This document shows, one piece after another, positions 1-38,229 of a stretch of 38,229 bases of DNA (position 1 is the first letter of the stretch; each line of letters begins with the position of its first letter). The position numbers and the translations under genes were made by a program. Below the pieces are notes generated by a model. The model did not search any database. It was not told where the DNA came from and saw nothing but the letters and a program-made list of their open reading frames with translations. Source of the DNA: Candidatus Blautia intestinavium. GTDB taxonomy: Bacteria; Bacillota; Clostridia; Lachnospirales; Lachnospiraceae. The stretch is from NCBI GenBank assembly GCA_019113745.1, contig DXGV01000004.1:1-38229 (forward strand). The letters run 5' to 3'.

Positions 1-29
1 TGTCGTTGGTTCGAGTCCAACAGGGGGAG
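1..29 (+). tRNA. tRNA-Asn, 3' fragment
   Basis: The window opens inside a tRNA. Positions 5-21 form a complete T-arm (GTTGG, loop TTCGAGT, CCAAC). Positions 22-28 (AGGGGGA) are the 3' acceptor strand and G29 is the discriminator base. A G discriminator and this acceptor fit tRNA-Asn. The anticodon lies upstream of the window, so the amino-acid identity is an inference. No CCA is encoded, as for the two tRNAs that follow. Confidence 0.6.
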
Positions 30-59
30 TTAGGGCATGAAGCCTGAACAAAAGAGATT

Positions 60-131
60 GGCTCCATGGTCAAGCGGTTAAGACACCGCCCTTTCACGGC
101 GGTAACAGGGGTTCAAATCCCCTTGGAGTCA
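60..131 (+). tRNA. tRNA-Glu (anticodon TTC)
   Basis: A full cloverleaf is visible. The acceptor GGCTCCA (60-66) pairs with TGGAGTC (124-130), with A131 as discriminator. The anticodon loop CTTTCAC is closed by CCGCC/GGCGG and reads TTC. The T-loop TTCAAAT sits on a GGGG/CCCC stem. CCA is not encoded. Confidence 0.95.
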
Positions 132-132
132 C

Positions 133-146
133 TTCCCTTAAGGGAA
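133..146. other. 14-bp perfect palindrome between two tRNAs
   Basis: TTCCCTTAAGGGAA is self-complementary and lies in the short spacer between tRNA-Glu and tRNA-Cys. It may be a processing hairpin of the tRNA precursor. A TATAAT at 151-156, ten bases before tRNA-Cys, is probably coincidental because it is too close for a normal 5' leader. The role is inferred only. Confidence 0.35.
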
Positions 147-165
147 AACATATAATATAGTATAT

Positions 166-236
166 GGTGCCATAGCCAAGTGGTAAGGCAAAGGTCTGCA
201 ACACCTCTATCCCCGGTTCAAATCCGGGTGGCACCT
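166..236 (+). tRNA. tRNA-Cys (anticodon GCA)
   Basis: The acceptor GGTGCCA (166-172) pairs with TGGCACC (229-235), with T236 as discriminator, which is typical for Cys. The anticodon loop reads TCTGCAA with anticodon GCA. The T-arm is CCCGG-TTCAAAT-CCGGG. CCA is not encoded. Confidence 0.95.
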
Positions 237-240
237 CTTC

Positions 241-268
241 AAAAGCCTTGAGATTCAAGGCTTTTTGT
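241..268 (+). terminator. Rho-independent terminator of the tRNA cluster
   Basis: An 11-bp stem (AAAAGCCTTGA with TCAAGGCTTTT, loop GAT) runs directly into a T-rich tract a few bases after tRNA-Cys. It ends the tRNA operon. Confidence 0.9.
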
Positions 269-332
269 TTTGCTATCATATATTTGGAAAGGTAGCGGGC
301 AGACTTATATTATGTAAAGGACAGGATATGAG

Positions 333-821
333 ATGAAAGAAGAACTGGGTTTCAGATACGCGGAAAGGAAGGACACGCCGCTGATCCTTGCTTTTATAAA
401 AGCTCTGGCAGAATATGAGAAAATGCTGGATGAGGTTGTAGCGGACGAAAAAATTCTTGAGGAATGGATTTTTGATAAAAAGAAAGCGGAAGTACTCTTT
501 GCTATGTCCGATGGAAAAGAGGTCGGTTTCGCATTGTTCTTCCATAATTTTTCTACTTTTCTGGGACGTGCGGGAATTTATCTGGAGGATTTATTCGTGC
601 TGCCGGAATATAGAGGAAGAGGATATGGAAAAGCGATTTTAAGGAAGCTGGCTTCTGTTGCGGTGGAGAGGAAATGCGGCAGACTGGAATGGTGGTGCCT
701 CGACTGGAACAAGCCAAGCATTGATTTTTATCTGTCCCTTGGAGCGGAACCAATGAAGGACTGGACGGTTTACCGGATTGCCGGAGATACGTTGAAAAAG
801 CTGGCAAAAGAAGAACGGTAG
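333..821 (+). CDS. GNAT-family N-acetyltransferase, diamine-acetyltransferase-like
   Basis: The 162-residue product has the layout of a single GNAT domain. An N-terminal strand-helix region (RYAERKDTPLILAFIKALAEYE) is followed by the beta-4 strand LEDLFVLPEYRG and the acetyl-CoA loop YRGRGYGK (about residues 93-101). The late motif CLDWNKPSIDFYLSLGAE is typical of spermidine/spermine- and thialysine-acetyltransferase relatives. The likely reaction is acetyl transfer from acetyl-CoA to a small polyamine or amino-acid-like amine in the cytoplasm, but the substrate cannot be read from sequence. It is monocistronic, between the tRNA terminator and its own terminator at 859-919. The ribosome-binding site is weak (AGGACAGG, about 10 bases upstream). 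The family is certain and the substrate uncertain. Confidence 0.88.
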   Translation: MKEELGFRYAERKDTPLILAFIKALAEYEKMLDEVVADEKILEEWIFDKKKAEVLFAMSDGKEVGFALFFHNFSTFLGRAGIYLEDLFVLPEYRGRGYGKAILRKLASVAVERKCGRLEWWCLDWNKPSIDFYLSLGAEPMKDWTVYRIAGDTLKKLAKEER

Positions 822-858
822 CTTCGAGGCTAAAATCATACGTGGAAAAATGAAAAGA

Positions 859-919
859 AGACTGTAATAAAGAGACATATTCATAGCTTGAGGATAGTCT
901 CTTATTACAGTCTTTTTTT
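859..919 (+). terminator. Terminator after the acetyltransferase gene
   Basis: A long stem pairs AGACTGTAATAA-AGAGAC (859-876) with GTCTCTTATTACAGTCT (897-913), with a single bulged A, followed by seven T. The opposite strand carries a weaker T-rich flank (851-858), so it may also stop transcripts arriving from the convergent permease gene. Confidence 0.9.
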
Positions 920-969
920 GCAGATGCGGACAGTCTCAGTATCCGGAGAAATGTCATATTTTTACATTG

Positions 970-1017
970 GCGTCAGTGTACAAGGGGTAACCGTATTGTC
1001 CCCTTGTACACTGACGC
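970..1017. repeat. 18-bp perfect inverted repeat carrying a motif found again at 11070
   Basis: The left arm (970-987) and right arm (1000-1017) are exact reverse complements around a 12-base loop. The right arm touches the stop codon of the permease gene. Neither strand has a T tract, so it is not a standard terminator. The 15-base string TGTACACTGACGCTA (1005-1019) recurs exactly at 11070-11084 beside another hairpin, which suggests a small dispersed palindromic element. Confidence 0.75.
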
Positions 1018-3356
1018 TACTGTTCATGTATGGTATCTACAACAGACATCTCACGGATTCTTTTTGCCGGTTCCGCTACAGCCGGCAGAAGGGACGCAAA
1101 AGTGAGGATCACGATAACGGACAGGGAGGAAACAGGCAGCTTCCAGGGATCGCCCCAGTGGGAAGTAATCATACTGGAGTACAGCACATAGTTTACAGGA
1201 AGTCCCACCAGCAGCCCCAGGAAAATGCCTCCTGCGATATATACCGAGGCTTCGCTTATGATCATACAGATAAGCTGCTTTACTGTCATACCCACCGCCC
1301 GCATGGCGCCGAACAGCGGCATTCTGGAAGAAACACTCATGCCGATGCTGTTGATGATATGGAATACCGCGATCAGGGCGATGATAAAGAGAAAACCATA
1401 GATAAACAGCGCAAAGGCGAAATAAGTACTGCGTACCTCCTGATTATCTGACCGCTGGTCGGAAAATTTAAGAGAGGTTCCCGCAAGAGCCCTCAGCTCA
1501 TCGATATCCTGCTCAGACGCCTGGCGGTTCAGTTGGATATCAAGCACCGCGTAGTCATGTATTCCCGTAATTTCTGAAAAAAGTTTTTCAGAACAGATGA
1601 CAACTCCGGTACTGTTGTTAAAAGGAGTGTCGGAAAGAACTCCTGTCACCGGAAGGGAAACCGATCCCTGCGCCGTTTCCAGAGTGATTTCTTCTCCTGT
1701 GGTAAGATACTGGGAGGCAGGATAATCTATCAGGACGCCCTGTCCCTCTTCTGATTCTATGAGACTGCCCTCTACCAGAGATTTTCGGGCCCATTGGAAC
1801 TGGAGCGATTCATATGAAATCAGATGTATCTTCCTTATTTTATCCTGCTGACGGAGTGTTACGGAATCAGAATAAAGCCGTCCATAACATTTTTTTACTG
1901 CCGGATTTTCTTTTACCTTTTCAACAATCTCCTCTGAAACCGCCGGATCTCCGCCTTCACTGTAGATAGAAAGGTCGGGAGTGTAGGGGCGCAGAGGCGT
2001 AAGGCCGTGGTGCATGAAATCTACCGCCGTGGTAAATGCCAGGAAAAGAATAATGCTGAAGGCATAGGAGCCGGACATAAAAAGCAGATTTTTTTTGCTG
2101 CCGCAGGCGTGATGTACTCCAAGCGCAGAGGGGATTTTCAGGAAACGGCCTCTGGCAGCTTTTTTCATTTCTCTGATGGTTCCGGCATTTCCGGAAACTG
2201 CGGCGAGAGGAGATACCCGGGAGGCTTTCTTTGCCGGAGAGCGGGCTGCCAGAAGAACGGTAAGAATTCCTACGGCTGCGCCGGAGATCAGACCGACCCA
2301 ACTGATACTAAATACCGGCATACCGGAAAAATAGGAGGGACTGAGATAACGGAGGACGGCGCAGAGCCCCCAGATCATGATCACGGAAATCCCCAGCCCG
2401 ACAGGAATGGAGATTTTGCACCAGCACAGGGCTTCCATGCGGACATAGCGCACAATCTGCTTCGGGCAGGCTCCGAGACACCGGAGCATACCGAAAAATT
2501 CCGTTCTTCTTGCCACCATGGTATGAAGACTGTTGGCTATCATCAGAACCCCGGAAATGATTACCAGTACCACAAGGACAGCAGCGCTGAGATAAAGCTT
2601 GAGAATAAAATCGTTGTCGGACTGAAGCATCAGACCAAGGAGCTTGGTGTTCTGAGAAACCTGGGTTTCAGGAATCGAAAGCTGCGCGCATATGTCGTCC
2701 AGTATTTTCTGTATTGGACAGAAGGGTTTAAAAGCCACATAGTAGACAAAATCTTCAGCTAAAGTTTCCGAGGCAAAGCTGCGGAGATATCCTTCCCTGT
2801 TCAGAAAGACTCCAAAAGCGTCCCATTTTGTCATCAGAGAAGTGTCTCCGGTGAAACCTGTGATGGTATAAGTAAGAACGCCCTGATCAGGAGTGGAAAG
2901 TTGTAGCTTATCGCCTACATGAAGCTTCAGTTGCTTCTGGACGCTCTGCGTAACGACCGCTTCATCTGCCTTCTGCGGGAATTGTCCTTCTTTGAGGGCG
3001 GCAGCCGGATACAGATCAAGAAAACTTTCATCAAAACCGCAGATAGCGGCCTTTTTTCCTTCAATGGAATAGTCCTGATCCAGACGGTAATTCATACATG
3101 CGTAGAAAGAACCTGTTTTTATTTCAGGACGGGAAGAAATGAGGGCTGCCTGTTCCGCAGTGATATTGCGAAGCGCCGCATGCCAGGCTCCATCGTCCTG
3201 TATAGCCATTGTTTTCTGGCAGCGGATTTCCATGTCCGCCATTCCGAAAATAGAAGATACCAGGAACACGGCAAGAATAATACAGATCCTGGTCAGTCTG
3301 CTTTTTTTTCGGTTCACTTTTGTGGAGAGCGAAACAAGGTCAAGATAAGATTTCAT
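1017..3356 (-). CDS. ABC transporter permease with two FtsX domains (antimicrobial-peptide type)
   Basis: The 779-residue membrane protein shows about eight predicted membrane segments in a 1+3 / 1+3 pattern. They lie near residues 22-44, 254-277, 317-337, 353-372, 428-446, 648-670, 705-727 and 748-766. Each half has one extracellular domain of roughly 200 residues, so this is a tandem FtsX (MacB-like) architecture. It overlaps the upstream ATPase gene by four bases (ATGA) and so is translationally coupled to it. Together they form an ABC exporter or target-protection transporter. The preceding two-component system and its palindromic operators suggest a role in sensing and resisting cell-wall-active peptides. 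It is longer than BceB (about 640 residues, ten membrane segments), so it belongs to a related subgroup. The substrate is not known. Confidence 0.88.
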   Translation of the reverse strand: MKSYLDLVSLSTKVNRKKSRLTRICIILAVFLVSSIFGMADMEIRCQKTMAIQDDGAWHAALRNITAEQAALISSRPEIKTGSFYACMNYRLDQDYSIEGKKAAICGFDESFLDLYPAAALKEGQFPQKADEAVVTQSVQKQLKLHVGDKLQLSTPDQGVLTYTITGFTGDTSLMTKWDAFGVFLNREGYLRSFASETLAEDFVYYVAFKPFCPIQKILDDICAQLSIPETQVSQNTKLLGLMLQSDNDFILKLYLSAAVLVVLVIISGVLMIANSLHTMVARRTEFFGMLRCLGACPKQIVRYVRMEALCWCKISIPVGLGISVIMIWGLCAVLRYLSPSYFSGMPVFSISWVGLISGAAVGILTVLLAARSPAKKASRVSPLAAVSGNAGTIREMKKAARGRFLKIPSALGVHHACGSKKNLLFMSGSYAFSIILFLAFTTAVDFMHHGLTPLRPYTPDLSIYSEGGDPAVSEEIVEKVKENPAVKKCYGRLYSDSVTLRQQDKIRKIHLISYESLQFQWARKSLVEGSLIESEEGQGVLIDYPASQYLTTGEEITLETAQGSVSLPVTGVLSDTPFNNSTGVVICSEKLFSEITGIHDYAVLDIQLNRQASEQDIDELRALAGTSLKFSDQRSDNQEVRSTYFAFALFIYGFLFIIALIAVFHIINSIGMSVSSRMPLFGAMRAVGMTVKQLICMIISEASVYIAGGIFLGLLVGLPVNYVLYSSMITSHWGDPWKLPVSSLSVIVILTFASLLPAVAEPAKRIREMSVVDTIHEQ

Positions 3357-4045
3357 ATGTACGCACCTCCCAGATCGCTGAGAACTCCGTCGTGGACACG
3401 GAAGACATGATCCACGGAAGAGATCAGATTCTGATTATGAGTGATCATCAGAATTGTCTGCTGATAGCGCCGGGACGCCTGATGCAAAAGTTCCATCACA
3501 TCCTTGCTGCTGTTGGAGTCAAGATTTCCGGTAGGCTCGTCTGCCAGTACAAGAACAGGACGGGTGATAAGGGCTCTGCCGATGGCAACCCTCTGCTGCT
3601 GTCCTCCGGAAAGCTGGCAGGGCAGATGATTCCTTCTGTCTTTCAGGCCAAGAACCTCCAAAAGCTCTTCGACCTTTTCACGTTCCGGCTTTTTGTAGTC
3701 CAGAAGAAGAGGAAAAATAATATTCTGCTCTACATTCAGCTCTGGTATAAGCTGAAAAGACTGGAACACAAATCCAATATTGCGCCTTCGGAAAACAGTT
3801 CTTTTTTCTTCAGACATGGAAAAAAGATCCTGGCCGTTGAGCCATACCTTTCCGGAGGTAGGGGTATCCAGACCTCCGATACAGTTTAAGAGAGTACTTT
3901 TTCCGGAGCCGGACTCCCCTATTACAGCGGCGAACTCTCCTTTTTCCAAGGTAAAGGAGGCGTTTTTCAGAGCCTCCACCTGCGCTTCGCCTGTTCCGTA
4001 AGTTTTACATAGATGATCGACTTTTACCAACTTCAATTTAATCAC
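3353..4045 (-). CDS. ABC transporter ATP-binding protein of the FtsX-permease module
   Basis: The 230-residue product has a Walker [10 protein letters not shown] (about residue 41), Q-loop region [17 protein letters not shown], signature [14 protein letters not shown], Walker [15 protein letters not shown] and switch His in MITHN. This places it in the LolD/MacB/BceA group that partners FtsX permeases. It acts at the inner face of the membrane and powers the permease encoded at 1017-3356. The start is GTG at 4045, preceded by AAGGATGTG; no ATG fits. A 62-base gap separates it from the kinase gene. That gap begins with a perfect copy of the presumed regulator-binding palindrome, so the transporter may have its own inducible promoter. 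Confidence 0.93.
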
Positions 4046-4106
4046 ATCCTTCTTTCTTTGTGGTTATAGAATACCAGTCCAGGCTTACATTCCGGTGAAA
4101 AAACAG

Positions 4107-4122
4107 CTTACAGATCTGTAAG
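4107..4122. promoter_or_regulatory. Presumed regulator operator in front of the ABC transporter genes
   Basis: CTTACAGATCTGTAAG is a perfect 16-bp palindrome overlapping the kinase stop codon and lying upstream of the ATPase gene. It matches the copy at 6117-6132 and the TnACA-N4-TGTAA pattern described for BceR-like regulators. A further half-site TGTAAG lies in the same gap toward the ATPase gene (minus strand). A TATTCT -10-like box appears about 33 bases downstream, but the -35 is poor, so the promoter is uncertain. Confidence 0.65.
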
Positions 4123-5334
4123 AAAAGATATGGTAAAAACGGAACCTCTGCCGGGAGCGCTTTCCACAAAAATCATTCCGCCCTGGTCTTCGATAATGGA
4201 TCTTGCAAGAGGAAGGCCAAGGCCGAAACCGGAGGAGGAAGAATGTCTGCTCCGGTAAAAACGCTTAAAAATATGCGGAAGGTCTTCGGGAGCAATTCCC
4301 TCTCCTGTGTCTGCTACAGCCAGCCGGAAAAGTCCCGGGGAAGCTTTCCAGCGGACAGTGACGGTATCTCCGGCGCAGGTGTGGTCCAGAGCGTTTTTGA
4401 TCAGATTGCTCAGAGCCTCCTGTGTCCAGCCCGGATCACAGAAAAGCAGAGAGTCTGCATCCCCTTCAAAAAGCAGGGATTTTTGTTCAAGACAGGCTCT
4501 TGTCACAAGATCGCCCGCCGCCTTTTTGACCATCGCCGCCACAGAACAGTTTTCTCTGTGAAAAGGAATACTTCCGGCGTCCAGACGCGTCATCTTTAAA
4601 AGAGTCAGGATCAGCTGCTCCATACGGTTCAGCGAAGCTTCCGCTTTTTCAGAAAAAGTTTTTACAGTTTCCGCATTATCAGGCTCCTGAAGGATGATAT
4701 TAAGATAAAGCTTCAAGGCTGCCACAGGCGTTTTCAGTTGATGCGAGATATCGGAGATGGTATCTTTCAGGAATTCTTTCGCCTTATGTTCAGAGCTGTT
4801 TTTCGCCTGCAGAGCGGAGGCAAGCTGTTCCACAGAGAAAAACAGCTGATAAAGGACGCCTGTCTCATCAGAAGGAAGATGATTCTGGAAATTTCCCTCT
4901 GAAAATTCTGCAATGATGTCCGCCGCCCTCTGAAAAAGACGCTCTCTGGCTTTCAGAAAATATACTGTGCCAAAAAGAAGCAGGACTCCGGCGGCTGCGG
5001 CAATAAAAAGAGAGAGAAGGAGAAACAGAAGAGCGCTCCGAAAGAGAAGGGGATCTGCAGTAAACGGCATATCCGCGCCATATCCGGCCGCGGTCAGAAA
5101 ATCGGCGCCGCTCTGGGAAACCGTATTGTTTTTCAGGGCGGAAGCAATAATGTCCGGGGAAATATTCCGGCTCAGAAGATAGGAGGAAACAGTTTCTCTT
5201 TGACGGAGAAGAAGCTGCGCTGACCAGGAGAGATGATTCCATGAAAGAAAAACAGCGGCGCACAGAAAAAAGCCTGCCGCGCACAGGACAAAGAAAAAAT
5301 ATCTGCGGCACTGTCTGTCTCTGAGAAAACTCAT
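4108..5334 (-). CDS. Sensor histidine kinase of the Bce-like module
   Basis: The 408-residue protein has two membrane segments (about 12-32 and 98-124) enclosing a short extracellular loop of about 65 residues. A HAMP-like linker and the HisKA box SDISHQLKTPVAAL follow, with phospho-accepting His near residue 198. The ATPase motifs are NLIKNALDHT (N), DTGEGIAPEDLPHIFKRF (G1) and GFGLGLPLA (G2). It should phosphorylate the regulator encoded just upstream; the two genes overlap by four bases. Classical BceS kinases have almost no extracellular loop, so this one may sense a ligand itself as well as, or instead of, through the transporter. Its stop codon lies inside the palindromic operator at 4107-4122. 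Confidence 0.93.
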   Translation of the reverse strand: MSFLRDRQCRRYFFFVLCAAGFFLCAAVFLSWNHLSWSAQLLLRQRETVSSYLLSRNISPDIIASALKNNTVSQSGADFLTAAGYGADMPFTADPLLFRSALLFLLLSLFIAAAAGVLLLFGTVYFLKARERLFQRAADIIAEFSEGNFQNHLPSDETGVLYQLFFSVEQLASALQAKNSSEHKAKEFLKDTISDISHQLKTPVAALKLYLNIILQEPDNAETVKTFSEKAEASLNRMEQLILTLLKMTRLDAGSIPFHRENCSVAAMVKKAAGDLVTRACLEQKSLLFEGDADSLLFCDPGWTQEALSNLIKNALDHTCAGDTVTVRWKASPGLFRLAVADTGEGIAPEDLPHIFKRFYRSRHSSSSGFGLGLPLARSIIEDQGGMIFVESAPGRGSVFTISFLTDL

Positions 5335-6038
5335 TTTGATTCCTCCTTCCAGCGGTACCCGAAGCCACGGACTGTAAGCAGATATTCCGGAGAGGAGGGA
5401 ACCGGTTCAATTTTTTCGCGAAGACGTCGGATATATACAGAAAGGGTATTGTTGTCTACAAAGCTGCCGTTTCCATCCCAGAGAGCGTCCAGGATCGCTT
5501 CTCTTGTAAGAAGCTGGCCAGGGTGTCTGAGAAAAAGACAGAGAAGGCGGTACTCTGCAGGAGTAAGCTCCAGGATTTTTCCATTAAGGCTGACCGTACC
5601 GGAGGCAAGATCAGCCGTAACAGGCCCTGAGCGCAGAACAGTGGAAATTTCTGGCGCTCCGTCGCTGCGGCGGAGCAGGGCGCGTATCCGGGAACAGAGC
5701 TCCCCAAGGCGGAAAGGCTTAACCATATAATCGTCGCCGCCTCCGTCCAGACCCCGGATAATATTTACTTCCTCGTCCAGAGCGGTAAGAAAGAGGATTG
5801 GAACGCGGCTCCCGCTCTTCCTTACTTTTTCGCAGACCTCATAGCCTGTTCCGTCCGGCAAAGTGATGTCCAGGATCAGAAGATGGTAAACAGAATTATT
5901 TAGACGCTGAAAAGCCTCAGAGACGGACGACGCCACATCAATGTGAAATCCGTTTCTGCTCAGAGCGTAACTGAGGCCGTCAATAAGGCCGGGATCATCT
6001 TCCAGAAGAAGAATTTTAGCAGATGTATTTTTTTCCAA
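5331..6038 (-). CDS. OmpR-family response regulator of the Bce-like module
   Basis: The 235-residue product has an N-terminal receiver with acidic pair LLLEDD, phospho-acceptor Asp57 in LLILDITLPDG and the conserved Lys in YMVKPF. A C-terminal winged helix ends in NTLSVYIRRLREKIE and TVRGFGYRW. It is the first gene of a minus-strand operon regulator-kinase-ATPase-permease. Translation starts at a TTG codon eight bases after GGAGG; no ATG is available. It probably binds the CTTACA-N4-TGTAAG palindromes in front of its own promoter and in front of the transporter genes. Divergence from pstS (266-base gap) could suggest a PhoB role, but the transporter linkage and the operator type argue against that. 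Confidence 0.93.
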   Translation of the reverse strand: MEKNTSAKILLLEDDPGLIDGLSYALSRNGFHIDVASSVSEAFQRLNNSVYHLLILDITLPDGTGYEVCEKVRKSGSRVPILFLTALDEEVNIIRGLDGGGDDYMVKPFRLGELCSRIRALLRRSDGAPEISTVLRSGPVTADLASGTVSLNGKILELTPAEYRLLCLFLRHPGQLLTREAILDALWDGNGSFVDNNTLSVYIRRLREKIEPVPSSPEYLLTVRGFGYRWKEESK

Positions 6039-6087
6039 GGCAATTCCTCCCTGATGTAACTAACGTATTGGAGTTTCCCCCGATATT

Positions 6088-6116
6088 ATTATATTTCAGA
6101 AAAGTGATAAAAACAA
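6088..6116 (-). promoter_or_regulatory. Promoter of the regulator-kinase-transporter operon
   Basis: On the minus strand, TTGTTT (6111-6116) and TATAAT (6088-6093) are 17 bases apart, a good vegetative promoter with a weak -35. The -35 box directly abuts the palindrome at 6117-6132, the layout expected for an activator binding just upstream of RNA polymerase. Confidence 0.65.
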
Positions 6117-6132
6117 CTTACAGTATTGTAAG
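6117..6132. promoter_or_regulatory. Presumed operator upstream of the regulator promoter
   Basis: CTTACA-GTAT-TGTAAG is an inverted repeat with six-base arms identical to those at 4107-4122; only the four central bases differ. It sits directly upstream of the -35 box on the minus strand. Same arms, same spacing and same operon make autoregulation by the OmpR-type regulator the simplest reading. Confidence 0.7.
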
Positions 6133-6211
6133 GGAAAATTTGATTCTTAAAGCAAGAATATGTAAAAAACAGAAAAAACAGAGGTTTTAGAGCAAAATGT
6201 TTGAAATCGAT

Positions 6212-6255
6212 TTTACAATAATATGATATCTTGCTTAACAATCCGGGAATAAAAT
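6212..6255 (+). promoter_or_regulatory. Possible Pho box and -10 element of pstS
   Basis: TTTACA (6212), ATGATA (6223) and TTAACA (6235) are spaced 11 and 12 bases apart, like the tandem TTHACA repeats of PhoP-activated promoters. A TAAAAT -10-like box follows at 6250-6255 with no recognisable -35. The middle repeat is poor and no intact PhoB/PhoP gene is present in the window, so this is tentative. Confidence 0.35.
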
Positions 6256-6304
6256 AGAGCCCGTAAAAGATAAGAACAGGATGCTTCAAAGGAGGACATA
6301 ATTT

Positions 6305-7291
6305 ATGAAGAAAAAATTTTTAGCCATGACGTTAGCATCTGTTATGACACTTGGAATGGTATCAGGAGTAACCTGCAGCGCTGCAGAAGCAGAGGATCTC
6401 AGCGGAACGATCACAGCCGCCGGTTCATCGGCGTTAAAGCCGCTGGCAGATGACGCGGCCAACGCTTTCAGTGAAAAATATCCGGATGTTGCGATTACAA
6501 TAGACGCCGGAGGATCAGGCGAAGGACTGAAACAGGTGGCGGAAGGTACAGTTGATATTGGAAACTCTGATGTGGAAGCCTCTGAAAAGCTTGACGCTGA
6601 CCAGGCAGGAGAGCTGGTAGATCATCAGGTATGTGTAATTACAATGGCTCCTATTGTTAATGAGGATGTAAAAGAAGGCGGCGTTACAGACCTGACAAAA
6701 GATCAGCTGATCTCCATTTTTACCGGCAAGACAACAAACTGGAGCGAGGTAGGCGGTCCGGATGAAGATATCGTACTTGTAACAAGACCTACTTCTTCCG
6801 GAACAAGAGCAACCTTCCAGAAATATGCTCTGGATGGGGCAGAAGAAGCTTCCAACGAATCTATGGAAACAGATGATTCGGGCGTGCTTCTTCAGAACGT
6901 AAAGGATACAAAGGGAGCGATCGGTTATGTCGCGCTGTCTTATCTGGTAGACGACCCCGGCGTTGCAACAGTATCTATCGACGGAGTGGAGCCGACTCTT
7001 GAAAATACCTATAACGGCACTTATCCGGTTTGGACTTTTGAGCATATGTATACAAAAGGAGAGCCGAATGATGTAACGGGAGCGTTCCTTGATTTCATCA
7101 TGTCAGATGAATACAGCGATCAGATGGAAAGCCTCGGATACGGCGTTTCTTCCAAGATGACAACAACAGAGCATGCAGGTGAAGCCGCAGACGGTGAGAC
7201 TACAGACGACGCGTCTGCCGAGAATGCAGACGATGCTTCAACAGAAGCGACACCGGAAGCTACAGCAGAGCCCACAGAGGCAGCAAAATAA
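6305..7291 (+). CDS. pstS: Phosphate ABC transporter substrate-binding protein PstS
   Basis: The 328-residue product starts with a signal peptide (MKKKFLAMTLASVMTLGMVSG). The PstS fold follows: the phosphate-binding TAAGSSALKPL loop, DAGGSGEGLKQV, the IGNSDVEAS segment and RPTSSGTRATF. It captures phosphate outside the cell for PstCAB. Two features are odd. The region around the only early Cys (GVTCS) is a poor lipobox, so lipid anchoring is doubtful. The last 40 residues, from about 289, form an acidic Ala/Glu/Asp/Thr tail that is not part of the binding fold. The RBS AAGGAGG lies 9 bases upstream. It is the first gene of the pst operon and is followed by a terminator-like attenuator. Confidence 0.94.
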   Translation: MKKKFLAMTLASVMTLGMVSGVTCSAAEAEDLSGTITAAGSSALKPLADDAANAFSEKYPDVAITIDAGGSGEGLKQVAEGTVDIGNSDVEASEKLDADQAGELVDHQVCVITMAPIVNEDVKEGGVTDLTKDQLISIFTGKTTNWSEVGGPDEDIVLVTRPTSSGTRATFQKYALDGAEEASNESMETDDSGVLLQNVKDTKGAIGYVALSYLVDDPGVATVSIDGVEPTLENTYNGTYPVWTFEHMYTKGEPNDVTGAFLDFIMSDEYSDQMESLGYGVSSKMTTTEHAGEAADGETTDDASAENADDASTEATPEATAEPTEAAK

Positions 7292-7313
7292 AAACTGCAG
7301 AATACCTACAGAG

Positions 7314-7343
7314 GGGCAGGCATACCATATGTTTGCCCTTTTT
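7314..7343 (+). terminator. Attenuator hairpin between pstS and pstC
   Basis: GGGCAGGCATA (7314-7324) pairs with TATGTTTGCCC (7328-7338) through 11 base pairs including two G-T wobbles, followed by TTTTT. It should end most transcripts after pstS and let a fraction continue. This fits the usual excess of binding protein over permease. Confidence 0.75.
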
Positions 7344-7377
7344 GCAGGTCTTTTAACGGACAGGGGAAAGAAAACTT

Positions 7378-8301
7378 ATGAATAGTACGAAACAAAAAGG
7401 AATGTTCCAGAAAGAATATGCGTTCAGGGGAATCGCGGTTTTGTGCGGTATTTTCGTGATCGTCCTGACAATCACCATCGGGGCATTCCTTGTTTATAAA
7501 GGATCCGATACATTTTTGAAATTCGGACATACCCTGTGGGAATTTCTTGGTTCCACTCAATGGGAGCCTACAGATAACGCGGAAGGCGGGGGAAGCGTCG
7601 GCGCGCTGATCTTTGTTGTCGGCTCCCTGGCGACCTGTGGACTGGCGCTTCTGATTGCAACACCTTTTGGCCTGGGTTCAGCAATTTTTATGACGGAGAT
7701 TTCAAAAAAATTCGGAGAAAAATTTTACCGCCCAGTTGTGGAAATTTTTGCGGGAATTCCCTCTGTTGTATACGGATGGGTAGGTCTGACAGTACTTGTA
7801 CCGTTTATTAAAACTGTTTTTCACAGACAGGTAGGACATTCCGTACTGGCGGCGGGAATCGTGCTTGCGATCATGATCTTCCCGACGATCACCAGTATGT
7901 CCGCAGACGCTATATCTGCCGTTCCGGACTCCTGCAGAAAGGCCGCCTATGGTCTGGGCTCCACCAGATGGCAGACAATTTACCGCATCGTGGTGCCCGC
8001 CGCGGCTCCGGGGATCATTTCCGGCGTGATTCTGGGGCTTGCAAGAGCTTTTGGAGAGGCGCTGGCGGTGGCGATGGTGATCGGCCAGACGACGGCTCTT
8101 CCGGAAAATATATTTTCCACAACAAAAACACTGACTACAGAGATTGCTTCTCAGATGGGAAACGCCATGGAAGGCGGAGAAATGAAATCAGCGCTTTGGA
8201 CAATGGCGCTTCTGCTGTTTCTGATATCGCTGCTTTTTATCAGCCTGATTCATTTTGTTTCCGCAAGAGGAGAAAAACAGAAAGGGGGCGGTGAGTCATG
8301 A
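7378..8301 (+). CDS. pstC: Phosphate ABC transporter permease PstC
   Basis: The 307-residue membrane protein has an N-terminal membrane segment (about 20-42) and a periplasmic stretch. A binding-protein-dependent permease domain with about five more segments follows. The family EAA-like loop is seen around CRKAAYGLGSTRWQTIYRIVVPAAAPG (about residues 182-208). Conserved FAGIPSVVYGWVG and RAFGEALAVAMVIG also match PstC. It forms the membrane channel with PstA. Its stop overlaps the pstA start by four bases. The RBS GGGGAAAG precedes the ATG. Confidence 0.95.
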   Translation: MNSTKQKGMFQKEYAFRGIAVLCGIFVIVLTITIGAFLVYKGSDTFLKFGHTLWEFLGSTQWEPTDNAEGGGSVGALIFVVGSLATCGLALLIATPFGLGSAIFMTEISKKFGEKFYRPVVEIFAGIPSVVYGWVGLTVLVPFIKTVFHRQVGHSVLAAGIVLAIMIFPTITSMSADAISAVPDSCRKAAYGLGSTRWQTIYRIVVPAAAPGIISGVILGLARAFGEALAVAMVIGQTTALPENIFSTTKTLTTEIASQMGNAMEGGEMKSALWTMALLLFLISLLFISLIHFVSARGEKQKGGGES

Positions 8302-9173
8302 ATAGACAGGTGGAACGGGCAAAAAGGACAGACCGGATCATGACCTGCGTTTTTTATGGAATTGCGGCCTTTTTCTTAATTCTTCTGATCGCTTTCGCAG
8401 GAAAAGTGATCATAGGAGGCATTCTGGGAGCTTCACCTGAAATGTTTGGCTTTTCCAGACAGGGAAGCATAGGAAATCAGCTTTTCAATACAGTTTATCT
8501 TGTACTGACAGCGCTTGTATGTTCTGTTCCCATCGGTGTATTTGCAGGAATTTATCTGGCAATGTACGCCAAAAAAGGAATGCTTACCAAATTCCTCAGA
8601 ATATGTATTGAAACTCTTTCTTCACTGCCCTCTATTGTTGTAGGTCTTTTTGGTTATCTGGTTTTCCTTGTATTTATGGGAATGGGAAAGAGCCTTCTGG
8701 CGGGAGCGCTATCCGTATCCATCCTGACCCTTCCTCTTATCACCACAACAACGGAAGACGCGATTCGGGGACTTCCCGCCGGATATTTTCAGGCAAGTAT
8801 GGGAATCGGCTCTACAAAATGGCAGGCGATTTTTCATGTGCTGCTTCCCGCCTGTATCCCCAGGATTATGACAGGAGTGATCCTGGCGGCAGGAAGAGGC
8901 TTCGGAGAAGCGGCGGCTCTTCTTTATACAACAGGTTCAGGAAGCACTTTACGATGGGGCAACTGGGACGTTACCTCGCCTACCTGTCCTTTTAACCTGC
9001 TGCGTCCTGCGGAAACTCTGGCGACACAGATCTGGAATCTTCAGACTAACGGCCAGGACAGAAATCTGGCGAACCTGGCGTCGGCCGTTCTTTTGATCCT
9101 GGTGCTGGTATTCAATATTTCAGCAAACGCCTGGAGCAGACACATTAATAAGAAAAATTCAGGTGAAAAATAG
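8298..9173 (+). CDS. pstA: Phosphate ABC transporter permease PstA
   Basis: The 291-residue permease has about six membrane segments. The family motifs ETLSSLPSIVVGLFGYLVF and the cytoplasmic coupling loop YFQASMGIGSTKWQAIF are present, with GRGFGEAAALLYTTG near residue 205. It pairs with PstC to form the phosphate channel driven by PstB. Translation is coupled to pstC through a four-base overlap, and pstB follows after an 18-base gap. Confidence 0.95.
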   Translation: MNRQVERAKRTDRIMTCVFYGIAAFFLILLIAFAGKVIIGGILGASPEMFGFSRQGSIGNQLFNTVYLVLTALVCSVPIGVFAGIYLAMYAKKGMLTKFLRICIETLSSLPSIVVGLFGYLVFLVFMGMGKSLLAGALSVSILTLPLITTTTEDAIRGLPAGYFQASMGIGSTKWQAIFHVLLPACIPRIMTGVILAAGRGFGEAAALLYTTGSGSTLRWGNWDVTSPTCPFNLLRPAETLATQIWNLQTNGQDRNLANLASAVLLILVLVFNISANAWSRHINKKNSGEK

Positions 9174-9191
9174 GAAGGAAGACAGGAGACA

Positions 9192-9947
9192 ATGAGTACA
9201 CCAAAATTTGAGATAAAAAATCTGAATCTGCATTACGGAAACTTCCATGCGCTGAAAAATATCAATATGGATATTGAGCCCAATAAGATCACAGCCTTTA
9301 TCGGGCCTTCCGGATGTGGAAAATCCACATTTCTGAAAACACTGAACCGTATGAACGACCTGGAAGAAAATGTAACTATCGACGGGTCGGTGCGTATGGA
9401 CGGAAAAGATATTTATAAGGAAATGGACGCCATTTCCCTTCGTCATGAGGTAGGGATGGTTTTTCAGCAGCCCAATCCTTTCCCGAAAAGCGTCTATGAT
9501 AATGTGGCTTACGGCCCGAGGATCTTCGGTATCCGCAAAAAAGTGGTACTGGACGAGATTGTAGAGAGAAGTCTGAGACAGGCTGCCATCTGGGATGAAC
9601 TGAAAGACCGGCTGAAAAAAAGCGCTCTGGGACTTTCCGGAGGCCAGCAGCAGAGACTATGTATTGCCAGGACTCTGGCGGTATCTCCGAAAGTTATTTT
9701 GATGGACGAGCCGACTTCAGCCCTTGATCCTATCTCCACCTCAAAGATTGAGGATCTTGCCATGGAGCTGAAAAAGCAGTATACGATCATTATCGTTACG
9801 CATAATATGCAGCAGGCGGCGCGTATTTCCGACAAGACGGCGTTTTTCCTTCTGGGAGAGGCAGTGGAGTACAGCGATACGGCGGAACTGTTCGCTAATC
9901 CGCAGGATAAACGTACAGAAAATTACATTACAGGAAGGTTTGGTTGA
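9192..9947 (+). CDS. pstB: Phosphate ABC transporter ATPase PstB
   Basis: The 251-residue ATPase has Walker [11 protein letters not shown], the PstB-specific segment TLNRMNDL, Q-loop [23 protein letters not shown], signature [17 protein letters not shown], Walker [14 protein letters not shown] and switch His in [14 protein letters not shown]. It hydrolyses ATP to drive PstCA and is also part of the phosphate-signalling complex with PhoU. The RBS GGAAGGAAG lies upstream. Its end overlaps, or is very close to, the start region of phoU. Confidence 0.97.
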
Positions 9948-9954
9948 TGTTATT

Positions 9955-10587
9955 ATGAGAGAATATTATGGAGAACAGTTAAATGAACTTCATGAGAAAC
10001 TGATCGCAATGGGAAAAGCCTGTGAAGAAAGCATAAAAAAAAGTTATGAGGCATTAAAGAAAAAAGATACAGGCCTTGCCCGTGAGATCATGGACGGGAG
10101 TATAGAGATCAGCCATATGGAAAGGGATATTGAGTCAAAATGTATGAAACTTCTGCTCCTGCAGCAGCCAGTGGCGGGCGATCTGCGGAATGTGTCGGCG
10201 GCTTTGAAGATCATTACAGATCTGGAGAGGATCGGTATCAACGCCGGCGATATCGCCGAGATCATTGAGACGGTAGATTTTGATTTTAACGAGAATAATA
10301 TTCCACTCAGAGATATGGCGGAGGAAACCATACAGATGATCACGGACAGTATGACGGCGTTTGTAGATGAAGATATCAAACTTGCCAGAAATACTATAAA
10401 ACGGGACGATAAAGTAGATTCTCTGTTCCTGAAAGTAAGAGAAGGGCTCTGTTCCGGAAAAATGATGGAAAGCCAGCGGTTGGATCAGCTAATGATCGCA
10501 AAATACTACGAGAGGATCGGCGACCATTCGGTAAATATCGCCAGATGGGTGATTTATGCTGTAAGCGGCGCCCATGACGAAGAATAA
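9955..10587 (+). CDS. phoU: Phosphate transport regulator PhoU
   Basis: The product of about 210 residues is all-helical with two PhoU repeats. Each carries the metal-binding pattern of the family (EISHMERDIESKCMKLL and DDKVDSLFLKVREG; IADLERIGINAGDIAE-like and IAKYYERIGDHSVNIARW segments). It restrains PstSCAB and links it to phosphate signalling. I chose the ATG at 9955 (MREYYGEQ), which matches the usual N-terminus. An in-frame TTG at 9940 inside the end of pstB would add five residues and has AGGAAGG immediately before it, so the start is not settled. It is the penultimate gene of the operon. Confidence 0.93.
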   Translation: MREYYGEQLNELHEKLIAMGKACEESIKKSYEALKKKDTGLAREIMDGSIEISHMERDIESKCMKLLLLQQPVAGDLRNVSAALKIITDLERIGINAGDIAEIIETVDFDFNENNIPLRDMAEETIQMITDSMTAFVDEDIKLARNTIKRDDKVDSLFLKVREGLCSGKMMESQRLDQLMIAKYYERIGDHSVNIARWVIYAVSGAHDEE

Positions 10588-10624
10588 GATCTGTTGATGT
10601 TTTACTGGAGGCATTAAGAAAACA

Positions 10625-10999
10625 GTGGTTTATTGTGTCGAGACTCAGAAAGAAGTCAGAGAAGTAATACGGAACATTTTAAATTCCGGGGGTTTTTCAC
10701 AGAAAGATATAGATTCCGTACCGAGTCTTATGGAGGCCCTTGATAAAAAAATACCGGAACTGATTCTTCTGGATGTGGATTTTCCGGGAGAAAGCTATAT
10801 CAAGATCTTAGACGACTTAAAAAATTCGCCGGTGCTGTGGCAGATCCCGGTTGTCTTAATGTCCAGAAAAAACGATATCCGCAAGCTGATGCTGGGATTT
10901 GAACACGGAGCGGACGATTTTATATCAGAAAAGACCGGAGCGCTGGAGTTTATCGCGCGGTTGGAGGCGATCCTGCGGAGAAGCCCCGGACGCACATAG
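10625..10999 (+). CDS. Receiver-domain-only protein downstream of phoU
   Basis: The 124-residue product is a single response-regulator receiver. The phospho-acceptor is Asp50 in LILLDVDFPG, the switch Ser is in VVLMSRKND, and the sequence ends at the linker helix IARLEAILRRSPGRT. There the winged-helix domain of an OmpR/PhoB protein would normally begin, but it is missing. The receiver is also degenerate: the N-terminal acidic pair is reduced to CVET and the usual Lys-Pro is Lys103-Thr104. The start is unclear. GTG at 10625 is used here; an in-frame ATT at 10613 giving IKKTVVYCVE looks like a mutated ATG. A hairpin element (11031-11085) lies just downstream. It is either a truncated PhoB remnant or a stand-alone phosphate-signalling partner. 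Confidence 0.75.
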   Translation: MVYCVETQKEVREVIRNILNSGGFSQKDIDSVPSLMEALDKKIPELILLDVDFPGESYIKILDDLKNSPVLWQIPVVLMSRKNDIRKLMLGFEHGADDFISEKTGALEFIARLEAILRRSPGRT

Positions 11000-11030
11000 G
11001 AATTATACTGCCATTATGAAGAAAGCAGGG

Positions 11031-11085
11031 AAAAGGAATGGGGACGCTTGACAAAGCGTTCCCATTTCCTGTACACTGACGCTAA
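11031..11085. repeat. Hairpin plus dispersed 15-base motif between the pst operon and pyrC
   Basis: AATGGGGACGCTT (11037-11049) pairs with AAGCGTTCCCATT (11054-11066) in a 13-bp stem with one G-T pair and loop GACA. It is followed by TGTACACTGACGCTA (11070-11084), identical to 1005-1019. A terminating T tract is lacking. It could act as a weak terminator of the pst operon, but the shared motif suggests a repeated mobile palindrome. Confidence 0.65.
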
Positions 11086-11117
11086 CAGCTCATTTTTACC
11101 ATAAGGAGGATCTGCAC

Positions 11118-12380
11118 ATGCTTTTAAAAAATGGCTTTCTTATTAATCCGCGGACAAATACCTGCGAACCGTCAGATATCCGTTTCAGTGATGGGATCAT
11201 CCGGGAGATCGGTCTTCCTCTGAACGCCATGGACGGTGAAACAGTGCTGGATATTTCAGGGCTTACTGTCGCCCCCGGTCTGATCGATACCCACGTACAT
11301 TTCCGTGATCCGGGACTGACTTATAAGGAAGATATTCATACAGGAGCGCTGGCTGCCGCCAGGGGAGGCGTTACTTCTGTTATCTGTATGGCAAATACAA
11401 AGCCGGCGGTAGATTCTCCGGAAGTAGTGAAGGATATTCTGAAGCGGGCCGCAATGGAAAAAATCCACATTTACCAGACGGCGGCGGTATCTCAGAGCCT
11501 TGGAGGAAAAATCATGAATGATTTTGACGCCCTGGCAAAGGCCGGAGCCTGCGGATTTACAGATGACGGAGTTCCGCTTCTGGACGCGCTTTTCTGCTGT
11601 GACGCTATGAAAAAGGCTGCTTCTCTTGGGCTGCCTATCAGTCTCCATGAGGAAGATAAAGCGTTTATCACCAATAATGGAATCAATGCCGGGGAGATTG
11701 CCAGAAAGCTGGGAATTGAAGGTTCTCCTTCAATCGCGGAGGAAATTATGGTAGCCCGTGACTGTGTTCTTGCGCTTCACACAAAAGCGTCTGTAGTTAT
11801 ACAGCATATCAGTTCCGGGAATTCGGTGGCCATGGTACGTCTGGCAAAACAACTGGGCGCGGATATTCATGCAGAAGCTACGCCTCATCATTTTACTCTG
11901 ACAGAGGAGGCGGTCCTCACTTACGGAACACTTGCCAAAATGAATCCTCCTCTTCGTAGTGAGAAGGACAGAATCGCTATTATTGGAGGACTCAGAGACG
12001 GGACTATCGATCTGATCGCGACGGATCATGCGCCCCACAGTGAGGAAGAAAAAGCAAAGCCGCTGACAGAAGCTCCCAGCGGAATCACCGGCCTGGAAAC
12101 TTTGCTGGGCCTGGGTATCACTTCACTGGTAATACCGGGACATCTGACCCTTTCTGAGCTTTTGGAGAAAATGACCTGCAATCCTGCGGCGCTTTATCAT
12201 CTGCCGGGCGGCAGTATAGAAGTTTCAGCGCCGGCTGATTTTGTGATATTCGATCCGGAAGAGAAATGGACGGTAGATAATTTTGTATCAAAATCATCTA
12301 ACAGTCCCTTTATCGGAAAAGAATTATATGGGAAAATCCATTATACAATCTGCGGCGGGGAAATTGTTTATCAAATATGA
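11118..12380 (+). CDS. pyrC: Dihydroorotase
   Basis: The 420-residue amidohydrolase of the class I dihydroorotase type catalyses the reversible cyclisation of N-carbamoyl-aspartate to dihydroorotate in pyrimidine synthesis. Metal-binding HVHFRDPG lies near residue 59. ICMANTKP and the segment GACGFTDDGVPL follow; in class I enzymes an Asp here takes the place of the carboxylated Lys. The histidines in ISLHEED and VVIQHISSG, and the catalytic-Asp segment LIATDHAPHSEEEK, are also present. The RBS AAGGAGG precedes the ATG by nine bases. It stands alone here, with no other pyr genes, between the repeat at 11031-11085 and its own terminator. Confidence 0.95.
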   Translation: MLLKNGFLINPRTNTCEPSDIRFSDGIIREIGLPLNAMDGETVLDISGLTVAPGLIDTHVHFRDPGLTYKEDIHTGALAAARGGVTSVICMANTKPAVDSPEVVKDILKRAAMEKIHIYQTAAVSQSLGGKIMNDFDALAKAGACGFTDDGVPLLDALFCCDAMKKAASLGLPISLHEEDKAFITNNGINAGEIARKLGIEGSPSIAEEIMVARDCVLALHTKASVVIQHISSGNSVAMVRLAKQLGADIHAEATPHHFTLTEEAVLTYGTLAKMNPPLRSEKDRIAIIGGLRDGTIDLIATDHAPHSEEEKAKPLTEAPSGITGLETLLGLGITSLVIPGHLTLSELLEKMTCNPAALYHLPGGSIEVSAPADFVIFDPEEKWTVDNFVSKSSNSPFIGKELYGKIHYTICGGEIVYQI

Positions 12381-12418
12381 AACAAATGTGACGGCAGACA
12401 AAAAGAACAGTATGAAAA

Positions 12419-12462
12419 GAAAAAGGCACAGACGATCATATTTTCGGACTGTGCCTTTTTCT
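12419..12462. terminator. Bidirectional terminator between pyrC and the convergent P-loop gene
   Basis: AAAAAGGCACAG pairs with CTGTGCCTTTTT around a 17-base loop. T-rich flanks exist on both strands, so it can serve pyrC (+) and the gene at 12500-13090 (-). Confidence 0.88.
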
Positions 12463-12499
12463 TTTTCTGCTTTGTCAGGAATAGAAAGTTTCAGGTATG

Positions 12500-13090
12500 T
12501 CAGATATCTTCTTCCAACTGTGGAAGGATCGCGGCCATAGATTTATCAAATTCCGCATCTGAGGAATTATGGAAGAGAATCAGGTCATGTCCGGCATCCA
12601 GCCGCTTCAGAGGTTCGGGAATGGAAAAATCAACAGTTTTTATGTACTCGTCCCAGTGTTCCAGTTTCCAGGTATCCCGGTCAGAGTTTCGTTCGATCAT
12701 CCGCTGATGGCAGACTTTGGGATCAGTCACGACCCAGATAATAACAAGTTTTGCTCCTTTGTTACGGAGCTTGGTGCGAAAACGCTCCAGAGTTTCTTCG
12801 TTGTGGACTTCTTTGGTGAAAGGGGCGTTGATCAGTACAATATCATCGTATTTCAGCGCTTCAACGCCAATGTCAACAATAGTTTCGTATTCATAGTCCC
12901 GGATATTTTCTTCGAAGAACTGAGAACTTCGGTTTACAGGCTCGTGTGCAGCCGCAAATACCCGGTTGGACAGAGGGATCAGGGTATCTTTGTCAAGATA
13001 GACAACATGTTTCAGATTTTCTGCAAGCTGTTTTGAAATATAAGTTTTTCCACATGCCGGAGGTGATGTAACTAGTATCATTTTTTTCAT
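12500..13090 (-). CDS. P-loop kinase-like / AAA_33-type ATPase
   Basis: The 196-residue cytoplasmic protein has an N-terminal Walker A TSPPACGKTYISKQLA (about residues 8-23) and a strand-rich core. A possible Walker B (DDIVLINAPF) is followed by a lid region with basic residues (CHQRMIERNSDRDTW). This is the layout of small adenylate-kinase-like or zeta-toxin-like phosphotransferases. The substrate is not identifiable. The RBS is weak. It is monocistronic on the minus strand and convergent with pyrC; its 5' side faces the sugar transporter promoter region. I see no toxin-antitoxin partner next to it. Confidence 0.7.
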   Translation of the reverse strand: MKKMILVTSPPACGKTYISKQLAENLKHVVYLDKDTLIPLSNRVFAAAHEPVNRSSQFFEENIRDYEYETIVDIGVEALKYDDIVLINAPFTKEVHNEETLERFRTKLRNKGAKLVIIWVVTDPKVCHQRMIERNSDRDTWKLEHWDEYIKTVDFSIPEPLKRLDAGHDLILFHNSSDAEFDKSMAAILPQLEEDI

Positions 13091-13359
13091 GTTTTACTCA
13101 CGGCAGATATGCCGGCTCCTTTCATAGAGTTATGGTTAACTGATAGGAAAATGGTAGCACTTTAAAAAATGATTTGCAAGAGGATGAGCCTGTTTTGTAA
13201 TCGTTGATCTGAAAGATTTCTTGTTTGTTTTTATGAAAAACTTACAACAATAAATGAAAAAAGTAAAGAAATTATAAAAAGACTGATGAAAATCGGAAAT
13301 ACATTTTCTTTATATTTGTATATAATGTACATATTAAGAAAATGTGAAAAGGAGGAGCT
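13091..13359. promoter_or_regulatory. Divergent intergenic region; -10 box of the sugar transporter operon
   Basis: This is an AT-rich gap of 269 bases with no gene. A clear TATAAT lies at 13321-13326. The expected -35 position (13298-13303) reads AATACA, a poor match, so the promoter probably needs an activator, plausibly the YesN-type regulator encoded downstream. The RBS AAGGAGGAG precedes the ATG at 13360. Confidence 0.55.
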
Positions 13360-14868
13360 ATGGAACAGAAATTACTGGATATGAAAAATATTAGTAAGAC
13401 CTTTGGAAGCGTACAGGCTTTAAAGGGCGTTTCCCTGGACCTCTATGCAGGCGAAGTTCTGGCTCTTATGGGCGAGAACGGGGCAGGTAAATCTACGCTG
13501 ATGAATATTTTGAGCGGCTCACTGCAGCCGACAGCCGGAGAAATTTACCTGCGGGGAGAGAAGGTAACAGTAGCTGACCCCATTACCGCGAAAAAACTGG
13601 GTATTTCTAAAATCCATCAGGAACTTCAGATTGTTCCGGAGCTGAGCGTGGCAGAAAATATATTTCTGGGCAGATGGATGACGAAAGCAGGACCGGCTGT
13701 GGACTTTAAGGGTATGATGAGAGAGGCTCAGAAATACCTGGACATGCTGGAGGTAAAGGTGTCCCCTGCCGAAAAACTGAAAAATCTGCGAATTGGTGAA
13801 CAGCAGCTGGTGGAGATTGCAAAGGCCATTTCATTAAATTCACAGATAATCGTTATGGATGAGCCCACATCAGCTATCAGTGAAAAAGAGGCAGAACGGT
13901 TGTTTGACATTATCAGAAGACTCCGCAGTGAAGGAAAGGGAATTATTTATATTACTCACAGAATGGAAGAGATCTTTAAGATCGCGGACAGGCTGACGGT
14001 AATGAGAGACGGAGAGTATATCGGAACAGTCGATGCATCCGAAACCACAAAGGATGAAATCATCCGTATGATGGTTGGAAGAGATATGAGCGAACAGTAT
14101 CCAAAAGATCCTACCGAAAAAGGAGAAATCGCACTGGAGGTCAAAAATCTGACCTATACTCCTCCGGCAGGAAGTTTCCGACGTTCTCTGAAGAATATCT
14201 CTCTGAATGTGCGGCATGGAGAAGTGCTGGGGATTGCCGGCCTTGCAGGAGCGGGACGCTCTGAATTTTTTGAATGTCTCGGAGGCGTTCACCATGGTGA
14301 AACAACAGGAGAAATCTATGTGGAGGGCAGGCAGGTACATATTAAATCGCCGGGAGACGCCATCCGTGCGGGGATTTCTTTTGCTACAGAAGACCGGAAA
14401 GGAACAGGACTTGTTCTTCTCAGATCGATCGGTGAAAATATGTCGCTTCCTCTCCTGAAAAAATTCAGCCCTATGTTCTTTATGAAAACCGGAGATGAAA
14501 AGAAAATATGGGATGAGCAGATGGAAACGCTGAAGATCAAGGCGCCTGGTACAAAAACGCTGACAAGCGCTCTTTCCGGAGGCAATCAGCAGAAGGTGGT
14601 ACTGGCGCGCTGGCTGATGACGCATCCGAAGATCCTGCTGCTGGACGAGCCCACCAGAGGTATTGACGTGGGAGCAAAGGCAGAAATATATCAGCTGATC
14701 AACCGGCTTGCGAAACAGGGTATGGCTATTATCGTGGTATCTTCAGAACTTCCGGAAGTGATCGGTATATCCGACAGAATTGTTACCTTCTGCGAGGGTG
14801 AACTTACCGGTGAGTTTATGCAGGAAGACGCCACACAGGAAAAACTTCTTCAGAGCGCAACGAAATAG
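13360..14868 (+). CDS. Sugar ABC transporter ATPase with two nucleotide-binding domains (RbsA/MglA type)
   Basis: The 502-residue protein has two ABC domains. Domain 1 has Walker A GENGAGKST, a degenerate signature LRIGEQQLVEIAKA and Walker B IIVMDEPTSAIS. Domain 2 has a Walker A-like GLAGAGRSE lacking the normal Lys, signature LSGGNQQKVVLARW and Walker B ILLLDEPTRGIDVGAK. This asymmetry is normal for the ribose/galactose/xylose family. It powers uptake of a monosaccharide through the permease encoded 12 bases downstream. The family cannot be narrowed to one sugar from this gene. Confidence 0.93.
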   Translation: MEQKLLDMKNISKTFGSVQALKGVSLDLYAGEVLALMGENGAGKSTLMNILSGSLQPTAGEIYLRGEKVTVADPITAKKLGISKIHQELQIVPELSVAENIFLGRWMTKAGPAVDFKGMMREAQKYLDMLEVKVSPAEKLKNLRIGEQQLVEIAKAISLNSQIIVMDEPTSAISEKEAERLFDIIRRLRSEGKGIIYITHRMEEIFKIADRLTVMRDGEYIGTVDASETTKDEIIRMMVGRDMSEQYPKDPTEKGEIALEVKNLTYTPPAGSFRRSLKNISLNVRHGEVLGIAGLAGAGRSEFFECLGGVHHGETTGEIYVEGRQVHIKSPGDAIRAGISFATEDRKGTGLVLLRSIGENMSLPLLKKFSPMFFMKTGDEKKIWDEQMETLKIKAPGTKTLTSALSGGNQQKVVLARWLMTHPKILLLDEPTRGIDVGAKAEIYQLINRLAKQGMAIIVVSSELPEVIGISDRIVTFCEGELTGEFMQEDATQEKLLQSATK

Positions 14869-14880
14869 GGAGGGAGAAGA

Positions 14881-15864
14881 ATGGGAAATAAAGAAAAAAC
14901 AAAAGCGATGCTGAAACAGATGCAGAGCATCATTGCTCTGGTGATCATTTTTGCAATAGCGTCCATTATCTGTGTAAAAGACGGGAAAAATAATTTCCTG
15001 GATATCCGGAATCTGATGAATGTTCTTCGTGCAGTTTCAGAAAACGGAATCATCGCCATTGGTATGACGCTGATCCTGATCCTTGGAGATATCGACCTTT
15101 CTGTCGGTTCTGTAGTAGGTCTTATTTCTACAGGCTGCGCGTATCTCATGGTAATGAGCGGTTTCGGCTTTGTTCCGGCAGTGGTGACAAGTCTGGTTCT
15201 GGGAGCATTGTTTGGTCTCTTTAACGGACTCTGCATTACAAAACTGAAACTTCAGGCATTTATCGTAACTCTTGCATCCATGAATATTGCCCGCGGACTT
15301 GCAAGATTCTGGGCGAATGGTATCGGTATTCCTCTTGCTTATGGCGAAGAGGAAGGTATGGCGCCGCCGGCGTTTGAAGTCCTTCAGATGAGGATCGGGG
15401 GAATCGTTCCGGTACCGGCCATTATTTTTATCGTGCTGCTTGTCATTTTCCAGATCATCCTTGCGAAGACCAGATTCGGCCGTCAGATCTATGCGATCGG
15501 AGGAAACCGTCAGGCGGCATATCTGTCAGGTATTAAAGTAGACAGAATCAAGATATATGCATTCATGCTCTGCGCAATGCTTTCTTCTGTAGCCGCCATG
15601 ATCCATGCGGCACAGATCAGCCAGGGCGGCCCAAACGAAGGCCAGGGATATGAGCTGAACGCGGTTGCGGCCTGTGCGATCGGCGGAACCAGTCTTGCCG
15701 GCGGAAAAGGAACTATCGTCGGTACTTTGGTGGGCGCGCTGATCCTGGGTATGCTTGATAATGTGATGGGTCTTAAAGGAATTAACTCGAATCTTCAGCT
15801 TGTAGTGAAAGGCTTCCTGATTATTATCGCTGTATTCATGCAGGCGGATAAAGTGAAGGACTGA
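14881..15864 (+). CDS. Sugar ABC transporter permease (RbsC/MglC type)
   Basis: The 327-residue BPD_transp_2 family membrane protein has eight to ten hydrophobic segments. Family motifs are ILGDIDLSVGSVVGL (about residue 62), the coupling region FGRQIYAIGGNRQAAYLSGIKV (about 199-220), and GYELNAVAACAIGGTSLAGG followed by LVVKGFLIIIAVFMQ at the C-terminus. It forms the homodimeric membrane channel for the ATPase above. The RBS GGGAGGGAG lies before the ATG. A structured 90-base gap separates it from the binding-protein gene. Confidence 0.93.
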   Translation: MGNKEKTKAMLKQMQSIIALVIIFAIASIICVKDGKNNFLDIRNLMNVLRAVSENGIIAIGMTLILILGDIDLSVGSVVGLISTGCAYLMVMSGFGFVPAVVTSLVLGALFGLFNGLCITKLKLQAFIVTLASMNIARGLARFWANGIGIPLAYGEEEGMAPPAFEVLQMRIGGIVPVPAIIFIVLLVIFQIILAKTRFGRQIYAIGGNRQAAYLSGIKVDRIKIYAFMLCAMLSSVAAMIHAAQISQGGPNEGQGYELNAVAACAIGGTSLAGGKGTIVGTLVGALILGMLDNVMGLKGINSNLQLVVKGFLIIIAVFMQADKVKD

Positions 15865-15899
15865 TAAGAGATACGGGGTAAGAAGTTCCTTTCTTCTGA

Positions 15900-15950
15900 C
15901 CGGCAGCAGAGGAGAGAAACTAAAAATAAAATATTTATTTTACCTGCCGG
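15900..15950 (+). other. Intergenic stem-loop before the binding-protein gene
   Basis: CCGGCAG (15900-15906) pairs with CTGCCGG (15944-15950). The enclosed AT-rich part holds a second perfect stem, AAAATAAA-ATA-TTTATTTT. There is no T tract after it, so it is not a terminator. It lies just before the binding-protein RBS (TGGAGG) and could block 3'-to-5' decay or processing, raising expression of the binding protein. This role is inferred. Confidence 0.6.
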
Positions 15951-15954
15951 AGAT

Positions 15955-17109
15955 ATGGAGGGTTTTATGAAGAAAAGAGCCATTAGTATTCTGCTGACAG
16001 CCGCAATGGCAGCATCTGCCCTTGCAGTGGGTACTGTAACGGTAAGTGCAGAGGAAGAAAAAGAAAAATTTGTGATTGGCATGTCACAGTGTAATCTTGG
16101 CGAACCATGGCGTGTTGCCATGAATGACCAGATTGAAAGAGCGGCAGAAAAATATCCGGAGTTTGAAGTGATCTTTGCCGATGCGGCGCAGGATAACTCC
16201 AAACAGATCGCGGATATTGAGAACTTCGTACAGATGGGCGTGGACCTTCTTCTGGTATCCCCCAACGAGGCGACACCTCTGACGAATGCGGTAAGCGCGG
16301 CTTATGATGCCGGAATCCCGGTAATCCTTCTGGACAGAAAGATCGACGGCGACAAATATACACAGTTTATCGGTGCGGATAATGTGGAAATGGGCCGTGT
16401 TGCAGGTGAATATGTAGCGGATGTGCTTCTTCCCGACGGCGGAAAAGTATGCGAGATCAAGGGACTTGAAGGTACCTCCGGAGGTATCGACAGAGACAAA
16501 GGTTTCCGTGAAGGTATCGCGAAGAACGAAAACATTGAAATCGTTGCAGAAAACAATGCAGACTGGCTTCGTGAAAAAGCGATCACGGTAGCAGAAGAGA
16601 TGCTGCAGACAAACGACGAGATCGATCTGTTCATCGCCCTGAACGACCCCATGGCAGAAGGCGCCTACATTGCGGCTAAAAATGCAGGCAGAGAAGGCGA
16701 CATCATGTTTATCGGATTCGACGGACTTGCTACTCCTGACGGCGGTATCCGCAGCGTTATCGATGGAAGACTGAGTATGACTCAGGTATATCCCACCGGC
16801 GGCGCTGAAGCTATTGAAAGCGCTTATCAGCTTCTTGTAGAAGGCAAAGAACTGGATAAAACTCTGACTCTGGAATCTGAGGTCGTTACACCTGATACAG
16901 CAGAAGAGCTTCTGGCGAAATACAGCGGTTCCGAAGACGGAGAAGCTGCAGAAGAGACTACAGAGGATGCAGCAGCTGAAGAAGAAGCCACAGAAGAGAC
17001 GGCAGCTGAAGAAGAGACAGCAGATGATGCGGCGGCAGAAGAAGAGGCAACAGATGATGCGGCGACAGAAGAAGCAGCAGAAGATACGGAAAAAGCTGCA
17101 GAGGAATAA
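15955..17109 (+). CDS. Sugar ABC transporter substrate-binding protein with acidic C-terminal tail
   Basis: The 384-residue product has a signal peptide (MKKRAISILLTAAMAASALA) with no Cys at the cleavage region, so it is not a standard lipoprotein. The type I periplasmic-binding fold runs from about 38 to 320. FVIGMSQCNLGEPWR, DNSKQIADIENFVQMGVD, GIPVILLDRKIDG, GIDRDKGFREGI and FIGFDGL resemble YtfQ/ribose-group binding proteins. From about residue 323 a 60-residue tail made almost wholly of Glu, Ala, Asp and Thr follows. The RBS GGAGG leads to the ATG at 15964 (MKKRAIS), which I favour. The upstream in-frame ATG at 15955 adds only MEGF... and overlaps that RBS. It delivers sugar to the permease encoded upstream. 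Confidence 0.9.
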   Translation: MEGFMKKRAISILLTAAMAASALAVGTVTVSAEEEKEKFVIGMSQCNLGEPWRVAMNDQIERAAEKYPEFEVIFADAAQDNSKQIADIENFVQMGVDLLLVSPNEATPLTNAVSAAYDAGIPVILLDRKIDGDKYTQFIGADNVEMGRVAGEYVADVLLPDGGKVCEIKGLEGTSGGIDRDKGFREGIAKNENIEIVAENNADWLREKAITVAEEMLQTNDEIDLFIALNDPMAEGAYIAAKNAGREGDIMFIGFDGLATPDGGIRSVIDGRLSMTQVYPTGGAEAIESAYQLLVEGKELDKTLTLESEVVTPDTAEELLAKYSGSEDGEAAEETTEDAAAEEEATEETAAEEETADDAAAEEEATDDAATEEAAEDTEKAAEE

Positions 17110-17137
17110 CATCCACAGGATATAATAAGAACATCAG

Positions 17138-17165
17138 AAAGGGGCTGCAATGGCAGTCCCTTTTT
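17138..17165 (+). terminator. Terminator after the sugar transporter genes
   Basis: AAAGGGGCTGC pairs with GCAGTCCCTTT (one G-T pair, short loop), followed by a T tract, 28 bases after the binding-protein stop. It separates the transporter operon from the regulatory genes. Confidence 0.88.
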
Positions 17166-17191
17166 GGTCTATAGTAAGAAAATTCGGGTAA

Positions 17192-17220
17192 TTGACATTG
17201 AAAGCTGGATAATTTATGAT
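17192..17220 (+). promoter_or_regulatory. Vegetative promoter of the kinase-regulator-sensor operon
   Basis: A perfect -35 TTGACA (17192-17197), a 17-base spacer and TATGAT (17215-17220) are present. It is far better than the transporter promoter. This fits constitutive production of the sensing system and induced production of the transporter. Confidence 0.85.
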
Positions 17221-17243
17221 AGTACTCATGTTGGAGGGAGAAA

Positions 17244-19025
17244 ATGTTGAAAAAACTGAAAGAATTATGCAAACCTGAAAATATGATGTTCAAACTGACG
17301 GCGCTTAATTGCAGTATTCTTCTTCTGGTTGCCTTGATTCTTACGGCGACAAGCAATGTGATCTATGAAAATTCTATTGAGGATCATTCCTCCGCCAATA
17401 CTATGGAGATTCAGAACCAGGTTCTGAAATCCCTGGATCTGGTTTTTCAGTCTGTATCGGATAATATGAAGATACTGGGAAAAAATCCGGCTGTACAGAG
17501 CTATCTTACAGTAGATGAACAGAAAGACGCCGCCCGCAGAGTGGAAATGGAAGGTCTCGTAAGAGATATCCTTCTTCAGTATTCGGAAAGTTATGGCGAT
17601 TACCTGAACATTGTAGTGGCAAGTGAAAGGGGGCAGTATCTTTCCAATGATTCTTACAGATTAAAAAAGACCCCTCTGAGCAGGGAAAACTGGTATCAGG
17701 AGGCCGTTGAAGCAAAAGGGAAGCTTGTTCTGAATACCAATGTATTCGGTCGGAATCTGAAAAGCTGGAAAAATTACAGTACGGACAGTTATATCTGTGT
17801 TTCTCAGATGGTTGTCGATGAGCAGACCGGAAAAACAGCGGGAGTGCTTTTGGTAGATCTGGATATCCGTACTATTCAGAATCTGGTGGAAGAGATCACT
17901 ATGGGGCAGACCGGATTCGGATTTATCCAGAACCGGGAGGGCAGAGTACTGTACGCTCCGAAAAACAAAATAGTGTATCGTCTGAATCCTTCCTGGTTTC
18001 AGAATAACAGCGGACAACTGCGATGCAGGATTGACGGCCAGGAATACAAGGTGCTTTATAATAGCTCTGATTATACAGATCTGGTAGCGGTAGGAGTATT
18101 TGACTGGGGAAAGACCATTGAAGGCGCTGTACAGGTAAAGAAAGCTTCCGCCTATATTGCAGTGGTGATCGCCGTTTTCGCGGCTGTCTGCTCAGTGGTT
18201 TTTTCCGTGTCCTTTACAAAACCGGTGACCAAACTTTCACGGCTCATGCAGCGGGCACAGACGGGAGATCTTTCTGTTCATTTTGACAATCATTATAAAG
18301 GGGAGATAGGGCAGCTTGGAGACGCATTTAATTCCATGGTGGATAAGATCGACAAACTTTTGTCCCTTGTATACCAGGAACAGAAAAAGAAAAGAGAGGC
18401 GGAGCTGAAAATCCTCCATGAGCAGATCAAACCTCATTTCCTATATAATACGCTTGATACTATTCAGTGGATGGCAAAAAAATATCAGGCGCAGGATATT
18501 GTGGATATTGTTCTGGCCCTTTCAAATTTTTTCCGGATAAGTTTAAGCCAGGGCAAAGAATATATTACGTTGGAGCAGGAAGTGGAAATGGTAAAAAGCT
18601 ATCTGGATATTCAGAAATTCCGGTATGAGGAATTGTTTGATTATCAGATAGACATGGAAGCATGTATCTTAAAGTGCAGGGTTTTAAAGCTTTCTCTGCA
18701 GCCGCTGGTGGAAAATGCTCTGTATCACGGTATCAAAGAGTCTGACCAGGAAAAGGGAACGATCTGGATCAGAGGATGGAAAGAAGACGGGGCTTCCATC
18801 ATTCTGGAGGTGGAAGACAACGGCGCCGGAATGTCAGAGGAAAGACTCCGGCAGATGAACCGGTGGATGATTTCCGGAGAGAAGGAAGAAGAGGTTCAGG
18901 CATATGGCACAAAAAATGTAAACGATAGAGTAAAAATTGCATATGGAGAAGAATACGGGCTGAGTTTCCGCAAACGGGACGGCGGTGGAACAATTGCCAC
19001 TTTAAAAATAAAAAGAACGGTATAG
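17244..19025 (+). CDS. YesM/LytS-type sensor histidine kinase
   Basis: The 593-residue protein has membrane segments at about 20-42 and 295-320 flanking a large extracellular dCache-like domain. A HAMP linker (TKPVTKLSRLMQRAQTGDL) and the His_kinase domain with QIKPHFLYNTLDTIQW follow, with phospho-accepting His398. The ATPase domain has LVENALYHG and DNGAGM. It is the first gene of an operon with the AraC-type regulator and a lipoprotein binding protein. It should detect a sugar, probably through contact with that binding protein, and phosphorylate the regulator. The RBS GGAGGGAG precedes the ATG. Confidence 0.93.
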   Translation: MLKKLKELCKPENMMFKLTALNCSILLLVALILTATSNVIYENSIEDHSSANTMEIQNQVLKSLDLVFQSVSDNMKILGKNPAVQSYLTVDEQKDAARRVEMEGLVRDILLQYSESYGDYLNIVVASERGQYLSNDSYRLKKTPLSRENWYQEAVEAKGKLVLNTNVFGRNLKSWKNYSTDSYICVSQMVVDEQTGKTAGVLLVDLDIRTIQNLVEEITMGQTGFGFIQNREGRVLYAPKNKIVYRLNPSWFQNNSGQLRCRIDGQEYKVLYNSSDYTDLVAVGVFDWGKTIEGAVQVKKASAYIAVVIAVFAAVCSVVFSVSFTKPVTKLSRLMQRAQTGDLSVHFDNHYKGEIGQLGDAFNSMVDKIDKLLSLVYQEQKKKREAELKILHEQIKPHFLYNTLDTIQWMAKKYQAQDIVDIVLALSNFFRISLSQGKEYITLEQEVEMVKSYLDIQKFRYEELFDYQIDMEACILKCRVLKLSLQPLVENALYHGIKESDQEKGTIWIRGWKEDGASIILEVEDNGAGMSEERLRQMNRWMISGEKEEEVQAYGTKNVNDRVKIAYGEEYGLSFRKRDGGGTIATLKIKRTV

Positions 19026-19036
19026 CAGGAGGAGAT

Positions 19037-20233
19037 ATGTGGAGAGTACTGATTGCAGACGATGAACCGAAAATACGCCAGGGGCTGAAGGAGACGCTGG
19101 AGCAGTTTGATCTTCCTCTTATTGTATGCGCGGAAGCCAGAAATGGAATGGAAGCGCTGGAGAAGGCAAAAAAATTTGAACCGGATATTCTCCTTGTGGA
19201 CATCTGTATGCCGAAGCTCAGCGGAATCCGGTTTCTGGAGGAAATAAGAAAGCTGGGCCTGGAATGCAGAATGATCGTAATTTCCGGATTCAATGAATTT
19301 ACATATGCCAAGCAGGCTATCCGTCTTGGTGTATCTTCCTATCTTTTGAAGCCTATTGCGGAGGCGGAGCTTAAGGATACTCTGGAAGAGGCAGTGGAAG
19401 ACCTGGAAAAAAGCAGAAAATCAAAAAAATTTATGGAATTGATGCGCCAACAGATACGTCAGAACAGGAATTATCTCAGAGACATTTTTTTCAACGACTG
19501 GATTGACGGTAGACTGAACGGGAACGAGTGGAAGGAACAGACGGAATTCCTTGGGATAACCGTTCCAGAAACTTTTCTTTTGACAGTGATTTCCGTTCAG
19601 CCGGGATATGAAGGAAAACTGAACGGAAATTCAGTAACGGAAGAGGCGTATAAAATAACGCTGGAAAAGGTTATGAGAGATCTGGTAGGGGAGTACAAAC
19701 CAGTATATGTATTTATGAGCCGTTATCAGGATATAGTAGGAATTCTGGGAGGCTACCGGGATGAAACGGAAATTTTAAGGAAATATCTGGGAGAAGAAAT
19801 GGAAAAACTTACCGGAGGAAAGTGCTGTGTACAGATCAGAGGATGCAGATGGAATGAAATTACAACAACATATGAGGAAATGAAAAAATATGCCCGGAGG
19901 GTAATGGAATGCCGGCCGATCGTCATGGAGGCGAGGAAATTTATTTATGAGCATTATGGCGACCGGGAACTGGATCTGACACAGGTAGCCGCCGCCATCG
20001 GCTGTAATCCCTCCTATCTCAGCAGAGTTATGAAGCAGGAACTGGGCATTTCCTTTAAAGATTTTCTGACCATGCTGCGTATCAGCGAAGCCATTCATCT
20101 TATGAGAAATCAGGAGCTTTCTATAAATCAGATCGCTGAGAAAGTAGGATACAGTAATCAGCATTATTTCTCGGCCGCCTTTAAAAACTGTCAGGGTGTG
20201 TCTCCGTCAGAATTTCGCAGAAATCTTACATGA
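19037..20233 (+). CDS. YesN-type response regulator with AraC DNA-binding domain
   Basis: The 398-residue product has an N-terminal receiver: acidic DDE at 8-10, phospho-acceptor Asp55 in DILLVDICMPKLSG, and conserved Lys in YLLKPIAEAE. A middle linker domain of about 180 residues follows. Two helix-turn-helix motifs lie at the C-terminus (LTQVAAAIGCNPSYLSRVMK and INQIAEKVGYSNQHYFSAAF). It is co-transcribed with the kinase (11-base gap, RBS AGGAGGAG). It most likely activates the sugar transporter operon upstream, whose promoter has a weak -35. Confidence 0.94.
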   Translation: MWRVLIADDEPKIRQGLKETLEQFDLPLIVCAEARNGMEALEKAKKFEPDILLVDICMPKLSGIRFLEEIRKLGLECRMIVISGFNEFTYAKQAIRLGVSSYLLKPIAEAELKDTLEEAVEDLEKSRKSKKFMELMRQQIRQNRNYLRDIFFNDWIDGRLNGNEWKEQTEFLGITVPETFLLTVISVQPGYEGKLNGNSVTEEAYKITLEKVMRDLVGEYKPVYVFMSRYQDIVGILGGYRDETEILRKYLGEEMEKLTGGKCCVQIRGCRWNEITTTYEEMKKYARRVMECRPIVMEARKFIYEHYGDRELDLTQVAAAIGCNPSYLSRVMKQELGISFKDFLTMLRISEAIHLMRNQELSINQIAEKVGYSNQHYFSAAFKNCQGVSPSEFRRNLT

Positions 20234-20282
20234 TAAAAAAACAGATGTCGTAAAGAGCCGGGAAAAGAAAGGGGACGGAGAT

Positions 20283-21197
20283 ATGAAGAAATGGATAAAA
20301 GGGCTTGCGCTTTTTCTCTGTGTCAGCATGATATGCGGCTGCAGTCCGGATAAAACAGTCCGGACAGACGGCTACAGATACCTGGTGGGAGTGAGCCTTA
20401 CTAATGTACTGGAGCCCTGGCTGAACAATCTGGTACAGGTGCTTTCCGAAAAGGCGGAGCAGGAAAAAAGAGCAAATTTCATTTTCCGGGACGCCGCCGG
20501 CAGCACAGAGAAACAGGTACAGGATGTAAACGCCCTTATGGAATATGGAATTGATCTTCTGATCGTTACTCCGGATACAGGCGCCGCACTGAATGAGATT
20601 ATAGAAAAAGTGTCAGGCAGTATCCCGGTGATAGCTGTGGGAACAGAACCGGAAACAGATGCATATACCACGGTGATCCAGGCAGACGACGAAAGGATCG
20701 GACAGATGGCAGGAGAGTATATTGTTGAGAACCTGTATGAAGAAGGCGAAAAAGTGGTGGTGATCCAGGGAATGAAGGAATCTCCCATTTCGGATAAGAG
20801 ACGGAAGGGCTTTGAAAAGGCTGTGGCGGGAAGTCTGCCGGAGGAAGATATCTTTTACTATTACGGCGACTGGCTGAGGGATTCGGCAGAGCTCCGCATG
20901 AAAGATTATCTGGTGGTAAATGGAAAAGCGGATATTGTTTTTGCTTTTAATGATGAAATGGCGTACGGGGCTTATCTGGCCTGCCAGCAGCTTCGGGTAA
21001 AAGAAAAAACGGGTTTTATCGGGGTGGACGGCTTTGACGGAGAGGCGGCGGGACGAAATCTGGTGGAAGGAGGAATCCTGAAGGCAACGATACAGAGCCC
21101 GGATTTTGGAGCTCTGACCTACGAGACAGCCATGAGGATACTGGAGGGAGAAGAGCCTGAGAAAAATATCACTATTGTTCCGGAGATCATTTCCTGA
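20283..21197 (+). CDS. Lipoprotein sugar-binding protein, probable sensor partner of the kinase
   Basis: The 304-residue product starts at the ATG after GACGGAG. A longer reading frame beginning at 20196 lies inside the regulator gene and is rejected. The signal peptide has a proper lipobox (MICGC), so it is membrane-anchored. The binding fold is a paralogue of the transport protein at 15955: compare GVSLTNVLEPWLNNL, STEKQVQDVNALMEYGIDLLIV, DKRRKGFEKAV, YYGDWLRDSAELRM and GFIGVDGF. It has no acidic tail. It follows the kinase and regulator genes with no transporter genes of its own. This is the arrangement of three-component systems such as XylFII-LytS-YesN. I infer a sugar-sensing role. Confidence 0.88.
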   Translation: MKKWIKGLALFLCVSMICGCSPDKTVRTDGYRYLVGVSLTNVLEPWLNNLVQVLSEKAEQEKRANFIFRDAAGSTEKQVQDVNALMEYGIDLLIVTPDTGAALNEIIEKVSGSIPVIAVGTEPETDAYTTVIQADDERIGQMAGEYIVENLYEEGEKVVVIQGMKESPISDKRRKGFEKAVAGSLPEEDIFYYYGDWLRDSAELRMKDYLVVNGKADIVFAFNDEMAYGAYLACQQLRVKEKTGFIGVDGFDGEAAGRNLVEGGILKATIQSPDFGALTYETAMRILEGEEPEKNITIVPEIIS

Positions 21198-21255
21198 GAT
21201 GTATGAAACCTTCTTATAAGAGCGGAAAAAAATTTTTTCCTTCGACAAAAAATCC

Positions 21256-21284
21256 TTTACATTCCAAAATTCCTGTGGTAGAAT
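21256..21284 (+). promoter_or_regulatory. Promoter of the rpsF-ssb-rpsR operon
   Basis: TTTACA (21256-21261) and TAGAAT (21279-21284) are separated by 17 bases. Just upstream, the A/T palindrome at 21225-21241 (GGAAAAAAATTTTTTCC) may be a weak terminator for the preceding operon or an AT-rich promoter-stimulating element. Confidence 0.75.
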
Positions 21285-21313
21285 AACCAACTGTGATATA
21301 TTTTCATATCCTT

Positions 21314-21335
21314 GCTCTCTGTACAGGCGGAGGGC
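21314..21335 (+). other. Hairpin in the rpsF leader
   Basis: GCTCTC (21314-21319) pairs with GAGGGC (21330-21335) with one wobble, in the leader of about 70 bases before rpsF. Leaders of rpsF operons can bind the S6:S18 complex for feedback control. I cannot confirm the specific conserved binding motif here. Confidence 0.3.
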
Positions 21336-21361
21336 CATAAAGACCATAAGGAGGTAAAAGC

Positions 21362-21649
21362 ATGAACAAGTACGAGTTAGCATTAGTTGTGAGTGCCAAG
21401 GTTGAAGACGAAGTACGCGACGCGGTAGTAGAGAAAGCAAAAGGCTACATCACCCGTTACAACGGCACCATCACAGAAGTAGAAGAATGGGGTAAGAAGA
21501 AATTAGCTTACGAAATTCAGAAAATGCATGAAGGCTTCTACTATTTCATTCAGTTTGAAGCAGACACACAGTGTCCGGCAGAAGTTGAAAGACATGTACG
21601 TATCATGGACAATGTATTAAGATATCTCGTTGTCCGCAAGGATGCATAG
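21362..21649 (+). CDS. rpsF: 30S ribosomal protein S6
   Basis: The 95-residue product is a complete S6: N-terminal YELALVVSAKVEDEV, middle WGKKKLAYEIQKMHEGFYYFIQFEA and C-terminal RIMDNVLRYLVVR. It binds the central domain of 16S rRNA together with S18, encoded two genes downstream. There is a strong RBS AAGGAGG, and it is the first gene after a clear promoter. The order rpsF-ssb-rpsR is the standard bacterial arrangement. Confidence 0.97.
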   Translation: MNKYELALVVSAKVEDEVRDAVVEKAKGYITRYNGTITEVEEWGKKKLAYEIQKMHEGFYYFIQFEADTQCPAEVERHVRIMDNVLRYLVVRKDA

Positions 21650-21719
21650 TCTTTTGGAAATGGATTTTAGAAAGCACCATTAAGAAACCCGTTCACTTAT
21701 CATAAGAAGAGGTAGAAAA

Positions 21720-22178
21720 ATGAACAAAGTAATTTTAATGGGACGCTTGACAAGAGATCCTGAGGTTCGTTATACCGCAGGAGAAAACGCTCTGGCAATC
21801 GCCAGATATACACTGGCAGTAGACAGGAGATTCCGCCGCGACGGAGAAGCGACAGCCGATTTTATCAGTTGTGTTGTCTTCGGCCGGGGCGCAGAGTTTG
21901 CCGAGAAGTATTTTCATCAGGGAATCCGCATTGTGGTATGCGGCCGGATCCAGACCGGAAGTTATACCAACAGAGAAGGACAGAAGGTATATACTACGGA
22001 AGTAGTTGTAGAAGAGCAGGAATTTGCTGAGAGCAAATCAGCCAGTGATAATTATATGGCGTCTCATCCTCAGCAGAGCGCGGCTCCGGCTCCTTCCATG
22101 CCGGCTCCCAGCGCGGCAAGCGCAGACGGATTTATGAATATTCCGGATGGAATTGACGAAGAACTGCCGTTTAATTAA
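21720..22178 (+). CDS. ssb: Single-stranded DNA-binding protein
   Basis: The 152-residue product has an N-terminal OB fold (MNKVILMGRLTRDPEVRY, FISCVVFGRGAEFAEKYFHQG, RIQTGSYTNREGQKVYTTEVVV). A flexible Pro/Ala/Ser linker and the acidic tip GIDEELPFN that recruits repair and replication proteins complete it. It protects single-stranded DNA during replication. It sits between rpsF and rpsR, with RBS AGAGG before the ATG. Confidence 0.97.
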   Translation: MNKVILMGRLTRDPEVRYTAGENALAIARYTLAVDRRFRRDGEATADFISCVVFGRGAEFAEKYFHQGIRIVVCGRIQTGSYTNREGQKVYTTEVVVEEQEFAESKSASDNYMASHPQQSAAPAPSMPAPSAASADGFMNIPDGIDEELPFN

Positions 22179-22267
22179 TCTGAACAGGCTGTTTGGAATG
22201 TCCGGGCGGTCTTTTCAGAGGAATTCTGAAGATCAAAAGAAAACTGAAAGAATAGGAGGAATGTATC

Positions 22268-22531
22268 ATGGCTTACAATAGAGGCGAAAGACCGGACTCT
22301 CCCATGAAGAGAAGAGGCGGACGCAGAAGAAAAAAAGTTTGCGTATTCTGCGGCAAAGAAAATAATGAGATCGATTACAAGGACGTAGCAAAACTGAGAA
22401 AATATGTTTCCGAAAGAGGAAAGATCCTTCCCAGAAGAATCACCGGAAACTGCGCGAAACATCAGAGAGCGCTGACTGTTGCTATTAAGAGAGCGCGTCA
22501 CCTTTCCCTGATGCCTTACGTTCAGGACTGA
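22268..22531 (+). CDS. rpsR: 30S ribosomal protein S18
   Basis: The 87-residue basic protein has the family segments [30 protein letters not shown] and [24 protein letters not shown]. The N-terminus carries an Arg/Lys-rich extension. The CxxC near residue 26 is the one seen in zinc-binding-type (C+) S18 proteins. The RBS AGGAGG is present. It is the last gene of the operon, followed by a terminator. Confidence 0.96.
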
Positions 22532-22544
22532 TTGTAAATGCTTT

Positions 22545-22579
22545 AAATGCCGTTGTCAGAGTGTGACAGCGGCATTTTT
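22545..22579 (+). terminator. Terminator after rpsR
   Basis: AAATGCCGTTGTCA pairs with TGACAGCGGCATTT (14 bp, one wobble, loop GAGTG), followed by T residues. It ends the rpsF operon before gdpP. Confidence 0.9.
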
Positions 22580-22589
22580 CAGATTCATA

Positions 22590-22618
22590 TGGTAAAATCA
22601 GCGGGAATCTGTTATAAT
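22590..22618 (+). promoter_or_regulatory. Probable promoter of gdpP-rplI-dnaB
   Basis: A perfect TATAAT (22613-22618) lies 17 bases after a weak TGGTAA (22590-22595), downstream of the rpsR terminator. The -10 is convincing and the -35 is not. Confidence 0.5.
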
Positions 22619-22667
22619 AAAACACAGATTCTTGTTAATTTTTATGAAATGAATGGTAATGAGAGCT

Positions 22668-24719
22668 ATGAATGGTAATTTTAAATTAAGAGGGCATCTG
22701 AAAAATCTGACGCGCTGGCCGCTGTATCTGACAGGTTTTCTTGTTATCTTAAATGTGCTGGTCTATTTTGTAGATATAAAGGCCGGTCTTCTGGTGACGT
22801 TGGGAGTGCTTGTCTATCTGGCATGCTCTGTGGGGATCCTGATGTATCACAGACCCCAGATGTTTAACGACCTGGTGGCCTTTGCCAGTCAGTATGAATT
22901 CCTGGAAAAGCGTGTCCTGGAAGAGCTGGCTCTGCCTTACGCGATCATGGATATGGAAGGCAGGATGATCTGGTCCAATAAGATTTTTGCCCAGTTGACG
23001 GGGACAGATCAGTTTTACCGGAAGAATGTAAATACGATATTTCCTGATATCACTCCGGACAGGCTTCCCGTTCCGGACGAGAAGGAAATATCTGAGATCA
23101 GCACGCAGGTGGGAGACAGGATCTACCGGATCTCCATGCAGAGGGTGCTTCTGGGAGAGGCGATGATACACTCAAAGGTAATCGACGGAATACCTGAGAG
23201 CACCAGTCTGATCGCCATGTATCTTTATGACGAGACAGAGCTGAAAGAGTATATTCAGGCCAACGAAGACAACAAGCTTGTTCTTGCCCTCGCCTATCTG
23301 GACAATTATGAAGAAGCCCTTGAAAGCGTGGAGGACGTCAGAAGATCTCTTCTGATCGCTCTGATCGACCGGAAAATTACGAAGTATTTTTCAAACTATG
23401 ACGGTCTTGTGAAAAAACTGGAGAAGGACAAATACTTCCTGATCATGCGCCAGAGTTCTCTGGAGGCTCTCAAAGAGCAGAAATTCCATATTTTAGAGGA
23501 AGTAAAAACAGTAAATATCGGAAATGAGATGACGGTAACCTTAAGTATCGGCATCGGATTGAACGCGGCTACTTATCTGCAGAATTACGAATACTGCCGT
23601 ATCGCCATAGAGATGGCTCTCGGGCGCGGCGGGGATCAGGTTGTGATCAAAAATGGCGACAGCATCACATATTTTGGCGGAAAAGCCCAGCAGATGGAAA
23701 AAACTACCCGCGTAAAGGCCCGTGTAAAGGCCCAGGCTCTGAAAGAGTTTATGAGTACGAAAGAACGTGTGGTAGTCATGGGACATAAGATTACTGATGT
23801 GGACGCCCTTGGCGCCGCCATTGGTATTTACCGTGCCGGAAAAACGCTGGGAAAGCCGGTGCATATTGTTGTAAATGATCCTTCGACTTCGATCCGTCCC
23901 CTGATGGCCGGGTATATGAACAATCCGGATTATGAACCGTCTATATTTATCGACAGGTCGCAGGCTATGGAGCTTGTGGATAATAATACGGTTGTAGTGG
24001 TGGTGGACACCAATAAGCCCAGCTATACGGAATGCGAAGAGCTTCTGCGTATGACAAAGACGATTGTGGTTCTGGATCATCACCGGAGAGGCAATGAAGT
24101 GATTGAAAACGCGGTTCTGTCCTATGTGGAGCCCTATGCGTCTTCTACCTGTGAAATGGTGGCGGAAATCCTGCAGTATTTCTCAGACGATCTCCGGCTG
24201 AGGAATATTGAGGCTGACTGTATCTATGCGGGAATTGTGATCGATACAAACAACTTTATCACAAGAGCAGGAGTGCGTACTTTTGAGGCAGCGGCTTTCC
24301 TGCGCCGTTGCGGAGCGGATATGACAAGAGTGCGCAAGCTTCTGAGAGATAATCTGGACGCTTATAAGGCAAGAGCGGAGGCGGTACGGACAGCCGAGAT
24401 CTACAGAGAATGCTTTGCGATAGCGAAATGTCCAAGCGAAGGTCTGGAAAGTCCGACAGTCGTTGGGGCCCAGGCGGCAAATGAGCTTTTAAACGTCGCC
24501 GGAGTAAAGGCCTCGTTTGTTCTTACTGCTTTTAACAAGGAAGTATATATAAGCGCCCGGGCAATCGATGAGATAAACGTTCAGGTCATGATGGAAAAAA
24601 TGGGCGGCGGCGGTCATCTGAATATCGCCGGAGCTCAGGTAAAGCGTCCGATCGATGAAGTGGAAGAAATGCTGAAGGGTATTATCGACGAGACATATCA
24701 GGAGGAATTAGAGAAATGA
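22668..24719 (+). CDS. gdpP: Cyclic-di-AMP phosphodiesterase GdpP (DHH/DHHA1 family)
   Basis: The product of about 683 residues has two N-terminal membrane helices, a PAS-like region ([17 protein letters not shown]), a degenerate GGDEF domain ([13 protein letters not shown]) and a DHH phosphodiesterase. Its catalytic motifs are [28 protein letters not shown] and IDTNNF. The C-terminal DHHA1 domain has [13 protein letters not shown]. It hydrolyses cyclic di-AMP, which controls potassium transport and cell-wall balance. The start is uncertain: ATG codons at 22653, 22659 and 22668 are all in frame and none has a good RBS. I chose 22668. It overlaps rplI by four bases. Confidence 0.93.
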
Positions 24720-25162
24720 AAGTAATTTTATTAGAAGATGTAAAATCTCTTGGAAAAAAGGGACAGATTGTAAATGTCAGCGACGGCTATGCGCGCAATA
24801 TGCTTCTGCCGAAAAAGCTGGGAGTGGAGGCGACTCCGAAAAATCTGAACGATTTGAAGCTTCAGAAAGCGAATGAGGAAAAAGTGGCTCAGGAAAATCT
24901 GGAAGCGGCCCAGGCTTTCGCTAAAGAACTGGAAGATAAAGAAATCATTCTGACGCTTAAAGTAGGAGAAGGCGGAAAGACCTTTGGTTCCGTTTCCGCA
25001 AAGGAGATTTCTGAGGAGGCAAAAACCCAGCTCGGACTGAATATCGACAAAAAGAAACTGCAGCTTCCAAATCCCATCAGGAACCTTGGGGTGACGCAGG
25101 TTCCTGTAAAGCTTCATCCCAAGGTGACAGGAAGCCTGAAGGTCTGGATAAAAGAAGCGTAG
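24716..25162 (+). CDS. rplI: 50S ribosomal protein L9
   Basis: The 148-residue product has the N-terminal rRNA-binding domain ([35 protein letters not shown]), the long connecting helix and the C-terminal domain ([12 protein letters not shown]). It is of normal length. It is translationally coupled to gdpP through ATGA and followed after 18 bases by dnaB. The gdpP-rplI-dnaB order is common in Firmicutes. Confidence 0.97.
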
Positions 25163-25180
25163 CATGGAGGATCACAGGGT

Positions 25181-26509
25181 ATGGAAGAAGCGCTGATCAA
25201 AAGAATCCTTCCGCACAGTATAGAAGCGGAACAGTCTGTGATCGGTTCTATGCTGATGGACAGAGACGCGATCCTGGTTGCTTCAGAAATCCTGACCAGC
25301 GATGATTTTTATCAGAACCAGTATGGCATTATTTTTGACGCCATGGTGGAGCTGTGCAATGAAGGACAGCCGGTAGATCTGGTCACGCTCCAGAACCGAC
25401 TGAAGGAGAAAGACCTGCCTCCGGACATCAGCAGCATGGAATACGTCAGAGAACTCCTGGAAGCAGTGCCTACTTCGGCTAACATTAAATATTACGCGAA
25501 CATTGTAAGTGAAAAAGCGGTTCTCCGCCGGCTGATCAAAGCGGCGGAGGAAGTGGCGAACAGCTGCTATCTGGAAAAGGAAAGCACGGAAATGATCCTG
25601 GAAGAGTCGGAAAAGAAGCTCTTCCAGATTCTTCAGAGAAATATAGGCAGTGATTTTGTCCCTATACAGCAGGTGGTTCTCAATGCGATCAATAATATTG
25701 AGAAAGCATCAAAGCTGAAAGGCAGTGTGACAGGGCTGCCCACTGGTTTTGTGGATCTGGATTATAAGACTTCCGGCATGCACGGATCTGATCTGGTACT
25801 GATCGCAGCCCGTCCGTCTATGGGAAAAACAGCTTTTGTTCTGAATATCGCGCAGTATATGGCTTTCCGGAAAAATATCACAGTGGCGATCTTCAGCCTG
25901 GAGATGTCAAAGGAACAGTTGGTAAACCGTCTTCTTGCAATGGAATCTCATGTGGATTCCCAGAATATGCGTACCGGAAATCTGAAAGACGAGGACTGGA
26001 CAAAACTTGTGGAAGGAGCGGATATCATTGGCCGTTCCAATTTGATCATAGACGACACGCCGGGTATCAGTATTGCGGAGTTGCGCTCCAAATGCAGGAA
26101 ATATAAGCTGGAGCACAATCTGGGAATTATCATGATCGACTATCTCCAGCTAATGAGCGGACATGGAAAAAGTGATTCCAGGCAGCAGGAAATTTCCGAT
26201 ATTTCCCGTTCTTTGAAAGCCCTTGCCCGTGAACTGGATGTTCCTGTGATCGCGTTGTCTCAGCTCAGCCGCGCGGTGGAGCAGCGTCCCGACCACAGGC
26301 CAATGCTTTCGGATCTCCGTGAGTCCGGGGCTATCGAGCAGGACGCCGACGTGGTAATGTTTCTTTACAGAGACGATTATTATCATAAAGACACAGAAAA
26401 AAAGGATATTGCCGAGGTGATCATAGCCAAACAGAGAAATGGCCCGATCGGTACGATCGAACTGGTATGGCTTCCAAGATACACCCAGTTTGTAAATATG
26501 AAAAAGTAG
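25181..26509 (+). CDS. dnaB: Replicative DNA helicase DnaB
   Basis: The 442-residue product has the N-terminal primase-interaction domain (HSIEAEQSVIGSML) and the RecA-like motor. Walker A is AARPSMGKTAF (about residue 207), DYLQLMSG is the Walker B region, and SQLSRAVEQR and LRESGAIEQDADVVMFLYRD follow. It unwinds DNA at the replication fork. It is the last gene of its operon. Its stop codon forms part of a long-range inverted repeat with the tandem repeat region downstream. There is no intein or other insertion. Confidence 0.97.
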   Translation: MEEALIKRILPHSIEAEQSVIGSMLMDRDAILVASEILTSDDFYQNQYGIIFDAMVELCNEGQPVDLVTLQNRLKEKDLPPDISSMEYVRELLEAVPTSANIKYYANIVSEKAVLRRLIKAAEEVANSCYLEKESTEMILEESEKKLFQILQRNIGSDFVPIQQVVLNAINNIEKASKLKGSVTGLPTGFVDLDYKTSGMHGSDLVLIAARPSMGKTAFVLNIAQYMAFRKNITVAIFSLEMSKEQLVNRLLAMESHVDSQNMRTGNLKDEDWTKLVEGADIIGRSNLIIDDTPGISIAELRSKCRKYKLEHNLGIIMIDYLQLMSGHGKSDSRQQEISDISRSLKALARELDVPVIALSQLSRAVEQRPDHRPMLSDLRESGAIEQDADVVMFLYRDDYYHKDTEKKDIAEVIIAKQRNGPIGTIELVWLPRYTQFVNMKK

Positions 26510-26520
26510 AGCCGTGCACG

Positions 26521-26576
26521 ATCAAAAACAGGGGAATCCTAGGATGCTTGCATCCAAGGATTCCCCTGTTTTTGAT
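26521..26576. terminator. Long hairpin after dnaB, bidirectional terminator
   Basis: A 20-bp perfect outer stem (26521-26540 with 26557-26576), one A-A mismatch and a 5-bp inner stem (GGATG/CATCC, loop CTTG) form an almost continuous hairpin. The arms carry A5/T5 at their bases on both strands. It should stop dnaB transcripts. It is also nested inside the 10-bp pair AGAGCCGTGC (26508-26517) / GCACGGCTCT (26626-26635). Confidence 0.85.
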
Positions 26577-26584
26577 TGTATAGG

Positions 26585-26724
26585 GCGAAGCCCCGCAGCG
26601 AGCGTCAGAAGGACGCGAGCTGAGAGCACGGCTCTAAGGAGGAAAGTGCGAAGCCCCGCAGCGAGCGTCAGAAAGACGCGAGCTGGGAGCGCGGCTCTAA
26701 GGAGGAAAGTGCGAAGCCCCGCAG
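26585..26724. repeat. 63-bp tandem repeat, two full copies and a 14-base partial copy
   Basis: Copies lie at 26585-26647 and 26648-26710, with a partial copy at 26711-26724. Each unit begins with GCGAAGC. It then forms CAGC-GA-GCGTC / GACGC-GA-GCTG (a stem with tandem G-A mismatches) and AGAGC-ACG-GCTCT, and ends with AAGGAGGAAAGT. The copies differ at three positions, and all three lie in loops or keep base pairing. No CDS is called here, although one frame stays open. Confidence 0.9.
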
Positions 26725-26744
26725 ATGATGTCGAACGGTTCTGG

Positions 26745-26789
26745 TTGAAATTCATATTCACTCTGTTATAATGAATCTAGTGAATTTCA
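26745..26789 (+). promoter_or_regulatory. Promoter of the MerR-like gene with flanking inverted repeat
   Basis: TTGAAA (26745-26750), a 16-base spacer and TATAAT (26767-26772) are present. TGAAATTCA (26746-26754) and TGAATTTCA (26781-26789) are exact reverse complements around the -10 and the start site, so they may be an operator for autoregulation. Confidence 0.65.
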
Positions 26790-26803
26790 TAAGGAGGTGC
26801 GGC

Positions 26804-27361
26804 ATGGAGACAAGGTACACAGTCAGACAGGCTGCTGAGACGACGGGAGTCAAGGCGTATGTCCTGCGTTATTGGGAGGATGAGCTTGACCTGCATATTC
26901 AGAGAAACGAACTTGGCCATCGCTATTACACCGGATATGATATTCAGATTTTTATGAATATTAAGGAACTGAAGAAACGGGGCCTACAGCTTCGGGCGAT
27001 CAAGAACCTGATTCCCCAGATCGCCAGGACGGCTCCCGGTTCTGCAGAAAGTAAAGTAAAGCTTCTGGAAGGAGAAGTTCAGGAGTGTGAGGTTCTGGAG
27101 GATGAGGCAGCGGATATGGAGGCGGAAGATGAGATCCTGGACTCCGCTGAGGAGGCGGAACAGGTAAATCCGAAAATCCTGGAATTTCAGGCAATCCTGG
27201 AACGTCTGATCACGCAGGAGATACAGTCTAAAAACGAGGATGAAGAGAGATGCCGTTCTCTTGATTTCGCGATACGCAGACAGCAGATGGCAAGAAAGGA
27301 AGCCGCCGCCGCAAACGAGAAAAGGTCAAAAAGAAAAATGCACAGGGATACCGGAAAATAA
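26804..27361 (+). CDS. MerR-like helix-turn-helix regulator
   Basis: The product of 185 residues has an N-terminal winged helix of the MerR type (YTVRQAAETTGVKAYVLRYWE, then HRYYTGYDIQIFMNIKELKKRG). A strongly acidic linker (about 90-135) and a basic coiled C-terminus follow. No Cys pair or ligand domain typical of metal or drug sensors is present; the layout resembles RacA-like MerR proteins. The start at 26804 follows AAGGAGGT by six bases. An in-frame ATG at 26771 lies inside the -10 box and is rejected. It is monocistronic, with its own promoter and terminator. The target is unknown. Confidence 0.8.
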   Translation: METRYTVRQAAETTGVKAYVLRYWEDELDLHIQRNELGHRYYTGYDIQIFMNIKELKKRGLQLRAIKNLIPQIARTAPGSAESKVKLLEGEVQECEVLEDEAADMEAEDEILDSAEEAEQVNPKILEFQAILERLITQEIQSKNEDEERCRSLDFAIRRQQMARKEAAAANEKRSKRKMHRDTGK

Positions 27362-27397
27362 AAAAGTATTTCTGAATCTGAACTTTTATGAAACGAC

Positions 27398-27425
27398 AAA
27401 AGCTGCAGCGAAAGCTGCAGCTTTT
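27398..27425. terminator. Bidirectional terminator between the MerR-like gene and ferredoxin
   Basis: AAAAGCTGCAG (27398-27408) pairs with CTGCAGCTTTT (27415-27425), with a six-base loop. It lies between two convergent genes and has A/T tracts on both sides. Confidence 0.85.
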
Positions 27426-27482
27426 ATTGTCATCATCATAAGAACTGTTTTGGACAGTTCCGGTAAATCGCCAATCTGGTGA

Positions 27483-27656
27483 TTATTCTGCCGGATGAAT
27501 AGCTTCTGTCGGACAGACATCTGCACATGTTCCACAGTCAACACATGCGTCAGCATCAATTTCATAATGCTCTGCACCTTCAGAGATAGCCTCAGACGGG
27601 CATTCGCTTTCACATGTACCGCAGCTTACGCATTCATCAGAAATTACATATGCCAT
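27483..27656 (-). CDS. 2[4Fe-4S] ferredoxin
   Basis: The 57-residue protein contains two clostridial ferredoxin motifs, CVSCGTCESECP (residues 9-20) and CVDCGTCADVCP (38-49). All eight Cys ligands are present. It carries electrons at low potential in the cytoplasm. The gene is short but has a strong RBS (AAGGAGG) and a clear minus-strand promoter. It is convergent with the MerR-like gene and divergent from the DUF1858 gene. Confidence 0.95.
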   Translation of the reverse strand: MAYVISDECVSCGTCESECPSEAISEGAEHYEIDADACVDCGTCADVCPTEAIHPAE

Positions 27657-27708
27657 AATTAAAATCCTCCTTTTTTCTCGTTAGTACCTTTACAGGTTCT
27701 ATATCGTT

Positions 27709-27737
27709 ATTCTAATATATCCGTCTCTGGATTACAA
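27709..27737 (-). promoter_or_regulatory. Promoter of the ferredoxin gene
   Basis: On the minus strand, TTGTAA (27732-27737) and TAGAAT (27709-27714) are 17 bases apart, giving a leader of about 50 bases. Confidence 0.75.
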
Positions 27738-27773
27738 GTATAAAATTATAAACATAATTTTATATTCTTCCCG

Positions 27774-27802
27774 TTGATTAGGGATTGATTATGTATTATA
27801 AT
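27774..27802 (+). promoter_or_regulatory. Promoter of the DUF1858 gene
   Basis: TTGATT (27774-27779) and TATAAT (27797-27802) are separated by 17 bases. The short leader holds a small hairpin CGCCGC/GCGGCG (27810-27828). Confidence 0.8.
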
Positions 27803-27877
27803 GAATTTGCGCCGCGGGCAATGCGGCGTATCTTTAAAGATGCGATAATTTTTTGCAAATAAAAAGGAGGAAAAACC

Positions 27878-28078
27878 ATGGCAAAGGTTACAAAAGACAT
27901 GCTGATTGGTCAGCTTCTTGCATTAAATCCCAATATTGCAGCAATTCTTATGAGAGCAGGAATGCACTGCATTGGATGCCCTTCCTCTCAGATGGAATCC
28001 CTGGAAGAAGCCGCAATGGTTCATGGAATGGATGCAGATCTTCTTGTTCAGCAGATCAACGATTTTCTGGCAGAATAA
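27878..28078 (+). CDS. DUF1858 domain protein with CxxC motif
   Basis: The 66-residue protein consists of one DUF1858 domain, with [20 protein letters not shown] at the N-terminus, the conserved [10 protein letters not shown] (Cys pair near 31 and 34) and a helical C-terminus. The family is linked to redox and nitrosative-stress proteins in anaerobes, but the biochemical role is not established. The RBS AAGGAGG is present. It has its own promoter and terminator and is divergent from the ferredoxin gene. Confidence 0.9.
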
Positions 28079-28095
28079 AACAGAAACGGATAATG

Positions 28096-28127
28096 AAAAG
28101 GGAACGGCTGGAAAGCTGTTCCCTTTT
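28096..28127 (+). terminator. Terminator after the DUF1858 gene
   Basis: AAAAGGGAACGGCT pairs with AGCTGTTCCCTTTT (one wobble, loop GGAA), ending in a T tract. Confidence 0.88.
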
Positions 28128-28195
28128 ACAATAGCGATTTTTATATCTGGATAAGAATCCGGCGAATCCTTCTGTAAGAAAGCATTAAGTCATGT

Positions 28196-28924
28196 TTAAA
28201 GCTGCGCAAGCTGTTGAAGTGCATTTAATGAAATCAGTTCTCCGTGCTCTTTCAGATAAGCTTCCCCTGCGGGAGTAAAGGCTTTGCCTTTTCCGTACTC
28301 GGAAAGAATATTGCACACTTTGTTAAAAGCTTCAGGGGTACACTCGGACTGGTGGAGCACAAGCTGATATCTGCCGTTATGAGATTCTTTATACAGAGTA
28401 TTTTCTCCTGTAAAGAAACCGTTCAGTCCATGAGAAGCCTCGATGACATCGTCCAGATGTGAAAAGGTATAAAGCCGGATAATGCTTACTTCCGGCGAGG
28501 AAGAAACCGGCTCGTCTGCCGGGGCGGAAGTTTTCTGAGAGGCTTCTTTTATTTTGGCTTCACATAGTTTCTGGAAAATATCTATGATATTATCGGCTCC
28601 GTCCAACTGAACAGAATCGGCCTGGCCGCGGTCCTTATACGGGGTGAATTTTGAGAAACGTGTATCCAGTTCCTCGGGATCTTCCACTTTTGTAATGATC
28701 AGAATGATGCTGTCCATATTTACAGGGATCGCTTCGATCATCAGCGGAATATTATCAGCCTCAAATCCGAACTGTATCTGTGCCTGCTGCATCATATCGC
28801 GGAAAAGCTTCTTTGCCTTCTCTGTTCCGTAGGCAAGTTCGCTGAGGCGGATCTGGTGCAGTTCCAGGTCTTCCTTTGTAAGCGTACAGCGGATCTGGTT
28901 TTCGTTGATTTTTTCAATTTTCAT
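28196..28924 (-). CDS. mecA: MecA-family ClpC adaptor protein
   Basis: The 242-residue product has an N-terminal substrate-binding domain (MKIEKINENQIRCTLTKEDL, LFRDMMQQAQIQFGF), a variable linker rich in Ala/Ser/Pro (about 120-145) and a C-terminal ClpC-binding domain (RLYTFSHLDDVIEASHGLNG, ESHNGRYQLVLHQSE). MecA delivers regulators to ClpCP for degradation. It is monocistronic on the minus strand. A TATAAT-like -10 can be seen on the minus strand about 35 bases upstream of the start. Confidence 0.92.
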   Translation of the reverse strand: MKIEKINENQIRCTLTKEDLELHQIRLSELAYGTEKAKKLFRDMMQQAQIQFGFEADNIPLMIEAIPVNMDSIILIITKVEDPEELDTRFSKFTPYKDRGQADSVQLDGADNIIDIFQKLCEAKIKEASQKTSAPADEPVSSSPEVSIIRLYTFSHLDDVIEASHGLNGFFTGENTLYKESHNGRYQLVLHQSECTPEAFNKVCNILSEYGKGKAFTPAGEAYLKEHGELISLNALQQLAQL

Positions 28925-29516
28925 ATCATCACATCCTATTCTTCGGATCCTGCCCCTATTATTATATACTTATCCTCTGTCCCGGGATTCCCCCTGTGAC
29001 TGCGGGAATATGGCAAAACGGCGGCAAAGGAAAATAAAACCGGCGCGGACAGGATATAGTCCATGACTTTGGCGTACAGCAGGTCCGGTTATGCATGACA
29101 CAGGCCGGACGCACAATACAAATGCTTCCGTTGGATATGCATCTCAACTTAAGCTATATTATATACCAGATATATAGAAATTGTAAAGAAATTCAATTTG
29201 CCTAATTATAAAATATTTGGAAATAAAATCGAAATTTTTTTATAAATTGACGAAAACTATTGCATATAAGAAATAAGACGGTATAATAGCAGATAAGAAA
29301 TGCTTCTCTGTGTGATGGAACCGTCAGAAGTCACGCTTACAGATAACCACTTTTCTATTTTACATTTCATTGCCTTAAGGCGCTATGCGGCATTCCTGCT
29401 GTGTCAGCAAACAGATTCCCGGATAATGAAAAAGATAAAGATCCGTTATATGGCAGGGGCATTTCTGCAGACTCTATCACGTGTTTTCTAAAATCAAAAA
29501 ACAGAAGAAAGGAGGA
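28925..29516. other. Region without an intact gene upstream of mecA
   Basis: 28936-29064 (minus) holds a 42-codon open frame, MDYILSAPVLFSFAAVLPY..., with no RBS or obvious relative; it may be the remnant of a membrane-protein gene. 29150-29290 is very AT-rich and ends in a promoter. 29290-29490 has small hairpins (TGCTG-TGT-CAGCA at 29397-29409, GCCTTAAGGC nearby) and a 63-codon frame from 29300 without RBS. I could not match it to tmRNA, RNase P RNA or a known riboswitch. Confidence 0.5.
29260..29287 (+). promoter_or_regulatory. Promoter in the intergenic region
   Basis: TTGCAT (29260-29265), a 16-base spacer and TATAAT (29282-29287) follow a very AT-rich stretch that could act as an UP element. 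The transcript would run through a leader of about 220 bases to the RBS at 29508. Confidence 0.6.
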
Positions 29517-29725
29517 ATGGACGAAGAAAATATATCACACAGACGGGCCGTAAGGCTCAGTGGGATTTCACAGACTGCATCTGCCTGTATCTTATGCAGA
29601 ACGGGGGGATCCCGGAGGATTTCTCAGCAAAAGCAGAGTATCCCCTTATACTTATTTGCCTGACCATGCGGAGAAATCCTCCAAAAAAGAAATATGAAAA
29701 AAATATAAAAAGTCTATTTTCTTGA
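29517..29725 (+). pseudogene. Small gene with an apparent one-base frameshift
   Basis: A strong RBS (AAAGGAGG) precedes ATG 29517, but that frame gives an unconvincing 48-residue peptide. Adding one A to the A-run at 29527-29530 joins the start to a frame that reads MDEEKYITQTGRKAQWDF, then DCICLYLMQNGGIPEDF, and ends with a Lys-rich tail at 29725 (about 69 residues). The joined product has coding-like composition. It may be a decayed gene, a sequencing error in the A-run or programmed slippage. I do not recognise the protein. Confidence 0.45.
29614..29682. repeat. 12-bp perfect inverted repeat with 45-base loop
   Basis: GGAGGATTTCTC (29614-29625) is the exact reverse complement of GAGAAATCCTCC (29671-29682). 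On the minus strand the stem is followed by TTTTTT, so it could terminate antisense transcription; on the plus strand it is followed by A residues. It overlaps the frameshifted small gene. Confidence 0.6.
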
Positions 29726-29746
29726 TGAAATCAGTTTAAAATATGA

Positions 29747-29752
29747 TATAAT
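29747..29752 (+). promoter_or_regulatory. -10 box upstream of the SH3/GH18 gene
   Basis: A perfect TATAAT lies here. The best -35 candidate, TTGATG at 29722-29727, is 19 bases away, which is long. The leader also has the short palindrome ACTGTT-TT-AACAGT before the RBS. Confidence 0.45.
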
Positions 29753-29819
29753 ATAGAAGCATGTCTTTTCAGAAGGAACTGTTTTAACAGTGAAAATTTT
29801 GAACCAAAGGGAGAATCAA

Positions 29820-31496
29820 ATGAAGAAACAGGTAAAAAAGCAAATGAAAAAGCAATACATGCCGGTTGTGATTGTTTGTGGTTTAATTCTTCTGTTGGCG
29901 GTAGCCGGCCTTGGAGTTCATATCATTGCGAAATATATTCCGACGAGAGAAAAAATGGACCTGACAGAATACTACGGCGCGGTAGGAGAAGGAGAGGCTG
30001 CCGTTATACTTGGAACGGAAATCATGGAGGAAAGAGCCCTGGTATCCGGCGATCAGGTATATTTACCTTTGAGTATGGTAAGTACATATCTGAACCAGAG
30101 ATATTACTGGGATGAGGCGAATCAGCAGATTCTTTATGCCACGCCATCAGAGCTTCAGTATTATCCCGCTTCCCAGAACGGAGACGGCGATGTATGGCTG
30201 AAGGATGGAAAGGTGTACTTAAGCCTGACCTTTGTGCAGAAATTTACTGATCTAGATTCTTACAGAAACGAAAATCCTTCCAGAGTGGCTATACAGTATC
30301 AGTTCACAGGTGTGAGGACCGCCAGAACAGAAAAAGAAACATGTATAAGATACAGAGGCGGAATTAAATCGCCGGTGCTGACAGAAGTGCCTGAAGGTAC
30401 AACGCTCATCTTCATGGAGGAACTGGAGGAATGGGTTCAGGTAGCCACTATGGACGGATATGTGGGATACATAAAAAAGAAGGATATTTCTTCAGAGGAA
30501 ACGACTGATTTTGAACGCGATTTCCAAAAAGAAGAGTATTCGTACATTACGATGGACGTACCGGTAAATCTCAGCTGGCATCAAGTTACAACCCAGGAGG
30601 CGAATTCCTATCTTTCCGAGGCGATCGCCAATGTAAGCGGAGTGAACGTGATCTCGCCCACCTGGTTCTATCTGCAGGATACAGCGGGAAATATCGCTGA
30701 TATTTCATCAGCGGACTACGTGAACCAGGCGCATGAAAAAGGAATGCAGGTCTGGGGCCTGATTGATAATTTTTCCGCAGAAGTCAGTACCACAGAAACT
30801 CTCAGCCAGCTTTCTTCCCGTCAGAACATTATCAGTCATCTGATGGCTGCGGCGAAGAATGTGGGTCTGGACGGTATCAATGTGGATTTTGAAACTTTAA
30901 GCGAAGACGCAGGTCCGCACTTTTTGCAGTTCCTCAGAGAGCTGTCCATAGAGTGTCATAAAAACAACCTTGTATTATCCGTGGATAATCCTGTTCCGGA
31001 AGATTTTACCAGTCATTATGACAGAAGAGAACAGGGGCAGGTAGTAGACTATGTGATCATTATGGGATATGATGAACATTATGTGGGTTCCGAGGAGGCC
31101 GGGTCGGTTGCCTCTCTTCCCTGGGTGGAAAAAGGCGTACAGGATACGCTGACAGAAGTGCCGGCAGAACGGACGATCCTTGCCATCCCATTTTATACCA
31201 GGCTGTGGAAAAAGACGGGAGGCGCACTGACAAGCGAGGCCATCGGCATGGATCAGGCGCAGCAAGTGATTGCGGAAAACCAGGCGCAGACAGTGTGGGA
31301 CGGAAGCGTTGGACAGAATTACGCCACCTATGAAACACAGGACGGTTCCACATATGAAATATGGCTGGAAGACGCCCAGTCGATAGCGGAGAAGGTCAAA
31401 CTGGTTTCCAAGTATAACCTTGCGGGAATTGCTCAATGGAAGCTTGGCTTTGAGAACAGCAGTATCTGGCAGGTGATCAGCGATAATCTGCAGTAG
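29820..31496 (+). CDS. Membrane-anchored SH3/GH18-family glycoside hydrolase-like protein
   Basis: The 558-residue protein has a basic N-terminus and one membrane anchor (about 13-35). A copper-amine-oxidase-N-like domain (about 60-150) and a bacterial SH3 domain (about 175-225, SPVLTEVPEG, EEWVQVATMDGYVGYI) follow. The C-terminal GH18 barrel has the active-site motif DGINVDFE, with catalytic Glu358. It resembles the YaaH/YvbX group of cell-wall or spore peptidoglycan GH18 enzymes, acting outside the membrane on N-acetylglucosamine linkages. The start at 29820 has RBS AAGGGAG; the GTG at 29790 is less likely. The third motif residue is Asn rather than Asp, as often seen in spore GH18 enzymes. 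Confidence 0.87.
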   Translation: MKKQVKKQMKKQYMPVVIVCGLILLLAVAGLGVHIIAKYIPTREKMDLTEYYGAVGEGEAAVILGTEIMEERALVSGDQVYLPLSMVSTYLNQRYYWDEANQQILYATPSELQYYPASQNGDGDVWLKDGKVYLSLTFVQKFTDLDSYRNENPSRVAIQYQFTGVRTARTEKETCIRYRGGIKSPVLTEVPEGTTLIFMEELEEWVQVATMDGYVGYIKKKDISSEETTDFERDFQKEEYSYITMDVPVNLSWHQVTTQEANSYLSEAIANVSGVNVISPTWFYLQDTAGNIADISSADYVNQAHEKGMQVWGLIDNFSAEVSTTETLSQLSSRQNIISHLMAAAKNVGLDGINVDFETLSEDAGPHFLQFLRELSIECHKNNLVLSVDNPVPEDFTSHYDRREQGQVVDYVIIMGYDEHYVGSEEAGSVASLPWVEKGVQDTLTEVPAERTILAIPFYTRLWKKTGGALTSEAIGMDQAQQVIAENQAQTVWDGSVGQNYATYETQDGSTYEIWLEDAQSIAEKVKLVSKYNLAGIAQWKLGFENSSIWQVISDNLQ

Positions 31497-31536
31497 CAGA
31501 AGAATTTTTGAAGAAAAAAGAAAAGATAAAAAACAG

Positions 31537-31571
31537 AGCGTCCGGCTTTTTCTGAAGAAAGTCCGGACGCT
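31537..31571 (-). terminator. Terminator at the convergence of the GH18 gene and trkH
   Basis: AGCGTCCGG (31537-31545) pairs with CCGGACGCT (31563-31571), extended by CTTT/AAAG. The minus strand continues into CTG-TTTTTT, so it best serves trkH transcripts. The plus strand has only two or three T, but may still stop the GH18 transcript. Confidence 0.7.
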
Positions 31572-31776
31572 TTGCTATATCAAAATGCAGGTATGAAAAG
31601 AGATCAATAAAAAATCTCCATAAATGGAAGGAGGCCGGTACTTGCGTACCGGCGCGTATGAAAAAGAAAAATATTTGTTATAGAAAACATATCGTTTTCT
31701 ATGCTATTTAATATATCTTATAAATGTGAAGAAAATGTGATAACCATTTGAAGAAAATGTGAAGAAACTATAAAAT
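31572..31776. other. Gene-free trkH downstream region with two more hairpins and a direct repeat
   Basis: GCCGGTAC-TTGC-GTACCGGC (31634-31653) and ATAGAAAAC-ATATC-GTTTTCTAT (31680-31702) are perfect hairpins. The second is followed on the minus strand by a T-rich stretch. TGAAGAAAATGTGA occurs twice (about 31727 and 31750), just past the trkH stop. Together they look like a 3' untranslated region with several stops. Confidence 0.5.
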
Positions 31777-33216
31777 CTAAAATCTTTTCCAGGTGCCCCG
31801 GCAAAACAGTAAAAGAAGCGGGAAGATTTCCAGCCGTCCGGCAAGCATGTCAAAAATCATAACACTTTTGGACAGATAGGAAAAGGAACTGAAATTTCCC
31901 AAAGGCCCCGCCACTTCCAGGCCCGGTCCAATATTGTTTAAGGTAGTAGCAACTGAAGTAAAGGTGCTTACCAGATCAAAATTGTCGATGGAGACAATCA
32001 GAACGGAAACCGCAAAAATGATCAGGTATACGGTAAGGAAGATATTTGTAGATCTCATCATTTCGTGGGATACCAGCTTTTGATCCATTTTTATTTTTTT
32101 TACAGCGTTTGGATGCAGATATAACTGCAGTTCTTTGCGCGCAGCCTTGCACAGCAGAAGAATACGGGAAACCTTGATCCCTCCTCCTGTGCTTCCCGCA
32201 CAGGCGCCTATGAACATCAACAGCACGAGAACGGCTTTTGAAAGAGAAGGCCATTGATTAAAATCCGTTGTAGAGTATCCGGTAGTAGTAATAATGGAGC
32301 CAACCTGAAACGCCGCCTGCTGGACGGCAGTGCCGATACCGGAAAAAAGATGGCGTGTATTAAAGGCAATGATCAAAATCGCTGCAGCGATAATGCCGAG
32401 ATAACCCCGTACCTCCTCAATAGAAAATGCCTGTCTGAATTTTTTTGTAAGGATCAGGTAATAAGCTGAAAAATTCACTCCAAAAGCAATCATAAAAATT
32501 GTGGTGACAACCTGGCAATAGGTGCTATAGCTCCCCATACTGTCGTTTTTGATGCCGAATCCTCCTGTTCCCGCAGAGCCGAAGGTAATGCATAAAGCAT
32601 CGAAGAGAGGCATTCTGCCAAGAAGCAGGAAGATGATCTGAAGCATCGTCATTCCGAAGTAAATGGTATAAAGAATTTTTGCAGTGGACTGCACCTTCGG
32701 AACAAGCTTGCTGACGGAAGGGCCGGGGCTTTCCGCACGCATCAGATTCATGTGGTAACCTCCGGCCAGTGGAAGAAGAGAGAGAAGGAATACAAGAACT
32801 CCCATTCCTCCGATCCAGTGGGTAAAACTTCTCCAGAAAATAATACTGTGGGGAAGTACTTCCACATCAGTCAAAATACTGGAGCCGGTAGTGGTAAATC
32901 CGGATACTGTTTCAAAAATCGCGTCTATAGGATGCGGGATACTGCCGCTGATCATAAAAGGCAGCGCCCCGCTGATACTGAGGACGATCCAGCTTAAAGC
33001 TACTGTCACGCACCCGTCCTTAATATAAAAAACTTTATTTTTCGGTTTTTTTCTGGTAAGCGCAAGCCCTATGGCAAGGCAGATCAAAATGGGGATAAGA
33101 AAATCATACAATTCGTCTTCCTGATAAATGACGGCTGTGATACAGGGGAGAACCATAAATATAGCCTGCAGATTGAAAATCCACCCCACAATATAAGCAA
33201 TAATCCGATAGTTCAT
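31777..33216 (-). CDS. trkH: Potassium uptake protein TrkH/KtrB family
   Basis: The 479-residue membrane protein has four repeated pore regions, each with a selectivity-filter Gly: TVSGFTTTGSSIL, FGSAGTGGFGI, IITTTGYSTTDF and ATTLNNIGPGLE. The conserved GACAGSTGGGIKVSRI loop lies between them. It forms the K+ channel-like translocation subunit gated by the TrkA protein encoded 11 bases upstream. The RBS AAGGAG precedes the ATG. Potassium uptake of this type is a known target of cyclic di-AMP, which is degraded by GdpP, also encoded in this window. Confidence 0.95.
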   Translation of the reverse strand: MNYRIIAYIVGWIFNLQAIFMVLPCITAVIYQEDELYDFLIPILICLAIGLALTRKKPKNKVFYIKDGCVTVALSWIVLSISGALPFMISGSIPHPIDAIFETVSGFTTTGSSILTDVEVLPHSIIFWRSFTHWIGGMGVLVFLLSLLPLAGGYHMNLMRAESPGPSVSKLVPKVQSTAKILYTIYFGMTMLQIIFLLLGRMPLFDALCITFGSAGTGGFGIKNDSMGSYSTYCQVVTTIFMIAFGVNFSAYYLILTKKFRQAFSIEEVRGYLGIIAAAILIIAFNTRHLFSGIGTAVQQAAFQVGSIITTTGYSTTDFNQWPSLSKAVLVLLMFIGACAGSTGGGIKVSRILLLCKAARKELQLYLHPNAVKKIKMDQKLVSHEMMRSTNIFLTVYLIIFAVSVLIVSIDNFDLVSTFTSVATTLNNIGPGLEVAGPLGNFSSFSYLSKSVMIFDMLAGRLEIFPLLLLFCRGTWKRF

Positions 33217-33227
33217 AACCGCACTCC

Positions 33228-34586
33228 TTATTTTTCAAGAATATCGCAGATATCGCGAAGACCTTTATGTGTAGTTACGATAATAACATTATCGCCGATC
33301 TGAATGGTGTCCTGCCCTCTGGGAATACGGATCTTGCCGCTGCGGGCCAGACAGCAGACCAGCAGATTATGCTTAAGTTTCAGATCGGACAGCGGAACAC
33401 CTACTACCGGTGAGTAGTCATGAATGGCAAATTCCAGGGCTTCCGCCTGATTATCCAGAATATGGTAAAGAGTTTCCACATTGCTTCCGATAGTGTTCTG
33501 CATTGCCCTGACATAACGGAGGATGGAATCAGCCGTAATATATTTCGGATAAATAACGCTGCCGATATCCAGATCGTCAATAATATCTGTATAAGGAAGA
33601 CGGTTTACCTTGGCGATGAGCTTGGCCTTTGTCACTGTTTTCGCAAACAGGGAAAGGAAAATGTTTTCCTCATCAAGATTAGTCAGAGAAACGAAGGATT
33701 CCACTGTTTCCAGACCTTCCTCGATCAAAAGGGAACGGTCTGTGCCATCGCCGTTGATGATCGTTGCGGAAGGAAGCTGTTCACTGAGAAATTCACAGCG
33801 CTGAGAATCCTGCTCAATAATTTTAAAAGGGATCCTGGAATCGGAGAGTGCTTTCGCGAGGTAATAGGAAATTGTTCCTCCCCCAATGATCAGAGCGTTT
33901 CTGACCTGGTGCGTTTTCAGGCCGATTTTTTTGAAAAAGAGCGCGGCATTCTGAGGCGTTGCGATAATGGAAACAAAGTCTCCGTTATGTACAAGGTGAT
34001 CTCCGCCCGGGATGGACAGTTCGTTTTTGTTTTCAATCGCGCAGAAAAGAACGTCGCATCGGTACTTCTCCGTGATTTTGGAAACAGGCATTCCGTCCAG
34101 CCCGAACTCAGGAAGGACTTTAAATTTCAGAAGCTCTACCCGTCCTCTGGAGAAAGGATCGATTTTAATTGCTGCCGGAAAACGCAGCAGGCGGGAAATT
34201 TCACTGGCCGCGGCAAGTTCCGGATTGATGATCATTGAGATTCCCAGTTTTTCTTTGATAAATCCGATCTCCTGACTGTAAACAGGGTTGCGGACGCGGG
34301 CGATGGTGTGACAGCGCCCGGTTTTCTGAGCGATGAGACAGCATAAAAGATTCAGCTCATCGGAAGCTGTGACGGCGATCAGGATATCTGCCGTGTTGAT
34401 CCCCGCTTCCATAAGAGTATTGATACTGGCGCCGTTGCCTACGATGCCCATGGCGTCTATATCTTCGGTGATGTCGTTAATTGTTTTTTCTACGGTATCT
34501 ATCAGGTAAAGGTCGATGTTTTCCTCCTGGAGCTGTTCTGCAAGAGTACGCCCTACTTTACCGCATCCGACAATGATGATATGCAT
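33228..34586 (-). CDS. trkA: Potassium uptake regulatory protein TrkA
   Basis: The 452-residue cytoplasmic protein has two tandem RCK units. The first Rossmann fold has MHIIIVGCGKVGRTLAEQL and a C-terminal TrkA-C domain. The second starts with ALIIGGGTISYYLAKAL near residue 230, again followed by TrkA-C ending in QIGDNVIIVTTH. It binds nucleotides, possibly also c-di-AMP, and gates TrkH. The start at 34586 follows GGAGG by five bases. An upstream in-frame ATG at 34598 overlaps that RBS and is rejected. It is co-transcribed with trkH. A terminator-like hairpin lies directly upstream in its leader. Confidence 0.94.
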   Translation of the reverse strand: MHIIIVGCGKVGRTLAEQLQEENIDLYLIDTVEKTINDITEDIDAMGIVGNGASINTLMEAGINTADILIAVTASDELNLLCCLIAQKTGRCHTIARVRNPVYSQEIGFIKEKLGISMIINPELAAASEISRLLRFPAAIKIDPFSRGRVELLKFKVLPEFGLDGMPVSKITEKYRCDVLFCAIENKNELSIPGGDHLVHNGDFVSIIATPQNAALFFKKIGLKTHQVRNALIIGGGTISYYLAKALSDSRIPFKIIEQDSQRCEFLSEQLPSATIINGDGTDRSLLIEEGLETVESFVSLTNLDEENIFLSLFAKTVTKAKLIAKVNRLPYTDIIDDLDIGSVIYPKYITADSILRYVRAMQNTIGSNVETLYHILDNQAEALEFAIHDYSPVVGVPLSDLKLKHNLLVCCLARSGKIRIPRGQDTIQIGDNVIIVTTHKGLRDICDILEK

Positions 34587-34601
34587 GATTTCCTCCATTG
34601 T

Positions 34602-34649
34602 AAAAAAATAGCGCCTGTATCAGTGCGGCGGACGCCGCCGGGCACAGGC
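34602..34649 (-). terminator. Terminator-like hairpin in the trkA leader
   Basis: On the minus strand GCCTGT pairs with ACAGGC (34613-34618 / 34644-34649). A GC-rich inner stem (GCGGCG/CGCCGC) is present, followed by GCTA and seven T, ending about 15 bases before the trkA start. It is placed between the promoter at 34667 and the gene, so it can act as an attenuator. Confidence 0.75.
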
Positions 34650-34666
34650 AATGTATTTGCGGAATC

Positions 34667-34675
34667 ATTATAGCA
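34667..34675 (-). promoter_or_regulatory. Extended -10 promoter of trkA-trkH
   Basis: On the minus strand TG-C-TATAAT is a full extended -10 element. The -35 region reads TTTAAA at 17 bases, which is weak, as usual for extended -10 promoters. Confidence 0.65.
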
Positions 34676-34807
34676 CTGTCCGTATGAATTTTAAATAGAA
34701 AATATTTTCGTAAACAGACAGAATGCGGACCGGCGCACTTGTAGCTTCCAGGAGGCTGTGATATATTAAAAGTGTTCTGATAATGGACTGAAGAAGGGAG
34801 GTATTTT

Positions 34808-35737
34808 ATGGATACAAGTACGGTAAAAGAAACTGTAGATAAGGTAGACGCAGAGCTTTCCGAAATGGGAATCGACGGCGTAAAAGAAAACCTGAAAGAA
34901 ATACTGAATATAAAAGACTATCTTGCCAATCAGCTTCCGGCGGTGGTCGGCTTCGGACTGAAAGTGATCCTGGCGATTTTTGTTTTTTTTATTGGAAGAA
35001 AAGTGATCCGGTGGATCATCAAAGTTGTCCGGAAATCACTGGAAAAAGCCCGTGTAGACGCAGGGGTGATCCAGTTTGCCTGTTCTGCCGGAAAAGCGGT
35101 TCTTTATATTTTGCTGATCTTCAACATAGCTGTTAATCTGGGAGTCAAGGAATCTTCGGTAGCGGCTCTTCTGGCCAGCGCCGGCGTGACGGTAGGTCTG
35201 GCTCTTCAGGGCGGTCTTGCCAATCTTGCGGGCGGGATCCTGCTGCTGGTCTTTAAACCCTTTGTGGTAGGCGATTATATTGTACAGAACCAGCAGATCG
35301 GATGCGAGGGTACTGTCGCCAAAATCGAGATATGTTATACGACCCTTCTGACAACGGATAATAAAAAAATTGTGATTCCCAATGGCACGCTTTCCAACAG
35401 TACGATCATCAACGCCACTGCCAAGGACAGCAGGAAGCTGGAGATCAAAGTAGGGATTTCTTACGAATCAAGTATCCGGAAAGCCAAGAAAATTCTTACA
35501 GACATTCTTCTGGCTGATCCTGATACCCAGGGAGAACAGAGCGAGATGGTTGTTTTTGTGGACGAGCTGGCGGAAAGCGCGGTGATCATCGGACTGCGCG
35601 TCTGGGTTCCCACAGAGGTATACTGGCCTACAAAATGGAGGCTGAACGAAAGGATCAAAGAAGAATTCGACGCCAACGGCATTGTGATCCCCTATAATAA
35701 GATGGAGGTTTATGTACATCAGAGAGGGGAAGAATGA
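34808..35737 (+). CDS. Small-conductance mechanosensitive channel, MscS family
   Basis: The 309-residue protein has an amphipathic N-terminus and three membrane segments (about 50-72, 90-112, 115-140). The pore helix is Gly/Ala-rich (SVAALLASAGVTVGLALQGGLANLAGGILLL), and the beta domain that follows has the FKPFVVGDYI, VAKIEICYTTLLT and IPNGTLSNSTIIN motifs. A cytoplasmic C-terminal cage completes it. It opens under membrane tension to release solutes after osmotic downshift. RBS GGGAGG. It is divergent from trkA, so two osmotic functions share a regulatory gap. Confidence 0.94.
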   Translation: MDTSTVKETVDKVDAELSEMGIDGVKENLKEILNIKDYLANQLPAVVGFGLKVILAIFVFFIGRKVIRWIIKVVRKSLEKARVDAGVIQFACSAGKAVLYILLIFNIAVNLGVKESSVAALLASAGVTVGLALQGGLANLAGGILLLVFKPFVVGDYIVQNQQIGCEGTVAKIEICYTTLLTTDNKKIVIPNGTLSNSTIINATAKDSRKLEIKVGISYESSIRKAKKILTDILLADPDTQGEQSEMVVFVDELAESAVIIGLRVWVPTEVYWPTKWRLNERIKEEFDANGIVIPYNKMEVYVHQRGEE

Positions 35738-35762
35738 AAAAACGCAGCGGCCTTTATGCGCA

Positions 35763-35814
35763 CCTTTCTGTTTTTATAACATAAAATAAAGCGTATAACA
35801 AAGAAACAGAAAGG
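35763..35814 (+). other. Inverted repeat covering the cotJA ribosome-binding site
   Basis: CCTTTCTGTTT (35763-35773) is the exact reverse complement of AAACAGAAAGG (35804-35814). The right arm contains the only RBS-like sequence (AAAGGA) before cotJA, so folding would hide it. The left arm with its T tract may also work as an end signal for the mscS transcript. A SigE- or SigK-type promoter could not be identified with confidence. Confidence 0.5.
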
Positions 35815-35823
35815 ACTGTGTCC

Positions 35824-36153
35824 ATGGAAAATTGCAATATGAACCGTCCCTGTGCCCGCCCGTATCAGGCTACCTGCGGAATGGCAAAGCCGTGCGGGGC
35901 CGGACATACGGCGGGAAGACAGTTTCCATACAATTCCGAAAGACAGCCTCTGCCCTGTGCCTGCCGTATGCCCGGCTCTTCTTCAAATAACAGGGAAATG
36001 TATGAACACGCAGATCATATGGAACCTGCGATGGCCTATGTTCCCTGTCAGGAATTTACAAATACCTACGATCTGTGCTACGCCTTAAACGTGGGAACTA
36101 TCTTTCCTCAGTTGTGCAAACCCTTTTGTGGAAAGAGAGGTGCCCGGAGATGA
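35824..36153 (+). CDS. cotJA: Spore coat protein CotJA, Cys-rich variant
   Basis: The 110-residue protein has a C-terminal part matching CotJA (MAYVPCQEFTNTYDLCYALNVGTIFPQLCKPFCG). The N-terminal half is a long extension rich in Cys, Pro and Arg, absent from the shorter Bacillus protein. In all there are ten or so Cys. It belongs to the inner spore-coat CotJ complex. I chose ATG 35824; an in-frame GTG at 35818 is less likely. Its stop overlaps the cotJB start (ATGA). Confidence 0.85.
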   Translation: MENCNMNRPCARPYQATCGMAKPCGAGHTAGRQFPYNSERQPLPCACRMPGSSSNNREMYEHADHMEPAMAYVPCQEFTNTYDLCYALNVGTIFPQLCKPFCGKRGARR

Positions 36154-36434
36154 TGTATCGAAATCAGCCTGACAAAAGGAATCAGCTTCTTCAGAAAATC
36201 AACGAGGTCAGTTTCGCGCTGGACGATATCCTGCTGTATCTGGATACGCATCCCTGCTGTGAAAAGGGTATGGCTTATTACAGAGAACAGGCCGAAAAAA
36301 GGAAAAAGTTAATGAAGGAATATGCGGAATGTTACGGTCCTCTGACCATCGACGATGCGCTTGCGTCCGACGGAAATACCTGGAAATGGATGGAACAGCC
36401 GTTTCCATGGGAAAGGGAAGGAGGGTGCAAATAG
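36150..36434 (+). CDS. cotJB: Spore coat protein CotJB
   Basis: The 94-residue protein has the helical CotJB domain: LLQKINEVSFALDDILLYLDTHP, AMAYYREQ-like GMAYYREQAEKRKKLMKEY, ending CYGPLTIDDA...WKWMEQPFPWE. It is co-translated with cotJA through ATGA, and cotJC follows after three bases. An in-frame ATG at 36153 is an alternative start. It is a component of the spore coat made in the mother cell. Confidence 0.92.
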   Translation: MMYRNQPDKRNQLLQKINEVSFALDDILLYLDTHPCCEKGMAYYREQAEKRKKLMKEYAECYGPLTIDDALASDGNTWKWMEQPFPWEREGGCK

Positions 36435-36437
36435 TTT

Positions 36438-37148
36438 ATGTGGAATTATGAAAAACGATTACAGTATCCTGTGAATATTAAAACCCCTAATGCAAAAATC
36501 GCCCAGTTTATCATGAGTCAGTATGGTGGCCCGGACGGTGAGATCGGAGCCTCCATGCGTTACCTGTCCCAGCGTTTTTCCATGCCGAACCGTATGGCAA
36601 CGGCGGTGCTGAATGACGTCGCCACAGAAGAGCTGGCTCATCTGGAAATGGTATCTACTATCGTTCATCAGCTTACCCAGGACCTTTCTATGGAAGAGAT
36701 TGAAAAGAGCGGCTTCGGTCCCTACTACATTGACCACGGAAACGGGATCTGGCCCCAGGCGGCAGGAGGAATTCCCTTTAACGCCTGCGAATTTCAGAGT
36801 AAGGGAGATCCTCTTACAGACCTGTTCGAGGATCTTGCAGCAGAACAGAAAGCCCGCGCCACCTATGACAATATTCTCCGTGTTGTCCGGGATATTCCGG
36901 AGATCGCGGATCCCATCAGATTCCTCAGAGCAAGGGAAGTGGTGCATTTCCAGCGTTTCGGTGAAGCAAACCGGGAAGATTGTAGTAAAATTCCAAAGGC
37001 GCGGAAAACCCACAAATTCAGCACTTTTGGAAAGTCACTATCAATCAGAACATTTGCAGGACATAGGCATAAGCCGCCCTATCTGCTGCTATACCTCAAA
37101 ATGAAGATAATACATGAGATAGGACAAGCTGCTTTTTCCTACAACTGA
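36438..37148 (+). pseudogene. cotJC: Spore coat protein CotJC (manganese-catalase-like), 3' end replaced by foreign sequence
   Basis: The first about 177 residues are a normal CotJC ferritin-like manganese catalase domain. They include MWNYEKRLQYPV, QYGGPDGEIGASMRYLSQR, the metal-ligand helices with TEELAHLEMVSTIVH, AAEQKARATYDNIL and REVVHFQRFGEA. The normal family end, about 15-25 more residues after this point, is missing. Instead the frame runs through about 60 unrelated residues (NREDCSKIPKARKTHKF... to YN) to 37148. The breakpoint is near 36966-36970 and coincides with the edge of an element that carries a replication-initiator-like gene. All metal ligands are kept, so the truncated protein might still fold. 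Confidence 0.8.
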
Positions 37149-37164
37149 ATATTGAACCGCAAAG

Positions 37165-37213
37165 GCGGCGTTTCCCACTTCCCACCCGGAAGAACAGGAA
37201 CGCCGCTTTTTTT
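37165..37213 (+). terminator. Terminator at the left end of the mobile element
   Basis: GCGGCGTTTCC (37165-37175) pairs with GGAACGCCGC (37197-37206) with one extra T, followed by seven T. It lies just after the stop of the chimeric cotJC frame. It would end cotJ transcription and insulate the element. Confidence 0.9.
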
Positions 37214-37223
37214 ATGCCCTCAT

Positions 37224-37335
37224 GTTACGCAGTAGGGGCAAAAAGAGCCTTGATTTATGCGGTTTCCAGAGCGCGGAACCGGGGAAGCAAGGGAAAGATA
37301 CCTTTCCCCTCAAAATCCGCGTTCTACTGCGTAAC
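37224..37335 (+). repeat. 11-bp inverted repeat in the leader of the replication-initiator gene
   Basis: GTTACGCAGTA (37224-37234) is the exact reverse complement of TACTGCGTAAC (37325-37335). Between them lies a further stem, GGGAAAG-ATAC-CTTTCCC. The arms bracket the whole leader, ending about 30 bases before the start codon. A replication or copy-control structure, or a termination signal for an upstream module, is possible. Confidence 0.65.
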
Positions 37336-37363
37336 AAATCCACAGCAAAGGAGCTGATAAGCT

Positions 37364-38229
37364 ATGGCAGTTTTCAGAGTGGAACGGAACACGGGATATA
37401 CCGTAATGAGCAACCACCACTTACGCAACAAGGAACTGACCTTGAAAGCAAAGGGCTTGTTGTCGCAAATGCTGTCTTTGCCGGAGGATTGGGACTATAC
37501 CCTTGCGGGGCTGTCCCATATCAACCGGGAAAGTATTGACGCTATCCGTACCGCCGTTTGGGAGCTTGAAAAAGCCGGATATATCACAAGACGGCAGGGA
37601 CGCGACGAGAAAGGCAAAATGACCGCCATTGAGTACACCATTTACGAGCAGCCACAGCCCCCGGAGTTGGAAAAGCCGATATTGGAAAATCCAACAGCGG
37701 GTAATCCGGTATTGGAAAATCCGACAACGGGAAATCCGACGTCGGAAAATCCAATGCAAATAATTAAAGAAGAACAAAAGACTAATCAATCAAAAAAAGA
37801 AAAATCAAATACAGATACACAAAGTACCCATTCCATTCCTATCCATTCCCCTAACCCCTCTCCTTTTGAGGGCGCGGCACAGCCGCCGGAACGGAAACGA
37901 AAGGAACCGAACGACGCATACCGGGTATATGAGGAAATCATCAAGGACAATATCTGCTATGACATTCTCAAACAGGATATGCCCTACGACCATGACCGGA
38001 TAGATGAAATCGTTGACCTTATCCTTGAAACGGTCTGCACAAGGCGCAGGACAATCCGTATCGCCGGGGACGACTACCCGGCAGAGCTTGTGAAGTCAAA
38101 GTTTATGAAACTGGACAGCGAACATATCCGGTTCGTCCTTGACTGTATGCGGGAGAACACCACGAAGATACGCAACATCAAGCAGTACCTACGGGCGGCA
38201 CTGTTCAACGCGCCGTCCACTATCGGCAA
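37364..38229 (+). CDS. Helix-turn-helix replication-initiator-like protein with DUF6017 domain (partial)
   Basis: At least 288 residues; the frame is still open at the window end. The N-terminal winged-helix region (VMSNHHLRNKELTLKAKGLL, HINRESIDAIRTAVWELEKAGYI) resembles phage and ICE replisome organisers. A linker with repeated ENP/GNP triplets (about 107-130) and a Lys/Ser/Thr-rich stretch follow. The C-terminal DUF6017-like domain has AYRVYEEIIKDNICYDIL and RRRTIRIAGDDYPAELVKSKF. Such proteins are carried by many conjugative elements in Lachnospiraceae and probably act in element replication. The RBS AAAGGAG leads to the ATG at 37364. Confidence 0.85.
   Translation, partial: MAVFRVERNTGYTVMSNHHLRNKELTLKAKGLLSQMLSLPEDWDYTLAGLSHINRESIDAIRTAVWELEKAGYITRRQGRDEKGKMTAIEYTIYEQPQPPELEKPILENPTAGNPVLENPTTGNPTSENPMQIIKEEQKTNQSKKEKSNTDTQSTHSIPIHSPNPSPFEGAAQPPERKRKEPNDAYRVYEEIIKDNICYDILKQDMPYDHDRIDEIVDLILETVCTRRRTIRIAGDDYPAELVKSKFMKLDSEHIRFVLDCMRENTTKIRNIKQYLRAALFNAPSTIG

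What the first reader, a model, noticed from the sequence alone, without database searches (positions are those of the whole stretch)
36438..38229. Spore-coat gene cotJC interrupted by a mobile element, possibly a sporulation-excised intervening element
Seen: CotJC is normal up to VHFQRFGEA, then switches near 36966 to unrelated residues, a terminator and an ICE-type replication gene. Known: several sporulation genes (for example sigK with skin, spsM with SPbeta) are split by elements that are excised in the mother cell to restore the gene. Inference: this element may use cotJC as its attachment gene and either disable it or be removed during sporulation. Only the last 15-25 codons are displaced, as expected for integration near a gene end.
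Basis: partly seen in the sequence, partly recalled or inferred. Interest (0 to 1): 0.85.

Follow-up and report, generated by a model that had tools for sequence, protein, structure and literature searches.

The report
Spore gene split by removable DNA
In these gut bacteria the spore-coat gene cotJC is cut into two to four pieces by mobile DNA elements that carry their own cut-and-rejoin enzymes, apparently so that the gene can be stitched back together when the cell makes a spore.

Summary
Confirmed, and larger than reported. The window contig ends inside an element interrupting cotJC at codon 177. Its other end is in the same genome: contig C35 begins with the tail of a large serine recombinase (LSR), then attR and the missing cotJC 3' end; joining the flanks gives a 208-codon cotJC. 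In a family-wide draw, at least 78 of 243 genomes with a CotJC match have cotJC split with both halves found, at four recurrent positions; 13 at two positions. Triple splits occur in other families. LSRs sort by insertion position into five families. Flank-joining restores a full ORF in 40 of 43 structures; three lack a piece. In the one sister pair tested that shares an insertion, cotJC shows 20 synonymous and 0 nonsynonymous changes. LSR operons of sites 3 and 4, and partly 2a, carry sigma-E-type promoters, not site 1; cotJ carries a sigma-K-type one. Inserts include near LSR-only units, a prophage and conjugative-like elements; one crossed genera recently. Excision itself is not shown. Best reading: developmentally excised intervening elements of the skin type, in a new gene, with a multi-insertion architecture I found in no paper (ten searches).

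The parts
35818..36153 (+). cotJA
   Evidence: Pfam PF11007 CotJA, 64.6 bits
36150..36434 (+). cotJB (start by eye at ATG 36150/36153)
   Evidence: Pfam PF12652 CotJB, 102 bits
36438..36967 (+). cotJC 5' piece: codons 1-176 and the first two bases of codon 177
   Evidence: Pfam Mn_catalase residues 1-178; 96.6% identical to the intact CotJC of G012 over residues 1-179
36954..36967 (+). attL core: CGTTTCGG shared with attR on contig C35:211-218, then one mismatch, then shared GAAGC
   Evidence: read; core CGTTTCGG
36972..36989 (+). element half-site CGGGAAGATTGTAGTAAA, near-perfect inverted repeat of the half-site left of attR on C35 (LSR-type attP arms)
   Evidence: read; similar pair in L041 and L057
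36968..37148 (+). out-of-place C-terminal tail of the chimeric ORF, encoded by the element
37165..37213 (+). terminator-like hairpin (GCGGCGTT / AACGCCGC) with T-run, inside the element
   Evidence: read by eye
37364..38227 (+). element gene with HTH_36 and DUF6017 domains, cut by the contig end
   Evidence: a 69% similar gene on contig C20 lies beside conjugation-like ORFs read by eye

Best explanation
The window shows the left end of an LSR-integrated mobile element sitting in cotJC. cotJC is a shared landing gene: at least five LSR families (plus a sixth site near codon 129) each insert at their own conserved codon position. The elements persist because the LSR, probably with a small partner protein encoded just upstream, cuts them out precisely in the sporulating mother cell, rebuilding cotJC before its late, sigma-K-type promoter is used. 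Shown: insertion, att sites, LSRs, in-frame restorability, recurrence, stacking of two or three elements, transfer between genera, and synonymous-only change in one shared split gene. Inferred: that excision happens, that it is mother-cell specific, and that the small ORFs are directionality factors.
For: Both ends in the window genome:. Prevalence: 243 of 397 family genomes have a CotJC match. Of the 115 re-searched, 78 have both halves at one site or more and 13 at two. 56 junction pairs lie on one contig, all 56 in the right order and strand, gaps 1.6-118 kb. Restoration: 40 of 43 structures give a 199-231 aa ORF; the other 3 lack a piece in hand; 7 of the 40 need two joins. Two triple splits rejoin to 200 aa each. 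42 of 43 structures hold an LSR in the element, usually within 0.5 kb of an att end; the seven doubly split ones hold two; for the window only the LSR tail is in hand. 49 LSRs sort by site: S1, S3 and S4 each one clade at 99-100% support, S2 two clades with different cores. Selection: G052 and G376 share the insertion (about 97% identity on both sides) and have 20 synonymous and 0 nonsynonymous changes in cotJC, 9 and 0 in the detached 3' piece; the LSR has about 27 and 11. Promoters: sigma-E-type motif upstream of 28 of 50 LSRs, against 6 of 50 on the opposite strand and 31 of 285 other ORFs; sigma-K-type motif upstream of cotJ in 20 of 29, shuffles 2.7. C. difficile cotJ-type operons are down in a sigK mutant (PMC3789822, passages seen).
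Against: No excised circle or empty-site read was seen, and an attP pattern for the S4 family has 0 hits in viral contigs. Promoter support is absent for S1 (4 of 17 sense, 5 of 17 antisense), thin for S2b (2 of 5) and partial for S2a (4 of 9); a first promoter scan was uninformative, its positive control failing too. The motif used was refined after seeing hits, and LSRs within a family are related, so they are not independent. LSR ORFs in G389 and G195 lack the C-terminal half, and those of G358, G359 and G162 are short, so some elements may be stuck. One joined ORF (G338) lacks a Met at the expected start. Cores scored are only 0-2 bp in several cases. 17 of the 78 split genomes also hold a full-length CotJC copy. 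The post-insertion selection test rests on one species pair; no third species of that genus is held. CotJC loss is reported as harmless in B. subtilis (PMC12122855, passage seen). Most of the window element is missing from an assembly that is 82.7% complete.
Confidence: 0.75

Rival explanations
1. Ordinary parasitism: cotJC is conserved but dispensable, so LSR elements use it as a safe harbour and the gene is simply dead in carriers.
For: A prophage and conjugative-like elements are among the inserts. Some elements arrived recently. CotJC mutants are described as having mild or no defects (PMC11222575 and PMC12122855, passages seen). Intact and split genes occur in one genus.
Against: Joined genes read through without stops or frameshifts in 40 of 40 complete cases. 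pN/pS of detached regions (0.16-0.33) resembles that of the same regions in intact genes (0.21-0.35), though much of that divergence may predate insertion. A shared split gene shows 20 synonymous and 0 nonsynonymous changes. Elements with little beyond the LSR are kept.
Confidence: 0.15
2. Regulated excision that is not tied to sporulation: phage or element induction (active-lysogeny type) restores cotJC now and then in the population.
For: Some inserts are phage or conjugative-like elements. S1 LSRs, one of the two largest site groups in the tree set, show no promoter signal.
Against: The sigma-E-type promoters of S3, S4 and part of the S2a operons, and small elements with room for little beyond the LSR.
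Confidence: 0.08
3. The chimeric tail makes a working CotJC variant, so nothing needs to be excised.
For: In the window and other S4 cases only about 31 C-terminal residues are replaced.
Against: S1, S2 and S3 insertions leave only about 33, 65 or 137 codons on the 5' side, and the 3' pieces stay constrained. Tails differ between elements.
Confidence: 0.01
4. Misassembly or binning artefact.
For: The window genome is a fragmented MAG, and 28 of 79 split genomes have no junction pair on a single contig.
Against: The structure lies on single contigs in 51 of 79 genomes, including genomes listed with one contig (G310, G321, G358, G430, G086), with LSRs specific to the site.
Confidence: 0.01

Closest known systems
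skin elements in sigK (B. subtilis, C. difficile)
   Same: LSR-carrying element inside a mother-cell gene, excised to rebuild it. In B. subtilis spoIVCA depends on sigma-E and SpoIIID; in C. difficile a sigma-E/SpoIIID-dependent directionality factor, CD1234, times excision (PMC5025042, passages seen).
   Different: Target is a structural coat gene, not a sigma factor; five or six sites with their own LSRs; up to three elements in one gene; 78 of 243 cotJC-bearing genomes of the family draw.
SPbeta prophage in spsM (B. subtilis)
   Same: Prophage in a spore-envelope gene excised in sporulation (PMC4191935, title and start of abstract seen). The G004 insert is likewise a tailed prophage.
   Different: Here other inserts are conjugative-like or too small to be phages, and several share one gene.
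gin in gerE (B. cereus ATCC10987)
   Same: Non-phage intervening element with LSR and a short partner protein, GirX, 42 aa (PMC5595907, passages seen).
   Different: gin carries three LSRs in one element; here I saw one full-length LSR per element in most cases, and several elements can stack in one gene.
phi027 prophage beside cotG, a cotJC homologue of C. difficile
   Same: A prophage whose right end lies by a cotJC-type gene (PMC11222575, PMC12122855, passages seen).
   Different: That gene lies downstream of attR as a whole 678-bp ORF; it is not split.
Regulated gene integrity elements found by TIGER
   Same: Elements that inactivate a gene until excised.
   Different: The main paper is not held. 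From recall only, cotJC is not in its list.

Membership tests
Sporulation gene-intervening elements (skin / spsM / gin type) | Element splits a sporulation gene, both halves present in order | tested here: met
   window; family
Sporulation gene-intervening elements (skin / spsM / gin type) | Short shared core at both junctions; precise removal restores the reading frame | tested here: met
   40 of 43 structures full-length, the other 3 lack a piece in hand; cores short or absent by score in some
Sporulation gene-intervening elements (skin / spsM / gin type) | Element encodes a site-specific (large serine) recombinase | tested here: met
   a serine at the place of the recalled catalytic motif is invariant within each family alignment. 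In the window genome only the LSR tail is in hand
Sporulation gene-intervening elements (skin / spsM / gin type) | Directionality factor for excision | tested here: inconclusive
   family-specific small ORFs just upstream of the LSR in sites 4, 3 and 2a; four tried had no Pfam match above cut-off; function untested
Sporulation gene-intervening elements (skin / spsM / gin type) | Recombinase or partner under mother-cell (sigma-E) control | tested here: inconclusive
   promoter motif: S3 8 of 8, S4 10 of 11, S2a 4 of 9, S2b 2 of 5; not S1 (4 of 17)
Sporulation gene-intervening elements (skin / spsM / gin type) | Excision observed during sporulation, gene functional afterwards | not testable with these tools
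   needs cultures and reads
LSR-integrated mobile elements | attP with inverted half-sites around a short core, attB in host, LSR beside an att end | tested here: met
   half-site symmetry read by eye for the site-4 type only

The most novel reading that the evidence does not exclude
cotJC of clostridia is kept as two to four DNA 'exons' separated by mobile elements that must all be spliced out at DNA level in each sporulating mother cell. At least five LSR families have independently settled at fixed codons of this one gene, and up to three have come under the same sigma-E-type switch, a box inside the promoter spacer included. Phages, conjugative elements and LSR-only units share the site, so the gene works as a developmentally gated dock.
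Probability: 0.6. Interest if true: 0.93.

Novelty: new variant of a known kind. Interest (0 to 1): 0.87.

Why it matters
Known sporulation intervening elements are, as far as I know, a handful of single cases. Here one small coat gene is split in about a third of the cotJC-bearing genomes of a major gut family, by five or six kinds of LSR, singly or stacked up to three deep. That gives natural replicates to ask why sporulation genes are targeted, how excision is timed, whether several excisions in one gene are ordered, and how parasites become harmless residents. It also supplies many LSR/attB pairs, and a caution: cotJC may be annotated as broken or absent in many gut genomes that may make the protein.

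Tried and rejected
Assembly artefact: rejected. Chimeric C-terminus as an inherited variant without element: not seen in the loci whose right end was visible; the tails FGEA-N/D/K-RE-D/H-CS and the FGEA tails of L090, L094 and L113 look like two att types, and for 7 of those 10 loci the right end was out of reach. First sigma-E scan with a B. subtilis-type matrix on 200 bp upstream: no signal, but the cotJ positive control also failed; a looser rule over 450-600 bp gave the result used. Multiple alignment of LSR upstream regions: mostly unreadable, but it pointed to the small ORFs. A candidate S1 partner ORF in G315 with the composite motif had no clear homologues in the other loci in hand. 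An S4 attP pattern in viral contigs: 0 hits. Spo0A as control in the 78 split genomes: 77 matched, 69 near full length and 8 partial; I first suspected a second split gene, but 7 are short forms without an LSR in the stretch read and 1 is a contig break. Structure prediction was not used. Ten paper searches listed no paper on an element inside cotJC; only open-licence papers are held, and seven papers were looked into, by passages.

Full report
OBSERVATION. The window is all of contig C5 of a 60-contig, 82.7% complete genome. cotJA, cotJB and cotJC lie at 35818-36967; CotJC matches its family only to residue 178 and then changes to unrelated residues.

THE OTHER END. DNA from cotJC's 3' end and downstream in the intact same-genus relative G012 (L132) matches contig C35 of the window genome. 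An LSR from a similar element (L057) matches the first bases of the same contig over its last 48 residues at 65% identity. C35 reads: LSR tail, stop, attR, then the cotJC 3' end and the downstream region. attL has CGTTTCGGtGAAGC at 36954-36967; attR has CGTTTCGGgGAAGC at C35:211-224; the one difference is silent (Gly). Outside the core, the element arms CGGGAAGATTGTAGTAAA and its near inverted repeat make an LSR-type attP (read by eye). No intact cotJC was found in this assembly: one search lists only the 5' piece on C5 and the 3' piece on C35. A Spo0A gene is present.

SAME SITE ELSEWHERE. Of the 80 genome-contig loci fetched with the 5' 176 residues (579 relatives were found and 80 kept), at least 10 show a break after FGEA: L041, L049, L055, L057, L059, L085, L090, L094, L110 and L113. 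In three of them the contig stretch reaches the 3' end, 4.1-8.7 kb on (L041, L057, L094).

OTHER SITES. Among 40 relatives, same-genus genomes split cotJC at other places. A draw of 397 family genomes gave 243 with a match. I re-searched 115 of them, namely those whose best match was partial or weaker than the end's list: 78 have both halves at a site, 23 only one half, 14 no split. The remaining 128 had a near full-length best match and were not re-searched, so 78 of 243 is a lower bound. Positions: codons ~33 (31 genomes with both halves), ~65 (35), ~137 (14), ~178 (11); 13 genomes have two such sites. Adding G114, which the rule left out, 51 of 79 genomes have at least one junction pair on one contig; all 56 such pairs are in the right order and strand, 1.6-117.6 kb apart, median 8.8 kb. 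Partial matches at the same positions occur in an order draw (80 of 146 with a match) and a class draw (76 of 118 with a match); I did not count splits in these two. G213 has LSRs of three site families, its middle piece not found.

RESTORATION. In 43 structures, joining the flanks at the conserved codon gives a 199-231 aa ORF in 40; G348, G015 and G213 lack a piece in hand. Seven of the 40 need two joins (G293, G302, G388, G312, G204, G322, G299). G338 lacks a Met at the expected start. Cores in the score-based join are 0-14 bp; the earlier longest-run search gave 5-14 bp where it found one and none in some. That LSRs need only a two-base crossover core is recalled.

RECOMBINASES. 42 of the 43 structures have an LSR in the element, and the seven doubly split ones have two; the window pair shows none at this search's length limit because only the tail is present (tail). 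The LSR usually lies within 0.5 kb of an att end; in G070 and G348 it is 0.6-0.9 kb away, and in G303 the copy beside attR is partial. Four LSRs checked, of sites 1, 2b, 3 and 4, carry Resolvase and Recombinase domains. In a tree of 49 LSRs, site 1 (16), site 3 (7) and site 4 (10) are each one clade; site 2 is two clades, of 10 and 6, whose typical cores differ: around TAGGTAC at codons 61-63 and around GAAGAA/GAACT at 64-66. So five families, five places. A sixth site near codon 129 (G508) has an LSR nearest the second site-2 family.

CARGO AND MOBILITY. G004's 39 kb insert has terminase, portal, major head, tape measure and endolysin matches and a SIR2-like protein. G302's 25 kb insert has an AAA_10 protein (526.7 bits) and a lysozyme/NlpC protein; G388's 28 kb insert a ParA-type ATPase and an NlpC protein; 'conjugative-like' is my reading of these. 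By eye, G023 carries serine dehydratase-like ORFs and G009 a phosphate-transporter-like ORF. G296 and G241 are 2.4 and 2.2 kb, with room for little more than the LSR. G302 and G213, of different genera, share 1.6 kb of element at 96.6% identity while the adjoining cotJC piece is 68.5% identical: recent transfer into the same site. Of 173 viral-contig loci fetched with three LSR families (two lists capped at 80), 25 also show a cotJC piece at E 1e-3 or better (two of the 25 are one contig); flanks were short, so the misses mean little.

SELECTION. pN/pS of detached regions resembles intact genes, but much of that divergence may predate insertion. The clean test is G052 and G376, which share the insertion (96.8% and 96.6% identity on either side): 20 synonymous and 0 nonsynonymous changes in the joined cotJC, 9 and 0 in the 3' piece; LSR about 27 and 11. 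It is one pair; no third species of that genus is held.

TIMING. In C. [quoted passage not shown] Upstream of cotJ the AC-N16/17-CATAnnnT rule fits 20 of 29, shuffles 2.7; upstream of 100 other ORFs, 9, shuffles 4.0. Upstream of LSRs ATA-N16-18-CATAnn(n)T fits 23 of 47 within 450 bp, shuffles 3.3; 100 other ORFs 11, shuffles 4.7. Within 600 bp it fits 28 of 50, opposite strand 6 of 50, other ORFs 31 of 285 (opposite strand 40 of 285). By family: site 3 8 of 8, site 4 10 of 11, site 2a 4 of 9, site 2b 2 of 5, site 1 4 of 17 (opposite strand 5). A refined motif with a GKACWWG-like box in the spacer, drawn up after seeing these, occurs 20 times in 669 kb (mean of 20 shuffles 0.55); 17 of the 20 lie upstream of an LSR on its strand, mostly just ahead of the small ORF. 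The box recalls the SpoIIID core (GGACAAG, from memory); in B. subtilis, sites of SpoIIID-repressed genes generally overlap the promoter (PMC517825, passage seen), so it may give a pulse rather than activation. Family-specific small ORFs precede the LSRs: a cluster of 9 in site 4, 7 in site 3, two of 3 in site 2a. An earlier matrix scan found no enrichment, for LSRs or for the cotJ positive control.

VERDICT. The element is an LSR-integrated mobile element with cotJC as attB. It works most likely like skin, spsM and gin elements. Membership in that class is met for structure, inconclusive for control, and untestable here for excision. The new part is the gene, the scale, the convergence of five or six kinds of LSR and the stacking.

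Noticed in passing
L403-L408, L410 (G303, G307, G372, G100, G312, G043, G388): Short Spo0A-type proteins keep the DNA-binding domain but lack most of the receiver domain; in 6 of the 7 (not G303) a gene that looks like glycogen synthase (by eye) lies next to it. In these genomes no full-length Spo0A match passed E 1e-15.
   Followed up: partly
G389 (L203), G195 (L194); shorter also in G358, G359, G162: LSR ORFs in some elements end early: those of G389 and G195 lack the C-terminal half. They may be decaying, or excision-only forms; not tested.
   Followed up: partly
window 37118-37262; L399:3922-4060 (G479); L027:1759-1853 (G034): The same stretch of element left end (86-87% identical) follows a site-3 attL in G479 and G034 but a site-4 attL in the window: one element backbone may have swapped LSR modules between cotJC sites.
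   Followed up: no
L069:10001-12058: Full-length cotJC followed about 1.3 kb downstream by a second attR-like junction with a degenerate cotJC 3' end: a possible scar of a lost or displaced element.
   Followed up: no
G100 C68:14660-15085 and 18197-18625: Two cotJC 3' pieces starting at codon 59, 3.1 kb apart on one strand: possible tandem accretion of elements at one site.
   Followed up: no
G617 C16:63344-63965: cotJC pieces 1-63 and 58-209 lie directly adjacent at the site-2 position: possible imprecise excision scar or frameshift.
   Followed up: no
G303 (L209), LSR ORFs at oriented 4086-5645, 6685-7095, 7673-8245: One element holds one full-length and two partial LSR ORFs, 81% and 76% similar in DNA to the G009 site-3 element, suggesting repeated insertion and decay at the same site.
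   Followed up: no
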